NCBI RefSeq assembly: GCF_005080845.1
Contig: NZ_CP034858.1
Location: 558,001 to 622,000, forward strand
Length of the DNA: 64,000 bases
Direction of reading: 5' to 3'
Origin: Buchnera aphidicola (Rhopalosiphum padi)
Lineage (GTDB): Bacteria; Pseudomonadota; Gammaproteobacteria; Enterobacterales; Enterobacteriaceae
Part shown: positions 1-64,000 of the stretch, in pieces
How positions within the stretch are numbered: the stretch's first letter is position 1
Layout: each line of letters starts with the position of its first letter
Translations under genes and position numbers: made by a program
Notes under the pieces: generated by a model
The model's input: only the letters and a program-made list of their open reading frames with translations
What the model was told of the DNA's origin: nothing
Databases searched by the model: none

Positions 1-306
<306 letters not shown>

Positions 307-381
307 TTATAACATCAGTTATCTTGAATGAATAGAAAACATGAGCAGACCTAAGTTTGTTCATGTTTTTAAAAATAATTT

Positions 382-636
382 TTAAAAAATATTCTTTTCA
401 ATAATTCTAACTAAAACCCAAGACTTAGTTTTAGAAATGGGTCTAGATTCACGAATTTCTATTAAATCACCAAGAGAACATTCATTTTTTTCATCATGGA
501 TATGTAATTTTGTTGTTTTTTTAACAAATTTTCCGTAAATTGGATGTTTTACAAAACGTTCAATTGCAACAACAGCAGATTTGTTCATCTTATTGCTTGT
601 AACACGACCTTGTAAAGTGCTGATTTTTTCTTTCAT
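382..636 (-). CDS. rpsQ: 30S ribosomal protein S17
   Basis: S17 binds 16S rRNA early in small-subunit assembly. The 84-residue product matches E. coli S17 in length and keeps the [22 protein letters not shown] core (here [18 protein letters not shown]) and the [11 protein letters not shown]-terminal region. An upstream in-frame ATG at 643-645 would add MCK, but the ATG at 634-636 matches the family start and forms an ATGA overlap with the rpmC stop codon, implying translational coupling, so I chose it. Last gene of the S10 operon. Confidence 0.96.
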
Positions 637-830
637 TTTGCACATTCCTTTTCCGTTAATAACATCTTTACCTGTGCAATATTTCTTCTAACTTTACGCA
701 ATAAATGTGGTTGCTTTAATTTTCCAGATGCAGATTGCATACGAAGATTAAATTGTTCTCTTAATAATTGTAAGAGTTCTACATTAAGATCTTGGTGATT
801 TTTTTTGCGCAATTTTAGTATTTCCTTCAT
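633..830 (-). CDS. rpmC: 50S ribosomal protein L29
   Basis: L29 is a small helical-hairpin protein next to the peptide exit tunnel, near L23. The 65-residue product has the family signature [19 protein letters not shown] followed by [14 protein letters not shown]. Its ATG shares one base with the rplP stop (TAATG) and its TGA overlaps the rpsQ ATG, so it is tightly coupled on both sides. The length is within two residues of E. coli L29. Confidence 0.96.
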
Positions 831-1240
831 TACATCACCATTTTAGTTACAAAAGTAGTTTTAATAGGTAATTTTGCTGCCGCTAATTTGAATGCTTCAC
901 GTGATTCTTCTTCAGAAACTCCATCCATTTCATAAAGAATTTTACCCGGTTGAATTAAAGCAACCCAATATTCAACATTACCTTTTCCTTTACCCATTCT
1001 TACTTCTAATGGTTTTTGAGTTATAGGTTTATCAGGAAAAACACGTATCCAAATTTTGCCTTGCCTTTTAATACAGCGAGTTATAGCTCTACGTGCAGAT
1101 TCAATTTGTCGAGCTGTTAAACGTCCTCGATCAATTGCTTTTAATCCAAACATACCAAAACTAACATTAGCACCAATAGCAAGTCCACGATTGCGACCTT
1201 TATGCATTTTACGAAATTTAGTACGTTTTGGTTGCAACAT
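830..1240 (-). CDS. rplP: 50S ribosomal protein L16
   Basis: L16 sits at the base of the peptidyl transferase region and contacts the A-site tRNA. The product is 136 residues, identical in length to E. coli L16, starting [19 protein letters not shown] and retaining the [17 protein letters not shown] loop (residues about 80-97). It follows rpsC by 12 bases. The stop codon overlaps the rpmC start by one base. Nothing unusual apart from A+T-biased codon use shared by all genes here. Confidence 0.97.
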
Positions 1241-1252
1241 TAATATGTTCTC

Positions 1253-1954
1253 CTACTTACGATTTTTGCGATGTTGCTTTTTTATTTGAACAGAAGGTTT
1301 TTCTAATTTTTCAACAGTTGACATTCCACCCAATATTTCTCCTTTAAAAATCCATACTTTTACACCTATTACACCATATGTTGTATGTGCTTCTGAAATG
1401 CTATAATCAATGTCTGCACGAAGAGTATGTAATGGAACTCGTCCTTCTCTATACCATTCTCTTCGGGCGATTTCAGCACCTCCTAATCGACCACTAACTT
1501 CTACCTTAATACCTTTTGCACCTTGTCTCATGGCATTTTGGACAGATCTTTTCATAGCACGTCGAAACATGACTCGTCTTTCTAATTGAGAGGTAATACT
1601 CTCGGAAATAAGTTTAGCATCTAACTCCGGTTTACGAACTTCAGAAATATTTATCTGAGCTGGTACACCAGTAATTCTTGCGATTTTAATCCTAAGTTTT
1701 TCTACATCTTCCCCTTTTTTTCCTATTACAATACCTGGTCTAGCTGTATAAATGGTAACACGAATACTTTTAGCTGGTCTTTCAATAATAATTCGAGAAA
1801 CTGATGCTTTTATTAATTTTTTCATCAAAAATTGACGAACTTTATAATCACTGTCTAAATGATCAGCAAAATCTTTAGTATTCGCAAACCATACAGAATT
1901 CCATTTTTTTATTATACCTAGTCGCATACCATTAGGATGTACTTTTTGACCCAT
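1253..1954 (-). CDS. rpsC: 30S ribosomal protein S3
   Basis: S3 lines the mRNA entry channel of the small subunit and contributes to mRNA helicase activity. The 233 residues match the E. coli length exactly. An N-terminal [20 protein letters not shown] is followed by a KH domain containing the [15 protein letters not shown] motif (about residues 70-90) and the C-terminal [30 protein letters not shown] region. The ATG at 1952-1954 lies 19 bases after the rplV stop. Confidence 0.97.
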
Positions 1955-1973
1955 TTACCTCTTCTCCAAAATG

Positions 1974-2306
1974 TTAACGATCAGACACAATTACAGTAAT
2001 ATGACTAGTACGTTTTAAAATACGATCTGCACGTCCTTTAGCACGTGGCATCATTCTTTTCATAGTTGAACCTTCGTCAACAAATATATTTTTTATTCGT
2101 AATTGATCTACATCTAAACCGTTATTATGTTCAGCATTTGCTATGGCCGATTCCAAAACTTTTTTTACTAAAACAGCAGCTTTTTTATTATTAAAATTTA
2201 AAATGTTTAGTGCTTTAGGGACTTTTTTACCACGAATCAAATCTGCTATTAAACGAACTTTTTGAGCAGAACAACGGGCTTGACGATGTTGAGCTAAAGT
2301 TTCCAT
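1974..2306 (-). CDS. rplV: 50S ribosomal protein L22
   Basis: L22 contributes a long beta hairpin to the nascent-peptide exit tunnel. The 110-residue product equals E. coli L22 in length and starts [20 protein letters not shown]. The hairpin tip region [17 protein letters not shown] is intact near residues 82-98, so no macrolide-resistance type deletion is visible. It lies between rpsS and rpsC in the S10 operon. Confidence 0.97.
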
Positions 2307-2325
2307 TTGTTCCTCATTTTTTTAT

Positions 2326-2604
2326 CTAACGTTTTTTTACTTTTTTATCGGCAACGTGTCCTCTATAAGTCCGAGTTAAAGAAAATTCACCTAATTTATG
2401 ACCAACCATTTCTTCAGTAATAAAAATTGGAATATGATGACGTCCATTATGAACAGATATTGTTAAACCCACCATATTCGGAAAAACTGTTGAACGTCTA
2501 GACCATGTTTTTAAAGGTTTCTTATCATTCATCTTTACTGCTTTTTCTACTTTTTTTAACAGACTGACATCGATGAAAGGACCTTTTTTAAGAGAACGTG
2601 GCAT
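2326..2604 (-). CDS. rpsS: 30S ribosomal protein S19
   Basis: S19 lies in the head of the small subunit and contacts the A-site finger and S13. The 92-residue product has the expected start [20 protein letters not shown] and the core [32 protein letters not shown]. The length is the same as in E. coli. It sits 16 bases downstream of rplB in the conserved order. Nothing odd. Confidence 0.97.
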
Positions 2605-2620
2605 AAATGATCCTCTAAAG

Positions 2621-3442
2621 TTATTTATGACGATGACGCAAAATAAATTTTTCAGTACGCTTGTTTTTCCGGGTTTTCTTACCTTTAGTTTGAAGTCCCC
2701 ATGGTGTTACTGGATGTTTTCCAAAATTTCTTCCTTCACCACCTCCATGAGGATGATCAACTGGATTCATAGCTGTACCTCGAACAGTTGGTCGAATTCC
2801 CATCCAACGTGAAGCACCTGCTTTTCCTAAAACTTTCAACATATGTTCAGAATTTCCAACTTCACCAATCGTAGCTCTACAATTAGCCTCTGTTTTTCTC
2901 ATTTCACCTGATCTTAATCTTAAGGTGGCATAATCTTTGTCACATGCAACTAATTGTACATAACTTCCAGCAGAGCGAGCTATTTGACCTCCCTTTCCTG
3001 GTTTCATTTCTACATTATGAATAAACGAACCAACTGGGATATTTTTTATAGGCAAAGCATTTCCTATTTTAATAGGAATATTTATACCAGATAAAATAGT
3101 ATCACCTACTTTTAAATTTTTAGGTGCTAAAATATAATCTCTTTTTCCATCTTTATACAATATTAATGCAATATTAGATGAACGATTAGGATCATATTCA
3201 AATCGTTCTACAGATGCCTCTATATTATCTTTATTTCTTTTAAAATCTATTATTCGATATGCTCTCTTATGTCCTCCACCAATGTGACGAGTTGTAATTC
3301 TACCGTTATTATTTCGTCCTCCAGTTTTACTTTTTTTTGATAAAAGGAAAGAATATGGCTTTCCTTTATACAGTTCTTTATTTACAACTTTAATAACGTG
3401 GCGACGACCGGGAGATGTCGGTTTGCATTTCACAATTGCCAT
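2621..3442 (-). CDS. rplB: 50S ribosomal protein L2
   Basis: L2 supports the peptidyl transferase centre and subunit association. The 273 residues match E. coli exactly. The RNA-binding domain is followed by the highly conserved C-terminal stretch [20 protein letters not shown] (about residues 225-244) containing the universally conserved histidine, and a basic tail [21 protein letters not shown]. The start ATG at 3440-3442 has an AGGAG ribosome site upstream (3446-3454 region). Confidence 0.97.
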
Positions 3443-3457
3443 TGTTTTCTCCTCCGA

Positions 3458-3760
3458 CTACTCTATGTTACCCATAAAATCTAAGTTTTGACCTTTTTTG
3501 ACTTTAATATAAGCTTTTTTCCAATCGCTTCGATGAATAACACGATTAGATTGACGCTTTTTTTTACCTTTAACATATACTGTTTTTACGCTATCAACTT
3601 CTATATTAAATAAATTTTGTACTGCAAATTTAATTTCATTTTTAGTTGCATTTCTAGAAACTTTTAAAACGACAGTATTAAATTTTTCCATAGATATAGA
3701 CGATTTTTCAGATATATGTGGAGAAAGTAATATCTTAAGCAAACGTTCTTCAGAAATCAT
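3458..3760 (-). CDS. rplW: 50S ribosomal protein L23
   Basis: L23 borders the tunnel exit and is the docking site for trigger factor and SRP. The 100-residue product has the conserved [18 protein letters not shown]-terminus and the [17 protein letters not shown] segment; length equals E. coli. Its ATG overlaps the rplD stop codon as ATGA (3757-3760), so translation is probably coupled to rplD. Confidence 0.96.
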
Positions 3761-4362
3761 GAAAGTATTTCCTCTACCTTCTTTAATGCTTCAACAGTAA
3801 TTATAATATGCTCAAAAGCAATTAAACTAACTGGATCCATAGAACATACATCTTTTACATCAACTGAATATAAATTTCTAGAAGCAAGAAATAAATTATT
3901 TTCTATCTCTTTAGTTAAAATAAGAACATTATTTAAATTTATTTCTTTCAATTTTTTGACTAAAAGATTTGTTTTAGGTAAATTTAACGAGAATTTTTCA
4001 AATATAATTAATCTTTTTTGACGTATTAATTCAGAAAAAATACTTTTTAGCGCACCACGATACATTTTTTTATTAATTTTCTGAGAATGTTCTTGTGGTT
4101 TTGAAGCAAATGTTACTCCTCCTGACCGCCAGATAGGACTTCTAAAAGAACCTGCACGTGCGCGACCAGTACCTTTTTGACGCCATGGTTTTCTACCTGA
4201 TCCAGAAACATCAGCACGACTTTTTTGAGCTCGTGTACCTTGACGAGTAGAAGCTGAATAGGCAACAACTACTTGATGAATTAGAGCTTCATTAAAATCT
4301 CGACCAAAAATAATTTCAGAAACACTAAGAAGGCTTGGCACGTCTTTAATCACTAATTCCAT
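3757..4362 (-). CDS. rplD: 50S ribosomal protein L4
   Basis: L4 is a tunnel-constriction protein and, in E. coli, the autogenous repressor of the S10 operon. I chose the ATG at 4360-4362 ([10 protein letters not shown]): this gives 201 residues, the E. coli length, and is preceded by an AAGGAG ribosome site; the upstream TTG that would add seven residues is unsupported. The tunnel loop with [20 protein letters not shown] is intact (about residues 54-73). Whether L4 regulation persists here cannot be seen directly. Confidence 0.96.
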
Positions 4363-4379
4363 GCTTAACTCCTTATTCC

Positions 4380-5009
4380 TCAAATCTTAACAGCTGGTTT
4401 AACGATAAGATCACTACCGGTAGGTCCTGGAACAGCACCTTTTACTAAAAGTAAGTTACGATTTTGGTCAATATTTACTATGTTTAAATTTTGCACTGTA
4501 ACACGATTATTACCTAAGTGCCCTGCCATTTTTTTTCCTTTAAATACTCTACCTGGAGTTTGATTTTGACCGATAGAACCTGGCACTCTATGAGATAAAG
4601 AATTTCCATGACTTGCATCTTGAGTCCGAAAATTCCAACGTTTTACAGTACCAGAAAAGCCTTTTCCTTTAGAAATACCTGTAACATCTACTTTCTTAAC
4701 ATCATTAAAAATATTAATTTTTATACTTTGACCTATTTGAAAGTTTTCATTGCTATTAATTCTAAATTCCCATAAACCACGACCAGGAATTACACCTGAT
4801 TTTAAAAAGTGACCTGACTCTGGTTTTTTAAGCCTATTTAATTTTTTTAGACCAGTTGTTACTTGAATGGCACAATATTTATCAGTTTTAATATTCTTTA
4901 TTTGTGTTATTCGATTTTCTTGTATTTCAATTACTGTAACAGGAATTGAACTTCCTTCCTTAGTAAAAATACGAGTCATACCGAGTTTTTTGCCAACTAA
5001 ACCAATCAT
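4380..5009 (-). CDS. rplC: 50S ribosomal protein L3
   Basis: L3 organises 23S rRNA near the peptidyl transferase centre and nucleates large-subunit assembly. The 209-residue product equals E. coli L3 in length, starting [15 protein letters not shown]. It keeps the central extension [33 protein letters not shown] (about residues 135-167), which includes the conserved glutamine that is N5-methylated by PrmB in E. coli. It follows rpsJ by 36 bases. Confidence 0.97.
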
Positions 5010-5045
5010 TTTTCAAACCCTTTTTAATCATATATACACATTTGA

Positions 5046-5375
<330 letters not shown>

Positions 5376-5402
5376 TTATTTTAAAAATAAAAATTTTATC
5401 CT

Positions 5403-5470
5403 ATCTCTATATATATTTTTTAGAGATCAGATGAAATTAATTGCTCTTATATAACTCCTATATTAGGAGT
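5403..5470 (-). promoter_or_regulatory. S10 operon leader with two short hairpins
   Basis: Two perfect inverted repeats lie just upstream of rpsJ: ATCTCTA/TAGAGAT (5403-5409 with 5421-5427) and ACTCCTA/TAGGAGT (5454-5460 with 5464-5470, three-base loop). In E. coli the S10 leader is a structured RNA bound by L4. These hairpins are in the right place to be a reduced leader, but neither resembles the E. coli leader closely enough to assign L4 binding. I found no convincing -35/-10 pair. Confidence 0.3.
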
Positions 5471-5577
5471 ATTGTAGGGTTTTTAGAATATAAATATATA
5501 AAAATTTATTTTTTTAAAAATATTTTATTTCACAAATATCCATCCAAAATTTATGATATGTTTAATTACAATCAATC

Positions 5578-5606
5578 AAGAAAAGAGCATTTTATACTCT
5601 TTTCTT
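5578..5606 (-). terminator. Probable transcription terminator after tufA
   Basis: A ten-base inverted repeat, AAGAAAAGAG at 5578-5587 and CTCTTTTCTT at 5597-5606, with a nine-base loop, lies about 30 bases beyond the tufA stop codon. On the minus strand it is followed by GATTGATTGTAATT, which is only moderately U-rich, so termination may be partial. Position between the str and S10 operons supports the call. Confidence 0.45.
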
Positions 5607-5636
5607 AATAAATTCAACTAAGTACAGTATAAAAAA

Positions 5637-6833
<1,197 letters not shown>

Positions 6834-6879
6834 TTAAATTTAAAATTTTATCAAAAATTATTTTATAGAAAAATTTTTT

Positions 6880-8988
6880 CTATCTCTCTCTTTTTTTGAT
6901 TATTAATTCAGAAATAACAGATGGTGCTTCTACATATTTTAAAAACTCCATGGAATAAGAAGCTCTACCTTGAGTTTGAGAACGTAAATCAGTAGCATAA
7001 CCAAACATTTCAGACAAAGGAACACATGCATTAATAATTTTACCCATTTCTAAATCTTTCATTCCTTCAATAATTCCTCTTCGACGATTTAAATCACCAA
7101 TTACATCTCCCATATAATCATCTGGTGTTTCTACTTCTACTTTCATAATAGGTTCTAATAAAATTGGTTTTGCTTGTTTAAATCCGTTTTTAAACGCTAA
7201 AGAAGCTGCTAATTTAAAAGCTAATTCTGAAGAATCAACATCATGATATGAACCAAAATATAGTCGTACTCCTATATCTACAACAGGATATCCGGCTAAA
7301 GGCCCATATTTTAACTGTTCTTGAATCCCTTTATCAATTGCTGAAATATATTCACTAGGTATTACACCTCCTTTTATGTCATTAACAAATAAATACCCCT
7401 TACCTCCTGGTTCTAATGGAAATAATTCTATAACAACATGACCATACTGACCTCTTCCACCAGATTGTTTGATGTGTTTTCCTTCAATATCTGTGACTTT
7501 ATTCAGAATAGTTTCACGATATGCAACTTGTGGTTTTCCAACATTAGCATCAACACTGAATTCTCGTTTCATTCGATCAACAATTATTTCTAAATGTAAT
7601 TCTCCCATTCCAGAAATGATTGTTTGATTAGATTCTTGATCTGTTCGAACTCTAAAAGAAGGATCTTCTTTTGCTAATCTAGCTAATGATAAACCCATTT
7701 TTTCCTGATCAGCCTTTGTTTTAGGTTCGACAGAAATAGATATCACGGGTTCTGGGAATTCCATTCGTTCTAAAATAATAGGTTCATTTAAATCACATAA
7801 TGTATCACCAGTAGTTACATCTTTTAAACCAATAGCTGCCGCTATGTCTCCTGCATACACTTCTTTTATTTCTTCTCTCTTATTTGCATGCATTTGAACA
7901 ATCCTACCAAATCTTTCACGTTGAGATTTAACAGAATTAAAAACAGTATCTCCAGATTTTACTATTCCTGAATATACACGAAAAAACGTTAAGTTTCCTA
8001 CAAACGGATCACTAGCAATTTTAAATGCTAACGCTGAAAATGGGGCTTCATCATTTGATGATCTTACGGAAACAGTGCTGACTTGATCATTTAAAATCCC
8101 CTTAATATCTTGAATGTCGTTAGGAGCAGGCAAATATTCAATTATCGCATCTAATAAGGCTTGTACTCCCTTGTTTTTAAAGGCAGAACCACAGGTAATC
8201 AGTGTAATTTCATTATTTAAAGATCGTTTTCGTAACTCTGATTTTATTTCTTGTTCAGATAATGTAATCCCACTTAAATATTTTTCCATTAAGTCTTCGT
8301 TAGATTCAACAGCTGCCTCAATTAAATTTTGATTCCATTTTTCAGATAATTCAACCATATCAGATGGAATTTCATCATAAGTAAAAGTTATTCCTTGATC
8401 GACATCTTTCCATTTAATGGCTTTCATTTTTATTAAATCTATCACTCCTTTAAAATTTTCTTCTGATCCAATAGCCAATTGAAGTGGTACAGGATTACCT
8501 CCTAATCGTGTTTTAATTTGTTTTACTGCTCTTAAAAAATTAGCCCCCATACGATCCATTTTATTTATGAAAGCTATACGAGGAACATTATATTTATTTG
8601 CTTGTCGCCATACAGTTTCTGATTGAGGTTGTACACCTCCCACTGCACAATAAACCATGACAGCACCGTCTAATACACGCATTGAACGTTCAACTTCTAT
8701 GGTAAAATCAACGTGTCCAGGTGTATCAATAATATTAATTCTGTGAGGTCTAAATTGTTTGGCCATACCACTCCAAAATGCAGTAGTAGCAGCAGATGTT
8801 ATAGTAATTCCTCTTTCTTGTTCTTGTTCCATCCAATCCATAGTAGCAGCACCATCATGAACTTCACCAATTTTATGATTAATGCCAGTATAAAATAAAA
8901 TTCTTTCAGTGGTAGTAGTCTTCCCTGCATCTATATGGGCACTGATACCAATATTACGATATTGAGAAATAGGTGTTGTACGAGACAT
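6880..8988 (-). CDS. fusA: Elongation factor G
   Basis: EF-G catalyses ribosomal translocation and, with RRF, ribosome recycling. The 702-residue product (E. coli 704) shows AHIDAGKTT in the G1 loop, [10 protein letters not shown] in switch [10 protein letters not shown] (G3) and [10 protein letters not shown] (G4) in order, followed by domains II-V. Domain IV carries [10 protein letters not shown], the tip that enters the decoding centre. It lies 58 bases upstream of tufA and 101 bases downstream of rpsG. Confidence 0.98.
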
Positions 8989-9089
8989 AATTGTTTTCTC
9001 ATCTTTAGGTTTTTAAAAGTTATCACCGTATGAGCAAAATAAAACAATTGCCCCAATGTTATATAAATTAGAAAATATTTTAAAAATAA

Positions 9090-9560
9090 TTACCAACGAT
9101 AATGAGCAAAAGCTTTATTTGCTTCAGCCATGCGATGTACTTCTTCTCTTTTTTTAACAGATGTTCCTTTATTTTCAACGGCATCATAAAGTTCATTAGA
9201 TAAACGTAACGCCATAGATTTATCCCCTCTTTTCCGAGCAGAATCTACAATCCATCTCATTGCTAATGCATTACGACGAACTGGTCGAACTTCGACAGGT
9301 ACTTGATATGTTGAACCACCAACACGACGAGATTTTACTTCTACTGTTGGACGTACATTTTCTAAAGCAATTTCAAATGCTTCTAATTCTTTTTTATCTG
9401 TTCGTTTAGATAAATTTTTTAATGCAGTATAAACAATTACTTCTGCAATAGATTTTTTACCATCTACCATTAAAATATTAATAAATTTAGCTAACAATTC
9501 TGAGGAAAATTTTGGATCCGGTAAAATTTTACGAGTACTAATAATACGACGACGAGGCAT
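9090..9560 (-). CDS. rpsG: 30S ribosomal protein S7
   Basis: S7 nucleates assembly of the small-subunit head and contacts E-site tRNA. I chose the ATG at 9558-9560 ([18 protein letters not shown]), giving 156 residues and matching the family start; an in-frame ATG nine bases upstream would add MFL without support. The segment [20 protein letters not shown] (about 76-95) is intact and the protein ends AFAHYRW. Confidence 0.96.
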
Positions 9561-9617
9561 CAAAAACACTCCATTAAATTAAATAAAAAATTTGTTTATT
9601 CTCTAAATTAAATATAA

Positions 9618-9992
9618 TTAAACTTTTGCTTTTTTTACACCATATTTAGAGCGCCCCTTTTTTCGTTCTTTAACACCAGCACAATCTAGAGAACCTCTAA
9701 CAATATGATATCGAACTCCAGGCAAATCTTTTACTCGACCACCACGTATTAAAATTACAGAATGTTCTTGTAGATTATGCCCTTCTCCACCAATATAAGC
9801 AGTAACTTCAAAACCATTTGTTAATCTTACACGACAAACTTTTCGTAATGCTGAATTAGGTTTTTTAGGAGTAGTTGTATAAACTCGAGTGCAGACACCT
9901 CTTTTTTGAGGACTACTTTCTAAAGCAGGAACGTTCGTTTTAACTGTTTTTCGTAAACGAGGTTTACGGACCAATTGATTTACCGTGGCCAT
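9618..9992 (-). CDS. rpsL: 30S ribosomal protein S12
   Basis: S12 monitors codon-anticodon pairing at the decoding centre. It has 124 residues as in E. coli. The streptomycin-relevant [12 protein letters not shown] segment retains lysine at position 43 and the GVRYHIVRG segment is also wild type. Upstream is an AAGGAG ribosome site close to the ATG at 9990-9992. First gene of the str operon, with tusB 127 bases upstream. Confidence 0.97.
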
Positions 9993-10060
9993 ATATAAAC
10001 TCCTTATTAATAATTAATACTACGAGCAATATTAAGATAATATAAAAAAATTGAGGTCAT

Positions 10061-10069
10061 ATTATATCA
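10061..10069 (-). promoter_or_regulatory. Candidate extended -10 promoter for the str operon
   Basis: On the minus strand the sequence TGATATAAT matches an extended -10 element (TGnTATAAT) exactly, 69 bases upstream of the rpsL ATG. No good -35 hexamer is found at 16-18 bases, which is compatible with extended -10 promoters. In a genome this A+T-rich, TATAAT alone is common; the TG dinucleotide and position raise confidence modestly. Confidence 0.4.
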
Positions 10070-10119
10070 TGTAGAATTTTAGGATTGGATATATAAACAA
10101 AAGAATAAATAAGTATATT

Positions 10120-10407
10120 TTACCAACTCATTTGTTTTTTGTTTTTAAGTGTTAAAGTGACAAAATGTATATAACTAATTAAAATGAAATCACTAGAAAT
10201 ATTTTTATGAATTCCCCTAGCGTAAACATCTTCTTTTATGACATATAAATTTGCTGAAGAAAAAATGATATTTTTTAGAAAAATATTGTCAATTAATGCA
10301 ATTAAAACCCCATCTTGTAAAGCTAAAAAATCATCTGTTTTTTTTAACATACTTGAAAAAAGAGAAACGTTAGTTTCAAAAGGGGATTTCATTAAAGTAT
10401 GCAGCAT
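10120..10407 (-). CDS. tusB: Sulfurtransferase complex subunit TusB
   Basis: TusB is part of the TusBCD complex that relays persulfide sulfur from TusA to TusE and MnmA for 2-thiouridine at tRNA position 34. The 95-residue product starts [17 protein letters not shown] and ends KNKKQMSW, matching E. coli TusB in length and termini, with the central LLALQDG-type motif (here FLALQDGV). It follows tusC by 11 bases and precedes rpsL as in E. coli. Confidence 0.92.
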
Positions 10408-10418
10408 ATTTATGTACC

Positions 10419-10778
10419 TTAAAAATTAATAATTGCATCATGATCGTCTAATTTTAGACGAAAAAAATATGAACTTAATATATTTACTTTTAATATAAAT
10501 TGATTAGGAAAATTTAATCCTCTATCAATCAATGAAGATTTGCAACAATAAAAATTTTTAATACCATATATAGGTAATATACGAAAAGAAGATGTATAAT
10601 TGCGTGCTAAAATATTTTCGGATTTATAACTTTTTAAAATCTGTAAAACTCCATCTCCAATAAAAAATAAACTAATTTTTTCTATAATTAAAGAAACACC
10701 CAAAACAGCATCTAATCCTTCTCTACCAAAACTAGTCCCATGCGGTGCATGAGAAAAAACAAAAGCAATTTTTTTCAT
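10419..10778 (-). CDS. tusC: Sulfurtransferase complex subunit TusC
   Basis: Second subunit of the TusBCD persulfide relay for tRNA thiolation. Starting at the ATG at 10776-10778 the protein is [27 protein letters not shown], 119 residues, exactly the E. coli length; an ATG 12 bases upstream would add MFIS and cannot be excluded because neither start has a clear ribosome site. The C-terminus DDHDAIINF matches the family. Operon tusD-tusC-tusB. Confidence 0.92.
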
Positions 10779-10796
10779 TGAAATAAACATATTATA

Positions 10797-11183
10797 TTAA
10801 AATTGTATTATACGATCAGAAATTTTTATAGAGTTTGCTAATTCTACCAATCCGCTCGACTCAAAAAAAGAAGAAAAATTACCTTTTTTAGTTTTTATAT
10901 TTAATTTTTTTTGATCTTCTATTATTCCTCGTCTTAAAGCAGCACTAACACAAACATATAGTTTTACCTTATTTTTTTGATTTAATTCTTGCCATGCTGA
11001 AAGTAAATCAAATTCATCGACAGCTGGTTTATTCAAACTATTAGCATTAAGAACTCCATCACAGTAAAAAAAAACACTATTTAATGTATGAGACATCTTT
11101 ATTAATGATTGGCAAAATAGGAAGGCTGTACTGGCATTCTGTGTTCCATAAGCAGAACCTGTAACTAAAACTGTATAATTCAT
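10797..11183 (-). CDS. tusD: Sulfurtransferase complex subunit TusD
   Basis: TusD carries the active-site cysteine of TusBCD. The product is 128 residues, same as E. coli, with [19 protein letters not shown] near the N-terminus, the [13 protein letters not shown] loop, and the catalytic cysteine in [13 protein letters not shown] (about residue 78). First gene of tusDCB. In E. coli yheO lies between fkpA and tusD; here only 79 bases remain between tusD and fkpA, so yheO is gone. Confidence 0.93.
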
Positions 11184-11262
11184 GTTAAAATATCTTGTTT
11201 CAAAATGAATATTATTTGTATAATGAATTTAATATCTATAAATAATAAAGAAAAAAACAATA

Positions 11263-12021
11263 TTAGATGTTTTTTACATCTAATAATTCTATTTCAAAAA
11301 TTAAAATAGAATTTGCTGGAATTCCGTTAATTGTATTATTTCCGTATCCTAAATTTGGAGGTATAATTAATTTAATTTTACCACTTTTTTTAATATACTT
11401 TAAACCTTCTTGCCAACCTAATATAACATCTTTTAACATTAGTGTTATAGGTTTTCCTCGTTTATAAGAACTATCAAATTCCATACCGTTAATCAACGAT
11501 CCTTTATAATGAACCGTAATTTCTGTATTTTTTGTTTTTATTTCTTCACCTTCACCTGATTTTTCAACAATATATAAAAGACCACTTGGTGTTTTATTTA
11601 CTCCTTTCATTTCAGAAAAATTTTTCATATATAGTTTTCCTTGAATTAAATTTTCTTTTTCACTTTTTTCAAATTGAATTTTTGCTATATTTTTTAAATT
11701 TTCTTCTAATTTTTGAAGAATAATAGAAATTTCTTCATGTGATAGTTTTAAATTGCCTGAAATAGCGTCTTGAACTCCTAATAAAATATTATACTTGTCT
11801 AGTTTTATTCCCATTTTCTTTTGTCTTTCAAAAGATTCGTTTACATAATTACCTAAAGATACTCCTAAAGAGTATCCTATTTTCTCATTATCATTTTTAA
11901 AGAATTCTTTCTTTTCTGAATAAGATTGAATTTTAAAGAAAGGTAGGTTTTCTGAAAATGATTTTGGAATAAAAAAAATTAAATATAACAATAAAATTCT
12001 TTTTAATAGAAAAAAAATCAT
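11263..12021 (-). CDS. fkpA: FKBP-type peptidyl-prolyl isomerase FkpA
   Basis: FkpA is a periplasmic chaperone and prolyl isomerase. The 252-residue product (E. coli 270) has a signal peptide (residues 1-23, hydrophobic core LLLYLIFFIP, cleavage probably after SFS), an N-terminal helical dimerisation domain with GYSLGVSLGNYV, and a C-terminal FKBP domain with VHYKGSLINGMEFDSSYKRGKP and the closing PPNLGYGNNTINGIPANSILIFEIELL. It is retained although the cell envelope gene set is small. Confidence 0.94.
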   Translation of the reverse strand: MIFFLLKRILLLYLIFFIPKSFSENLPFFKIQSYSEKKEFFKNDNEKIGYSLGVSLGNYVNESFERQKKMGIKLDKYNILLGVQDAISGNLKLSHEEISIILQKLEENLKNIAKIQFEKSEKENLIQGKLYMKNFSEMKGVNKTPSGLLYIVEKSGEGEEIKTKNTEITVHYKGSLINGMEFDSSYKRGKPITLMLKDVILGWQEGLKYIKKSGKIKLIIPPNLGYGNNTINGIPANSILIFEIELLDVKNI

Positions 12022-12161
12022 TTATTACTCCAAAAAAAAATGCAAAAAATAATAAATTTATTTTATTTTTAAAAAATTTTATATTAAATTCATATTTTTT
12101 AATATAAAATTATTTAATTATTATAATTTTACATATTAAAAATTAAAAAAAAATTTTAACA

Positions 12162-12362
12162 ATGAATAAAAAAAAACATATTTTACGAAAAATTTTAGAT
12201 ACTCAAAAAAAAGATATTAATGAAATTAAAGAAGCTATATTGCTATATCAAATGGAAATAATAAATATTCAAAAAAAAATGCAAGAACTATCAAAGAAAT
12301 TAAATTATATAACACTATGTGTTAATCGTTTATCAAAAATTCAACTACCACCACATTATTAA
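12162..12362 (+). CDS. slyX: SlyX family protein
   Basis: A 66-residue protein with a heptad-rich helix (residues about 5-57, predicted coiled coil) and a C-terminus LPPHY that corresponds to the PPPHY ending of E. coli SlyX. Its position beside fkpA, divergently transcribed across a 140-base A+T-rich gap, is as in E. coli. Function is not established for the family. Codon use is extremely A-rich, but similarity at the C-terminus argues it is under selection. Confidence 0.82.
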   Translation: MNKKKHILRKILDTQKKDINEIKEAILLYQMEIINIQKKMQELSKKLNYITLCVNRLSKIQLPPHY

Positions 12363-12443
12363 ACATATTAAAAAATTAAAAAATATAAATTTTTTTCACT
12401 ATTTTATTAATTTTAAAAATACAGCTTTATAAAACCGTGTTTT

Positions 12444-13658
12444 CTACAAACATTTTTCTAGAGCACGATAAAAACGCTTCATACCTTCAACAATATCACG
12501 TTTACTAATAATTAATGAAGGAGCTAATCGAATAACATTTTTACCTGCAGTTAAAACAATGACACCTTCTAAAAATAAAGAATTTAAAATATCATATATT
12601 TTTTCAGAAAACTCTGGTCTTAATACAATACCAATAAGCAACCCTTTTCCTCGTATTTCTGTGAATAATTCAAAACGTTTATTAATAAAATGTAATTCAG
12701 AAATAATTTTTTCTGATTTTTTTTCTACACCTGATAAAATTTTTTTTGTATTAACAATGTCAATAACAGATTCTGCAACAGAACAAGCAAGAGGGTTTCC
12801 TCCATATGTAGTACCATGAATACCAGGTTTCATTACAGATGCAATTTGATTTGTTGTTAACATTGCACTTATTGGAAAACCACCACCTAACGACTTTGCA
12901 ATAGTTAAAATATCAGGTTGTACTTCATAATATTCATATGAATATAACTTACCAGTTCTACCTATTCCAGTTTGGATTTCATCAAAAATTAAAAGTGCAT
13001 TATATTTACAACAAAGATCTCTAACTTCTTTAACAAAAGAAACATCTGCTGGTATAATTCCTCCTTCCCCCTGAATAAGTTCCATAACTACAGCAGAAGT
13101 ATTTTCATCAATCATATCTTTAACAGTATCAATTTTATTAAATTTAGCATGCATAATTGCTGGAGGTTTTGGTCCAAAAAAATCAGAATATTTTGATTGT
13201 CCACCTACAGAAACAGTAAAAAAAGTTCGTCCATGAAATGAATTATAAAAAGATATAATTTTATTTTTTTTTGAATTATATATTTTAGATGAATAATAAC
13301 GAGCTAATTTAAACGCTGCTTCATTTGCTTCAGCACCTGAATTCGCAAAAAAAACACGAGATGCAAAACTCGATGAAATTAATTTATCGGCTAAACGTAA
13401 AGCTGGTTCATTTGTAAAAACATTACTAATATGCCATAATTTTTTACTTTGTTGATTTAAAACTTTATTTAATACGGGATGACAATGACCTAACGATGTC
13501 ACCGCAATTCCACCTGAAAAATCAATATATTCCTTTCCTTTTTGATCCCAAATACGACTACCTTTTCCTTTAACTGGAATAAAAAATGCTGGATTATAAA
13601 CAGGTAAAATTAATTGATTAAAACTATCTCGCGTAATTAATTTTATTTTTTTTATCAT
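12444..13658 (-). CDS. argD: Acetylornithine/succinyldiaminopimelate aminotransferase
   Basis: PLP-dependent aminotransferase for arginine synthesis; in E. coli it also transaminates in lysine/diaminopimelate synthesis, two amino-acid products relevant to the host. The 404 residues begin MIKKIKLITRDSFNQLILPV, chosen because it matches the E. coli start and has AGGA upstream; an ATG 39 bases further up would add a poorly conserved extension. Motifs: SGGIAVTSLGHCHP, FANSGAEANEAAFKLAR (about 105-121) and the PLP lysine in AKSLGGGFPISAM. Convergent with slyX. Confidence 0.95.
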   Translation of the reverse strand: MIKKIKLITRDSFNQLILPVYNPAFFIPVKGKGSRIWDQKGKEYIDFSGGIAVTSLGHCHPVLNKVLNQQSKKLWHISNVFTNEPALRLADKLISSSFASRVFFANSGAEANEAAFKLARYYSSKIYNSKKNKIISFYNSFHGRTFFTVSVGGQSKYSDFFGPKPPAIMHAKFNKIDTVKDMIDENTSAVVMELIQGEGGIIPADVSFVKEVRDLCCKYNALLIFDEIQTGIGRTGKLYSYEYYEVQPDILTIAKSLGGGFPISAMLTTNQIASVMKPGIHGTTYGGNPLACSVAESVIDIVNTKKILSGVEKKSEKIISELHFINKRFELFTEIRGKGLLIGIVLRPEFSEKIYDILNSLFLEGVIVLTAGKNVIRLAPSLIISKRDIVEGMKRFYRALEKCL

Positions 13659-13923
13659 TAATTTTCCTAAAACATATTTGCTAAAATAATAAAACATTTT
13701 ACAGCTAAAACAGATAAACTGATAAAATTAAAATATACATTATATTTTATTAAATTTAAACTTATTTTATTAACAAACTTAAAAACATCAAAACAAATTT
13801 TATTAAAGTAAAAAACTATTTTACATTTTAACATCTTGATACAATAATTTTAATAATTACCAATAAGATATTTTAAATAAAACATCTTAAAATTTTAATT
13901 TTTATAATAAAAAAGGTAAAAAA

Positions 13924-15087
13924 ATGAAAAATATCAACCAAATAAAACTTACATGGATTAGTTTTTTTTCATACGCTTTCACAGGTGCGTTAATTGTTGT
14001 TACTGGAATGATAATGGGGGATATTGCCAATTATTTTAGTTTATCTGTATCACAAATGAGTAATATTTTTACTTTTTTAAATGCAGGTATTTTAATATCA
14101 ATTTTTTTAAATTCTTGGCTAATGGATATTATATCAATAAAAAAACAATTGATATTTGGTTTTTTATTTTCAATATTAGCTATAATAGGTATAGTATTCT
14201 CAAGTAATATACTTGTGTTTTCTATAAACATATTTATACTTGGTTTAGTCAGTGGAATAACTATGTCACTTGGTACTTTCATTATTACGTATTTATATTC
14301 AGGTGAAAAAAGAGGATCAAAATTGTTAATTACTGATTCTTTTTTTAGCATGTCTGGAATGATATTTCCGATTATTTCCGCATACCTATTAGAAAAAAAT
14401 TTTTTATGGTATTGGATTTATGTATTTATAGGAATTATTTATTTCCTTATTTTTATTTTAACAATAAAATCACAATTTCCAATATTAGAAGAAAAAACAA
14501 AAAATCACGATAATATTAAAAAATTTAATATAAATATAATTTTATTATCTATTTCAGCTTTGTTATATATTTTAGGACAATTAAGTTTTATTTCTTGGGT
14601 TCCACAATATGCTACTGAAATCATAAATATCAATATCAAAAAAACTGGTACTTTAGTAAGTAATTTTTGGATGGCATATATGATTGGTATGTGGTGTTTT
14701 AGTTTTATAATTAAATTTTTTAATTTACAACGTATGTTTATTTTTTTAACAGGTGTTTCTTCAATACTTATGTACTGTTTTATTTATAGTAAAAGTTACT
14801 CCGCACTAAAATATACCATTATTAGTTTAGGGTTTTTTTCTAGTGCAATTTACACTATTATTATAACATTAGCATCATTAGAAACTAAAAAACCATCTGC
14901 GAAATTGATTAATTTAATTTTATTTTTTGGAACCATTGGAACACTATTAACATTTGTCATCACTAGTCCAATTGTTGCAAAAAAAGGATTATATGCAACT
15001 TTAATTTTTTCAAATATATTGTATGGAATAGTTTTTTTACTATCTTTTGTGATTTTGAGTAGTAGTAAAAATAAATACTATTTTTAA
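13924..15087 (+). CDS. tsgA: Major facilitator superfamily transporter TsgA
   Basis: A 387-residue polytopic inner-membrane protein with about 12 hydrophobic segments, very similar to E. coli TsgA (YhfC, 393 residues): N-terminus IKLTWISFFSYAFTGALIVVTG, signature LGLVSGITMSLGTFIITYLYSG and KRGSKLLITDSFFSMSGMIFP. Substrate is unknown; in other enterics the name comes from tellurite/selenite phenotypes. It is one of few secondary transporters kept in Buchnera. AAAAGG precedes the ATG. Convergent with trpS. Confidence 0.94.
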   Translation: MKNINQIKLTWISFFSYAFTGALIVVTGMIMGDIANYFSLSVSQMSNIFTFLNAGILISIFLNSWLMDIISIKKQLIFGFLFSILAIIGIVFSSNILVFSINIFILGLVSGITMSLGTFIITYLYSGEKRGSKLLITDSFFSMSGMIFPIISAYLLEKNFLWYWIYVFIGIIYFLIFILTIKSQFPILEEKTKNHDNIKKFNINIILLSISALLYILGQLSFISWVPQYATEIININIKKTGTLVSNFWMAYMIGMWCFSFIIKFFNLQRMFIFLTGVSSILMYCFIYSKSYSALKYTIISLGFFSSAIYTIIITLASLETKKPSAKLINLILFFGTIGTLLTFVITSPIVAKKGLYATLIFSNILYGIVFLLSFVILSSSKNKYYF

Positions 15088-15116
15088 AAACTATTATCAT
15101 TAAATAGTTATATTTT

Positions 15117-15159
15117 TTTAAATAAACTAGAATAAATAATGACTTCTGGTTTATTTAAA
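15117..15159. terminator. Bidirectional terminator between tsgA and trpS
   Basis: Inverted repeat with 16-base arms (15117-15132 and 15144-15159), one G-T pair and an 11-base loop, located in the short gap between the convergent tsgA and trpS genes. The core is TTTAAATAAAC pairing with GTTTATTTAAA, extended by AGAA/TTCT. The flanking U tracts are short, so strength is uncertain, but location and stem length fit shared termination. Confidence 0.55.
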
Positions 15160-15162
15160 TAA

Positions 15163-16173
15163 CTAATCTAGACCTATAGCAGAAGATACACGTTTTAAAA
15201 ATTTTTCAGATTTTAATCTCGCTTTAATTGCTCCTTCTTTAGCTATTTTTTTTAAATAAGATTCGTCGTTTCGATAATCTAAGTAAGATTTTTGCAATTT
15301 ATATAAAAATTTAGATACATTGTCAAAAATAATATTTTTAAATTCACTGTACATTATGCCGTCTAATTCTTTTTCCAAGATAGAAATGTTTTTGTTTGTA
15401 ATAGCAGAAAGAATTTCTAATAAATTTGAAATACCTGGTTTTTTTTTTATATCATAGTATATTTTAGGTGGTGTTTCTGAATCTGTAACAGCGTTTTTTA
15501 TTTTTAAAAAAACTGATGAAATATCTTCTAATAAAAAAATTACATTATTTTTAATAGTATCTGATTTAGACATTTTTTTTGTAGGATCTAATAAAGACAT
15601 AATTTTAGATCCATTTTTAGTAATTAATGAATCAGGTAAGGTAAATATGTCTCCATATAAAAGATTAAAACGATTAGCAATATTACGAGTTAATTCTAAA
15701 TGCTGTTTCTGATCTTTTCCTACTGGTACTAAATTCGTTTGATATAATAAAATATCTGATGACATTAATAGAGGATAATTAAATAATCCAATATTTATAT
15801 TTTCAACACAATTTTCTTCTATTTTTCTTTTATTTTTAAATTGTGTCATTCTAGATAATTCACCAAATTGGCTAAAACAACTTAAAATCCAATGTAATTG
15901 ACTATGTTGATAAACATGTGACTGAATAAAAATAATACTTTTTGTCGGATTCACTCCACAGGCTAAATATAATGCTAATGTATCTAATACTGATTTTTTT
16001 AAAAAAAAATTTTTATTTAATGTAGTTAAAGAATGTAAGTCAGCAATACAGTATAAACATTCATAATTATCTTGAAATGAAGACCAATGACGCATTGTTC
16101 CTATATAGTTTCCAATACTTAAATTACCTGAAGGTTGTACAGCACTGAATAATATTGGTTTAGAGTTAATCAT
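15163..16173 (-). CDS. trpS: Tryptophanyl-tRNA synthetase
   Basis: Class I synthetase charging tRNA-Trp. 336 residues from the ATG at 16171-16173, whose product MINSKPILFSAVQPSGNLSIGNYIGTMR aligns with the family start and has AGGATC upstream; the longer form adding 11 residues lacks support. HIGH-type signature appears as PSGNLSIGNYIG and KMSKS is present (about residues 198-202). In E. coli gph lies between rpe and trpS; it is absent here. Confidence 0.95.
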   Translation of the reverse strand: MINSKPILFSAVQPSGNLSIGNYIGTMRHWSSFQDNYECLYCIADLHSLTTLNKNFFLKKSVLDTLALYLACGVNPTKSIIFIQSHVYQHSQLHWILSCFSQFGELSRMTQFKNKRKIEENCVENINIGLFNYPLLMSSDILLYQTNLVPVGKDQKQHLELTRNIANRFNLLYGDIFTLPDSLITKNGSKIMSLLDPTKKMSKSDTIKNNVIFLLEDISSVFLKIKNAVTDSETPPKIYYDIKKKPGISNLLEILSAITNKNISILEKELDGIMYSEFKNIIFDNVSKFLYKLQKSYLDYRNDESYLKKIAKEGAIKARLKSEKFLKRVSSAIGLD

Positions 16174-16202
16174 ATTAAATGATCCTAAGGTATATAAAAA
16201 TA

Positions 16203-16889
16203 TCAATGAATAGAAGTTGAATAAACATGTTTTAATTCTTCACGTATCTTTTTTATGATAATATCATAATTAGAATATCCAAAAAGTCCTGAACCAATCA
16301 CAAAAACATTAGCTCCTGAAAAAGCTATCTCAGAAATGTTTTCTAATTTAACTCCTCCATCAACTTCTAGAAGAATGTTAGATGAATTTAACTCAATTTT
16401 TTTGCGAACTTCACGTAATTTTTTGAATGAAGATGGTAAAAATGATTGATTACCAAAACCAGGATTTACTGACATTAATAAAATTAAATCTAATTTTTCC
16501 ATTACATAATCAAGAAAATTAAGAGAAGTGGCCGGATTAAAAGCTAAACCTGCTTTACATCCGCACTCCTTAATTAAATTTAAAGTACGATCAATATGAT
16601 CTGTCGCCTCTGGATGAAAAGTAATAAAATCTGCTCCAGCTTCAGCAAATTGAGGAATTAAATTATCTACTGGTTTTACCATCAAGTGTACATCAATAGG
16701 TACAGTAATGTTATAATTTCGTAAAGCTTTTAAAATCATAGGACCCATTGTTAAATTTGGAACATAATGATTATCCATTACATCAAAATGTATCCAATCA
16801 CTACCTGCATCTATAACTTTTTTTGCATCTTCTCCTAAACGAGCGAAATCAGCAGATAAAATTGAAGGCGCTAAAAAAAACTTTTTCAT
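16203..16889 (-). CDS. rpe: Ribulose-phosphate 3-epimerase
   Basis: TIM-barrel enzyme of the pentose phosphate pathway interconverting ribulose-5-phosphate and xylulose-5-phosphate. From the ATG at 16887-16889 it is 228 residues (E. coli 225), starting [21 protein letters not shown]. Metal and catalytic motifs: [40 protein letters not shown] and LEVDGGV. An in-frame ATG nine bases upstream (MTK) is also possible. The downstream gap to aroB is 623 bases where E. coli has damX and dam. Confidence 0.94.
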
Positions 16890-17512
16890 CTTAGTCATCC
16901 CATATTTGATTGAAATAATTTTATAAAAAATAGACAAAACAAATTTTAAATAAAAAAAATTATTAGTTAATTTTAATATTTCTTTTATTTTTCATAATAA
17001 AAATTAAAAAAATATAATAATATTATTGACATTTTTTTTGCATGAAAAACGCATTGATTGACGATATTTTAATTAAATATTAAACAGGGAATATATTTTT
17101 TAAGACATACTAAATTTTTATATTTAGTAAGAAGTAAAGTTATTAATACAATATTTTATAAAATTTTTTTTAATATTAAAAGTTAGTTTGATAAAAAAAT
17201 AATACTCTAATTATTATCAAAAAAACTTTTAAAAAAATGTATATTAAATTTAATTAAGTTAAACTTTTAAATAAAAATTATTTTCATCTATCAACATTTA
17301 TTTTTTTAAATATTAATAAAAAACTGAAAAATTAAATTTAATCTGTACAAAAGAAAACATTTTTAAAAAAGAATATAGTTTAGAAGAAAAATTGTAATAT
17401 GTAATTAAACTTCAAAACTATATAAAATGAAAAACCTAAATTTTTATTTTAAAAAAAAACTTATAAAGTTATAATTATAATAAATAATTTTTAATCCCAA
17501 ATATTAAAAATT
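16890..17512. other. Non-coding region at the former dam/damX site
   Basis: A 623-base A+T-rich stretch between rpe and aroB with no open frame above about 60 codons and no detectable similarity to Dam or DamX. It contains one small hairpin (TACTAAAT at 17108-17115 with ATTTAGTA at 17122-17129). In E. coli this interval carries damX and dam, so I read it as an eroded deletion site plus the rpe promoter. Confidence 0.6.
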
Positions 17513-18595
17513 TTATTGAGAATCTTTAATTGCACTTAAAATAATATTTTTGTCTATTCCAGAATAAATTTCAGCTTTTCCAATAGAAACCGGAAGAACT
17601 AACCTCATTTCTCCAGACATAACTTTTTTATCTCTTATCATATATGGTAAATATGAAGCGGCAGACATATTTTTAGGTGCTTTAATAGGTAATCCTGTTT
17701 TTTTTAATAAAGACAATATTCTTTTATAATCTGTTTTTTTTAAACATCCTATTAATTCTGATGTACGAGATGCCATGACCATTCCTACTGAAATTGCTTC
17801 ACCATGTAACCAATTACCGTAGCCTGCATGAGCTTCAATAGCATGACCATATGTATGCCCAAAATTTAACAATGCTCTAAAATTATTTTCTCTTTCGTCA
17901 AGAGAAATTATTTTTGCTTTTAATTCACAACACTTTTTAATACAATAAGACATTAATTCATGATTCAACAATAATAAATTTTCAATATTTTCTTCTAACC
18001 AATTAAAAAAATTTGCATCAAAAATAACAGCGTATTTAATAACTTCTGCCATACCAGAAACCAATTCATTATACGGAAGAGTTTTTAAAAAATCGATATC
18101 AATAATAACAGAAGAAGGTTGCCAAAACGAGCCTACCATGTTTTTACCAAGCAAATGATTGACTCCGGTTTTTCCACCAACAGAAGCATCTACTTGAGAC
18201 AAAAGAGTAGTCGGAATTTGAATAAATCGTACACCTCTCTGGTAAATAGATGCCGAAAATCCAGTTAGATCACCTATTACTCCTCCACCTAATGCAATCA
18301 AAGTTGTATCACGGGAATGTTTTTTTTCTAATAGAGCAGAAATTATTACTTCCATTTCATTTAATGTCTTAAATTGTTCTCCATCTGAAAGAATAACTTG
18401 ATCTATTTTTATGCCGGATTTTCTTAAATGAAAGAATACCTTATCTTTAAAAAGATTAGCTAATGTTTTATTTGTGATTAACATAGCTTGGTTTCCAGGA
18501 TTTAAAGGCCAAAAGATATTATCTTCCTGAATAATACCAGATCCGATATTAATCGGATAGCTACGTTTTCCTAAAACAACTTTTAATTGTTCCAT
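17513..18595 (-). CDS. aroB: 3-dehydroquinate synthase
   Basis: Second step of the shikimate pathway, NAD- and metal-dependent cyclisation of DAHP; needed for the aromatic amino acids Buchnera supplies to its host. 360 residues (E. coli 362). NAD-binding loop [21 protein letters not shown] (about 100-120), [19 protein letters not shown], and metal ligand segments [15 protein letters not shown] and [10 protein letters not shown] are all present. It lies 41 bases downstream of aroK, probably one transcript. Confidence 0.96.
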
Positions 18596-18636
18596 AATTT
18601 TTTATACTCTATAAGCATTTTATTTAAATAATCTCA

Positions 18637-19158
18637 CTATATTTTTTCTAATAAATGAATAATACTATATGCAACAGATTTAGCACTTTGATTATCAGTT
18701 TGAATTTTAAAATCTGCTATTTCTTCATATAATGGATTTCTTTCATGAGCTAAATTTTCTAATACAATACGATTTGAAATGTTAGATTGTAATAATGGTC
18801 TTTTTTTATCTCTTTTTGTACGTGATAACTGTTTTTCAACAGTAGTTTCTAAATATATAACAATCCCACGAGCAGATAAAATATTACGATTTTCTTTGAA
18901 TTTTACTGAACCTCCACCGGTAGCAAGAACAATACCTTGTTTTTTTGTAAGTTCATCAATAATTTTTACTTCTCTTTGACGAAAACCGTTTTCACCTTCA
19001 ACATCGAAGACCCAACTTATATTAGCTCCAGTACGCTTCTCAATTTCTTGATCAGAATCAAAAAATTCCATATTAAGTTGTTGAGACAACTGACGACCAA
19101 TAGTACTTTTACCAGCTCCCATAGGTCCAATTAAAAAAATATTTCGTTTTTCTGCCAT
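18637..19158 (-). CDS. aroK: Shikimate kinase I
   Basis: Phosphorylates shikimate to shikimate-3-phosphate using ATP. The 173 residues equal E. coli AroK in length. P-loop [12 protein letters not shown] (about 11-22), the [18 protein letters not shown] substrate/metal loop, the VLATGGGSV motif (about 77-85) and the lid region [10 protein letters not shown] are visible. Leads the aroK-aroB pair; E. coli hof genes upstream are absent. Confidence 0.96.
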
Positions 19159-19665
19159 ATTTTTATTACTAAGATAATTCGTTAATAACAGTAATGCTTA
19201 GCAAATTTTGCTAGCAAGACATAAAAAACGCTAAAAATAGAATAAACTAAATTTTATATAAATATTCTAAATTAACGACAATTATATATTTAAAAATAGG
19301 AATATTATTGGTTTTTCATTAAAAAATATGATCCTTGTATGAAAAAAGAATTGTTTAAAAAAATTTTTTATTATTTTAAATAATTTCTTATAATACTTTT
19401 ATCAGAAAAATTGAAACATAATACATGTTTTAAAAACTTATTTTTAAAATTTTTATGTGATAAAATTTTTTTTAAAGTAAAACTATTATTCTATCAGAGT
19501 AAACCTTATTTTTTCCATAATTTATTTATTATTTTAATACAAATATTATTTTTGAAAATTTTCAATAAATTTAATACTTTAATTAAAAAACTTGACGTAA
19601 TTTATTTTTTAAGTTTAAATAGATTTTTACATAAAAAAATTTTAAAAATTCTTTAAATCTTAAAA
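19159..19665. other. Non-coding region between aroK and tRNA-Ser
   Basis: A 507-base A+T-rich gap. The only frame of note (81 codons, 19411-19656) has low complexity, no recognisable similarity and no ribosome site, so I treat it as chance. The right part should carry the tRNA-Ser promoter and the left part the aroK promoter on the opposite strand, but no convincing hexamer pairs stand out. Confidence 0.55.
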
Positions 19666-19750
19666 GGTGAGATGTCCGAGAGGCTTAAGGAACACGCCTG
19701 GAAAGCGTGTATATGGAAACGTATCAAGGGTTCGAATCCCTTTCTCACCA
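19666..19750 (+). tRNA. tRNA-Ser (GGA)
   Basis: An 85-base class II tRNA with acceptor arms GGTGAGA and TCTCACC, a long variable arm, T-arm GGTTCGAATCC and anticodon GGA in the loop CTGGAAA, reading UCC and UCU. It is nearly identical to E. coli serW. CCA is not encoded. The discriminator base is A where E. coli tRNA-Ser has G73. Confidence 0.97.
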
Positions 19751-19844
19751 AAAAAAATATAAAAAAATATATAATTATAAATAAAACTTTAATTTTAAAA
19801 ATTATATATTCTTTTACATGATCAAATCTGTTTTATATTTTTTT

Positions 19845-20555
19845 TTAAAGAAGCAAAGTAGTTTCTAAAGAAAGAGTAATCATATTATGAAAACTAGACT
19901 CTCTATCTTTTGGTGATACTGCTTCTTTTTTAGTGATATGATCAGAAACAGTGCAAATTGATAATGCTTGAGCTTTTAATTCAGAGGCAACTGAATATAT
20001 ACCAGCAGTCTCCATATCTATTCCAATGATGTTATATTTTTTTAAAATTTTCAACATATCTTCATTTTCACTATAAAATGAATCTGTCGTAAAAAAATTA
20101 CCAATATGAACTTTAAAATTCATTTTTTTAGCTGTTACAAAAGCATGAAAAATCATTTTAAAATCTGCAATTGCAGCATAATCATGATTATTAAAACGTA
20201 TTCTGTTAACTTTTGAATCTGTAGAAGCACCCATACTAATAACGATATCACGCAATTTTATATTATTCTGAAGAGTACCACAAGTTCCTACGCGAATAAT
20301 TTTTTTTACATTATATTCTGATATTAACTCTCTTACGTAAAGAGATGCAGAGGGTATTCCCATACCATGACTCATAATGGAAATTTTTTTACTTTTATAA
20401 TATCCTGTATATGCCAGCATTAATCGAGTATCATTAATTTGAATTGCATCTTTTAAATAATTTTCAGCAATATATTTGGCTCTTATTGGATCACCAGGCA
20501 TCAAAACTATATCTGAAAAAGAATTTTTTTCACTTTTAATATGCAGTGTAGGCAC
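19845..20555 (-). CDS. deoD: Purine nucleoside phosphorylase
   Basis: Phosphorolysis of purine (deoxy)nucleosides. 236 residues (E. coli 239). N-terminus MPTLHIKSEKNSFSDIVLMPGDPIRAKYIAE includes the phosphate-binding GDPIR; VRELISEYNVKKIIRVGTCGTL and GIDMETAGIYSVA (ribose binding) follow, and SDHITKKEA holds the catalytic Asp. It is 33 bases downstream of deoB, forming a deoBD remnant of the deoCABD operon. Confidence 0.95.
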   Translation of the reverse strand: MPTLHIKSEKNSFSDIVLMPGDPIRAKYIAENYLKDAIQINDTRLMLAYTGYYKSKKISIMSHGMGIPSASLYVRELISEYNVKKIIRVGTCGTLQNNIKLRDIVISMGASTDSKVNRIRFNNHDYAAIADFKMIFHAFVTAKKMNFKVHIGNFFTTDSFYSENEDMLKILKKYNIIGIDMETAGIYSVASELKAQALSICTVSDHITKKEAVSPKDRESSFHNMITLSLETTLLL

Positions 20556-20588
20556 TATTTTTTTTCCTTATTTTAATAAATAATTTTT

Positions 20589-21818
20589 TTAAAACATGCT
20601 TTTACCATATTTCATATCAGATAATGAAAAATGTTTTGCAATAGTTTGTCCTATATCAGAAAAGGTATCTCGATAACCTAAAAAATTTATTTTTTTACCT
20701 GGAGCATATATTAATATAGGAATATTTTCTCTCGTATGATCTGTTCCTTTCCAAGTAGGATCACATCCATGATCTGCAGTTAAAATAAATAAATCTTTCT
20801 CTTTAACTAAATTAATCATTTCAGATAATTTACTATCAAAAAATTCTAACCCCTTAGCATATCCTGAAACATCACGACGATGACCCCAAACAGAATCAAA
20901 ATCTACAAAATTAGTGAATATAACAGTATTATTCTTTGCTAATTTCATCTGATCAATAGTACTATTACATAATTCATATAAACCAGTGGATTTAATACTT
21001 TTACTTATTCCAACTCCTGCATAAATATCTGAAATTTTCCCTATCGCAATGACTGTACCTTTTTTCTCTTGTATTAATTTTTCCATAAAAGTAATAGAAG
21101 GAGGTTGCATTGAAAGATCGCGTCTGTTTCCAGTTCTATTAAAGTTTAGTTTATTAGTTCCAATAAAAGGTCTAGCTATAACACGTGCTACTTTATATTT
21201 ATTTTTATCAAGTATCGTACGAACAGTTTCACATATTTTATAAAGATTTGACAAACCAAATTTAACTTCATGGCATGCTATTTGAAATACAGAATCAGAT
21301 GAAGTATAAAAAATAGGCTTTCCTGTTTTAATATGTTCTTTACCTAAATTTTTTATTATTTCTGTACCTGATGCATGACAGTTACCAAGAATACCAGGTA
21401 ATTTTAATTTTTTTATTATTTTGTTAATTAATGATAAGGGAAAAGAATGATCTTTTTTTGTAAAGTAATGCCAATCTTTTAAAAAAGGAGCTCCAGCAAT
21501 TTCCCAGTGTCCAGAAGTAGTATCTTTTCCAGAAGAAATTTCGCTAGCATAACCATAACTAGCAATAATATTAACATCTTCTTTTTGATTAAATCCTAAT
21601 GGATATTTTCCTGTAGAAGATTGATATGATTTAACTATTCCTAACTTAGTTAAATTGGGAATATATAAAGAACCTTTTCTTCCTATATTAGCTTCATTCA
21701 AAAAACATTTTTCTGCTATATGTCCAAAAGTATCTGCGCCAACATCATTAAATTTATAAGCATCAAAACTTGAACCTATTCCAAAAGAATCTAAAATCAT
21801 TAAAAAAACGCGTTTCAT
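20589..21818 (-). CDS. deoB: Phosphopentomutase
   Basis: Interconverts (deoxy)ribose-1-phosphate and 5-phosphate; alkaline-phosphatase-like metalloenzyme. 409 residues (E. coli 407), start [20 protein letters not shown] with the first metal Asp, [14 protein letters not shown] holding the phospho-acceptor threonine (about residue 97), [16 protein letters not shown] and [21 protein letters not shown] metal ligands near the end. The partner deoD follows. Confidence 0.95.
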
Positions 21819-21847
21819 TATAAATACCTAAAATTAATAAAATATGT

Positions 21848-23446
21848 TTACTGTTCTCTTGTTTTGTCAAAAAAAATATTCTTATAAATGTTTTTTATTA
21901 TGTCTAAATTAGCTTTATTTGGTGCTAAATATATTAGTTGATTAGAACCATCTAACGCTAAACAAGATTTATTTTTGTTTAAAAAATCAGAAATAGATTT
22001 TTCTTTTTTTGATCTAATCCAACGTGCAAGAGCAATATTTACTGTTTCATACATTGCATCTATTTGATATTCAACCTTTAAACGTTCAATTACAACATCA
22101 AATTGTAATATTCCAATAGCACCTAAAATTAGACTATTGTTTGTTATAGGACAAAAAATTTGTATTGCACCTTCTTCTGATAATTGAAATAAACCTTTTT
22201 TTAATTTTTTTTGTTGTAATGGATTTTTTAAAAAAATACGACGAAATACTTCTGGAGCAAAACTTGGAATCCCAAGAAATTTAATTTCTTCTCCTTCTGT
22301 AAAAGTATCTCCAATTTTTATTGTGCCGTGATTATGTATTCCTATTACATCACCAGGATACGCGTTTTCTATAGAAAATCTATCTCCAGCTAAAAAGGAA
22401 AATGCATCAGAAACAATGATATCTTTTTTTATTCGTACATGTCTTAGTTTTATACCTTTTCTATACTGTCCAGAAACAATTCTCATAAAAGCCATTCGAT
22501 CACGATGTTTTAAATCCATATTTGCTTGAATTTTAAATATAAAACCTGTAAATTTTTTTTCTTCAGGTTCAACTTTTCGTATATTAGTACAACGATAAAC
22601 AGGAGAAGGAGCCCATTTTATTAAACTTTCTAGTACATGATTAATACCAAAATTACTTAATGCACTACCAAAAAAAACAGGAGTTACATCACCTTCTAAA
22701 AATTTTTTTTTACTAAATTCTGGATATACATGAGTAACTAATTTTAATTCTTCATGCCATTGTATATATAAATCTGTACCAATATGTTCTTTTAAAGAAA
22801 ATTCATTAAAAAAATCAGTAAGGGAGTTAGAATCAAAAAAATTAACTTTTTTAATAACATTTTTTTTATATAAACAAAACATTTTATCATAAATATGATA
22901 AACACCTTTAAAGTTTTTACCACAACTGATAGGCCAAGTTATTGGAATACAGCTTAAATTTAACTCTTTTTCTATTTCATCTAGAATTTCTATTGCTTCA
23001 CGACTATCACGATCTAATTTATTAATGAAAGTAATAATGGGAGTATTATGCAAACGACTAACATTCATTAATTTTTTTGTTCGATCTTCTATTCCTTTTG
23101 CGGCATCGATAACCAATAAACAGCAATCAACTGCAGTAAGAATTCGATATGTATCTTCTGAAAAATCTTCATGACCAGGAGTATCTAGTAAATTCATTAA
23201 AATATTTTTATATGTAAACTGCATAACTGATGTAGTAACAGAAATTCCGCGCTGCTTTTCAATGTTCATCCAATCTGACTTAGCATATTTTCCATTTCCT
23301 CTGGCTTTAATAGTTCCAGAAGTACGAATTACTTTTCCAAGTAATAACATTTTTTCTGTAACAGTTGTTTTACCTGCATCAGGATGAGAAATAATAGCAA
23401 AAGTACGTCTTTTACTTAATTCCAATTGATGATTTATATCAAACAT
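21848..23446 (-). CDS. prfC: Peptide chain release factor 3
   Basis: RF3 is a translational GTPase that recycles RF1/RF2 after termination. 532 residues (E. coli 529). G motifs in order: SHPDAGKTT (about 19-27), [38 protein letters not shown]. The C-terminal part retains [19 protein letters not shown]. In E. coli it is not essential, so its retention is notable but usual in Buchnera. Divergent from ansA across 241 bases. Confidence 0.95.
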
Positions 23447-23594
23447 ATATACTCATTTAAATTATTTTTCATTATTAAAAATTTTAGATATAAAAATAAA
23501 AATTATTTATTAAAAAATAAACATTCTGATTTTTTTTAAAAGTCTATGTTAGTTATCTTGATTTATTTAAAAAAAATAGTAATATTATACTAGA

Positions 23595-23634
23595 TAAAAA
23601 TAAACTAAACTGTATAAAAATAAACTAAACTGTA
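23595..23634. repeat. Perfect 20-bp tandem duplication upstream of ansA
   Basis: TAAAAATAAACTAAACTGTA occurs twice head to tail (23595-23614 and 23615-23634) without mismatch, 54 bases before the ansA ATG, in the prfC/ansA divergent spacer. Identity of the copies indicates a recent duplication or selection for both. Confidence 0.9.
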
Positions 23635-23687
23635 TGTAATAATAAAAATGTTTATAATTGCATTATAAATGAAAAAGAGTTTCTGCA

Positions 23688-24701
23688 ATGAAGAAAAAAT
23701 TTATATATATTGCATACACAGGTGGTACTATCGGAATGCAAAAATCAAAATATGGATATATTCCTATTTCTGGACATCTTCAAAAACAATTAATTAAAAT
23801 GCCAGAATTTCATAGTACAGAAATTCCAAACTTTACTATTAAAGAATATAATCCATTAATTGATTCATCTAATATGACCCCAATAGAATGGCAAAAAATT
23901 GCAAATGATATTAAAAATAATTATCATAAATATGATGGATTTATTATTCTTCATGGAACAGATACCATGGCTTATACTGCATCAGCTTTGTCATTTATAT
24001 TAGAAAATCTAGAAAAACCAGTAATAATAACAGGATCTCAAATTCCTCTTTCAGAAATCCGATCAGATGGACGACAAAATTTATTAAATTCATTATTAAT
24101 GGCTGCCAACTATCCCATTAACGAAGTCACTCTCTTTTTTAATCATAGATTATATAGAGGAAACCGAACAACTAAATCACATGCCGATGGCTTTGATGCC
24201 TTTTCTTCACCTAATTTAGGACCTTTATTAGAAGTAGGAATTAATGTTCAATCTTTTTATAAAAAAAAATTTAAAAAAAAAACAAAAAAGCTAAAAGTAT
24301 ATAAAGTAAGACCACAACCCATCAGTATACTTACAATATATCCAGGAATATCTAAAGAAGTAATACAAAATTTTTTATTAAATCCAGTAAAAGCATTAAT
24401 TTTATGTACTTATGGAATAGGAAACGCTCCTCAGAATAGAGAATTTTTAAGAGAATTAGACCTTGCCCAAAAAAAAAATATTATCGTAATAAATTTAACA
24501 CAATGTACGTCGGGACGCGTTAATATGAATGGTTATGCAACCGGTAATTCACTTATAAAAGTTGGTGTTATTAGCGGATATGATTTAACGGTAGAAGCAG
24601 CCTTAACTAAATTACATTTTCTATTAAGTCAAAATTTTTCAACTGAAAAAATTCGTATTCAAATGCAGAATAACTTACGCGGCGAATTAACTCTAGATTA
24701 A
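23688..24701 (+). CDS. ansA: L-asparaginase I (cytoplasmic)
   Basis: Hydrolyses asparagine, abundant in phloem, to aspartate and ammonia. 337 residues (E. coli 338). First catalytic threonine in YTGGTIGM (residues about 9-16), second motif LHGTDTMAYTASALSF (about 87-102), and TGSQIPLSEIRSDGRQNLLNSL. The start ATG at 23688 is preceded by a modest purine stretch. The upstream spacer holds a 20-bp tandem repeat. Convergent with nfuA. Confidence 0.95.
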   Translation: MKKKFIYIAYTGGTIGMQKSKYGYIPISGHLQKQLIKMPEFHSTEIPNFTIKEYNPLIDSSNMTPIEWQKIANDIKNNYHKYDGFIILHGTDTMAYTASALSFILENLEKPVIITGSQIPLSEIRSDGRQNLLNSLLMAANYPINEVTLFFNHRLYRGNRTTKSHADGFDAFSSPNLGPLLEVGINVQSFYKKKFKKKTKKLKVYKVRPQPISILTIYPGISKEVIQNFLLNPVKALILCTYGIGNAPQNREFLRELDLAQKKNIIVINLTQCTSGRVNMNGYATGNSLIKVGVISGYDLTVEAALTKLHFLLSQNFSTEKIRIQMQNNLRGELTLD

Positions 24702-24739
24702 GTGATTTTGATATGTTTTTCAAAAATTTATTTAAAATT

Positions 24740-25318
24740 TTAATAAAAAGAATGATTACCATGAAGATGATCAGTCTGATCAATTACCTGTTTTATTTCA
24801 GGAAAAAAAGATAGTATTTTTTTCTCAACCGTCTCTTTTAAAGTAATTCCAATCATTGAACATCCATTACATCCTCCACTAAATTGTATTAAAGCTATTT
24901 TGTTTTTAGAAATTTTAATTAAATTAACTTTTCCTCCATGCATCAATAATTGAGGGTTTATGTTGGTGTTTAAAAATTCTTCTATCCTTTCTTGTAAAGA
25001 AGATACAGTGTTTTTTAAAATATTTTTTTTAGCATATGGTGTCTTAAAAGTTAATTGTGAACCTAAATTATCAACTATAAGATCAATTTCAGAATTTTTT
25101 AAAAAAGAAGTAATAGATCGATTAACATAAACAAAAAAATTGTTATAATTTAATTTAATATCATTCTTTTCTACTTCATCTTTGGCACAGTATGCTACTC
25201 CACACTCTGCATTTTGTGTACCTGGATTTATAATAAATACACGTATTTGAGTTCCGATAGGTTCTTTTGATAAAAGTGATACAAAATAATTTTGTGCTTT
25301 ATTAGAAATATTAATCAT
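24740..25318 (-). CDS. nfuA: Fe/S biogenesis protein NfuA
   Basis: Iron-sulfur carrier that delivers clusters to apo-enzymes, including under oxidative stress. 192 residues (E. coli 191): an N-terminal degenerate A-type domain (1-90) and a C-terminal Nfu domain with the cluster-binding CNGC motif in [16 protein letters not shown] (about 145-160). The next gene, bioH, is divergent; in E. coli the two are also close. Confidence 0.94.
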
Positions 25319-25445
25319 AAATATTAATTTAGTAAAATTTTAATTATAATTAATTCTACTAATTTATTAAAAAAAATACAAGAATATTCTATTTTAAAAA
25401 AAATTTTATTTGAGATAATAAAAATTCTTTTATTTAAGGAAAAAA

Positions 25446-26214
25446 ATGAAAAATTTTTACTGGAAAACTGTAGGTAATGGCAATATTAATCTCATTATAT
25501 TAAATGGATGGGGATTTGATTTAAAAATATGGTTTTTTATTATAAATAAACTTAATAATATATTTAAATTTCATTTAATTGATTTACCAGGAATTGGAAT
25601 GAATAAACATTTACTTCCTCTTAAAATTGATGAAATAACTGAAATTTTATACTATTATATGCCTAAAAATTCTATTTGGTTAGGATGGTCTATAGGTGGG
25701 TTAATTACTAATCGATTTGCATCGTTATATCCAAAAAATATTTTAGGAATAATAAATGTAGCTTCTTCTCCTTGTTTTATAAAAAAAAAAATGGCCTGGA
25801 ATAGAAGAAAAAAAAATATACTGTTTTTACAGCAGTTTAAAAAAAAATTATTTTGAAACAATAAATAATTTTTTATCTTTACAAATCACAAGATCAAAAG
25901 AAAATTTGCAAGATTTAAAAAAGTTAAAAAAGATAATATCTTATGAAGATAAACCAAATAAAAAAATCTTAAAAAATGGATTAGAAATACTTCTTTCAAC
26001 TGATTTACGATTAGAAAAAAACATTCTTAAAATTCCTTTATTACGCATATACGGTTCATTAGACAGTTTAGTTCCAAAAAAAATATCAAAAATACTTGAT
26101 AAAAAATGGCCTGAAAGTATTTCTATTATTATAGAAAAAGCTGCACACACTCCATTTATTTCACATAAAGAACAATTTTGTTCTATTTTATTAGAATTTA
26201 TAAAAAATCTTTAA
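25446..26214 (+). CDS. bioH: Pimeloyl-ACP methyl ester carboxylesterase, frameshifted at A9
   Basis: BioH releases pimeloyl-ACP for biotin synthesis. The first frame (25446-25856) shows an alpha/beta hydrolase N-terminus with LNGWGFDLKIW and the nucleophile elbow LGWSIGGL. The frame breaks at nine adenines (25839-25847), and the sequence downstream in the other frame continues the family: YFETINNFLSLQ, then NGLEILLSTDLR, YGSLDSLVPKK and the catalytic His in KAAHTPFISH. A tract of 8 or 11 adenines would give 255 or 256 residues, the E. coli length. I infer slippage rescue rather than a dead gene, because all catalytic motifs remain. Confidence 0.85.
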
Positions 26215-26224
26215 TTAAAAAACA

Positions 26225-26251
26225 TATAGCCCTAAAAAAATGAGGGCTATA
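26225..26251. terminator. Bidirectional terminator between bioH and ssb
   Basis: A nine-base stem TATAGCCCT (26225-26233) and AGGGCTATA (26243-26251), with G+C pairs rare for this genome, separates the convergent bioH and ssb genes. On the plus strand it is followed by GATTTTTAT and on the minus strand by ATGTTTTTT, so both strands have U tracts. A clear rho-independent terminator usable from both sides. Confidence 0.85.
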
Positions 26252-26264
26252 GATTTTTATATTT

Positions 26265-26774
26265 CTAAAAAGGAATTTCATCATCGAAATCTATTTCTGA
26301 AGAATCAATTTGTTCTTTATTTAATTTACTTTTTTCTATATTTTTTGACGCATGATTTATTTCTAGTTTTTTTGTTTTTAAAATATTATTATTTTCGTTT
26401 AATGTAACATGATGAGAATTTGAATTACGAGTTCCTAACATTTGCATCGTACCGCCAATGTTAACTATAATTTCTGTTGTATAACGTTCAAGACCATTTT
26501 GGTCTTGCCATTTTCTAGTTTGAAGGGATCCTTCAATATATACTTGAGAACCTTTTCTCAAATATTCTCCAGCAATTTCAGCCAATTTTCCAAATAATAC
26601 TATTCTATGCCATTCTGTTTTCTCTTTATTTTCACCAGTATTTTTATCTTTCCAGTTCTCTGAAGTTGCAAGTGTCATATTTACTACTGCATTACCATTT
26701 GGCATATAACGAACTTCAGGATCTTGGCCTAAGTGACCAATTAAGATTACTTTATTTACACCTCTACTTGCCAT
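26265..26774 (-). CDS. ssb: Single-stranded DNA-binding protein
   Basis: Coats single-stranded DNA in replication and repair. From the ATG at 26772-26774 ([27 protein letters not shown]) it is 169 residues (E. coli 178); an ATG 42 bases upstream adds an unsupported extension. OB fold occupies residues 1-112, the linker is shortened and lysine/asparagine-rich, and the acidic tail ends FDDEIPF, the partner-binding tip. Confidence 0.96.
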
Positions 26775-27646
26775 AATAAAAACTCCATTTTCTAAATTTA
26801 AAAAAATTAAATACATTTTTAAATAGAATTTTTAATTATTTGTAATAAAAATACATCATGAATACGTAATTTAATATAATTAAACTTATAAAAAACGATA
26901 TATTAATAGTAATTAAGATATTAGAAATAATAAAAATTTTTCAATAATTGTTTTTTGTAAAAATTGCAAATTGTATTTAAAATAGTAAAAAAATAAAAAT
27001 TTATATATATTTAAGTTACATTATAACTATTAAAAAATAAAATTATAAACCATAATTTATATTTCTTTAAAGAAAGAAACAATATTTTTTATGTTATTAA
27101 TATTTTAAACAAATATAACTTTTTATAAAGTTGCAATTAAATTTTTTAAGTACCAAAACACTTTTCTTTTTAAATAAATTTTAAAATTATAAATTCTATT
27201 TTAAATAAAAAAACTTCTATAATGGATTTATGATTAAAAAAATAATAAAAAATTAAATTTTATTTTTTGTAATTTTTTATAAATAATTTAAAAAAATAAA
27301 AACATATAAAATTATGATAATATATTCCTATATGAAAGTGAAAAAATATAGTAGAAGAAATTAATTTTAACATTATTTAGTATATCAAAAAAAATATTCC
27401 TCCAAAAATATATTCCCCTAATAAAATTAGAATATAATTTCTAAAAAAATAATAAAATATCTTATATATTTTTTTTAAACAATTAATCAAATATTTAAAG
27501 ATAAAAATAAAAAATTTTTTTAAATACTCAACTTATTAAAAATAAGATAAAAAACTGAATTAAATTAGTGAATAAATAATCTATTATTTAGAATACTATA
27601 ATATAATTTTACAATGATTTACTAAATAGTGGTACTTCCAATATAT
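26775..27646. other. Large non-coding divergent region between ssb and dnaB
   Basis: An 872-base stretch, the longest gene-free interval in the window, extremely A+T-rich, with no open frame above about 60 codons and no RNA gene that I recognise. It must hold promoters for ssb (minus) and dnaB (plus). Most of it is probably eroded sequence from lost genes, since these two are not neighbours in E. coli. Confidence 0.6.
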
Positions 27647-29029
27647 ATGGCAAAAAATAAATCATATTTACATCAACAAATTAATAGATTAAAAATTCCA
27701 CCACATTCATTAGAAGCAGAACAATCAGTACTAGGTGGATTAATGTTAGATAACGAACAGTGGGATTCTGTTTCAGAACATGTGGTGGCTGATGATTTTT
27801 TTAGCAAACCCCATCGCTTAATATTTCAAGAAATGCAACAATTGTTAAATTTAGGACATCCTATTGATTTAATTACATTATCAGAATCTTTAGAACAAAA
27901 AGGAAAATTAGAAAGTGTAGGTAGATTTTCTTATTTAGCTGAATTATCGAAAAATACTCCTAGTACAGCGAATATTACTGCATATGCTGACATAATACGA
28001 GAAAGAGCAATAGTAAGAGAAATGATATTAGTAGCTAATAAAATAGCAAACGCAGGATATGATACTCAAGGACGTAAAAGCGAAGAATTATTAGATTACG
28101 CGGAATCTAGTGTTTTTAAGATTGCTGAAAAACGTTTTAAAAAAGATTCAGGTCCAAAAAATATTGAACAAATTCTTGATGAAACTGTTACTAGTATTGA
28201 AAAGTTATTTTTATCTCCTAATGACGGAGTAACAGGAATAAATACAGGATATCAAGATTTAAATAAAAAAACATCAGGTTTACAACCTTCAGAACTTATT
28301 ATCATTGCAGCAAGACCTTCAATGGGTAAAACAACTTTTGCCATGAACTTATGTGAAAATGCTGCTATGCTATATGATAAACCAGTGTTGATTTTTAGTT
28401 TAGAGATGCCTGGAGAGCAAATTATGATGCGTATGCTAGCATCTTTATCTAGAGTAAATCAGGCACGTATTCGAACTGGACAATTAAATGATGAAGACTG
28501 GTCTCGTATGTCTGGTACAATTAATGTTTTACTTAAAAAAAAGAACATTTATATAGATGATTCTTCAGCTCTTACTCCCAGTGAAGTTCGTTCTAGAGCA
28601 CGTCGTATTTATCGTGAAAATAATGGATTAACTTTAATAATGGTTGATTATTTACAATTAATGAGAGTTCCATCTCTTTCTGACAACCGAACTCTTGAAA
28701 TTGCTGAAATTTCTAGAACCTTAAAAGCACTGGCAAAGGAATTACAAGTACCAGTTATAGCATTATCACAATTAAACCGTTCTCTAGAACAAAGATCAGA
28801 TAAAAGACCAGTAAATTCAGATTTACGCGAGTCTGGTTCTTTAGAACAAGACGCAGATTTAATAATGTTTATATATCGTGACGAAATATATCACGAAAAT
28901 AGTGATTTTAAAGGTATTGCTGAAATTATAATAGGAAAACAAAGAAATGGACCAATTGGAACAATATGCTTAACATTCAACGGACATTGGTCTAGATTTG
29001 ATAATTATTGCGGCCCTAAATATGATTAA
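27647..29029 (+). CDS. dnaB: Replicative DNA helicase
   Basis: Hexameric 5'-3' helicase of the replication fork. From the ATG at 27647 (MAKNKSYLHQQINRLKIPPHSLEAEQSVLGG) it is 460 residues; a GTG 18 bases upstream is less likely. N-terminal DnaG-interacting domain, then the RecA-type core with Walker A AARPSMGKTTFAMN (about 224-237), Walker B LIMVDYLQLM, and RDEIYHENSDFKGIAEIIIGKQRNGPIG near the C-terminus. No clear ribosome site is visible. Confidence 0.96.
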   Translation: MAKNKSYLHQQINRLKIPPHSLEAEQSVLGGLMLDNEQWDSVSEHVVADDFFSKPHRLIFQEMQQLLNLGHPIDLITLSESLEQKGKLESVGRFSYLAELSKNTPSTANITAYADIIRERAIVREMILVANKIANAGYDTQGRKSEELLDYAESSVFKIAEKRFKKDSGPKNIEQILDETVTSIEKLFLSPNDGVTGINTGYQDLNKKTSGLQPSELIIIAARPSMGKTTFAMNLCENAAMLYDKPVLIFSLEMPGEQIMMRMLASLSRVNQARIRTGQLNDEDWSRMSGTINVLLKKKNIYIDDSSALTPSEVRSRARRIYRENNGLTLIMVDYLQLMRVPSLSDNRTLEIAEISRTLKALAKELQVPVIALSQLNRSLEQRSDKRPVNSDLRESGSLEQDADLIMFIYRDEIYHENSDFKGIAEIIIGKQRNGPIGTICLTFNGHWSRFDNYCGPKYD

Positions 29030-29058
29030 AAAACATGATGATTTTAGGTTAAACATAT

Positions 29059-29084
29059 AAAATTTATTTATATAAATAAATTTT
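29059..29084 (+). terminator. Perfect A+T palindrome downstream of dnaB
   Basis: A perfect 26-base palindrome (AAAATTTATTTAT and its complement) followed directly by a T, then AAGTT, 29 bases after the dnaB stop. All pairs are A-T, so the stem is weak, but 13 uninterrupted pairs after a gene end suggest a terminator. Chance is a real alternative at this composition. Confidence 0.45.
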
Positions 29085-29196
29085 TAAGTTTAAGCATTTA
29101 ATAACTAATTTTATTTAAAATAAAATTTAATTTTCACAAAAATAAATTCATATTATATTTATAGATATTTTTTGATTAAACAACGAGTGTTAAAAT

Positions 29197-30159
29197 ATGC
29201 AGAAAAAAAAGAATTTAAAAATTGGAATAGTAATGGATCCAATTAAATCAATTAATATTAAAAAAGACTCAAGTTTTGCTATATTGCTAGAAGCTCAAAA
29301 AAGAAAACATGAAATTTATTATATGGAAATGAACGATCTTTATTTAAGAAAAGGTAAATCATATGCAACAACACGCTTAATGGAAGTGCAAAAAAATAAA
29401 GAAAATTATTTTAAATTCATTCAAAAAAAAGACATTGCATTAAATGAATTAGACGCTATTCTAATGCGAAAAGATCCTCCATTTAACACTGAATTTATTT
29501 ATGCAACATATATTCTTGAACGTGCAGAAGAAAAAGGTGTATTAGTAATTAATAAACCAAAAAGTTTAAGAGACTGTAACGAAAAAATATTTATATCATG
29601 GTTTTCTAAATTTACTACAGACACGTTAGTTACAAGAAAATTGTCTAAAATATATGATTTTTGGAAAGAAAAAAACGACATAATATTAAAACCTTTAAAT
29701 GCAATGGGTGGAAAAAATATTTTTCGTATTAAAAAAAATGATCCTAATTTTTCAGTTATTGTCGAAACACTTACAAATTACGAAAAAAAATATTGTATGA
29801 TTCAAACGTATTTACCAGAAGTAAAATTTGGTGATAAAAGAATTTTAATTGTAAACGGGAAACCTATACCTTGGTCTTTAACACGTATCCCAAAATACGG
29901 AGAAACAAGGGCAAACTTAGCCGTTGGAGGAGAAGGAAAAGTACAAAAACTTAGCGATAAGGATTGGGAAATAGCTAACTATTTAGCTCCAATTTTAAAA
30001 AAAAGAGGATTAATCCTTGTTGGATTAGATGTTATAGGTAATAACTTGACAGAAATTAATGTTACAAGCCCAACATGTATTTGTGAAATTGAAGAAAAGA
30101 AAAATATTTCTATTACAAGTATTTTAATTGATTATCTTGAACATAAGATGTACAAATAG
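29197..30159 (+). CDS. gshB: Glutathione synthetase
   Basis: ATP-grasp ligase adding glycine to gamma-glutamylcysteine. 320 residues (E. coli 316). Start MQKKKNLKIGIVMDPIKSIN; conserved MRKDPPFNTEFIYATYILE (about 90-108), ATP-grasp KPLNAMGGKNIFRI (about 163-176), GDKRILIVNGKPIPWSLTRIP and GLDVIGNNLTEINVTSPT. It lies ten bases before yqgF, as in E. coli. Confidence 0.95.
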   Translation: MQKKKNLKIGIVMDPIKSINIKKDSSFAILLEAQKRKHEIYYMEMNDLYLRKGKSYATTRLMEVQKNKENYFKFIQKKDIALNELDAILMRKDPPFNTEFIYATYILERAEEKGVLVINKPKSLRDCNEKIFISWFSKFTTDTLVTRKLSKIYDFWKEKNDIILKPLNAMGGKNIFRIKKNDPNFSVIVETLTNYEKKYCMIQTYLPEVKFGDKRILIVNGKPIPWSLTRIPKYGETRANLAVGGEGKVQKLSDKDWEIANYLAPILKKRGLILVGLDVIGNNLTEINVTSPTCICEIEEKKNISITSILIDYLEHKMYK

Positions 30160-30169
30160 AGATTATAAA

Positions 30170-30583
30170 ATGATAGTAATAGCTTTTGATTTCGGTTTAA
30201 AAAATATTGGAGTAGCAGTTGGAGAAAATATTCTTAAAAAAGGAAGAGCTTTAAGTAAATTATCTGCACAAAACGGATCTCCAGATTGGGATAATGTAAA
30301 AAATTTATTACAAACCTGGAAACCTAAATTTTTAGTTGTAGGACTACCATTAAATATAGATGGTACCAGACAAGATATGACAAAAAAAGCAGAAAAATTT
30401 GCTTATTCATTAAAATATAAATTTAATCTTTTCGTTGATTTACACGATGAACGTTTAAGTACTAAAGAAGCTAGATCATTAATATTTAAAAAAAATGGTT
30501 TTAAAGGATTAAAAAAAGAAAAAATACATTCTGTTGCTGCTGTCATTATATTAGAAAGTTGGTTTAATCAAAATTTGTATTAA
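30170..30583 (+). CDS. yqgF: RuvX/YqgF family 16S rRNA pre-processing nuclease
   Basis: RNase H-fold protein implicated in 16S rRNA 5'-end maturation. Starting at the ATG at 30170 (MIVIAFDFGLKNIGVAVGE) it is 137 residues (E. coli 138). The longer frame overlapping gshB is not needed. Acidic active-site motif AFDFG near the N-terminus, VVGLPLNIDG (about 58-67), HDERLSTKEAR (about 88-98) and the terminal HSVAAVIILESWF are visible. Confidence 0.94.
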   Translation: MIVIAFDFGLKNIGVAVGENILKKGRALSKLSAQNGSPDWDNVKNLLQTWKPKFLVVGLPLNIDGTRQDMTKKAEKFAYSLKYKFNLFVDLHDERLSTKEARSLIFKKNGFKGLKKEKIHSVAAVIILESWFNQNLY

Positions 30584-30608
30584 TTCTTTAATGCATTAAA
30601 AATAAAAT

Positions 30609-31298
30609 ATGAAAAAAATTAATATTAACATTGAAATTATTAAAAAAAAAATTAAAACTTTTTTAAAGAAAAACAACAATCCTTTAAAAAAAGTAAAAAT
30701 AATAGCAGTAAGTAAAAATCAAGAAATTGACAAAATGAAACTAGTAATATCATCTGGAATATATGAATTCGGAGAAAATTATGTTCAAGAAGGAATCAAT
30801 AAAATTCAAAAATTAAAAAAATATAAAAATATTATTTGGCATTTTATTGGAAAAGTACAATCAAATAAAACAAAAATTATTGCAGAAAATTTCGATTGGT
30901 GTCAAACTGTAGACCGTGAAAAAATAGCAATTTTACTTAATAAGTACAGAGCAAAAAGTGTATTTCCAATGAATGTTTTGATGCAAATAAATATTTCTGA
31001 TGAAATAAACAAAAATGGTATATGCATAAAAAATTATAAAAAATTAGCAAAAATTATTTCTTTAATGCCTAATTTAAATTTTCGAGGAATTATGATTATG
31101 CCTTCAATAAAAGAAGAAATCATAAAAAAAAATGATAGTTATAAAAACGGAAGTGTTATTTTTAATGAATTAAAAAAAGAATATCAATCAATTGATACTT
31201 TATCATTAGGAACAAGTTTTGATATAGAAAAAGCTTTATTTTTTCAAAGCAATATGATAAGAATTGGGCGTTTTATCTTTACAAATAAAATTAGCTAG
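30609..31298 (+). CDS. yggS: Pyridoxal-phosphate homeostasis protein YggS
   Basis: Single-domain PLP-binding protein of the alanine racemase N-terminal fold, involved in vitamin B6 homeostasis. 229 residues (E. coli 234). PLP lysine in IIAVSKNQ (about residue 35-37), FGENYVQEGINKIQ, WHFIGKVQSNK (family: WHFIGPLQSNK) and the phosphate-binding SLGTSFDIEKAL near the C-terminus. Neighbours yqgF upstream and hemW downstream keep the E. coli ygg order in reduced form. Confidence 0.93.
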   Translation: MKKININIEIIKKKIKTFLKKNNNPLKKVKIIAVSKNQEIDKMKLVISSGIYEFGENYVQEGINKIQKLKKYKNIIWHFIGKVQSNKTKIIAENFDWCQTVDREKIAILLNKYRAKSVFPMNVLMQINISDEINKNGICIKNYKKLAKIISLMPNLNFRGIMIMPSIKEEIIKKNDSYKNGSVIFNELKKEYQSIDTLSLGTSFDIEKALFFQSNMIRIGRFIFTNKIS

Positions 31299-31335
31299 TA
31301 CATTAAAAATTTATTGAAATATTAAAAATATTACT

Positions 31336-32466
31336 ATGTTTAAACTTCCACCTATTAGTTTATATATCCACATTCCTTGGTGTTTAAAAAAATGTGGATA
31401 TTGTGATTTTTATTCGTATGTTAGCAAAAGTGCGATTCCAGAAAAAAAATATATTGAGCATTTATTAAAAGATTTAGAAAAAGATTTAAGTTTAATCAAT
31501 GAAAGAAAAATAAATACTATTTTCATTGGTGGTGGAACACCTAGTTTACTAAAAAATAGTTCAATAGAAAATTTACTAAAAGAAATAAAAAAAAGAACAA
31601 ATATTTCTAATAAAACAGAAATTACTATAGAATCAAATCCAACAACACTAGAATACAAACGTTTTTTAAATTATAAAAAATCAGGTATCAATCGTTTTTC
31701 CATAGGAATTCAAACGTTTAATTCAGATTTGTTAAAAAAAATAGAACGTACGTATAATAAAGAAGAGGCAATCTTAGCAATAGAAGAAATAAGTAAAATA
31801 AATAAAAATTTTAATCTAGATATTATGTATGGATTACCAAATCAATCTTTAAACGATGTATTATTGGATTTAAAATATGCTGTTAAACATAATCCAACAC
31901 ACATATCATGGTATCAATTAACTATAGAACCTAATACTCTTTTTTATGTAAAAAAATTAAATTTACCTAATGAAAATATGATTTTTAAAATGTTAATACA
32001 AGGAGATAAGTTCCTAAAAAAATCAGGATATAAAAAATATGAAATATCTTCATATTCAAAAATAAACTATGAATGTCAACATAATCTTAATTACTGGAAT
32101 TTTGGAGATTATATTGGAATAGGTTGTAGTGCTCATGGTAAAATAACTCAAAAAAATGGAGATATTATTAGAACTGTAAAGAATAAAAATCTAAATGATT
32201 TCATAAATGGAAAATATTTAAAATATAAAAATATTATTTTAAAAAAAGAAAGACCTTTTGAATACTTTATGAATACTTTTAGACTATACAAACCTGTTTT
32301 AAAAAAACAATTCCAAGAAAGAACTAATATTGATCCAATTTACATAAAAGAAAAAATAAAAAAGGCAATAGAAAAAGGATATATAAAAGATAAGATTGAC
32401 TTTTGGAATACAACAAATAAGGGAAAAATATTTCTTAATTCATTATTAAAAATTTTTTTAGATTAA
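31336..32466 (+). CDS. hemW: HemW-like radical SAM protein (YggW)
   Basis: Family member of coproporphyrinogen oxidase-like radical SAM proteins; E. coli HemW binds heme and is viewed as a heme chaperone, not an oxidase. 376 residues (E. coli 378). Cluster motif CLKKCGYCDFYSY (CX3CX2C, about 16-28), GGGTPSLL, and SIGIQTFNSDLLKKIERTY. The role in a genome with few hemoproteins is unclear. Convergent with trmB, 8 bases apart. Confidence 0.93.
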   Translation: MFKLPPISLYIHIPWCLKKCGYCDFYSYVSKSAIPEKKYIEHLLKDLEKDLSLINERKINTIFIGGGTPSLLKNSSIENLLKEIKKRTNISNKTEITIESNPTTLEYKRFLNYKKSGINRFSIGIQTFNSDLLKKIERTYNKEEAILAIEEISKINKNFNLDIMYGLPNQSLNDVLLDLKYAVKHNPTHISWYQLTIEPNTLFYVKKLNLPNENMIFKMLIQGDKFLKKSGYKKYEISSYSKINYECQHNLNYWNFGDYIGIGCSAHGKITQKNGDIIRTVKNKNLNDFINGKYLKYKNIILKKERPFEYFMNTFRLYKPVLKKQFQERTNIDPIYIKEKIKKAIEKGYIKDKIDFWNTTNKGKIFLNSLLKIFLD

Positions 32467-32474
32467 AAAAATAT

Positions 32475-33194
32475 CTATTTTTTAGATTGAAATATCAAAT
32501 CAAATATTTCATTTCCTAAAAATTTTGCTTTTTTTTCAAATTTTGTTATTAAACGAAATTTAAATCGTTCAATAAACGTTCTTTTTTTTGAAATATTTAT
32601 ATAGTTATCAATATTTTTTATTAAATTTAATATAAAAAAACTATATTCTTTCGAGTCAGTAACAATATGTAAGATACCACCAACAGTTAATTTTTTTAAA
32701 ATTTTTCTTAGAAAAAAATCTTGTATAATTCTTCTTTTATGATGTCTTTTTTTATTCCATGGATCTGGAAAAAAAATTTGTACTTTTAATAAAGTATAAT
32801 CTAAAATCATATTATCAATTACTTCAATTGCATCATGATAGATAATTTTTATATTACTAATTCCAGAAAAATGTGCTAAACGTAGACAAGAACCTATTCC
32901 TGGTTTATACACTTCTATTCCTAAAAAATTTTTATCTGGGAAATTAATGGCTGTTTCAACTAAAGAGCTACCTGATCCAAAACCAATTTCTAAAATAATA
33001 GGGGCACTATTTTTAAAAATAGATGTAAAATTTAATGGTTCTGATTTAAAATCAATACCAATTGATGACCAATATTTTTTAATTGCCTCTGATTGAGACT
33101 TAGTAATTCGACCTTTTCGACAAACAAAACTGCGGATTTGACGTAAAAAAGTACCATTGCAATTATATTGAGGTGTGATAATATTATTTTTCAT
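32475..33194 (-). CDS. trmB: tRNA (guanine-N7-)-methyltransferase
   Basis: Methylates G46 in the variable loop of many tRNAs. 239 residues, the same as E. coli. SAM site ILEIGFGSGSSLVE (about 68-81), FLGIEVYKPGIGSCL, and the catalytic FFPDPWNKKRHHKRRI motif (about 141-156). Conserved neighbours mutY (divergent) and hemW. A moderately basic N-terminal part RSFVCRKGRITKSQ matches the family. Confidence 0.95.
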   Translation of the reverse strand: MKNNIITPQYNCNGTFLRQIRSFVCRKGRITKSQSEAIKKYWSSIGIDFKSEPLNFTSIFKNSAPIILEIGFGSGSSLVETAINFPDKNFLGIEVYKPGIGSCLRLAHFSGISNIKIIYHDAIEVIDNMILDYTLLKVQIFFPDPWNKKRHHKRRIIQDFFLRKILKKLTVGGILHIVTDSKEYSFFILNLIKNIDNYINISKKRTFIERFKFRLITKFEKKAKFLGNEIFDLIFQSKK

Positions 33195-33300
33195 ATTTAG
33201 TTATACTTTTTTTAAAAAATAAAAAATATTAAGATGATTATATCTTATTTTTTTTAAATACATGCAAATTACTTTTCAAAAATTAAAAAAATTTTATAAA

Positions 33301-34344
33301 ATGACAATATATGTTTTTTCGCAATTAATTCTTAATTGGTATCATATAAATGGAAGAAAAAATCTTCCGTGGAAACAAGACAAAAATTTATATAAAATTT
33401 GGATATCAGAAATAATGTTACAACAAACAACTGTAAAAACAGTAATTCCATATTTTAAAAAATTTATGTTAAGATTTCCAAATATACAATCTTTAAACAA
33501 TAGTAAGTTAGATGATATCTTATGCCTATGGAGTGGACTAGGATATTATAAAAGAGCAGAAAACATTTATAAAACAGCAAAAATTATTAAAGAAAAATAT
33601 CAAGAAAAATTTCCAACACAGTTTTTAGAATTACTTAAGCTACCAGGTATTGGAAGATCTACAGCAGGAGCTATTTTATCTTTGTCATTGAATTATTTTT
33701 TTCCTATTTTAGAAGGAAACGTAAAAAGAATTCTAATGAGATATTATGGTATCATTGGATATTTAACAGAAAAAAAAATAGAAAAAAAATTATGGAATTT
33801 AATTGAATCAATTACTCCAATTAATAATACTGGTAATTTTAATCAAGGTATAATGGACATAGGTGCATTACTTTGCACTCCTAAAAATCCACAATGCAAT
33901 TTATGCCCATTAAAAAAAAAATGCATAGCTTACAAAGAAAAAAATTGGATTAAATATCCTTTAAAAAAAAATAAAAAAATAAAATTAGAAAAAAAGTCTT
34001 GGTTTGTTATTATCAAATATAAAAATAAATTCTGGATAGAAAAAAATATCGAAAAAAAAATTTGGAATAACTTATTTTGTTTTCCAAATTTTGATACTGA
34101 AATGAAAACTATAGAATGGTTAAAAAAAAATAAAATCAATACAGATCAAAAAAATGAAAAGATTAAATCTTTTTATCATAAATTTAGTCATTTTACACTG
34201 CATATTATTCCAATTTTAGTAAAATTATCTTTTTATAAAAATTTTGATGATACTAAAAGAATAGGAGTTTGGTATGATTTACAAAATCCTTGTAATATAG
34301 GTATTCCTAAACCAGTTCAGAAAATTTTAAAAATGTTTAAATAG
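33301..34344 (+). CDS. mutY: Adenine DNA glycosylase MutY (catalytic Asp replaced by Glu)
   Basis: Removes A mispaired with 8-oxoG. Starting at the ATG at 33301 it is 347 residues and keeps E. coli numbering: Glu37 in SEIMLQQT, HhH motif [17 protein letters not shown] (about 114-130), and iron-sulfur cysteines [17 protein letters not shown] in the C-X6-C-X2-C-X5-C pattern. The residue equivalent to catalytic Asp138 is Glu ([10 protein letters not shown], codon GAA at 33712-33714). A longer start at 33262 is possible. The C-terminal NUDIX-like domain, with [11 protein letters not shown], is present. Confidence 0.95.
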
Positions 34345-34369
34345 TTTTTATAAAAAGGTTATAAATACA

Positions 34370-34606
34370 ATGAGTCGTATAATTTTTTGTACTTTTTTAC
34401 AGAAAAAGTCTGAAGGTCAAGATTATCCTCCTTATCCAGGAGAATTAGGGAAAAAAATATATAATCAAATATCCAAAGTGGCTTGGAAAGAATGGAAATT
34501 ACAGCAAACTAAGTTAATTAACGAAGAAAAACTGAATATGTTTAATCGAAATGATAGAAAAAAAATAGAAGAGTATATGAAGTTATTTTTATTTAAAAAT
34601 GAATAA
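34370..34606 (+). CDS. yggX: Fe(2+)-trafficking protein YggX (short)
   Basis: Small protein linked to protection of iron-sulfur clusters from oxidation. 78 residues against 91 in E. coli: starts [27 protein letters not shown] with the conserved cysteine at position 7, continues [21 protein letters not shown] and ends FLFKNE. The usual C-terminal extension is missing. It lies 26 bases after mutY, in the same order as E. coli. Confidence 0.93.
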
Positions 34607-34667
34607 ATATATTTTTCTACATAAATTCAAATTCTTATAATTTTTTTATTATTAGCGTATAAAAAAA

Positions 34668-35438
34668 GTGCTTATAATTGATTCTGGTATAGGTGGATTA
34701 TCTATATTAAATAACATAAAAAAAAATTTTCCTAATATAAATTATATTTATATGCTAGATAATGAGGCTTTTCCTTATGGAGAAAAAAAAGAAAAATTTA
34801 TTGTAGAAAGAAGTATAAAAATAATTAATACAATAAAAAAAATTTATCCAATTAAGAAAGTAATAATAGCTTGCAATACAGCAAGCACAATATCTTTGCC
34901 TATTTTAAGAAAAAATTTCAATATTCCTATTATTGGAGTATTACCTATACTAAAACCAGCTATTGAAATAAAAAAAAATAAAATTGTTGGTTTAATAGCA
35001 ACTCAAGCTACAGTCAATAGTTCGTATATAAAAAAAATAATATATAAATATTCGCTTAAAAACACTATAAAAATAATAGCCACAAACGAATTGGCAATAA
35101 TAGCTGAAAAAAAAGTTAGAAAACTATCTGTTTCAAATAAAAAATTAAAAAAAATTTTTCAATCATGGATTGCTCTTTCAATTCAACCTGATACCATCAT
35201 ACTTGGATGTACTCATTTTTCTTTTCTAAAACAAGAAATTCAAGAGATGTTTTATAAACCTATTAATTTTATAGATTCAGGGGATGCAATTATTAAGGGA
35301 ATTAAAAAATATTTTTATCAAGAAAACATAAAAAAAAATGTTTTTTTATGTTCTAAATATAATAAAAAAATAAAACAACTATTATTTTTTTTAAAAAAGT
35401 ATAAATTTAAAAAAATTCAAGAAATTAACTTAAATTAA
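34668..35438 (+). CDS. murI: Glutamate racemase (start uncertain)
   Basis: Makes D-glutamate for peptidoglycan. Recognisable from IIDSGIGGLSILNNI, FPYGEKKEKFIVERS, the catalytic ACNTAST (about residues 68-74) and LGCTHFSFL. The only available start is GTG at 34668; the frame is closed by TAG at 34653 and has no ATG or clear ribosome site between, while an A7 tract immediately precedes the GTG. Product 256 residues versus 285 in E. coli, which has a longer N-terminus. The 3' end overlaps convergent sbcB by 14 bases. Confidence 0.88.
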   Translation: MLIIDSGIGGLSILNNIKKNFPNINYIYMLDNEAFPYGEKKEKFIVERSIKIINTIKKIYPIKKVIIACNTASTISLPILRKNFNIPIIGVLPILKPAIEIKKNKIVGLIATQATVNSSYIKKIIYKYSLKNTIKIIATNELAIIAEKKVRKLSVSNKKLKKIFQSWIALSIQPDTIILGCTHFSFLKQEIQEMFYKPINFIDSGDAIIKGIKKYFYQENIKKNVFLCSKYNKKIKQLLFFLKKYKFKKIQEINLN

Positions 35439-36888
35439 TATTTTTATAAAATAATTTTTTATATTTTTTAAAAACATATTTTAATAAATCAGTTAATAAA
35501 TTAACTTTTTTCATATCATAAGAATAAATCTTTAAAAGAGATTCAATGTTGTCTATATATCCTGTTAAGAAAAGTGAGTTTAAAGTTTTTAAACAATAAT
35601 TAAGCCATTCTTTTTTTTCTTTTTTATTTAATACATTAAAAAAATTACGTGCTTTATAGCGAAAAAATAATTCTTTTAAACGACTATCTTTAAAATCTAA
35701 TTTAACATTTTTTAAATAATTTGGTTTAGTTAGACTTATTTTTTTTATCAAACTTTTATCATGAAAATTAAAAAAAGAATTATAAATTTGTAAATCTACG
35801 TTTAAAGAACTTTTATTTTCATTTTTTTTTAATAAAAAATTCTTAATAAAATTTATTATAAAACAATTTTTTTTTACTAGATCTATTTTTTTATTATAAA
35901 AAAAACTTTCTTTAAAATTTAATCGATTCGTATCTTCTTGTCTAATTGAATTCATAGGTGCTAAAATAGGACAACGATTAAAATATACTAATATTACTCC
36001 TAAATCAAATAAATTTTTAATTGAAATATTATCAAAAGATACTGTTTTACAAAAAAAAATTAGTTTTTTAATATCTTTAAATAAATCAATTGAAATTAAT
36101 ATATTTTTATTATTTAAATCCCATGACAAGGGTAATATACAACTTATATTATTACGTAAAGCTCCAAAACAACTAGAAACATATATCATTGGAGTAAAGT
36201 TTTTTAAATCAATTAACTTATATAATTCATTTTTTTTTCTAAAGTTGAAAAAAAAATCAAATAATTTTGGTTGTTTTCTTTTTATTAATTTTGCCAATTC
36301 AATTGTAGCATATACATCCGATGTAGCATCATGAGCATTACAATGTGATATATTATTTGCTTTTGTTAAATCTGAAAGTTTGAAAACAGGTGAGCCAAAT
36401 TCATTTTTAGGCCATTTTATACCATTTGGTCTCAAAGAATAACATGCTCTAACAATATTTAGCAAATCCCAGCGAGAGTTGTTATTTTTCCAACTCCACT
36501 CATAAGGATCTAAAAAATTACGATAAAATATGTTTCTTGTAATTTCATCATCAAAACAAATATTATTATAACCTATTATACAAGTATTAGGTTTAAGAAA
36601 AATATTATGTATTTTTTTAGAAAATTCATATTCATTAACACCATTTTTCTCTGTATATTCAGGGGTAATTCCTGTGATTAAAATTGAAAAAGGATCAGGA
36701 AAATAATCGTCTGATGGAAAACAATAAAAACATTTCGGTTTTTCAATAATATTTAAATTTGCATCTGTTCTAATCGAAGAAAATTGAGCTGGTTTATCTA
36801 AAGACGTATGTATTCCAAAAGTTTCATAATCATAAAATAAGAAATTAATTTCATTTCTTTTTAAAAAATTTTTCATATTTTTTTTCAT
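35425..36888 (-). CDS. sbcB: Exodeoxyribonuclease I
   Basis: 3'-5' single-strand DNA exonuclease in recombination and repair. 487 residues (E. coli 475). DEDD-family motifs: FLFYDYETFG (DxE, about 16-25), TCIIGYNNICFDDEITRNIFYRNF, and HCNAHDATSDVYATIELAK (about 186-204). The C-terminal two thirds diverge and are very lysine/phenylalanine-rich. The first residues MKKNMKNFLKR are unsupported by homology, so the start could be the internal ATG (codon 5). Divergent from tmaR as in E. coli. Confidence 0.93.
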   Translation of the reverse strand: MKKNMKNFLKRNEINFLFYDYETFGIHTSLDKPAQFSSIRTDANLNIIEKPKCFYCFPSDDYFPDPFSILITGITPEYTEKNGVNEYEFSKKIHNIFLKPNTCIIGYNNICFDDEITRNIFYRNFLDPYEWSWKNNNSRWDLLNIVRACYSLRPNGIKWPKNEFGSPVFKLSDLTKANNISHCNAHDATSDVYATIELAKLIKRKQPKLFDFFFNFRKKNELYKLIDLKNFTPMIYVSSCFGALRNNISCILPLSWDLNNKNILISIDLFKDIKKLIFFCKTVSFDNISIKNLFDLGVILVYFNRCPILAPMNSIRQEDTNRLNFKESFFYNKKIDLVKKNCFIINFIKNFLLKKNENKSSLNVDLQIYNSFFNFHDKSLIKKISLTKPNYLKNVKLDFKDSRLKELFFRYKARNFFNVLNKKEKKEWLNYCLKTLNSLFLTGYIDNIESLLKIYSYDMKKVNLLTDLLKYVFKKYKKLFYKNINLS

Positions 36889-36974
36889 TTTTAATTTTAA
36901 TAAATAAAAACTGTTAAACTCCTAAAATACTGTTAAAAAACATTAAATATAACTATAAAAGGTTTTTAAACATA

Positions 36975-37280
36975 ATGAATACAAAAAAAACATTTAAAAG
37001 CGTATTAGAATTTGTACATAAATTTAGAAGAAAAAATAAAATAAAAAGAGAAATATCTGATATTGAAAAAAAAATTAGAGATAATCAAAAAAGAATATTA
37101 TTACTTGATAATCTGAATCAGTATATTACACCAGATATGAACTATGAAGAAATTAAAAAAATAATTTTTATGATGAAAAATGATTACGAAGATAGAATAG
37201 ATGACTACGTTGTAAAGAATGCTGAACTTTCAAAGGAAAAAAGGAGCTTATCAAAAGAATTAAAGTTAATTATTGATTAA
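36975..37280 (+). CDS. tmaR: TmaR (YeeX, DUF496) polar PTS regulator family protein
   Basis: 101 residues (E. coli 109), predicted almost wholly coiled-coil. It matches YeeX/TmaR strongly: [61 protein letters not shown]. In E. coli TmaR forms polar clusters that sequester enzyme I of the PTS. Buchnera keeps PTS sugar uptake (mtlA is in this window), so a regulatory role is plausible but inferred. sbcB is its E. coli neighbour too. Confidence 0.92.
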
Positions 37281-37299
37281 AAAAAATTAAAAATTTTTT

Positions 37300-37372
37300 C
37301 TCCCCTGACTGGACTCGAACCAGTGACATACGGATTAACAGTCCGCCGTTCTACCAACTGAACTACAGAGGA
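37300..37372 (-). tRNA. tRNA-Asn (GTT)
   Basis: 73-base tRNA on the minus strand beginning TCCTCTGTAGTTCAGTTGG, anticodon GTT in CTGTTAA, T-arm GGTTCGAGTCC, 3' acceptor strand CAGGGGA with discriminator G. It is almost identical to E. coli asn tRNA except the T4-G69 wobble in the acceptor stem. CCA is not encoded. Confidence 0.97.
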
Positions 37373-37503
37373 ATACAAATATATATATACCAAAAAATTT
37401 TACATATGTCAAATAGATATAAAATAAAAAAATTAACTTTAAAAAAAATGAAAAGAACTATAGATTATTAGAAGAAATTGATTTATAGTATAATCATAAA
37501 TAT

Positions 37504-37576
37504 ATGGCCCTTTAGCTCAGTGGTCAGAGCAGGCGACTCATAATCGCTTGGTCGCTGGTTCAAATCCAGCAAGGGC
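37504..37576 (+). tRNA. tRNA-Ile2 (CAT anticodon, lysidine type)
   Basis: 73-base tRNA starting GGCCCTTTAGCTCAGTGG with anticodon loop CTCATAA. The CAT anticodon could suggest Met, but the body matches E. coli ileX/ileY along its length (GGCGACTCATAATCGCTTGGTCGCTGG), so this is the AUA-reading tRNA-Ile2 that needs TilS to convert C34 to lysidine. CCA is not encoded. Confidence 0.95.
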
Positions 37577-37640
37577 CATTAAAATAAAAACCTTTAATCT
37601 TAATTAAAAATTTTCAGTAATAATAAGGATTAAAAAATTT

Positions 37641-38299
37641 ATGGAATGGAAAAAAGAATTCATTGAATTTCTTTTAAAAAAAAAGTCTTGAATTTCGGAA
37701 AATTTATATTAAAATCTGGACGAAAGAGTCCTTATTTTTTTAATTCAGGCCTATTATCTACAGGAGAAGATATTGCTAAAATTGGTTTTTTTTATGCACG
37801 AGCTATAATTGATTTAAATATTAAATTTGATGTATTATTCGGTACTGCCTATAAAGGCATTCCAATCGTAGTTGCAACTTCTATAGCACTAAAAAATCAA
37901 TATCATTTAGATATTCCATATTCTTTTAATAGAAAAGAAGAAAAAAAATATGGAGAAAAAGGGTGTTTTGTAGGAGTAAACATAAAAAATAAAAAAATTA
38001 TTATTTTAGATGATGTTATTACATCAGGAATATCAATTAATCACGCAATTAAAATAGTTGAAAAAGAAGAGGCCGAAATATCTTCAATTTTTGTTTTGTT
38101 GGATCGAAAAGAAAAAAAAGACAATAACTTATATACAAAAAATAGTTCTCAAGATAAAAAAATTTGTAAAATCAATTCAATAATTACGATTGACGATTTT
38201 ATATTTTATCTTTCAGAACAAAAAAAATTAAAAAAATACGCACGTAAATTAATTGAATATCGTAAAGAATGTACTTCTCCTTTGCGGGAATATAAGTAA
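37641..38299 (+). CDS. pyrE: Orotate phosphoribosyltransferase, frameshifted at A9
   Basis: Converts orotate and PRPP to OMP in pyrimidine synthesis. The ATG at 37641 (ribosome site AAGGA upstream) opens MEWKKEFIEFLLKKK, which matches the E. coli start QFIEFALSK, then stops; the rest (FGKFILKSGRKSPYFFNSG onward) is in the next frame. The break is a run of nine adenines at 37676-37684; ten would join the frames as 219 residues. PRPP site IIILDDVITSGISIN (about residues 118-132) is intact. The gene is very likely functional through slippage. Confidence 0.9.
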
Positions 38300-38334
38300 A
38301 AAATACAATATTTCTATCTTTTTTATGTTGTCTG

Positions 38335-38796
38335 TTAATAAAGTCCCGAATGACCAAATCCCTTCTCAAAACGTGAAGTTTTTTCAAAATTCTCAACAAT
38401 AGAAAATGTAGGTCTAATAATTGGAACAAATATTATTTGAGCAATCCTATCATAGGGATTAATAAAAAAATTATTTTTACTACGATTCCAAATAGATAGC
38501 ATTAGTTCGCCTTGATAATCGGAATCAATTAAACCAGTCAAGTTACCTAGAACAATTCCATTTTTATGACCTAATCCAGAACGAGGCAAAATTAAAGCCG
38601 TAATATAAGGATTATCAATATATATTGCTATTCCAGTTGAAACTAAAATTACCTTTTTAGAAGGTAAAATTATTTTTTTCTTTATACTTGCTCTAAGATC
38701 TAAGGCAGAAGATCCTGGTGTTGCATATTGAGGTAATAATGAATGACTATTTTTTTTTATATTAGAATCTAAAATTTTAATTTTAATATTGTTCAT
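38335..38796 (-). CDS. dut: dUTP diphosphatase
   Basis: Trimeric enzyme hydrolysing dUTP to dUMP, preventing uracil incorporation. 153 residues (E. coli 151). The five dUTPase motifs appear in order: GSSALDLRA, PRSGLGHKNGIVLGN, LIDSDYQGELM with the catalytic Asp, DRIAQIIFVP, and the C-terminal arm ERGFGHSG-type, here EKGFGHSGLY. Convergent with pyrE. Confidence 0.96.
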   Translation of the reverse strand: MNNIKIKILDSNIKKNSHSLLPQYATPGSSALDLRASIKKKIILPSKKVILVSTGIAIYIDNPYITALILPRSGLGHKNGIVLGNLTGLIDSDYQGELMLSIWNRSKNNFFINPYDRIAQIIFVPIIRPTFSIVENFEKTSRFEKGFGHSGLY

Positions 38797-38853
38797 AAAC
38801 TTTTTTTCGTAAAAATTATTAATATCATTGTATTTTTTCTTGCTATAAAAATT

Positions 38854-39615
38854 TTATGATGAAGCTAAAAAACCTGGATTTATCAAACATGAACGATTAT
38901 AAGAAGAAGATAAAGAATAATTCAATTCTCCTCCATTCCATGTTTTAATCTTTCCACCTGCTGCAGTAATAATGGCATGACCAGCTGCCGTATCCCAAAT
39001 AAACGTATTCCCGAATCTTGGATAAATTTGTGCTTTTCCTTCTGCAATATAGCAGAATTTTAATGAAGAACCTAATTTTTTTATTTTATAACTGTTATTT
39101 GTTTGATTTAAAAAATTATCTAATTCTTTATCAGGATGTGAACGACTCGTTACTAATAATGGTTTTTTTGACTGTGTAACAAATATTTTTTTTTTATACC
39201 CTTTTTTTTTATTTTCTTTCCAAGCTTCATTATTGAAAGAAGAATATAAAATTTTAAAAAAAGGAGCGTATATTACGCCTAAAACAGGTATACCTTTTTT
39301 AATCAAACTAATATTTACTGTAAATTCCCCATTTTTTTTTAAAAACTCTTTAGTTCCGTCTAATGGATCAACTAACCAATAGGTATCCCAATTTTTATGA
39401 TCTTTAAAATTATGAGATCCTTCTTCAGATAGGACAGGAATTTTTGGAAAGATAGAAAGAAGTCCCTTCTTAATAAGATTATTTGCTTCATAATCAGCAT
39501 TGGTTATAGGAGTATTATCTGATTTATAAAAAATATTTACTGATTTCTTAGAAAGATAACAATTCATTATGGCAGAACCAGCTATTTGTGCTAGTTCACA
39601 AATTTTTTCTAACAT
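38854..39615 (-). CDS. cysQ: 3'(2'),5'-bisphosphate nucleotidase CysQ
   Basis: Inositol-monophosphatase-fold enzyme dephosphorylating PAP from sulfate assimilation. 253 residues (E. coli 246). Motifs: VLSEEG (about 64-69, metal Glu), WLVDPLDGTKEFLKKNGEFTVNI (about 79-101), and WDTAAGHAIITAAGG (about 210-224). It is consistent with an active cysteine pathway. Head of the gap leading from rplI on the same strand. Confidence 0.94.
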   Translation of the reverse strand: MLEKICELAQIAGSAIMNCYLSKKSVNIFYKSDNTPITNADYEANNLIKKGLLSIFPKIPVLSEEGSHNFKDHKNWDTYWLVDPLDGTKEFLKKNGEFTVNISLIKKGIPVLGVIYAPFFKILYSSFNNEAWKENKKKGYKKKIFVTQSKKPLLVTSRSHPDKELDNFLNQTNNSYKIKKLGSSLKFCYIAEGKAQIYPRFGNTFIWDTAAGHAIITAAGGKIKTWNGGELNYSLSSSYNRSCLINPGFLASS

Positions 39616-39656
39616 TTAACACCATATCTATATATTAAATTTATGTTTAAAAAAAA

Positions 39657-40109
39657 TTATTTTTTTGCAACAATATTCACTATAAAGTGTTCATGTACTT
39701 CATTATGTGGTTGAAAAATAATTTTATGCTCTCCTACTTGACGTAATACTCCATTTGGCAATTTAATTTCTTTTTTGTTAACTTTAATACCCAATAAAGT
39801 CATTTCTTTTATAATATTTCTAATTCCTATAGAACCAAATATCTTACCTTCTTTGCCAACTTTAGATGAAATTATTATAGATTTGATTTGCTTTATTTTT
39901 TCAGCACGAGATTGAGCAATAAGTAATTTGCTAATATTTTCTTTTTCTAATTCAATACGCTGAGCTTCAAAAGATTCAATATTTTTTTTATTAGCTAAAA
40001 TCGCCTTTCCTTTAGGAATTAAAAAATTTCTAGCATAGCCAGATTTTACATGAACAATTGTACCAGAATCACCTAGTTTTTTTATTTTTAATAAAAGAAT
40101 CACTTCCAT
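39657..40109 (-). CDS. rplI: 50S ribosomal protein L9
   Basis: Elongated protein at the base of the L1 stalk that affects frame maintenance. 150 residues (E. coli 149). N-terminal domain MEVILLLKIKKLGDSGTIVHVKSGYARNFLIPKGKA (1-36), long connecting helix, C-terminal domain KLPNGVLRQVGEHKIIFQPHNEVHEHFIVNIV. Follows rpsR in the conserved rpsF-rpsR-rplI cluster. L9 loss raises frameshifting in E. coli, of interest in a genome with many frameshift-prone tracts. Confidence 0.96.
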   Translation of the reverse strand: MEVILLLKIKKLGDSGTIVHVKSGYARNFLIPKGKAILANKKNIESFEAQRIELEKENISKLLIAQSRAEKIKQIKSIIISSKVGKEGKIFGSIGIRNIIKEMTLLGIKVNKKEIKLPNGVLRQVGEHKIIFQPHNEVHEHFIVNIVAKK

Positions 40110-40169
40110 TATTTATTGTTCTCTCTTATGTTTTCTCTCTTTATTTAATGATTTGATAAAATTTATCTT

Positions 40170-40400
<231 letters not shown>

Positions 40401-40509
40401 TTAGATATCCTCTAAAATAAAAAAATATTTTTACTTTTTAATAAAGTTTAGCTAAAATCTTTTTATAAAAAATCAAATAAAAAAAACTTATGTCTTTATA
40501 ACTAAATCA

Positions 40510-40851
40510 CTACTTTTTATCTTTTTTTTCTTCTTTTAACTTCATAACTGGTGATACTTCACTTATTGCTTTTTTTACAGATATAATAATATTTCTAATA
40601 ATTGCATTATTGAAACGAAAATCTGTTTCTAACAGACTAATAGTATTAGGAGAAGTTTCTATATTTAGAAGAATATAATGTGCTTTATGTAATTTGTTAA
40701 TAGGATAAGATAATTGTCGTCTACCCCAATCTTCTAAACGATGTATAACTCCAAAGTTATCATGGATAATTTTTTTATATTTTTCGATTATTATAGAAAC
40801 TTTTTCACTGTAGTCTGGATGAATCATAAAAATTATTTCATAGTGACGCAT
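40510..40851 (-). CDS. rpsF: 30S ribosomal protein S6
   Basis: Platform protein binding S18 and 16S rRNA. 113 residues: [52 protein letters not shown] and [11 protein letters not shown] are the family core. The acidic C-terminal tail that is glutamylated by RimK in E. coli is shortened, ending LKEEKKDKK. An AGGAG ribosome site precedes the ATG. Confidence 0.96.
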
Positions 40852-40879
40852 TTAAAAATGCTCCTTGTGGATTTTTTTA

Positions 40880-40915
40880 GCTTCCTTATTATTTATAGCT
40901 ATTTTCCAAGGAAGC
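40880..40915 (-). promoter_or_regulatory. Hairpin in the rpsF 5' leader
   Basis: On the minus strand GCTTCCTT (40915-40908) pairs with AAGGAAGC (40887-40880) around a 20-base loop, 29 bases upstream of the rpsF ATG. The sequence after it is A-rich, so it is not a terminator for this strand. In many proteobacteria an S6:S18-binding leader RNA sits here; the hairpin's position fits, but I cannot show the characteristic bulge. Confidence 0.35.
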
Positions 40916-41027
40916 AAGGAACTTTTATAAAAAAATTATAGCTAATTCTATATATATGGTATTTTAATTTTAAAAAAAAATCAATAAAATTTCGTTTTTT
41001 AAATAATTATTCTTTCTAAATGAAAAA

Positions 41028-43208
41028 TTAACAAGACATGCATAAGGATAATTCTATCTTACGTTCATTTAAATTAACAGCAATAACTTTTACTTTCAGA
41101 GTATCGCCAAGACAATAGGTGTTTTTACTTGACTTACCAATAAGTTTTAATCCAATAGAATCAAAATAATAATAATCATCAATTAAAGTTGCTATATGAA
41201 CTAATCCATCAATAAAAAATTGATTTAAACGTACAAAAAAACCAAATGAAGTGACATTAGAAATAACACCTGTAAGTATATATCCAATTTTTTTTTGCAT
41301 AAAATCACATTTCAACCAGTCTACAACGTCTCTAGTCGCTTCATCTGCACGTCTTTCTGTCATCGAACAATGAAGACCTATTTTTTTTACTTCATTAAGA
41401 TTATATAAATCATATTCAGATAAATTTTTTTCTTTCAGTAATAAATGTTTAATAACTCTATGAACCAAAAGATCAGGATATCGCCTAATAGGAGAAGTAA
41501 AATGGACATAGCTAGGCAAAGACAGACCAAAGTGACCACAATTATCAGGCGAATATACAGCTTGTTTCATAGAACGCAATAATATAGTTTGAATCATTTC
41601 GTAATCAGGACGATTTGAGATATTTTTTAATAAATCAGAATAATGCACAGATTCCGGTATTTCTCCTCCTAACAAAGATAATCCTAATTTTTTTAAAACT
41701 GATCGAAAATTAATAATACTATCTTTAGTAGGACGATCATGATTTCGAAATAAAACTGGATGTTTATATTTTTTAACAAATTCAGCTGAAGCTATATTTG
41801 CTAAAATCATACATGATTCAATAAATTTATGTGCATCATTTCGAATATTTTGATAAATACTTTTGATTCGAAAATTAAAATCTAGTGTAAATTTAGCCTC
41901 TATGTTTTCAAAATAAATACCTCTTTTAGAAATATTGTATTTTTTTAAAATTTTTTGTAAAGATGATAAATTCTGAATATATTTTAATAATTTTTTATAT
42001 TTAAAACGAAGTTCAATATCGCCATTCCAAATTTTAAATATTTCATTATATGTAAAACGTCCATGAGAACATATGATGGCTTCATAATGTTTATATTCAA
42101 TTAATTCTCCCTTATTGGATAAATTCATTTCACATATTAAAGATAAACGTTCTACATGCGGATTTAAAGAACACACGTCTACAGATATTTTTTCTGGTAA
42201 CATAGGTATAACTAAAGAAGGAAAATATACAGAAGTGCCTCTTTTTGAGGCAGCTTTATCTAAAGCCGTATCAGGTTTGACATAGTAACTAACATCAGAA
42301 ATGGCTACCCACAATTTCCACCCTTTTTCTCCATTAGTTTTTTTTTTACAAAAAACAGCATCGTCAAAGTCACGAGCATCTTCTTCATCAATGGTAAAAA
42401 ATGGGATATGTCTTAAATCTATACGATTTCTAAAATCTTTTTGATTAATCTTGTCGTTTATTTCACATAATTGACGTTCAACTTCTTTTGACCATAAATG
42501 AGGAATACAATGTGTTCGTAATGCTATATTTATAGCTAAATCTGTCCCCATGTCTTTTCCAAGAATTTCTACTATAGTTCCTTTTATCTTATTTTTTTTT
42601 GCGGAGTTTTCTTTTAATTTAACTACCACAATTGTCCCTACAGAAATATCTTCGTTAGAAACAAGTGAATCAAAAATAAATATTTTAAAATTAAATCGGC
42701 TATCATTTGGAATGACAAATTTTTTTTTATTATCGATGCAATATCTACCTACAATTAATACATTATTTGGTTGTAATATTTTTAATACTTTTGCTGAATT
42801 TCTTCCTTTTCTATCAGAATTTACAATATGTGCTAGAATAATATCACCATGAATACACAATTTCATTTGTTCCATCGAAAGCCAGAAATCATCTTTAAAT
42901 GTTTCCGTTCTAAGAAAACCGTAACCATCTCTATGGCCTATAACTTTACCTTTAACTATTTTTAAATTTTCTGGAGTAATGTAACAACGATTACGAGTAT
43001 ATATGATTTGACCATCTCGTTCCATTGCTCTTAATCTCCGACGCAATGCTTTTTTTTCTTCCTGATTATTAATACTAAATTTTTTTTCCAAAATTTTTTG
43101 ACTTATTAAATCTTTAGCTGTTTTTAATAAAAGTAAAATTTGTTCTCGACTCGGGATAAAAATTTTATATTTCTTAGTTTCTTTTTTTTGGTAGGAATCT
43201 ACTACCAT
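41028..43208 (-). CDS. rnr: Ribonuclease R
   Basis: Processive 3'-5' exoribonuclease degrading structured RNA. 726 residues versus 813 in E. coli: the winged-helix N-terminus RRRLRAMERDGQIIYTRN, cold-shock domains, the RNB active site TIDEEDARDFDDAVF (about 270-284) and YVHFTSPIRRYPDLLVHR are all present, then the S1 domain ends at RKIELSLCMSC. The lysine-rich C-terminal tail is lost. No clear partner on the strand; purA lies upstream. Confidence 0.95.
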   Translation of the reverse strand: MVVDSYQKKETKKYKIFIPSREQILLLLKTAKDLISQKILEKKFSINNQEEKKALRRRLRAMERDGQIIYTRNRCYITPENLKIVKGKVIGHRDGYGFLRTETFKDDFWLSMEQMKLCIHGDIILAHIVNSDRKGRNSAKVLKILQPNNVLIVGRYCIDNKKKFVIPNDSRFNFKIFIFDSLVSNEDISVGTIVVVKLKENSAKKNKIKGTIVEILGKDMGTDLAINIALRTHCIPHLWSKEVERQLCEINDKINQKDFRNRIDLRHIPFFTIDEEDARDFDDAVFCKKKTNGEKGWKLWVAISDVSYYVKPDTALDKAASKRGTSVYFPSLVIPMLPEKISVDVCSLNPHVERLSLICEMNLSNKGELIEYKHYEAIICSHGRFTYNEIFKIWNGDIELRFKYKKLLKYIQNLSSLQKILKKYNISKRGIYFENIEAKFTLDFNFRIKSIYQNIRNDAHKFIESCMILANIASAEFVKKYKHPVLFRNHDRPTKDSIINFRSVLKKLGLSLLGGEIPESVHYSDLLKNISNRPDYEMIQTILLRSMKQAVYSPDNCGHFGLSLPSYVHFTSPIRRYPDLLVHRVIKHLLLKEKNLSEYDLYNLNEVKKIGLHCSMTERRADEATRDVVDWLKCDFMQKKIGYILTGVISNVTSFGFFVRLNQFFIDGLVHIATLIDDYYYFDSIGLKLIGKSSKNTYCLGDTLKVKVIAVNLNERKIELSLCMSC

Positions 43209-43354
43209 ATTTACTTCTCCAGTTATATCATTTTATAATATATGTTTTTATTAAATTAGTTTATTATTAATTAATAATTATTAATTTTATTTAAAATTTC
43301 AATTTTTAACATTTTTTTATAAAAAAATAGGAAAAAAATAATTTAAATTATAAT

Positions 43355-44650
<1,296 letters not shown>

Positions 44651-44689
44651 TTAAAACACCTATTTTATTAATTTTTTTAAAATATACTT

Positions 44690-45613
44690 TTAATGTTTTA
44701 TTATTTTGTTCATATATTTAAAAAACTCGTTATCTGAATTAATTAACATTATATTATCACTATTTTTAAAACTATTCTCGTAAGCATGTAAACTACGAAT
44801 AAAAAAATAAAAAGAAGATTCTTGACCAAAATTTTCTGAAAATAATTTTGCCACTTCAGCTTCTCCTTGGCCTTTTATTATCAAAGCTTTTTTTTGTGCT
44901 TCTGCTAATATCATAGAAACTTTATAATCTGCTGTTGCACGTAATTTTTCTGCTTTTTCTTGTCCTTGAGAACGTTGACTTCTAGCTACCGCTTCTCTTT
45001 CTGCTCTCATCCTATTATATATAGCATCAGATACTTCTATAGGTAAATTAATTTGTTTAATACGAACGTCAACGACTTCAATACCTAAAGCTTTCATACT
45101 ATTTACATTAATTGGTGACGTACTATCTAAATTTATTGTTCCTTTATTTAAAGCATAAAGGACATCTGTTGTTAATCTGCCTCTTGAGTCAGTCACAATT
45201 TCTTTGACGTTAAGACATCCTATTTCAGAACGTAATCGATCGCTAAATTTTCTTTTTAATAAAACTTCAGCTTGAAAAACATCTCCTCCTCCAGTAGCTA
45301 AATAATAACGACTGAAATCACTAATACGCCATTTAATATAGGAATCAACAATAAGATCTTTTTTTTCTTTCGTTACAAAACGATCTGCTTGATTATCCAT
45401 AGTATGAATACGTGAATCTAAAATTTTAACGTTTTCTAAAAAAGGGATCTTAAAATGTAATCCAGGTGTGTAAACTAAAGTTTTTTGTTGATTGTTTCTT
45501 AAAACTTTTCCGAACTGAAGTATAATTCCACGTTCTCCTTCTTTAACAATAAAAAAAGAAGATGAAAAAATAAGAAGAAAAAAACTTAATATACAAATAA
45601 CTATTTTATTCAT
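44690..45613 (-). CDS. hflC: HflC, FtsH protease modulator
   Basis: SPFH-domain membrane protein that with HflK forms a cage around FtsH and limits its activity. 307 residues (E. coli 334). One N-terminal membrane helix (about 4-22, IVICILSFFLLIFSSSFFI), then the SPFH domain with GERGIILQFGKVL and a helical segment EREAVARSQRSQGQEKAEKLRA. Four bases after hflK, so translationally linked. Confidence 0.95.
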   Translation of the reverse strand: MNKIVICILSFFLLIFSSSFFIVKEGERGIILQFGKVLRNNQQKTLVYTPGLHFKIPFLENVKILDSRIHTMDNQADRFVTKEKKDLIVDSYIKWRISDFSRYYLATGGGDVFQAEVLLKRKFSDRLRSEIGCLNVKEIVTDSRGRLTTDVLYALNKGTINLDSTSPINVNSMKALGIEVVDVRIKQINLPIEVSDAIYNRMRAEREAVARSQRSQGQEKAEKLRATADYKVSMILAEAQKKALIIKGQGEAEVAKLFSENFGQESSFYFFIRSLHAYENSFKNSDNIMLINSDNEFFKYMNKIIKH

Positions 45614-45617
45614 ATTT

Positions 45618-46853
45618 TCATTCTCTTTCTATATTTTTAATATTACTACGTATAGAGTCTATACGACGTTTTTTAAAAAAACTATTAGGAGATGACGAAG
45701 AAAGATTATTAACTTCTTTATTTTTTTGAAAAGAATAAGGATGATTTCTACTTAAATTAATTTGATTATTAAAACAATCTTTTTTATTGAATTCATCTTG
45801 ATTGAAAAAATTATTTAAAGATAGAAATAATTTTGAATGATTTTTTTCATCTATATAAATTTTCTTGGTGTTACTTAATAATCTTTCCATTGATTCTATA
45901 TAAAAACGTTTTAAAGTCATTTCTTTGTTCTTTTTATATTCAGGCAGAATTTTCAAAAAACGAACTACCTCTCCTTGAGCTTCTAATATAATTCGTGAAG
46001 AATATGCCTTCGCTTCTTCTAGAATTCTCTGTGCTTTTCCGTGCGCTTTTGGTTGAACTTCATTTGCATAAGCTTCAGCTTCACGTACATATTGTTCACG
46101 ATTTTCTCGAGCTGCAATGGCATCATCAAAAGCAGCTTTAACTTCTTCTGGAGGTCTAGCTGTCTGAAAATTTACATCTAATATAGTTATTCCTAATTTA
46201 TAAGGTTTAATAGTTTCTTCAATTTCTTTCTGAGTATCACTTCGTACCAGAGTACGTCCTTCAGTTAAAACTCGATCCATAGTTGAATGTCCAATAACTC
46301 CACGCAATGCACTATCAGTAGCTTGACGTAAGCTATCATCTGGATAAGCAACAGAAAAAAGATAATTAGCAGGATGAGTAATTTTATACTGTACATTCAT
46401 TTCTACACGTACTACATTTTCGTCTGCAGTTAACATAATACCTGAAGTTGCTAATTCACGAACAGTTTCAACATTTACAGCCTTTACTTCATTAATAAAA
46501 ACTGGTCTCCAATTTAATCCTGGCTCAACTAAATGATTAAACTTACCAAAAGTAGTAACAACTCCACGCTCAGCTTCTTTAATCGTATAAAATCCACTAA
46601 AACACCAAATAAAAAAAGAAACAAAAACTATTATTAAAAATGGATTAATTTTATTTTTTGATGAATTTGAAGAATTAGCTGTTTTATTAACTATATTGTT
46701 AATATTATATAAAAATTTCTTAAAATCTAATATAGTTCTTTTGTTATGATTTTTTTGTTCATCTTGATTTTTTGAACCATCTTTTTCTTGACTATTCTTT
46801 TTCCCCCACGGATCAAGCTCTGGCTCATTATCATTAGGTTTATTCCAGGCCAT
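45618..46853 (-). CDS. hflK: HflK, FtsH protease modulator
   Basis: Partner of HflC. The ATG at 46851-46853 (MAWNKPNDNEPELDPWGKK) matches the family start and has GAGG upstream; an ATG 12 bases earlier adds MRHK. 411 residues (E. coli 419). Polar N-terminus, single membrane helix (about residues 71-91), SPFH core with EAERGVVTTFGKFNHLVEPGLNW and TARPPEEVKAAFDDAIAARENREQY. The glycine-rich tail regions of E. coli are replaced by serine/asparagine-rich sequence. hfq and hflX, upstream in E. coli, are absent. Confidence 0.95.
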   Translation of the reverse strand: MAWNKPNDNEPELDPWGKKNSQEKDGSKNQDEQKNHNKRTILDFKKFLYNINNIVNKTANSSNSSKNKINPFLIIVFVSFFIWCFSGFYTIKEAERGVVTTFGKFNHLVEPGLNWRPVFINEVKAVNVETVRELATSGIMLTADENVVRVEMNVQYKITHPANYLFSVAYPDDSLRQATDSALRGVIGHSTMDRVLTEGRTLVRSDTQKEIEETIKPYKLGITILDVNFQTARPPEEVKAAFDDAIAARENREQYVREAEAYANEVQPKAHGKAQRILEEAKAYSSRIILEAQGEVVRFLKILPEYKKNKEMTLKRFYIESMERLLSNTKKIYIDEKNHSKLFLSLNNFFNQDEFNKKDCFNNQINLSRNHPYSFQKNKEVNNLSSSSPNSFFKKRRIDSIRSNIKNIERE

Positions 46854-47074
46854 TTTGTGCCTCATTTTATTAGTTTTAATACTTATTAATTTTTAAAAAA
46901 ACACAAATAGAAATAATATATCCTATATTCTACAGTATGAAAACTGTATTTTTTTTATAAATTTTTAAAAAAATAATTGAACAAAATTAGTTAAAAAATA
47001 AAAAATGTTTTTTTCAAAAATATTAAGATTTTTTTTTAAAATATTTTTTTAAAAACATAATTTTTTATCAAAAT

Positions 47075-48050
47075 TCAACGATGAAATATTAAATTCGTAT
47101 TTTTTTCAAGAATATCTAACATCTGAATAAAAAGTAACTTTGGATTGTTAGTATGTAAATAATACACGTTTTTCCATTTTTTTAACCATGTTATTTGATG
47201 TTTAGCTAATTTTCTTGTTGCAAAAACAATTTTATTAAACATTTCTTCATAACTAATTTGATACTCAAGATACTCCCACATTTGACGATATCCTATACAT
47301 CGCATAGATGGTAAATTTTTGTGTATATCTTTTCTAAAAAACAAATTTTCTACTTCTTTTTGAAAACCTAATTTCAACATCTTCTGTACACGTGATTCAA
47401 TTTTTTCGTATAACCATTTTTGATTTTTTGGTATGATAGAAAATTGAATAATATTATACGGTAGTAAATGAGAAATTTTTTTTTCTTTTAAAGAGGTTAA
47501 GGTTTTTCCAGATATATAAAAAACTTCTAACGCTCTTAGCAGTCTTTGAGAATCATTTTTATGAATACGATTAGCAGATATGGGATCTATCAAATTTAAT
47601 TTTTCGTATAAAAAATTTCTGTTTTTTTTTTTTGTTTAATAAATATTGACGGATTTCAATATTGGATGTTGGTAAATTGGAAATTCCATATAATAATGTT
47701 TGATAATAAAACATTGTACCTCCAACAAGAAAAGGTATTTTACCTATCTTTAAAATATTGGAAATTTCTTTTAAAGCATCTATTCTAAATTCTGCAGCAG
47801 AATAAATTTCACTAGGATCTTTAATATTTAACAAACGATGAGGATGATTTTTTAAATCCATAGGATGTGGCTTATCTGTACCAATATTCATATATCGATA
47901 AATTAACGCAGAATCGACACTAATTATTTCTATTGGTAAATATTTCCTAAGATAAATAGTAAATTTACTTTTTCCACATCCAGTAGGACCCATTAAAAAA
48001 AAAACAATAGGTTTTTGTTCTTTATTAGAATTTATACTTTTAATATGCAT
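47075..48050 (-). CDS. miaA: tRNA dimethylallyltransferase, frameshifted at A12
   Basis: Adds the isopentenyl group to A37 of UNN-reading tRNAs. N-terminal part (48050 downward): P-loop MGPTGCGKSKF, ISVDSALIYRYMNIGTDKP with the catalytic Asp, PHRLLNIKDPSE. The frame changes at twelve adenines (T12 at 47622-47633 on the plus strand); the other frame continues LIDPISANRIHKNDSQRLLRALEVFYISGKT and YRQMWEYLE to the end. Eleven adenines would fuse them into 324 residues (E. coli 316). Both halves look constrained, so slippage rescue is likely. Overlaps mutL by 19 bases. Confidence 0.88.
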
Positions 48051-49780
48051 AATGCTTCATTAATATTTATTTTTTGTAATAGTTTAAATGGAGGTTTTTT
48101 AAATATAGAGGGACAAAAACATTCTATCTCTAACAAAATTAAAATTCCATCTTCATAATTCCAAGGGGTTTTTTCTACTAATATATTAGTATCAAACCAT
48201 TTAATTATATCTTTAATACACACTTTTTTTTTAAAGAAAATAAATGTAAAAAAATTAGATAGAAATACATCAAGATTTTGATTTTTTAAAAAATTAGGAA
48301 TAGTTTTTAAAAAAAAATATGTTTCTTTCAAAATAAAATTAAATCCAAATTTTAATAATAATTTTGAATTATTAGCTAATATTTTATTCTGTTCAATAGT
48401 AATAAAAAATGAAAAGTTATATAAAAAATTTTCGGGTATAATGTTATTTTTAATAGCATTTTTTAGTTTATATTGTTCAACTATTTTTTTTGCTAAGGGA
48501 AAAGAAATTAATGAAAAAGTATCAAAATAATATATTAATCCATAATATTTTTTAAAAATGATTAATAGTTTCCCAAAAGAAAATAAAAATTCTTTTAAAA
48601 ATCTTTTAGAATTAACTTTAAAAAAATGATTTGAAATTATGTCTTTAAATAAAATTTTTTTTTCGTATTCAAGACCAATTTTAGATACTGAGTTAACAAT
48701 TAAGGAACAAGAATTATTCTTTTTAGATTTATTAAAATTAATTTTTGAAAAAAAGTCACTTGAAAAATATTTAATTTTTGATTTTTTTAAATTAGATAAA
48801 ATGGATTTATATAAAAAAAAATAAATAATATTGGTTTTATGAAATTTAATTTCATTTTTAGTAGGGTGAATATTAACGTCTATTTCATGAGAAGGTAAAG
48901 TAATGTATAAAACAAATGATACACTTTTTTTATTTCCTGTTGTTTCATATAAAGCATTAAAAATAGCACTATTTATAAGATCGTTATAAACGAATCGATT
49001 ATTAACATAGCAATATTGTATTTTTTTAAAAGAACTTGAAAGTGATGGAATAAAAATTAACCATCCAAATAACGTAATATTATGAATTTTTTCTTTAATT
49101 TCTAAAACATAATTTAAGTCAATTTGATTAAATATTGTTTTTAATCGAAAAATTTTATCATCACTTTTTTTTACTGCGTTATACACTAAAAATAGTTTTC
49201 TGTTTTTTTTAAAATAAATATTGATACCAAAATGAGACAAAGCTATTTTTTTTATTGTTTCACAGATTTTTAGAAATTCCAATCTTTCATTTTTTATAAA
49301 TTTAAGACGAACAGGAATATTATAGAATAAATTCTCTACTATTACACTAGTTCCAAGTGGATGAGCAATTGGCTGTAATAAAGTGTGATTAGAAAATCCC
49401 TCTGAATATATACTCCATGCTACGTTACTATTTTTAGAACATGAAATTAATTTAAGCCTTGAAACTGCACGAATACTAGCTAAAGCTTCTCCTCTAAAAC
49501 CAAATGTGTTAATATAGTCTAAATCTACAAGCGTATTGATTTTACTAGTAGCATGACGTGAAATTGCAAGTAATAATTGGTCTTTTTCAATACCAAAACC
49601 GTCGTCTTTAACTATTATAGATTGAAGACCACCCTTTTCAATACTAATATCAATATTTTTTGCTTTAGCATCAATACTGTTTTCTAAAAGTTCTTTAATG
49701 ACAGATGACGGTCTTTCAATTACTTCTCCAGCTGAAATCTGACTAGATAAATTAGCTGGTAATATACGAATAGGCAGCAT
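48032..49780 (-). CDS. mutL: DNA mismatch repair protein MutL
   Basis: Coordinates methyl-directed mismatch repair. 582 residues (E. coli 615). GHKL ATPase motifs: ISAGEVIERPSSVIKELLENSIDA (with catalytic Glu and Asn), DDGFGI, RHATSKI, FGFRGEALASIRAVSRL. The C-terminal dimerisation half is divergent and rich in F, K and N. As expected for enterics, no metal-binding endonuclease motif is seen. dam, which provides the strand signal in E. coli, is absent from its usual site in this window. Confidence 0.94.
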   Translation of the reverse strand: MLPIRILPANLSSQISAGEVIERPSSVIKELLENSIDAKAKNIDISIEKGGLQSIIVKDDGFGIEKDQLLLAISRHATSKINTLVDLDYINTFGFRGEALASIRAVSRLKLISCSKNSNVAWSIYSEGFSNHTLLQPIAHPLGTSVIVENLFYNIPVRLKFIKNERLEFLKICETIKKIALSHFGINIYFKKNRKLFLVYNAVKKSDDKIFRLKTIFNQIDLNYVLEIKEKIHNITLFGWLIFIPSLSSSFKKIQYCYVNNRFVYNDLINSAIFNALYETTGNKKSVSFVLYITLPSHEIDVNIHPTKNEIKFHKTNIIYFFLYKSILSNLKKSKIKYFSSDFFSKINFNKSKKNNSCSLIVNSVSKIGLEYEKKILFKDIISNHFFKVNSKRFLKEFLFSFGKLLIIFKKYYGLIYYFDTFSLISFPLAKKIVEQYKLKNAIKNNIIPENFLYNFSFFITIEQNKILANNSKLLLKFGFNFILKETYFFLKTIPNFLKNQNLDVFLSNFFTFIFFKKKVCIKDIIKWFDTNILVEKTPWNYEDGILILLEIECFCPSIFKKPPFKLLQKININEALCILKV

Positions 49781-49827
49781 TTGACCTTATTCTCTAAAAT
49801 TATAAAAAAATAATTTTTAGTATAAAT

Positions 49828-50994
49828 TCACAAAAAATTTTTTATTATAGAATAATATTCTGAAATAATTATACTAATTTCCTTTCTTTTTATATCTAAG
49901 TTACATACTTTAACTAAAGTTTTTTCAAGTCCATATTCTTTGATAAAAGAAGATAATTTAATTGATTCTAAATCATTTATGTTTCGATAATGTAATGCTG
50001 CCACAATACCTTGAACTAAATTAGAATATGGTAATTGATATTTTATCGCTCCTAAAAAAGGACGTATTAAGCGTTCATTTTTACTTAATTTTTGTAACGG
50101 ATTTCGTGCAATACGTTCGAGTTTATCTAACAAAAAAGGATTTTTAAAACGCATCAAAATTTTATCAATATAAGACAGATGATCTTTTTTATTAAAGTTA
50201 TAACGCTTAATTAATACTAATCCACTTTCATACATAGCATTTTTTACAATTCTTTCTACATTAGAATTTGAGATTGCTTCAGATATAGTTTTATAACTCT
50301 TCATCAAACCTAAGTATGCTGCTATAGCATGGCCTGTATTAAGAGTTAAAATCTTTCTATCTATAAAAGATATCAAATTATCACTTAATGTCATATCAAC
50401 AATTTTAGGTATCGTTCCTTTAAATTGATTTATGTCAACAATCCATTCTTTAAAATTTTCAGCAATTAAAAATAAATGATTTTCTTCTTTAGAAAAAGAA
50501 AATGTTGGTATAATTGTATCAATACTACAATCTACAAAACCAATATATTCATTAAAATAGTCATAATATTTAATAGGAATTTTATTAAAAATAATTTCTT
50601 TTAAAAAAGAAGTTGCTTTAATTTTATTTTCACAAGCAATTATGTTTAATGGTTTATTACACTTTGAATTAATTCTTAAAATAATTCCTTTTATAAGAAT
50701 AGAAGCAATTTTATGAAGTGCGTTAACTCCAACTGCTGTTGTAATGAGATCAATATTAGCAATAATGTTTAAAATATTTGGATCATAAAAATTTATAGCA
50801 CTAATGTTATTTATATCTATAATTTTTTCAACACCATCACCTACTAATTTAATTTTATATTTTTTGTGGTTATTAATAGAATTGATTACATTCTGATTTA
50901 CATCTGAAAATATTAAATTAAAACCAGACTTTGATAATGCCCTTGCAATAAAACCTCGTCCAATATTTCCCGCTCCAAAATGTAAAGCTTGCAT
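49828..50994 (-). CDS. mtlD: Mannitol-1-phosphate 5-dehydrogenase
   Basis: NAD-dependent oxidation of mannitol-1-phosphate to fructose-6-phosphate. 388 residues (E. coli 382). N-terminal Rossmann motif HFGAGNIGRGFIARALSKSGF (about 5-25), catalytic region with LNTGHAIAAYLGLMKSYKT (family: NTGHA..YLG). It lies 19 bases downstream of mtlA; mtlR is absent. Together with pgi it routes mannitol into glycolysis. Confidence 0.95.
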   Translation of the reverse strand: MQALHFGAGNIGRGFIARALSKSGFNLIFSDVNQNVINSINNHKKYKIKLVGDGVEKIIDINNISAINFYDPNILNIIANIDLITTAVGVNALHKIASILIKGIILRINSKCNKPLNIIACENKIKATSFLKEIIFNKIPIKYYDYFNEYIGFVDCSIDTIIPTFSFSKEENHLFLIAENFKEWIVDINQFKGTIPKIVDMTLSDNLISFIDRKILTLNTGHAIAAYLGLMKSYKTISEAISNSNVERIVKNAMYESGLVLIKRYNFNKKDHLSYIDKILMRFKNPFLLDKLERIARNPLQKLSKNERLIRPFLGAIKYQLPYSNLVQGIVAALHYRNINDLESIKLSSFIKEYGLEKTLVKVCNLDIKRKEISIIISEYYSIIKNFL

Positions 50995-51013
50995 AAAATT
51001 ATTCCAATTAAAA

Positions 51014-52963
51014 TTAGTTTTTTTTAACGTTTGAATTTAAATATGACAAAACTTCGTTTACACTTTTTGTTTTTGATAATCTAGTAATAATGTTTTTATC
51101 ATCTAATGCATTAGTAATATTACTTACTACTATAATGTGTTCATTATTTTTTGCAGCAATGCCGATAACAAGATATGCAATATCATCAATATTTTCTCCA
51201 AAATGAACACCTTTAGGAAATTGGCAAAAAATCACTCCAGTTTTTAAAATAGAATCTTTAGCTTCTATAGTACCATGTGGTAAAGCTACGGATTCACCCA
51301 ACCAAGTTGAAACAATTTTTTCTCGGTCAAGCATTGCGTCAATATAATCTGTTTTAACATATCCTTGTTCTACTAAATATTTACCAACAATTTTAATGGC
51401 TTCTTGTTTATTTTTAGCATGTTGATTAAGAAAAATGTTCTTTTTACTTATTTGAAAAAAATTTTTTGATTGAATTTTTTTATTAGAATTAATATTTTTT
51501 TCAGAAAAATTATCTTTTTTATCTTGAATATTATTTTTTTTATAAAACTCTTTTTTTTCATATAATTGTGTTACTAAAGTAGTATAAAAATCATTATCGA
51601 GAAAATTTTTTAATGATATATGCTGAGAATTAGGAGCATATTTTTTAGCACGGCAAGTTAATTTTTCATGTGTAATAACTAAATCTGCGTTTTTAGGTAA
51701 TAAATTCAGAGCAATATTGGATATAGAAATATGTGTTAAATTTTTATTTTCTATTTTTTTACGAAGAATACTTGCACCCATTGCACTAGATCCCATACCA
51801 GCATCACAGGCAATTATAATATTTTTAATTTTTTGAATATTTTTAATTTTTTTAATAAAATCGTATTTTTGATCACTTTTTTTCTTGATAGAATATAAAT
51901 TATTTTTAAACAATTTTGTAGATTTTTTATTATATTCTGTTTTTTTACCTAAATTAATTTTAAAAAATAGAGCTGCACTAAGAAAAGAAATTAGAAAAGA
52001 AGAGAATACAGAAATACAGTTTGCGAAATATAAACCTTTTTTTGTCATTGCTAAAATAGATAAAATAGAACCTGGTGATATAGCAGAAATTAATCCTCCT
52101 TTAAAAAAAATAAGCATAAAAATACTTGTCATACTACCTAAAATCAAAGAAATCATTAATATTGGTTTCATTAATACATAAGGAAAATAAATTTCATGAA
52201 TCCCTCCTAGAAATTGAATAATTGCCGCTCCTCCTGAAGATTTATATGATTCTTCTTTTCCGAAAAAAAAACAAGCGATTAACACACCTAGTCCTGGTCC
52301 AGGGTTTGATTCTATTAAAAAAAATAAAGAGCTTTTATTTTCTGATATTTCTTGAATCCCTAAGGGAGAAAATATACCGTGGTTGATAGCATTGTTTAAA
52401 AAAAATACTTTAGCTGGTTCAATAATAAATGCAATAAAAGGTAATAAATTAAAATTTATTATTATTTTTAGAATAGATCCTAAGGAATTAGATATCCATT
52501 CAATTAAAGGACCAATTAAAAAAAACGAAATAATTGTTAAAAATATTCCAATGATTGCAATCGAAAAGTTATTAACTAACATTTCAAAACCACTTTTTAT
52601 TCGATTTTTAATTATTTGATCAAAACCTTTTATTACCCATGCTCCTAATGGACCGCAAATCATTCCACCTAAGAACATAGGTATATCTGTACTTGTTATC
52701 ATACCTACAGCAGATATACTTCCTACTAAACCTCCTCTTTCACCAGCAATTAAGCGTCCTCCAGTATATGCAATAAGAATAGGTAAAAGATAAAATATTA
52801 TAGGTGGTATTAGTTGAGCTAGTATTTTGTTAGGTTGCCAACCTAAGGGAACAAATAAAGCATTCATAATCCCCCATGTAATAAATATACTTATATTAGG
52901 CATAATCATATTACTTAAAAATTGACCAAAATTTTGTATTTTTAATCTTATTAATCTAAGCAT
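51014..52963 (-). CDS. mtlA: Mannitol-specific PTS enzyme IICBA
   Basis: Imports and phosphorylates mannitol. 649 residues (E. coli 637). EIIC membrane domain (1-340) with [10 protein letters not shown] (253-262); EIIB with phosphocysteine C386 in [16 protein letters not shown]; a longer lysine/asparagine-rich linker (about 470-510); EIIA with phosphohistidine H563 in [12 protein letters not shown]. All three phosphotransfer sites are intact. Leads the mtlA-mtlD operon. Confidence 0.96.
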
Positions 52964-53155
52964 AAATATTTACTCAAATTTAAAAAATAGAATCAAAAAC
53001 ATTTTTTTTAATTCTATAGCTAAACAAAATCTATCTAAGTTAACAAAAAATAATATTCTAATTCTAGAAGAATAACAGCTTGTATTCAAAAAAAAAAAGG
53101 AAAAATTATTTCTAATTTTCAACTAAAGACAATTTCAATATTAAGAAAAACAATT

Positions 53156-54811
53156 TTATTTATTCGTAAAAAAATTATAAAAATCAATAAGTCCTTGTGT
53201 TGATGAATCATAAAATTTACTATTCTTTGTTTTTTCATTAATGTTTTTATAAATACTTTTAGCTGCTTTTTTTCCTATTTCAACACCCCATTGATCAAAA
53301 CTAAAAATATTTAATATATGACCTTGAACAAAAATTTTATGTTCGTATAATGCAATTAATATTCCCAAATTATAAGGTGTTATTTTTCGTAGTAAAATAG
53401 AATTAGTCGGTTTATTTCCTTCACATATCTTAAAGGGTAAAATTTTATTCAACTTATCTTCGTCTTTTTTAAAAAGAACGGATTCTTTTAAAAAAGAGTT
53501 TTTAGATTTTCCAAAAGCAAGTACTTGAGTTTGAGCTAAAAAATTAGATATTAATTTAAGATGGTGATTATCTAGATCATTATGAGAAATAATAGGTATG
53601 ATAAAATCACTTGGAATTAATTTAGTACCTTGATGAATGAGCTGAAAAAATGCATGTTGACCGTTGGTACCTGGTTCACCCCAGATAATAGGTCCAGTTT
53701 GATAACATACTTTATTTCCATTTTTATCAATTGATTTACCATTAGATTCCATATTAGATTGTTGAAAATATGCAGAAAAACGATGCATATATTGATCATA
53801 TGGAAATATAGCTTCTGTTTCAGAATTAAAAAAGTTAGTGTACCAAATGCTAATAAGAGCTAATAATATAGGGACATTTTTATCGTATTCAGTATTATAA
53901 AAATGATTATCCATAACATGAGCTCCTTGTAAAAATTTTTCAAAATTATTAAATCCAATAGATAAAATAATAGATAGTCCAGCAGAAGACCATAATGAAA
54001 AACGACCACCCACCCAATCCCAAAATAGAAAAATATTTTTAATATTAATTCCAAAATTTAAAGCATTTTTTATATTAGCTGACAATGCAAAGAAATGTTT
54101 ATCTAGAGTATCCTTCTTTTTTGAATGCTTTAAAAACCAAAATTTTGCGCTATTAGCATTAGTTATCGTTTCATCTGTAGTAAATGTTTTTGAAGCTATT
54201 AAAAAAAGTGTTGTTTCAGGATTTATTTTTTTTAAAACTTCAGAAAGATGAGTGCCATCTATGTTAGAAACATAATGTATATTTAAATGATTTTTATATG
54301 GACGCAATGCTTCTGTAACCATATAAGGTCCTAAATCCGATCCACCAATACCTATATTAACAATATCAGAAATAGATTTTCCAGTATAACCTTTCCAAGT
54401 TCCATTAATAACTAATTCTGAAAAATTTTTCATTTTTTTAAGTACGTTATTAACTTCTAACATAATATCAGAACCATTTAATAAAATTGGAAAATTACTT
54501 CTATTACGTAAAGCAATATGCAATACAGATCGATTTTCTGTTTGATTGATTTTAGATCCAGAAAACATTAACTTAATAGCGGACTTAACGTTCATCTCTT
54601 TTGCTAAATTCAATAAAAGTGTTAAAGTTTTTTCAGTAATTCGATTTTTTGAAAAATCAATTAATATTTCATTTTTAAATAAAATTGAAAATTTTTTAAA
54701 TCTATTTAAATCAGATAAAAAAAGATCTTTCAAATGAATATTTTTTATTTCTTCAAAATGACTCTTTAAATCTTTCCAAGATTTAGTTTCAATAAGATTG
54801 ATATTTTTCAT
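53156..54811 (-). CDS. pgi: Glucose-6-phosphate isomerase
   Basis: Interconverts glucose-6-phosphate and fructose-6-phosphate. From the ATG at 54809-54811 ([21 protein letters not shown], aligning with E. coli MKNINPTQ) it is 551 residues (E. coli 549); the ATG 36 bases upstream is not supported. [54 protein letters not shown] with the catalytic Glu and His, and [10 protein letters not shown] are present. Confidence 0.96.
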
Positions 54812-54964
54812 CTCATATTGCCTGTTTTTAATTTTTATATATATCAAAATATGTATTTTTTATTAATTTTTTATTATACTATATTCATTAAATTTTGACT
54901 AAAAAAATGCAATTAAAAATTTTTGTTTTTTATAGCAAACAAAGAAGATGTATTTATAAAAATT

Positions 54965-55509
54965 ATGACAATTAATAGTAAAAATCTTATTTGGATCGAT
55001 TTAGAAATGACTGGATTAAACTCTGAAATACATCGAATTATTGAAATTGCTACAGTAGTTACAGATATAAAATTAAATATAATTTCAGAAGGTCCAGTTA
55101 TTGCTATTAATCAAAAAGAAAAACATATAGTTCTCATGGATGAATGGAATACTAAAATACACAAAAAGAATGGATTAATAAAACGAGTTCAAAGAAGTAT
55201 ATATAATGAATCACAAGCTGAATATGAAACTATATTTTTTTTAAAAAAGTGGGTTCCTATTAAATCATCACCGATCTGTGGTAATAGTGTCTATCAAGAC
55301 AGAAAATTTTTAGCTCGATATATGCCAAATTTAGAAAATTATTTTCATTATCGATGTATAGATGTTAGTACCATTAAAGAATTAGTAAATCGTTGGCATC
55401 CTTCTGTATCTAAAAAAATAAAAAAAAAAAAAATCATACAGCATTGGAAGACATTCATGAATCTATAATAGAATTAAGTTTTTATAAAAAAAAATTTTTT
55501 GATATTTAA
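54965..55509 (+). CDS. orn: Oligoribonuclease, frameshifted at A14
   Basis: Degrades nanoRNA/dinucleotides; essential in E. coli. The ATG at 54965 starts [21 protein letters not shown], the DEDD DxE motif; [20 protein letters not shown] and [10 protein letters not shown] follow. A run of fourteen adenines (55420-55433) shifts the frame; the next frame completes the enzyme with [22 protein letters not shown], which holds the last catalytic Asp. Fifteen adenines would give 181 residues, exactly E. coli Orn. Without correction the catalytic Asp is lost, so slippage is probably needed for function. Confidence 0.9.
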
Positions 55510-55662
55510 AAAAATACCAAACAATATTTAGTTATTCTAATTAAAAAATTATTTAATAAGATATTAAATAAAAATAATATTTTTTTAAAAGAAAGCTTGA
55601 TAAATATATCTTATGTATATAATATAAATACAATGAACATAAAATTATAATTATAAAATTTT

Positions 55663-55738
55663 GCGGGAATAGCTCAGTCGGTAGAGCACAACCTTGCCAA
55701 GGTTGGGGTCGCGAGTTCGAATCTCGTTTCCCGCTCCA
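55663..55738 (+). tRNA. tRNA-Gly (GCC)
   Basis: 76-base tRNA GCGGGAATAGCTCAGTCGGTAGAGCA with anticodon GCC in CTTGCCAAG and 3' end TCCCGC-T-CCA, so unlike the other tRNAs here CCA is encoded. It matches E. coli glyV/glyX/glyY, which lie beside orn in E. coli too. Confidence 0.98.
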
Positions 55739-55794
55739 TTTATATTTTTGTATATTATCAATCTAAAAATTAATATTATAGACAAGGAAAATTT

Positions 55795-56696
55795 ATGATT
55801 TTTTGTTCTTTTTATAAATGGATAATGTTTTCTATTTTATTAATTACCTTTCAAGCACAATCTGCAGATAAATTAAATAAAATTAATTTTAAAAAAGACA
55901 ATTCACATAAAAGTAATTATTTTTTTTTAAAAATGTAAAAAAAACCCAAAAAAATAAAAATAATTTTAAAAAACTATTAAAGAAATTTATTATAGTTATT
56001 GATCCAGGACACGGAGGACAAGATCCAGGAGCAGTAAATAGTCTAGGATTACAAGAAAAAAAAATAACTTTAAAAATTGCAATAAAACTTAAAAATTTAT
56101 TAAAAAACAGTGATTTATTTTATCCAGTTTTAACACGAAATGATGATTCTTACGTTTCGTTAAAAAAAAGAAAAAATTTTGTAAAAAATAATCATGTAAG
56201 TTTTTTAATATCTATCCACGTAGATTCTTCTAAAAAAAAATATGTATCAGGTGCATCAATCTGGATTGCTGCTAATGATAGAATGCATCGTGAAATTAAT
56301 AATTTTATAAAAAATAAAAAAGAAAATATATATTTTCCTAAAAATATTCAAAATGTAATTCAAAAGAAAAAATATGATTTTTTTTTAAAAAAAACTATTC
56401 TCGATTTACAATTTAATAATTTTCAAAAAATGGAAATTAACTTGTCTAAGTACATATTTCAACAATTTAAAAAAATCGTAAAACTGGATAAAATACATCC
56501 AAACTATGCTAGTTTAGGAATACTCAGTGCTATAAATACACCATCTATGTTAATAGAAACAGGATTTATCACAAATTTTTCAGAAGAAAAAAAATTAAGG
56601 ACTAATGAATATCAAAATAAAATTGCAAACGCGATTTATATTGCTTTAAAAAATTATTTTCAAGATACATTTCTCTCTAATTTGAGAGATACGTAA
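55795..56696 (+). CDS. amiB: N-acetylmuramoyl-L-alanine amidase AmiB, short form, frameshifted at T9-A5
   Basis: Periplasmic zinc amidase that splits septal peptidoglycan. ATG at 55795 after AAGGAAA; residues 1-23 form a signal peptide (MFSILLITFQAQSA). The frame breaks at TTTTTTTTTAAAAA (55920-55933) and resumes one frame over: IVIDPGHGGQDPGA (Zn His), LQEKKITL (Zn Glu), FLISIHVDSS (Zn His), DLQFNNFQKMEI and MLIETGFITN (catalytic Glu). One extra T or A restores 300 residues. E. coli AmiB has 445; the AMIN septal targeting domain is absent. In E. coli mutL follows amiB; here it does not. Confidence 0.87.
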
Positions 56697-56788
56697 ATAA
56701 AAATTTAAAAAAAAACTTTAAAAATTATTTTAAGCATCTAAAATATTCAAGATGCTTAAAACTAAAAGATTATAAATTAAAATATAAT

Positions 56789-57007
56789 TTATATCGTATC
56801 TTTCTTAATCATTTTAAAACGTTTTTTAAATCTTTCAACTCGTCCTCCAGTATCAATAATTCTTTGTTTTCCTGTATAAAATGGATGACATTTTGCACAT
56901 ATATCTAAATTTAGATTTAGATTAACGGTTGAAAAAATTTCAATTATATTTCCACATGAACAAGTAGCTGTTATTTGAGAATAAGCTGGGTGTATTTTTT
57001 TTTTCAT
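56789..57007 (-). CDS. rpmE: 50S ribosomal protein L31 (zinc-binding type)
   Basis: L31 bridges the subunits. From the ATG at 57005-57007 ([25 protein letters not shown] upstream) it is 72 residues (E. coli 70). The four zinc cysteines are kept, CSC near residue 16-18 and CAKC near 37-40, so it is the C+ type; [22 protein letters not shown] follows. The 27-base upstream extension is not homologous. Divergent from the short ftsN; cytR, between them in E. coli, is lost. Confidence 0.95.
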
Positions 57008-57109
57008 AAAATTTTTCCTAAAATATATTAACAATATCTATTCTATTATACGATTATTAATGTACTAATAATTAATATTTTTCACTTTAAATATAATATA
57101 TAAAAAAAT

Positions 57110-57372
57110 ATGTACAACGATAAAAATAAAATTAATTCGATGTATTTTAAAAAAAAAGAAAAAATAAAAAAAAGAACATAAATTTAAATAAATATCATAT
57201 TCTCATTGTTATTATAACAATAGTTCTTTTTTTTTCTTTTTTAAATATTTTTTTTAAAAAATCAAAAAATATAGAAAAAAAAATTTGTATAGATAAAAAA
57301 ATAAGTGATGATTTATTACCTCCTAAACCTAAAGAAAAATGGAAATATATTCACAAATTAGAAAATCTGTAG
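57110..57372 (+). CDS. ftsN: Minimal cell-division protein FtsN, frameshifted at a poly(A) tract
   Basis: Not visible as one frame. ATG 57110 opens MYNDKNKINSMYFKKK, a basic cytoplasmic tail; after A-runs at 57149-57157 (A9), 57159-57164 (A6) or 57166-57173 (A8), the next frame encodes a membrane helix (YHILIVIITIVLFFSFLNIFF) and LPPKPKEKWKYIHKLENL-stop. That last segment matches E. coli FtsN L75-E90 (LPPKPEERWRYIKELE), the essential E-segment, including W83, Y85 and L89. One extra A gives about 87 residues versus 319; the repeat-rich linker and SPOR domain are missing. Located between rpmE and hslV exactly as in E. coli. No clear ribosome site. Confidence 0.75.
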
Positions 57373-57560
57373 TTTTTAAAATTTTTTTAAAAATTTACTA
57401 AACCTAAATTTATTTATACATAAAAATATTTAATCTTATTGATGATTTTACTTAAATAATTTGTATAAATTAAAGTTAAAATTCTTCTTTTTTAAATATA
57501 AACTTTATTTTTTATATAATTAAAAAAAACACTAACACATTATTTTTAAGAGGTTTTCTT

Positions 57561-58091
57561 GTGACCACAATACTGAGTGTAAGATTGAAAAACAAAGTCG
57601 TAATCGGAGGTGATGGACAAGCAACTTTAGGCAATACTATTATGAAAAGTAATGTAAAAAAAATTAGAACACTTTATCATGAAAAAGTAATTGCTGGTTT
57701 TGCAGGCGGAACTGCAGATGCTTTCACTTTATTTGAAATGTTTGAAAAAAAATTAGCTATGTATCAAGGTCAATTACAACGTGCTGCTATCGAATTAGCA
57801 AAAGATTGGAGATCTGATAGAATGCTACGTAAATTAGAAGCTTTGTTAGCAGTCGCCGATAAAGATACTTCATTAATTATTACTGGAAATGGTGATGTAA
57901 TACAACCTGAAGATGATTTGATCGCAATAGGTTCTGGTGGTTCTTATGCTCAATCAGCAGCACGTGCATTGATTGATAATACTAAACTTAGTGCCAATGA
58001 AATCGTAGAAAAATCATTGAATATTGCGGCAAATATTTGTATCTATACTAATCATAGTTTTACTATAAAAGAACTATTTTCAGAAAAATAA
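57561..58091 (+). CDS. hslV: ATP-dependent protease subunit HslV
   Basis: Threonine protease of the HslVU machine. 176 residues as in E. coli. GTG start at 57561 yields [26 protein letters not shown]; removal of Met exposes catalytic Thr1. [20 protein letters not shown] and [13 protein letters not shown] are conserved. GAGG precedes the start. Eleven bases before hslU. In E. coli the operon is heat-shock regulated; I did not find a clear sigma-32 element upstream here. Confidence 0.97.
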
Positions 58092-58102
58092 GGATTATTT
58101 AT

Positions 58103-59434
58103 ATGTCTGAAATGACCCCTCCTCAAATTGTATCTGAACTTGACAAATTTATTATTGGTCAAGAAAAAGCAAAAAAAGCTGTTTCTATTGCACTAAGAAA
58201 TCGTTGGCGTAGAATGCAATTAAACAACGAACTACGTCATGAAATTACTCCTAAAAATATCTTAATGATTGGCCCCACTGGAGTAGGAAAAACAGAAATT
58301 GCTAGAAGATTAGCTAAATTAGCTGATTCACCTTTTATAAAAGTAGAAGCGACTAAATTTACTGAAGTTGGATATGTTGGAAAAGAAGTAGATTCTATTA
58401 TTCGAGATTTAACCGACGCTGCTATTAAAATGATTCGAGTAAAAAATATTGAAAAAAACAAACTTCGAGTTGAAGAAATAGTTGAAGAAAGAATATTAGA
58501 TATTCTTGTTCCCAGGCCAAAAAACAATTGGACAGAGAACGAAAAAAATGAAAGTCTATTAAACACATTACAAGTATTTCGAAAAAAATTAAGAGAAGGC
58601 GTTCTTAATGAAAAGGAAATTGAAATTAATGTCTTAGCTACTACTATGGGCGTAGAAATAATGGCACCTCCTGGTATGGAAGAATTAACAAGTCAATTAC
58701 AGTCTCTTTTTCAGAATTTAGGGGGTCATAAAAAAAATACAAGACGACTGAAAATAAAAGATGCAATTTTATTATTAAAAGAAGAAGAAGCAGCTAAATT
58801 AATAAATCAAGAAGAAATTAAAAAAGAAGCAATTAATGCAGTAGAACAGAATGGTATAGTATTTATTGATGAAATTGATAAAATATGTAAAAGAGGTGAC
58901 TCTTCTGGTCCAGATATTTCTCGAGAAGGTGTACAAAGAGATTTACTCCCATTAATTGAAGGTTGTACCGTATCAACTAAGTATGGAATGGTTAAGACAG
59001 ACCATATCTTATTTATTGCATCAGGTGCATTCCAAACATCAACACCGTCTGATTTAATTCCAGAATTACAAGGACGTCTTCCAATTAAAGTGGAATTACA
59101 AGCACTGACAATTAATGACTTTGAAAAAATTTTAACTGAACCAACTGCGTCTATTACTGCACAATATAAAGCCCTTATGCAAACAGAAGGTGTATGCATA
59201 AATTTTACAAAAGAAGGAATTCGAAATATTGCAGAAGCTGCTTGGAAAGTGAATGAATCTATGGAAAATATTGGAGCTCGTCGTTTACATACAATTTTAG
59301 AAAAACTTATGGAAGATATTTCTTTTAATGCTAGTGATAACAATGGTAAAACTATTGAAATTAATGCGGAATATGTTGGAAAACATTTAAATCAACTAAT
59401 ATCTAATGAAGATTTGAGCCGATTTATTTTATAA
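58103..59434 (+). CDS. hslU: ATP-dependent protease ATPase subunit HslU
   Basis: AAA+ unfoldase feeding HslV. 443 residues, the E. coli length. Walker [20 protein letters not shown] (about 55-73), pore motif region [15 protein letters not shown]-domain (about 110-245), Walker [14 protein letters not shown], arginine-finger region [12 protein letters not shown], and C-terminal DLSRFIL, whose last residues insert into HslV. AAGGA precedes the start. Confidence 0.97.
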
Positions 59435-59472
59435 TTTTTTGAAATATTTTTATTATTTATGATAAATAATCA

Positions 59473-59499
59473 TTGAAAAAAAAAAATAAAACCTTATAT
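59473..59499 (+). promoter_or_regulatory. Sigma-32-type heat-shock promoter of ibpA with an A11 tract
   Basis: TTGAAA (59473-59478, within CATTGAAA, compare CTTGAAA) and CCTTATAT (59492-59499, compare CCCCATNT) are separated by 13 bases. The -35 end and most of the spacer form a run of 11 adenines (59476-59486). In the pea-aphid symbiont, a one-base deletion in a homopolymer in the ibpA promoter is known to abolish heat induction, so this tract is a probable mutational switch. Confidence 0.72.
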
Positions 59500-59510
59500 G
59501 AATTAAGACA

Positions 59511-59580
59511 CTCTTTTTAGTTTAAATATTAATTATTAGAACACGAAACTAAAATAAATATATATAATTATAGAAGGAGG
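59511..59580 (+). promoter_or_regulatory. ibpA 5' leader with Shine-Dalgarno-sequestering pairing
   Basis: CUCUUUUUA (59511-59519) can form nine consecutive pairs (two G-U) with UAGAAGGAG (59571-59579), covering the strong Shine-Dalgarno AAGGAGG four bases before the ATG. The same upstream segment, UUUUAGUUU (59515-59523), can instead pair nine bases with AAACUAAAA (59546-59554), giving two mutually exclusive folds. E. coli ibpA has a ROSE-type RNA thermometer; this is a different sequence in the same place. Inference only. Confidence 0.35.
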
Positions 59581-59584
59581 TTTT

Positions 59585-60064
59585 ATGTCTTACCGTTCTT
59601 TTTCTTTTTTACCAAACATTAACCAAAATAGTGTTTTTTCAAATAGATTCAATCAAATTGATAAAATTTTTAGTACATTAACAGGAGAAAAACCTTTATC
59701 AGATACACCAGTGTATGATCTATTTCAAATTGACGAACATAAGTATGAATTAACATTAAGTATTCCTGGATATGAGGAAAAAGAACTAGATATTTCTGTA
59801 CATAATAGTCAGTTGATAGTACAAGGAAAAAAACAAAACCAAAAAAATAATAACAATAAAACAAAAAAATATTTACATAAAAGTATTATATTAAACGATT
59901 TTTCTCTAAATTTTAATTTTGATCATAAAATTCAAGTAAAAAAAGCAGAACTATCTTTAGGACTATTAAAAATTGATTTTGAATGTAAAGTACCAGATGA
60001 AGAAAAACCTAAAAAAATATTTATAAATATTCCTAGTAAGGTTACAGAAATTGAGAAAAAATAA
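59585..60064 (+). CDS. ibpA: Small heat-shock protein IbpA
   Basis: ATP-independent holdase binding unfolded proteins. 159 residues (E. coli 137). N-terminal MSYRSFSFLPNINQNSVFSNRFNQID with the aromatic assembly motif, alpha-crystallin domain from YDLFQIDEHKYELTLSIPGYEEKELDISVHNSQL (about 44-77), an insertion of lysine and asparagine around 80-95, and the C-terminal anchoring IXI-like motif IFINI. Strong ribosome site. It is the sole small heat-shock gene seen here; ibpB is absent. Confidence 0.95.
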   Translation: MSYRSFSFLPNINQNSVFSNRFNQIDKIFSTLTGEKPLSDTPVYDLFQIDEHKYELTLSIPGYEEKELDISVHNSQLIVQGKKQNQKNNNNKTKKYLHKSIILNDFSLNFNFDHKIQVKKAELSLGLLKIDFECKVPDEEKPKKIFINIPSKVTEIEKK

Positions 60065-60104
60065 AACATAAAATTTTTAAAAAAAATGAATATTTTTTTA
60101 AATC

Positions 60105-60140
60105 AATCATTGTACTTATTTTAAAATAAGTACAATGATT
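60105..60140 (+). terminator. Perfect 36-bp palindrome after ibpA
   Basis: AATCATTGTACTTATTTT (60105-60122) is followed immediately by its exact reverse complement (60123-60140): 18 uninterrupted pairs with no spacer, in the 110-base gap between ibpA and fpr. It is followed by TTAAACATC, a weak U tract. The simplest reading is the ibpA terminator; the absence of a loop and exact symmetry also allow a protein-binding site. Confidence 0.6.
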
Positions 60141-60174
60141 TAAACATCAAAATAATAAAAGAGGAGATAAATTA

Positions 60175-60948
60175 ATGAATCCATGGATTAATGCTAATGT
60201 TTTAAAAGTGCATAAATGGACTGAAAATTTATTTAGTCTTATTTTAAATGCATCAATTTCGCCTTTTCAAGCTGGACAATTTACAAAATTAGCTTTAAAT
60301 GAAGAAAATGCAAATTTTCAAAAAAATATTAAACAGAACAAAATTCAAAGAGCATATTCATTTGTTAATCCTCCTAGTAATAAAAACTTAGAAATTTATA
60401 TTGTTCGAGTACTTAATGGAAAATTAAGCAATCTTTTATATAATTTAAAATCTGGAGATAATTTATTTATTAAACAAAACTCATTTGGTTTTTTTACCTT
60501 AGATGAAATACCTACTTGTAAAACACTATGGATGTTTGCTACTGGAACTGCAATAGGTCCTTATTGTTCTATATTACAAGAAGGGAAAAATATTAATAGA
60601 TTTAAAAACATTGTATTAATACATGCTGTACGATATAAAAATGAATTAACTTATCTTCCCTTAATGAATAAACTGTATAAAAATTATAATGGAAAACTAA
60701 AAATTGAAACAATAGTGAGTAGAGAAAAAATTGATGATTCTTTAAATGGACGAATCCCCTTTTTATTAAAAAATCAAATTTTAGAAAAAAAAATAGGTCT
60801 AAAAATTAATTGTAATGATTCTCATGTTATGTTATGTGGAAATCCATATATGGTAAAAGATACATATTTATTTTTAAAAGAAGATCGATTTATGCGAAAA
60901 CATTTAAGACGTAAACAAGGTCACATTACGATGGAAAATTATTGGTAG
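60175..60948 (+). CDS. fpr: Ferredoxin/flavodoxin-NADP+ reductase
   Basis: FAD enzyme reducing flavodoxin or ferredoxin with NADPH; supplies electrons to iron-sulfur and radical SAM enzymes. 257 residues (E. coli 248). FAD motif [11 protein letters not shown] (about 59-69), [22 protein letters not shown] site [14 protein letters not shown] (about 119-132), MLCGNPYMV, and the C-terminal GHITMENYW aromatic end. AGAGGAG ribosome site. Ends 4 bases from convergent epmA. Confidence 0.95.
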
Positions 60949-60952
60949 TTTT

Positions 60953-61927
60953 TCAAGAACGATCAAATGAAAAAGACATCACTTGATCAATACTTTTTTT
61001 ATTTAATGCTATCATAATTAAACGATCTAATCCTATAGCTACTCCTGAACAAAACGGTAAACCATTTTTCATCGCATTTAAAAAGTGTTCATCTATTTTT
61101 TGTTTAGGAAAGTTCATATCACAACGTTTTTTGTTATCTTTTATAAAACGTTTTTTTTGTTCAAAATAATCTGTTAATTCATAAAAACCATTTCCTAGTT
61201 CAATTCCTTTAAAAAAAATTTCAAATCTTTCTGAAACACGATTATCTTCTTTGTTTACAGCAGAAAGCGAAGCTTGTTCTAAAGGAAAATGATAGACAAA
61301 TAATGGTTTTTCTTTTCCAAGAAAAGGTTGTATTTGCAATGTAAAGAGCATTTCTATTAATTTATTTAAATCATTTTCAAGATAAGTTAAATGTTCTAAT
61401 TTAAATTTTTTGCAACATTCAAATAATTCAGATAAATTAGTAGATAAAGGATCTATTTGTAAAAATTTTATAAATATTTCCTGATAAGAAATTTTATCTG
61501 ATTTATCAAAATTTAATATTTTTTGAAAAAAAAAATCTATTTCTTCAATCATTTTTTCCATAGAAAAAGAAATTTGATACCATTCAAGCATAGTAAATTC
61601 TGGATTATGATATTGACCAAATTCTTGATTTCTAAAACTATGACAAATTTGATATATAGATCCACTTCCTGCTGATAATAAACGTTTCATATGATATTCT
61701 GGACTAGTAATTAACCACAATTTAGTTTTTTTAACATCATTATTACAAGAAAAATAGTTGGTTTCAAATGGCATTAAATTTATATCTGTTACTGCTGATT
61801 GAGATAAAGTTGGAGTTTCTACTTCCATAACGTTTTTTTTTAGAAAGAATGAACGGATATTAGCAATAATTTTTGATCTCTTTATTAAATCTTTAATAGA
61901 AGCACTAGGCTTCCATTTTTTTTTCAT
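60953..61927 (-). CDS. epmA: Elongation factor P beta-lysylation protein EpmA (PoxA/GenX)
   Basis: Class II lysyl-tRNA-synthetase-like enzyme that attaches beta-lysine to EF-P. 324 residues (E. coli 325). Motif 1 region VMEVETPTLSQSAVTDINL, motif 2 SPEYHMKRLLSAGSGSIYQICHSFRNQEFGQYHNPEFTMLEWY, and motif 3 CSGVAIGLDRLIMIAL. It lacks the anticodon-binding domain, as expected. Its retention suggests EF-P modification still matters. Confidence 0.95.
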   Translation of the reverse strand: MKKKWKPSASIKDLIKRSKIIANIRSFFLKKNVMEVETPTLSQSAVTDINLMPFETNYFSCNNDVKKTKLWLITSPEYHMKRLLSAGSGSIYQICHSFRNQEFGQYHNPEFTMLEWYQISFSMEKMIEEIDFFFQKILNFDKSDKISYQEIFIKFLQIDPLSTNLSELFECCKKFKLEHLTYLENDLNKLIEMLFTLQIQPFLGKEKPLFVYHFPLEQASLSAVNKEDNRVSERFEIFFKGIELGNGFYELTDYFEQKKRFIKDNKKRCDMNFPKQKIDEHFLNAMKNGLPFCSGVAIGLDRLIMIALNKKSIDQVMSFSFDRS

Positions 61928-62034
61928 ATGTTTTCCTTTATAAAAAATAATAATCTTAATTATTAAAAAATATTATATATTTAATAAATGACTTAAACAT
62001 GATTAATTTGTAGATAAAAAAAATAAATAAAAAA

Positions 62035-62538
62035 ATGAAAAAAATTGCAATATACCCAGGTACATTTGATCCAATTACATACGGACATTTAGATGTTATA
62101 ACACGTGCAACAAAAATTTTTGATAATATAACTATTGCTATTTCAAATAATCTAAATAAAAAAACTATTTTTAATTTGAAAGAACGAATAAAATTAACTA
62201 AATTAGCTACATTGCATCTTAAAAATATAAAAAAAGTAATTGGATTTGATGGTTTACTCGCTCATTTAGCAAAAAAAGAAAAAACTAATATTTTAATTAG
62301 AGGAGTAAGAACAATATTCGATTTTGATTACGAAATAAAATTAGCAGCTATAAATAAACAAATTTATCCCGATTTGGATAGTATTTTTTTTCTTTCTTCT
62401 AAAGAAGTTTCTTTTATATCTTCATCTTTTGTAAAAGAAATAGCAAAATATAAAGGTAATGTTAAACCATATCTTCCTAAAGAGATACACTGTGCTTTAT
62501 TAAAAAAATTCAAAGATATTTCTAATATAGAAATGTAA
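62035..62538 (+). CDS. coaD: Phosphopantetheine adenylyltransferase
   Basis: Fourth step of coenzyme A synthesis. 167 residues (E. coli 159). Nucleotidyltransferase motif YPGTFDPITYGHLDVITRA (about 7-25, with T/HxGH), LIRGVRTIFDFDYE, and SFISSSFVKEIAKYKGNVKPYLP (ISSS nucleotide motif). The C-terminus is slightly longer. Divergent from epmA across 107 bases. Confidence 0.96.
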   Translation: MKKIAIYPGTFDPITYGHLDVITRATKIFDNITIAISNNLNKKTIFNLKERIKLTKLATLHLKNIKKVIGFDGLLAHLAKKEKTNILIRGVRTIFDFDYEIKLAAINKQIYPDLDSIFFLSSKEVSFISSSFVKEIAKYKGNVKPYLPKEIHCALLKKFKDISNIEM

Positions 62539-62547
62539 TTTTTTAAA

Positions 62548-62578
62548 AAAATAGGGTATATAAAATATACCCTATTTT
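62548..62578. terminator. Bidirectional terminator after coaD
   Basis: Thirteen-base arms AAAATAGGGTATA (62548-62560) and TATACCCTATTTT (62566-62578), five-base loop, followed on the plus strand by ATTTTTTC and on the minus strand by TTTAAAA. It lies between the converging ends of coaD and the orphan gene. The G-run/C-run pairs are strong for this genome. Confidence 0.85.
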
Positions 62579-62608
62579 ATTTTTTCAAAACATATTTATG
62601 TTAAAAAA

Positions 62609-64000
62609 TTAATGCATAAAATGTGAAAACTTTATTATTGGTGAATTTTTAGAAGGAAGAATTATACTTGTGCGTATTCCAAAAGAATAGTATGGCTGCG
62701 TAGAATTTTCATCTTTCGAACGTAAATTAGATAAATTAGTAGCAACTAATTTTATTTGATTATTATCTATATGTGTGATTGTATAAATATTTCTTGAATT
62801 TATAATTTGATATTGATTTATTTCCGGATGTTCAGAAAGCAACTGAAGATAAGATTGACTTAATATTTTTGGATGTGCATATGCAGAAATCAGTTTTTGA
62901 TCCATAACATTTGGAACTATTTTTTTAAATTTTTCTATCATATCTTCTTTATTCGTAGAACAAATTAAATTTCCATCGACAACAAAAAGAGATGAATGAA
63001 AATCTGTCATGAAATCTTCATGTAATTCTTGAGAAGAAGATTTTAATTTTTCATATATTTTTTGAAAATGCCTCATAGTAGAAAAAACGTTTTCAGGTGA
63101 TAAATCTAATCTATCTGAAACTGTCCAAACGCTGTTATCTGTAAAATATTTGTAATGAGACTTTTCAATTGTTCTATTCATTCTATCTTTAAATTTTTGA
63201 TTGACTTTTAAAGTACCTTCTCTGACTTCTATATCAAAACTTTCATCTAAATTAAATGGATACCATGTATTTAAATTTTCTTTTTTAGGAACCATAACAT
63301 GAAGATCTGGGAAGGAGCTTTCATATTCAGGATGATTGGGATTATTATTTAATTTATTAACTACTTTCAATCTTCCTTGTTCTTTAACTTTTTCAATTAT
63401 AGTATGTATAAAAAATTTTGAAGATTCGATTGTTTTATTTAATTCTTCAACTTGTTCCATCAAGTGGTCAATTTTTTTACTTGTTTCTTTAGTTGATTCT
63501 GTTGGTTCTGAGAATAATGCACATCCTGCATCAAAAATTTTTAAAAAAGTTGTACCATTAAAAAGATTTATAGTTTCATTTTTAATTGTCTCATAGGCGC
63601 TAAGTACAGTATTTTTTACTGTATTCAGAGAATCCATGAGTTGTTTTTTTAAATTAATGTCTTTAATAGTTTCTTGGATTTTTTCTTGAATTTTTTTTAG
63701 TATATCGAGTGGATTATAGGTAGTACTTTCAGAAGAGGATTCAGAAGGGGATTCAGAAGAAGTTTTTTTTTCATATTTAACAAATCATTGAATTTTAATA
63801 AATAATCTTCATAAAATTCTTCGAAATCAATTGAATTTTTTTTATTTTGATTTTCAATATAATTGATTGAAACTTTAGTACTGCTAATAGGATATTTTTT
63901 TTCTTCTATTAAACCTTTTGAAGTATTTTTAATATTTTTTAATGATTTATTGGATAATTCATCAATTTTAATTTTTAATTTTTTATTTTGATCAAAACGT
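62609..64000 (-). CDS. Large protein of unknown function, frameshifted at A9, partial at right edge
   Basis: I do not recognise a function. The downstream frame (62609 up to about 63784) encodes at least 342 residues from MDSLNTVKN; upstream the frame is closed, but at nine adenines (63763-63771) another frame continues to 64000. Ten adenines would give LLNMKKKTSSESPSESSSES joined to the rest, at least 464 residues. Features: lysine-rich and likely coiled-coil N-terminal part, a Ser/Glu repeat, a helical KIDHLMEQVEELNKTIE segment, then a more globular C-terminal half. No signal peptide is visible in the part seen. Buchnera carries a few lineage-specific orphans (yba genes) beside coaD; this is probably one. 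Confidence 0.7.

Follow-up and report, generated by a model that had tools for sequence, protein, structure and literature searches.

FtsN in Escherichia coli and in symbionts

The FtsN of Escherichia coli (TIGR02223, NF008179; PRK10927) is encoded before hslV and comprises a basic tail, one membrane helix and a segment of the form LPPKP...W.YI..L, the E segment, together with a long linker and a SPOR domain. Its tail also carries D5, an FtsA-binding motif that is DYV-like. The D5 motif is named in a passage of PMC9525312. In the E. coli model set out in a passage of PMC10390529, FtsN L75-P79 binds FtsI, and W83-L89 binds FtsL L86/A90, FtsI and FtsB L53. Engineered fragments holding the tail, helix and E segment (FtsN 1-119) or the E segment alone (Halo-FtsN-E 61-105) are described in passages of PMC5013485 and PMC9525312 as sufficient to support division or to join the active synthase.

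Trimming of FtsN has also been described in nature. According to a passage of PMC5013485, Serratia symbiotica SCc and STs keep a very small part of ftsN, which its authors read as sufficient for division, and ftsN is called degraded in a Pantoea symbiont in an excerpt of PMC5091035. Buchnera, unlike Serratia symbiotica, is a group whose ftsN is printed as absent: a passage of PMC10591338 states that no FtsN homologue is encoded, and its Table 2 puts the share of Buchnera genomes with ftsN at 0%, both in a set of 38 and in a set of 15. No report of FtsN in Buchnera was found in the open PMC full-text literature. Here, a locus at 57110-57372 in a 64,000-nucleotide stretch of the genome of Buchnera aphidicola (Rhopalosiphum padi), called the window, is considered on the basis of its sequence to be quite probably a functional, SPOR-less remnant of ftsN. 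The remnant in Buchnera is what is new; trimmed FtsN was already known from Serratia symbiotica, as the passage of PMC5013485 relates.

Layout of the locus

The candidate remnant lies on the forward strand between rpmE (56789..57007, reverse strand) and hslV (57561..58091, forward strand), the latter followed by hslU (58103..59434, forward strand), in a genome of 653,824 bases. This placement had been claimed in an earlier note on the window and is borne out by direct reading; the likening to the position of E. coli ftsN also holds, full FtsN standing likewise upstream of hslV in L037, L086 and L109. The split frame described in the same note, with a basic tail, one helix, an E segment and a stop, was confirmed at 57110-57372. 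In the window the remnant has no single intact reading frame, and two overlapping frames on the forward strand are found instead. The first (57110..57181) encodes the basic cytoplasmic tail MYNDKNKINSMYFKKKEKIKKRT, then a stop, and is one base off the core frame (57151..57372), which encodes the tail end KKRKNKKKNINLNK, the helix, a linker and the E segment before its stop. Since 263 nt separate the ATG at 57110 from the end of that stop, the tail and core frames differ by one base. The site of the frame break is a poly(A) stretch on the same strand (57149..57173), composed of A9 (57149-57157), A6 (57159-57164) and A8 (57166-57173).

The single membrane helix YHILIVIITIVLFFSFLNIFF (57193..57255, forward strand) has a mean Kyte-Doolittle hydropathy of 2.44 and, together with the basic tail, gives the remnant a bitopic layout. 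The E segment LPPKPKEKWKYIHKLENL (57316..57369, forward strand) matches about L75-92 of E. coli FtsN, and the TAG stop read from the sequence (57370..57372, forward strand) directly follows it, so the remnant does end just after this segment; the equation of the retained piece with E. coli FtsN residues 75-93 coincides with passages of PMC9525312 and PMC10390529. The remnant is thus like E. coli FtsN in lying before hslV and in the order of basic tail, helix and LPPKP...W.YI..L, and unlike it in lacking both the SPOR domain and the long linker, with no D5 visible. A DYV-like motif was not seen in any of the Buchnera tails, and KDY/KDF is kept in several trimmed FtsN of other genera. The engineered E. 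coli fragments differ from the remnant in extending further past the E segment, and they were tested in cells with FtsQ and full FtsL and FtsB. Between the ftsN stop and hslV (57373-57560), a scan found no terminator-like site, and the stretch is conserved poorly among strains.

Homology to FtsN

In hmmscan comparisons, the core matched NF008179 (FtsN) over profile positions 41-91 with E 5.5e-6 and 26.1 bits, the curated cut-off being 525, and TIGR02223 (FtsN) over profile positions 25-92 with E 3.5e-4 and 20.2 bits, the curated cut-off being 107.65; the next-best family had E 0.009. A Pfam search of the core matched no family, and nothing in the PDB matched the sequence of the L011 protein. 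In a six-frame search with TIGR02223, the single match in the window's genome falls at the 57110-57372 locus (E 1.7e-5), and 27 of the 36 Buchnera genomes in the genus sample have one match just upstream of hslV, a detection independent of the pattern by which the rows discussed below were collected; none of the 36 reaches the curated cut-off. Because 9 of 14 control genomes also match at the lax limit of this search (E up to 10), weak TIGR02223 scores alone mean little, and the weight of the FtsN identification rests on position and conservation. Chance resemblance to FtsN was rejected on the family matches to the core, the same locus across genomes and the shared segment.

A search for SPOR (PF05036, E up to 0.1) matched the E. 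coli control and none of the 36 genomes in the genus, two of which, G029 and G003, contain masked stretches. On this result, the idea that genomes of the genus hide a SPOR part at some other place was rejected. The A1 profile found no FtsN in genomes thought to be FtsN-less; its weak rows (E 0.009 and worse) sit elsewhere and were taken as noise.

Conservation across Buchnera and selection on the E segment

HslV is present in 35 of the 36 genomes; the exception, G029, gave no match to HslV, and the stretch concerned reads N there. Upstream of hslV, an E segment ending W.Y(I/V)..L..L-stop is found in 31 of the 35 hslV-bearing genomes. The stop stands at the same point in 31/31 relatives, the search pattern itself having required it there, and W, Y and L occupy the positions of W83, Y85 and L89 in 31/31 rows, an invariance partly built in, since the pattern required W, Y/H/F, L and L. 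One further locus (L015, G003) has its segment masked by N, with the tail visible before and KKLKNL-stop after, and the segment was not found in three frames at L021 (G024), L028 (G004) and L033 (G018), so that it is missing from 3 of the 34 readable genomes. It is also lacking at the Pemphigus Buchnera hslV locus, the only named Buchnera among the HslV loci of genome contigs and, at 85%, the best named match to the HslV of the window. The remnant is therefore dispensable in some Buchnera, and the earlier note, which had named loss of the segment in other strains as evidence against its reading, mostly came through: the great majority keep it. Nucleotide identity is 85% within the segment (ungapped) versus 43% over the 60 nt after the stop (gapped).

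Codon models were fitted to 29 of the 31 segments, picked by a pattern demanding W, Y/H/F, L and L, and left out L005 (shorter motif) and L013 (missed by the HslV pattern). On the HslV tree, the 18-codon segment gave omega 0.237 (lnL -518.40), compared with lnL -538.12 for omega 1 (best over four trial kappas), a fit in which, as IQ-TREE warned, the number of sites (18 codons) is small relative to the number of branches. When branch lengths were only scaled, omega was 0.259 (lnL -551.34 vs -570.16); HslV gave 0.050 for comparison. In the 13 strains with an open tail, omega was 0.296 (lnL -271.23 vs -277.79), and in the 16 with an interrupted tail 0.208 (lnL -340.96 vs -356.15), so selection persists there. 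Five interrupted strains, which are not a clade since L024 groups with L025 on that tree, gave 0.133 (lnL -143.70 vs -151.01). Changes at the first, second and third codon positions number 40/19/48 within the segment, against 170/146/163 for the preceding 30 codons. Neutral evolution is rejected by the codon models, and by these models the E segment is under purifying selection.

Trimmed FtsN in other genera

A family search with TIGR02223 (E up to 0.1) matched 298 of 392 genomes, 272 of them above the cut-off, at a limit at which 8 of 14 controls also match, and 26 smaller genomes were then searched again. Of these 26, 17 (13 genera) gave no SPOR match at the locus, 16 of the 17 being readable, and 8 retain a SPOR match there. 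The 16 readable SPOR-less frames end 3 to 88 residues past the Leu that corresponds to E. coli L89; 12 of them stop within 25 residues of it, and three of those within 4. In a Serratia symbiotica MAG (L086), FtsN ends LENR-stop, 3 residues after the L89 equivalent and at the same point as in Buchnera; the truncated ftsN of Serratia symbiotica is an open, annotated gene, whereas that of the window is split at poly(A). Judged by these frames, FtsN trimming recurs outside Buchnera.

Frame break and expression signals

Tail and core share one frame in 13 of the 31 relatives, where the pattern MY...NKINS.YFKKK starts an uninterrupted frame about 80-85 codons long; the tail is interrupted in 17, the window included, and unrecognisable in one (L005). 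The longest A-run of the tail measures 8-13 in the 13 open relatives versus 9-19 in the 17 interrupted ones. Sequencing error in long A-runs may be a source of the frame breaks. A passage of PMC3164680 attributes 10-70% of disrupted Buchnera genes to homopolymer indels and reports that slippage can correct one locus, and a passage of PMC5574713 reports that insertions in A and T runs increase with run length, no insertion case having restored a frame. Slippage is a possible source of a full-length product here, as far as the sequences indicate. Because tail and core stand in different frames, the minimal activator of about 87 residues proposed in the earlier note would need one slipped base or a non-canonical start; the proposal is otherwise supported by a segment that most strains keep and that is under selection. 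No obvious Shine-Dalgarno sequence was seen before the ATG in the 14 strains checked by eye, and promoter-like sites (9 found, 9.4 expected) were not above chance.

Two other division genes show similar breaks. In 19 of 35 Buchnera, the frame of ftsL breaks at a conserved poly(A) immediately ahead of EWRNLIIEKN, the downstream segment being still conserved; ftsL is one frame in 15 of 35, and the segment is missing in G004; in the window's genome, the split ftsL (L243) lies outside the window on the reverse strand (G000:C1:248804-248976; relatives L240-L254, L290-L294). The ftsB gene is split at poly(A) in the window's genome (L285, G000:C1:460400-461000), in G008 and in G016 (others: L288, L289). 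With ftsN, ftsL and ftsB all split at poly(A) in the window's genome, all three would need slippage.

These breaks invite the reading that the locus is a pseudogene in advanced decay, of which the E segment is the last readable part. The interrupted tails, the readable genomes that have lost the segment, the expression signals that were not found and the split ftsL and ftsB in the window's genome all agree with it. Decay is however unlikely in view of an omega well below 1, interrupted strains included, a stop and W, Y, L and L kept in 31/31 while the linker varies freely, the 13 single open frames and the recurrence of trimmed FtsN in other genera. A functional remnant might also be made in interrupted strains as a tail-less product from a non-canonical start in the core frame, which is open and selected in those strains. 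This too has a low probability, comparable to that of decay, since the core frame of the window contains no ATG, GTG or TTG upstream of the helix and the tail sequence itself is still recognisable in most strains.

Association with FtsW

All 47 FtsN-bearing genomes, 31 of them Buchnera and 16 not, have FtsW above the cut-off, as do 6 of the 20 that are without FtsN (Fisher p 4e-10, and 5e-6 outside the genus, both ignoring relatedness). This count covers 69 genomes, with G003 and G029 left out as well as 10 of the 26 re-searched genomes; its 17 FtsN-less genomes outside the genus are the small ones among those listed, a further 74 unmatched genomes being left out. Neither FtsW nor FtsN was found in G024, in which about 3.4 kb after rsmH (L295, G024:C1:218000-232000), the expected site of the ftsL-ftsI-mur-ftsW cluster, is without any 100-codon frame. 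Symbionts appear to lose the E segment mostly when FtsW goes.

The association also bears on the client of the remnant. An E fragment (Leu75-Gln93) is reported in a passage of PMC7939390 to bind and activate the bifunctional synthase PBP1b, which could be the main client in place of FtsWI. That reading is very improbable given FtsW alongside the segment in every FtsN-bearing genome counted and PBP1A/B in only 66% of surveyed Aphidinae Buchnera (a passage of PMC10591338). Least credible of all is a conserved RNA, either an hslV leader or a small RNA, suggested by the position directly upstream of hslV on the same strand, as variation is greatest at the third codon position and, where Leu and Arg are encoded, at the synonymous first one, the stretch from the stop to hslV is not conserved and other genera keep the same peptide with different codons.

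FtsL and FtsB, the receiving side

Buchnera FtsL aligns to residues 20-99 of the 121 of E. coli FtsL and ends there, and Buchnera FtsB aligns up to residue 62 of the 103 of E. coli FtsB (chain 6h9n_B). The AWI and CCD regions are placed at about 84-94 of FtsL and 55-59 of FtsB in passages of PMC8078798, PMC7733951 and PMC8998562; the truncated Buchnera proteins keep these regions and have dropped the tails beyond. FtsQ is given as absent from Buchnera in a passage of PMC10591338. Set against the E. coli contact model, what Buchnera retains corresponds to the portions described as making contact.

The position of E. coli FtsL E88 is K in 34 of 34 Buchnera carrying the segment, and FtsL E88K lessens FtsN dependence in E. 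coli according to a passage of PMC7733951. K is also present at this position in G215, with other residues elsewhere, so K88 may be mutational drift to AAA. FtsB position 56 in 34 Buchnera is E in 28, D in 4, N in one (G013) and R in one (G018); this R (L283) occurs in the sole FtsN-less Buchnera with a readable FtsB. A passage of PMC8998562 reports that, in E. coli, FtsN is bypassed when FtsB E56 is replaced by A, V, K or G.

Among the genomes with FtsW and without FtsN, G004 has lost the FtsL segment and its FtsB is decayed after the helix, and G018 retains the FtsL segment in another frame. For such genomes outside Buchnera, the prediction made beforehand was either a residue at FtsB 56 that is not acidic or loss of the receiving regions, and two of four agreed: G079 fits, with a tail relic without E segment, no FtsB found and the FtsL segment gone; G117 fits partly, with a K56 in FtsB whose frame then runs into stops; G084 and G119, which keep E56, contradict it. 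FtsN-bearing genomes were predicted to have E or D, and in the 14 of 16 that were read (aligned by eye; G215 had no FtsB match and G292 was left out), 12 have E and 2 have K (G101, G184). Because these two FtsN-bearing genomes also have K, a link between FtsB 56 and FtsN loss is only suggestive on the aligned sequences.

Proposed mechanism and significance

Taken as a functional remnant of ftsN, the locus would work as follows. Genome reduction would have removed the long linker and SPOR and left the basic tail, the helix, a variable linker and the E segment, which the helix would hold at the membrane. LPPKP would dock on FtsI and W.YI..L on FtsL, FtsI and FtsB, and docking would turn on an otherwise idle FtsWI, in line with the E. 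coli model. With no SPOR to bind denuded glycan, activation would lack the accumulation which that binding brings about. In the window strain, the full-length product would arise by one-base slippage in 57149-57173 or from a downstream non-canonical start. We infer this function from the features described above.

A broader proposal, held here only tentatively and with more doubt than belief, is that contact residues by themselves sustain the entire FtsN-to-FtsLB-to-FtsWI trigger in Buchnera and that FtsN-less lineages repeat E. coli suppressors. FtsN would then end after the E segment and FtsL and FtsB after their receiving regions, with FtsQ and the SPOR proteins gone; wild-type Buchnera FtsL would carry K88, which in E. 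coli lessens the need for FtsN; and loss of FtsN would lead to receiving regions being dropped (G004, G079) or to a basic FtsB 56 (G018, G117). If this is true, the suppressor screen done in E. coli would have been carried out a second time by evolution.

In the division field, it is debated where in FtsN the trigger lies and what SPOR and FtsQ contribute. Symbionts appear to be a natural deletion series on this question, in which the E segment is kept and the rest dropped, and they may be a source of minimal parts for reconstituting divisome activation. For Buchnera itself, the remnant would correct the statement printed in the cited passage of PMC10591338 that it has no FtsN, and hence another switch for septal synthesis.
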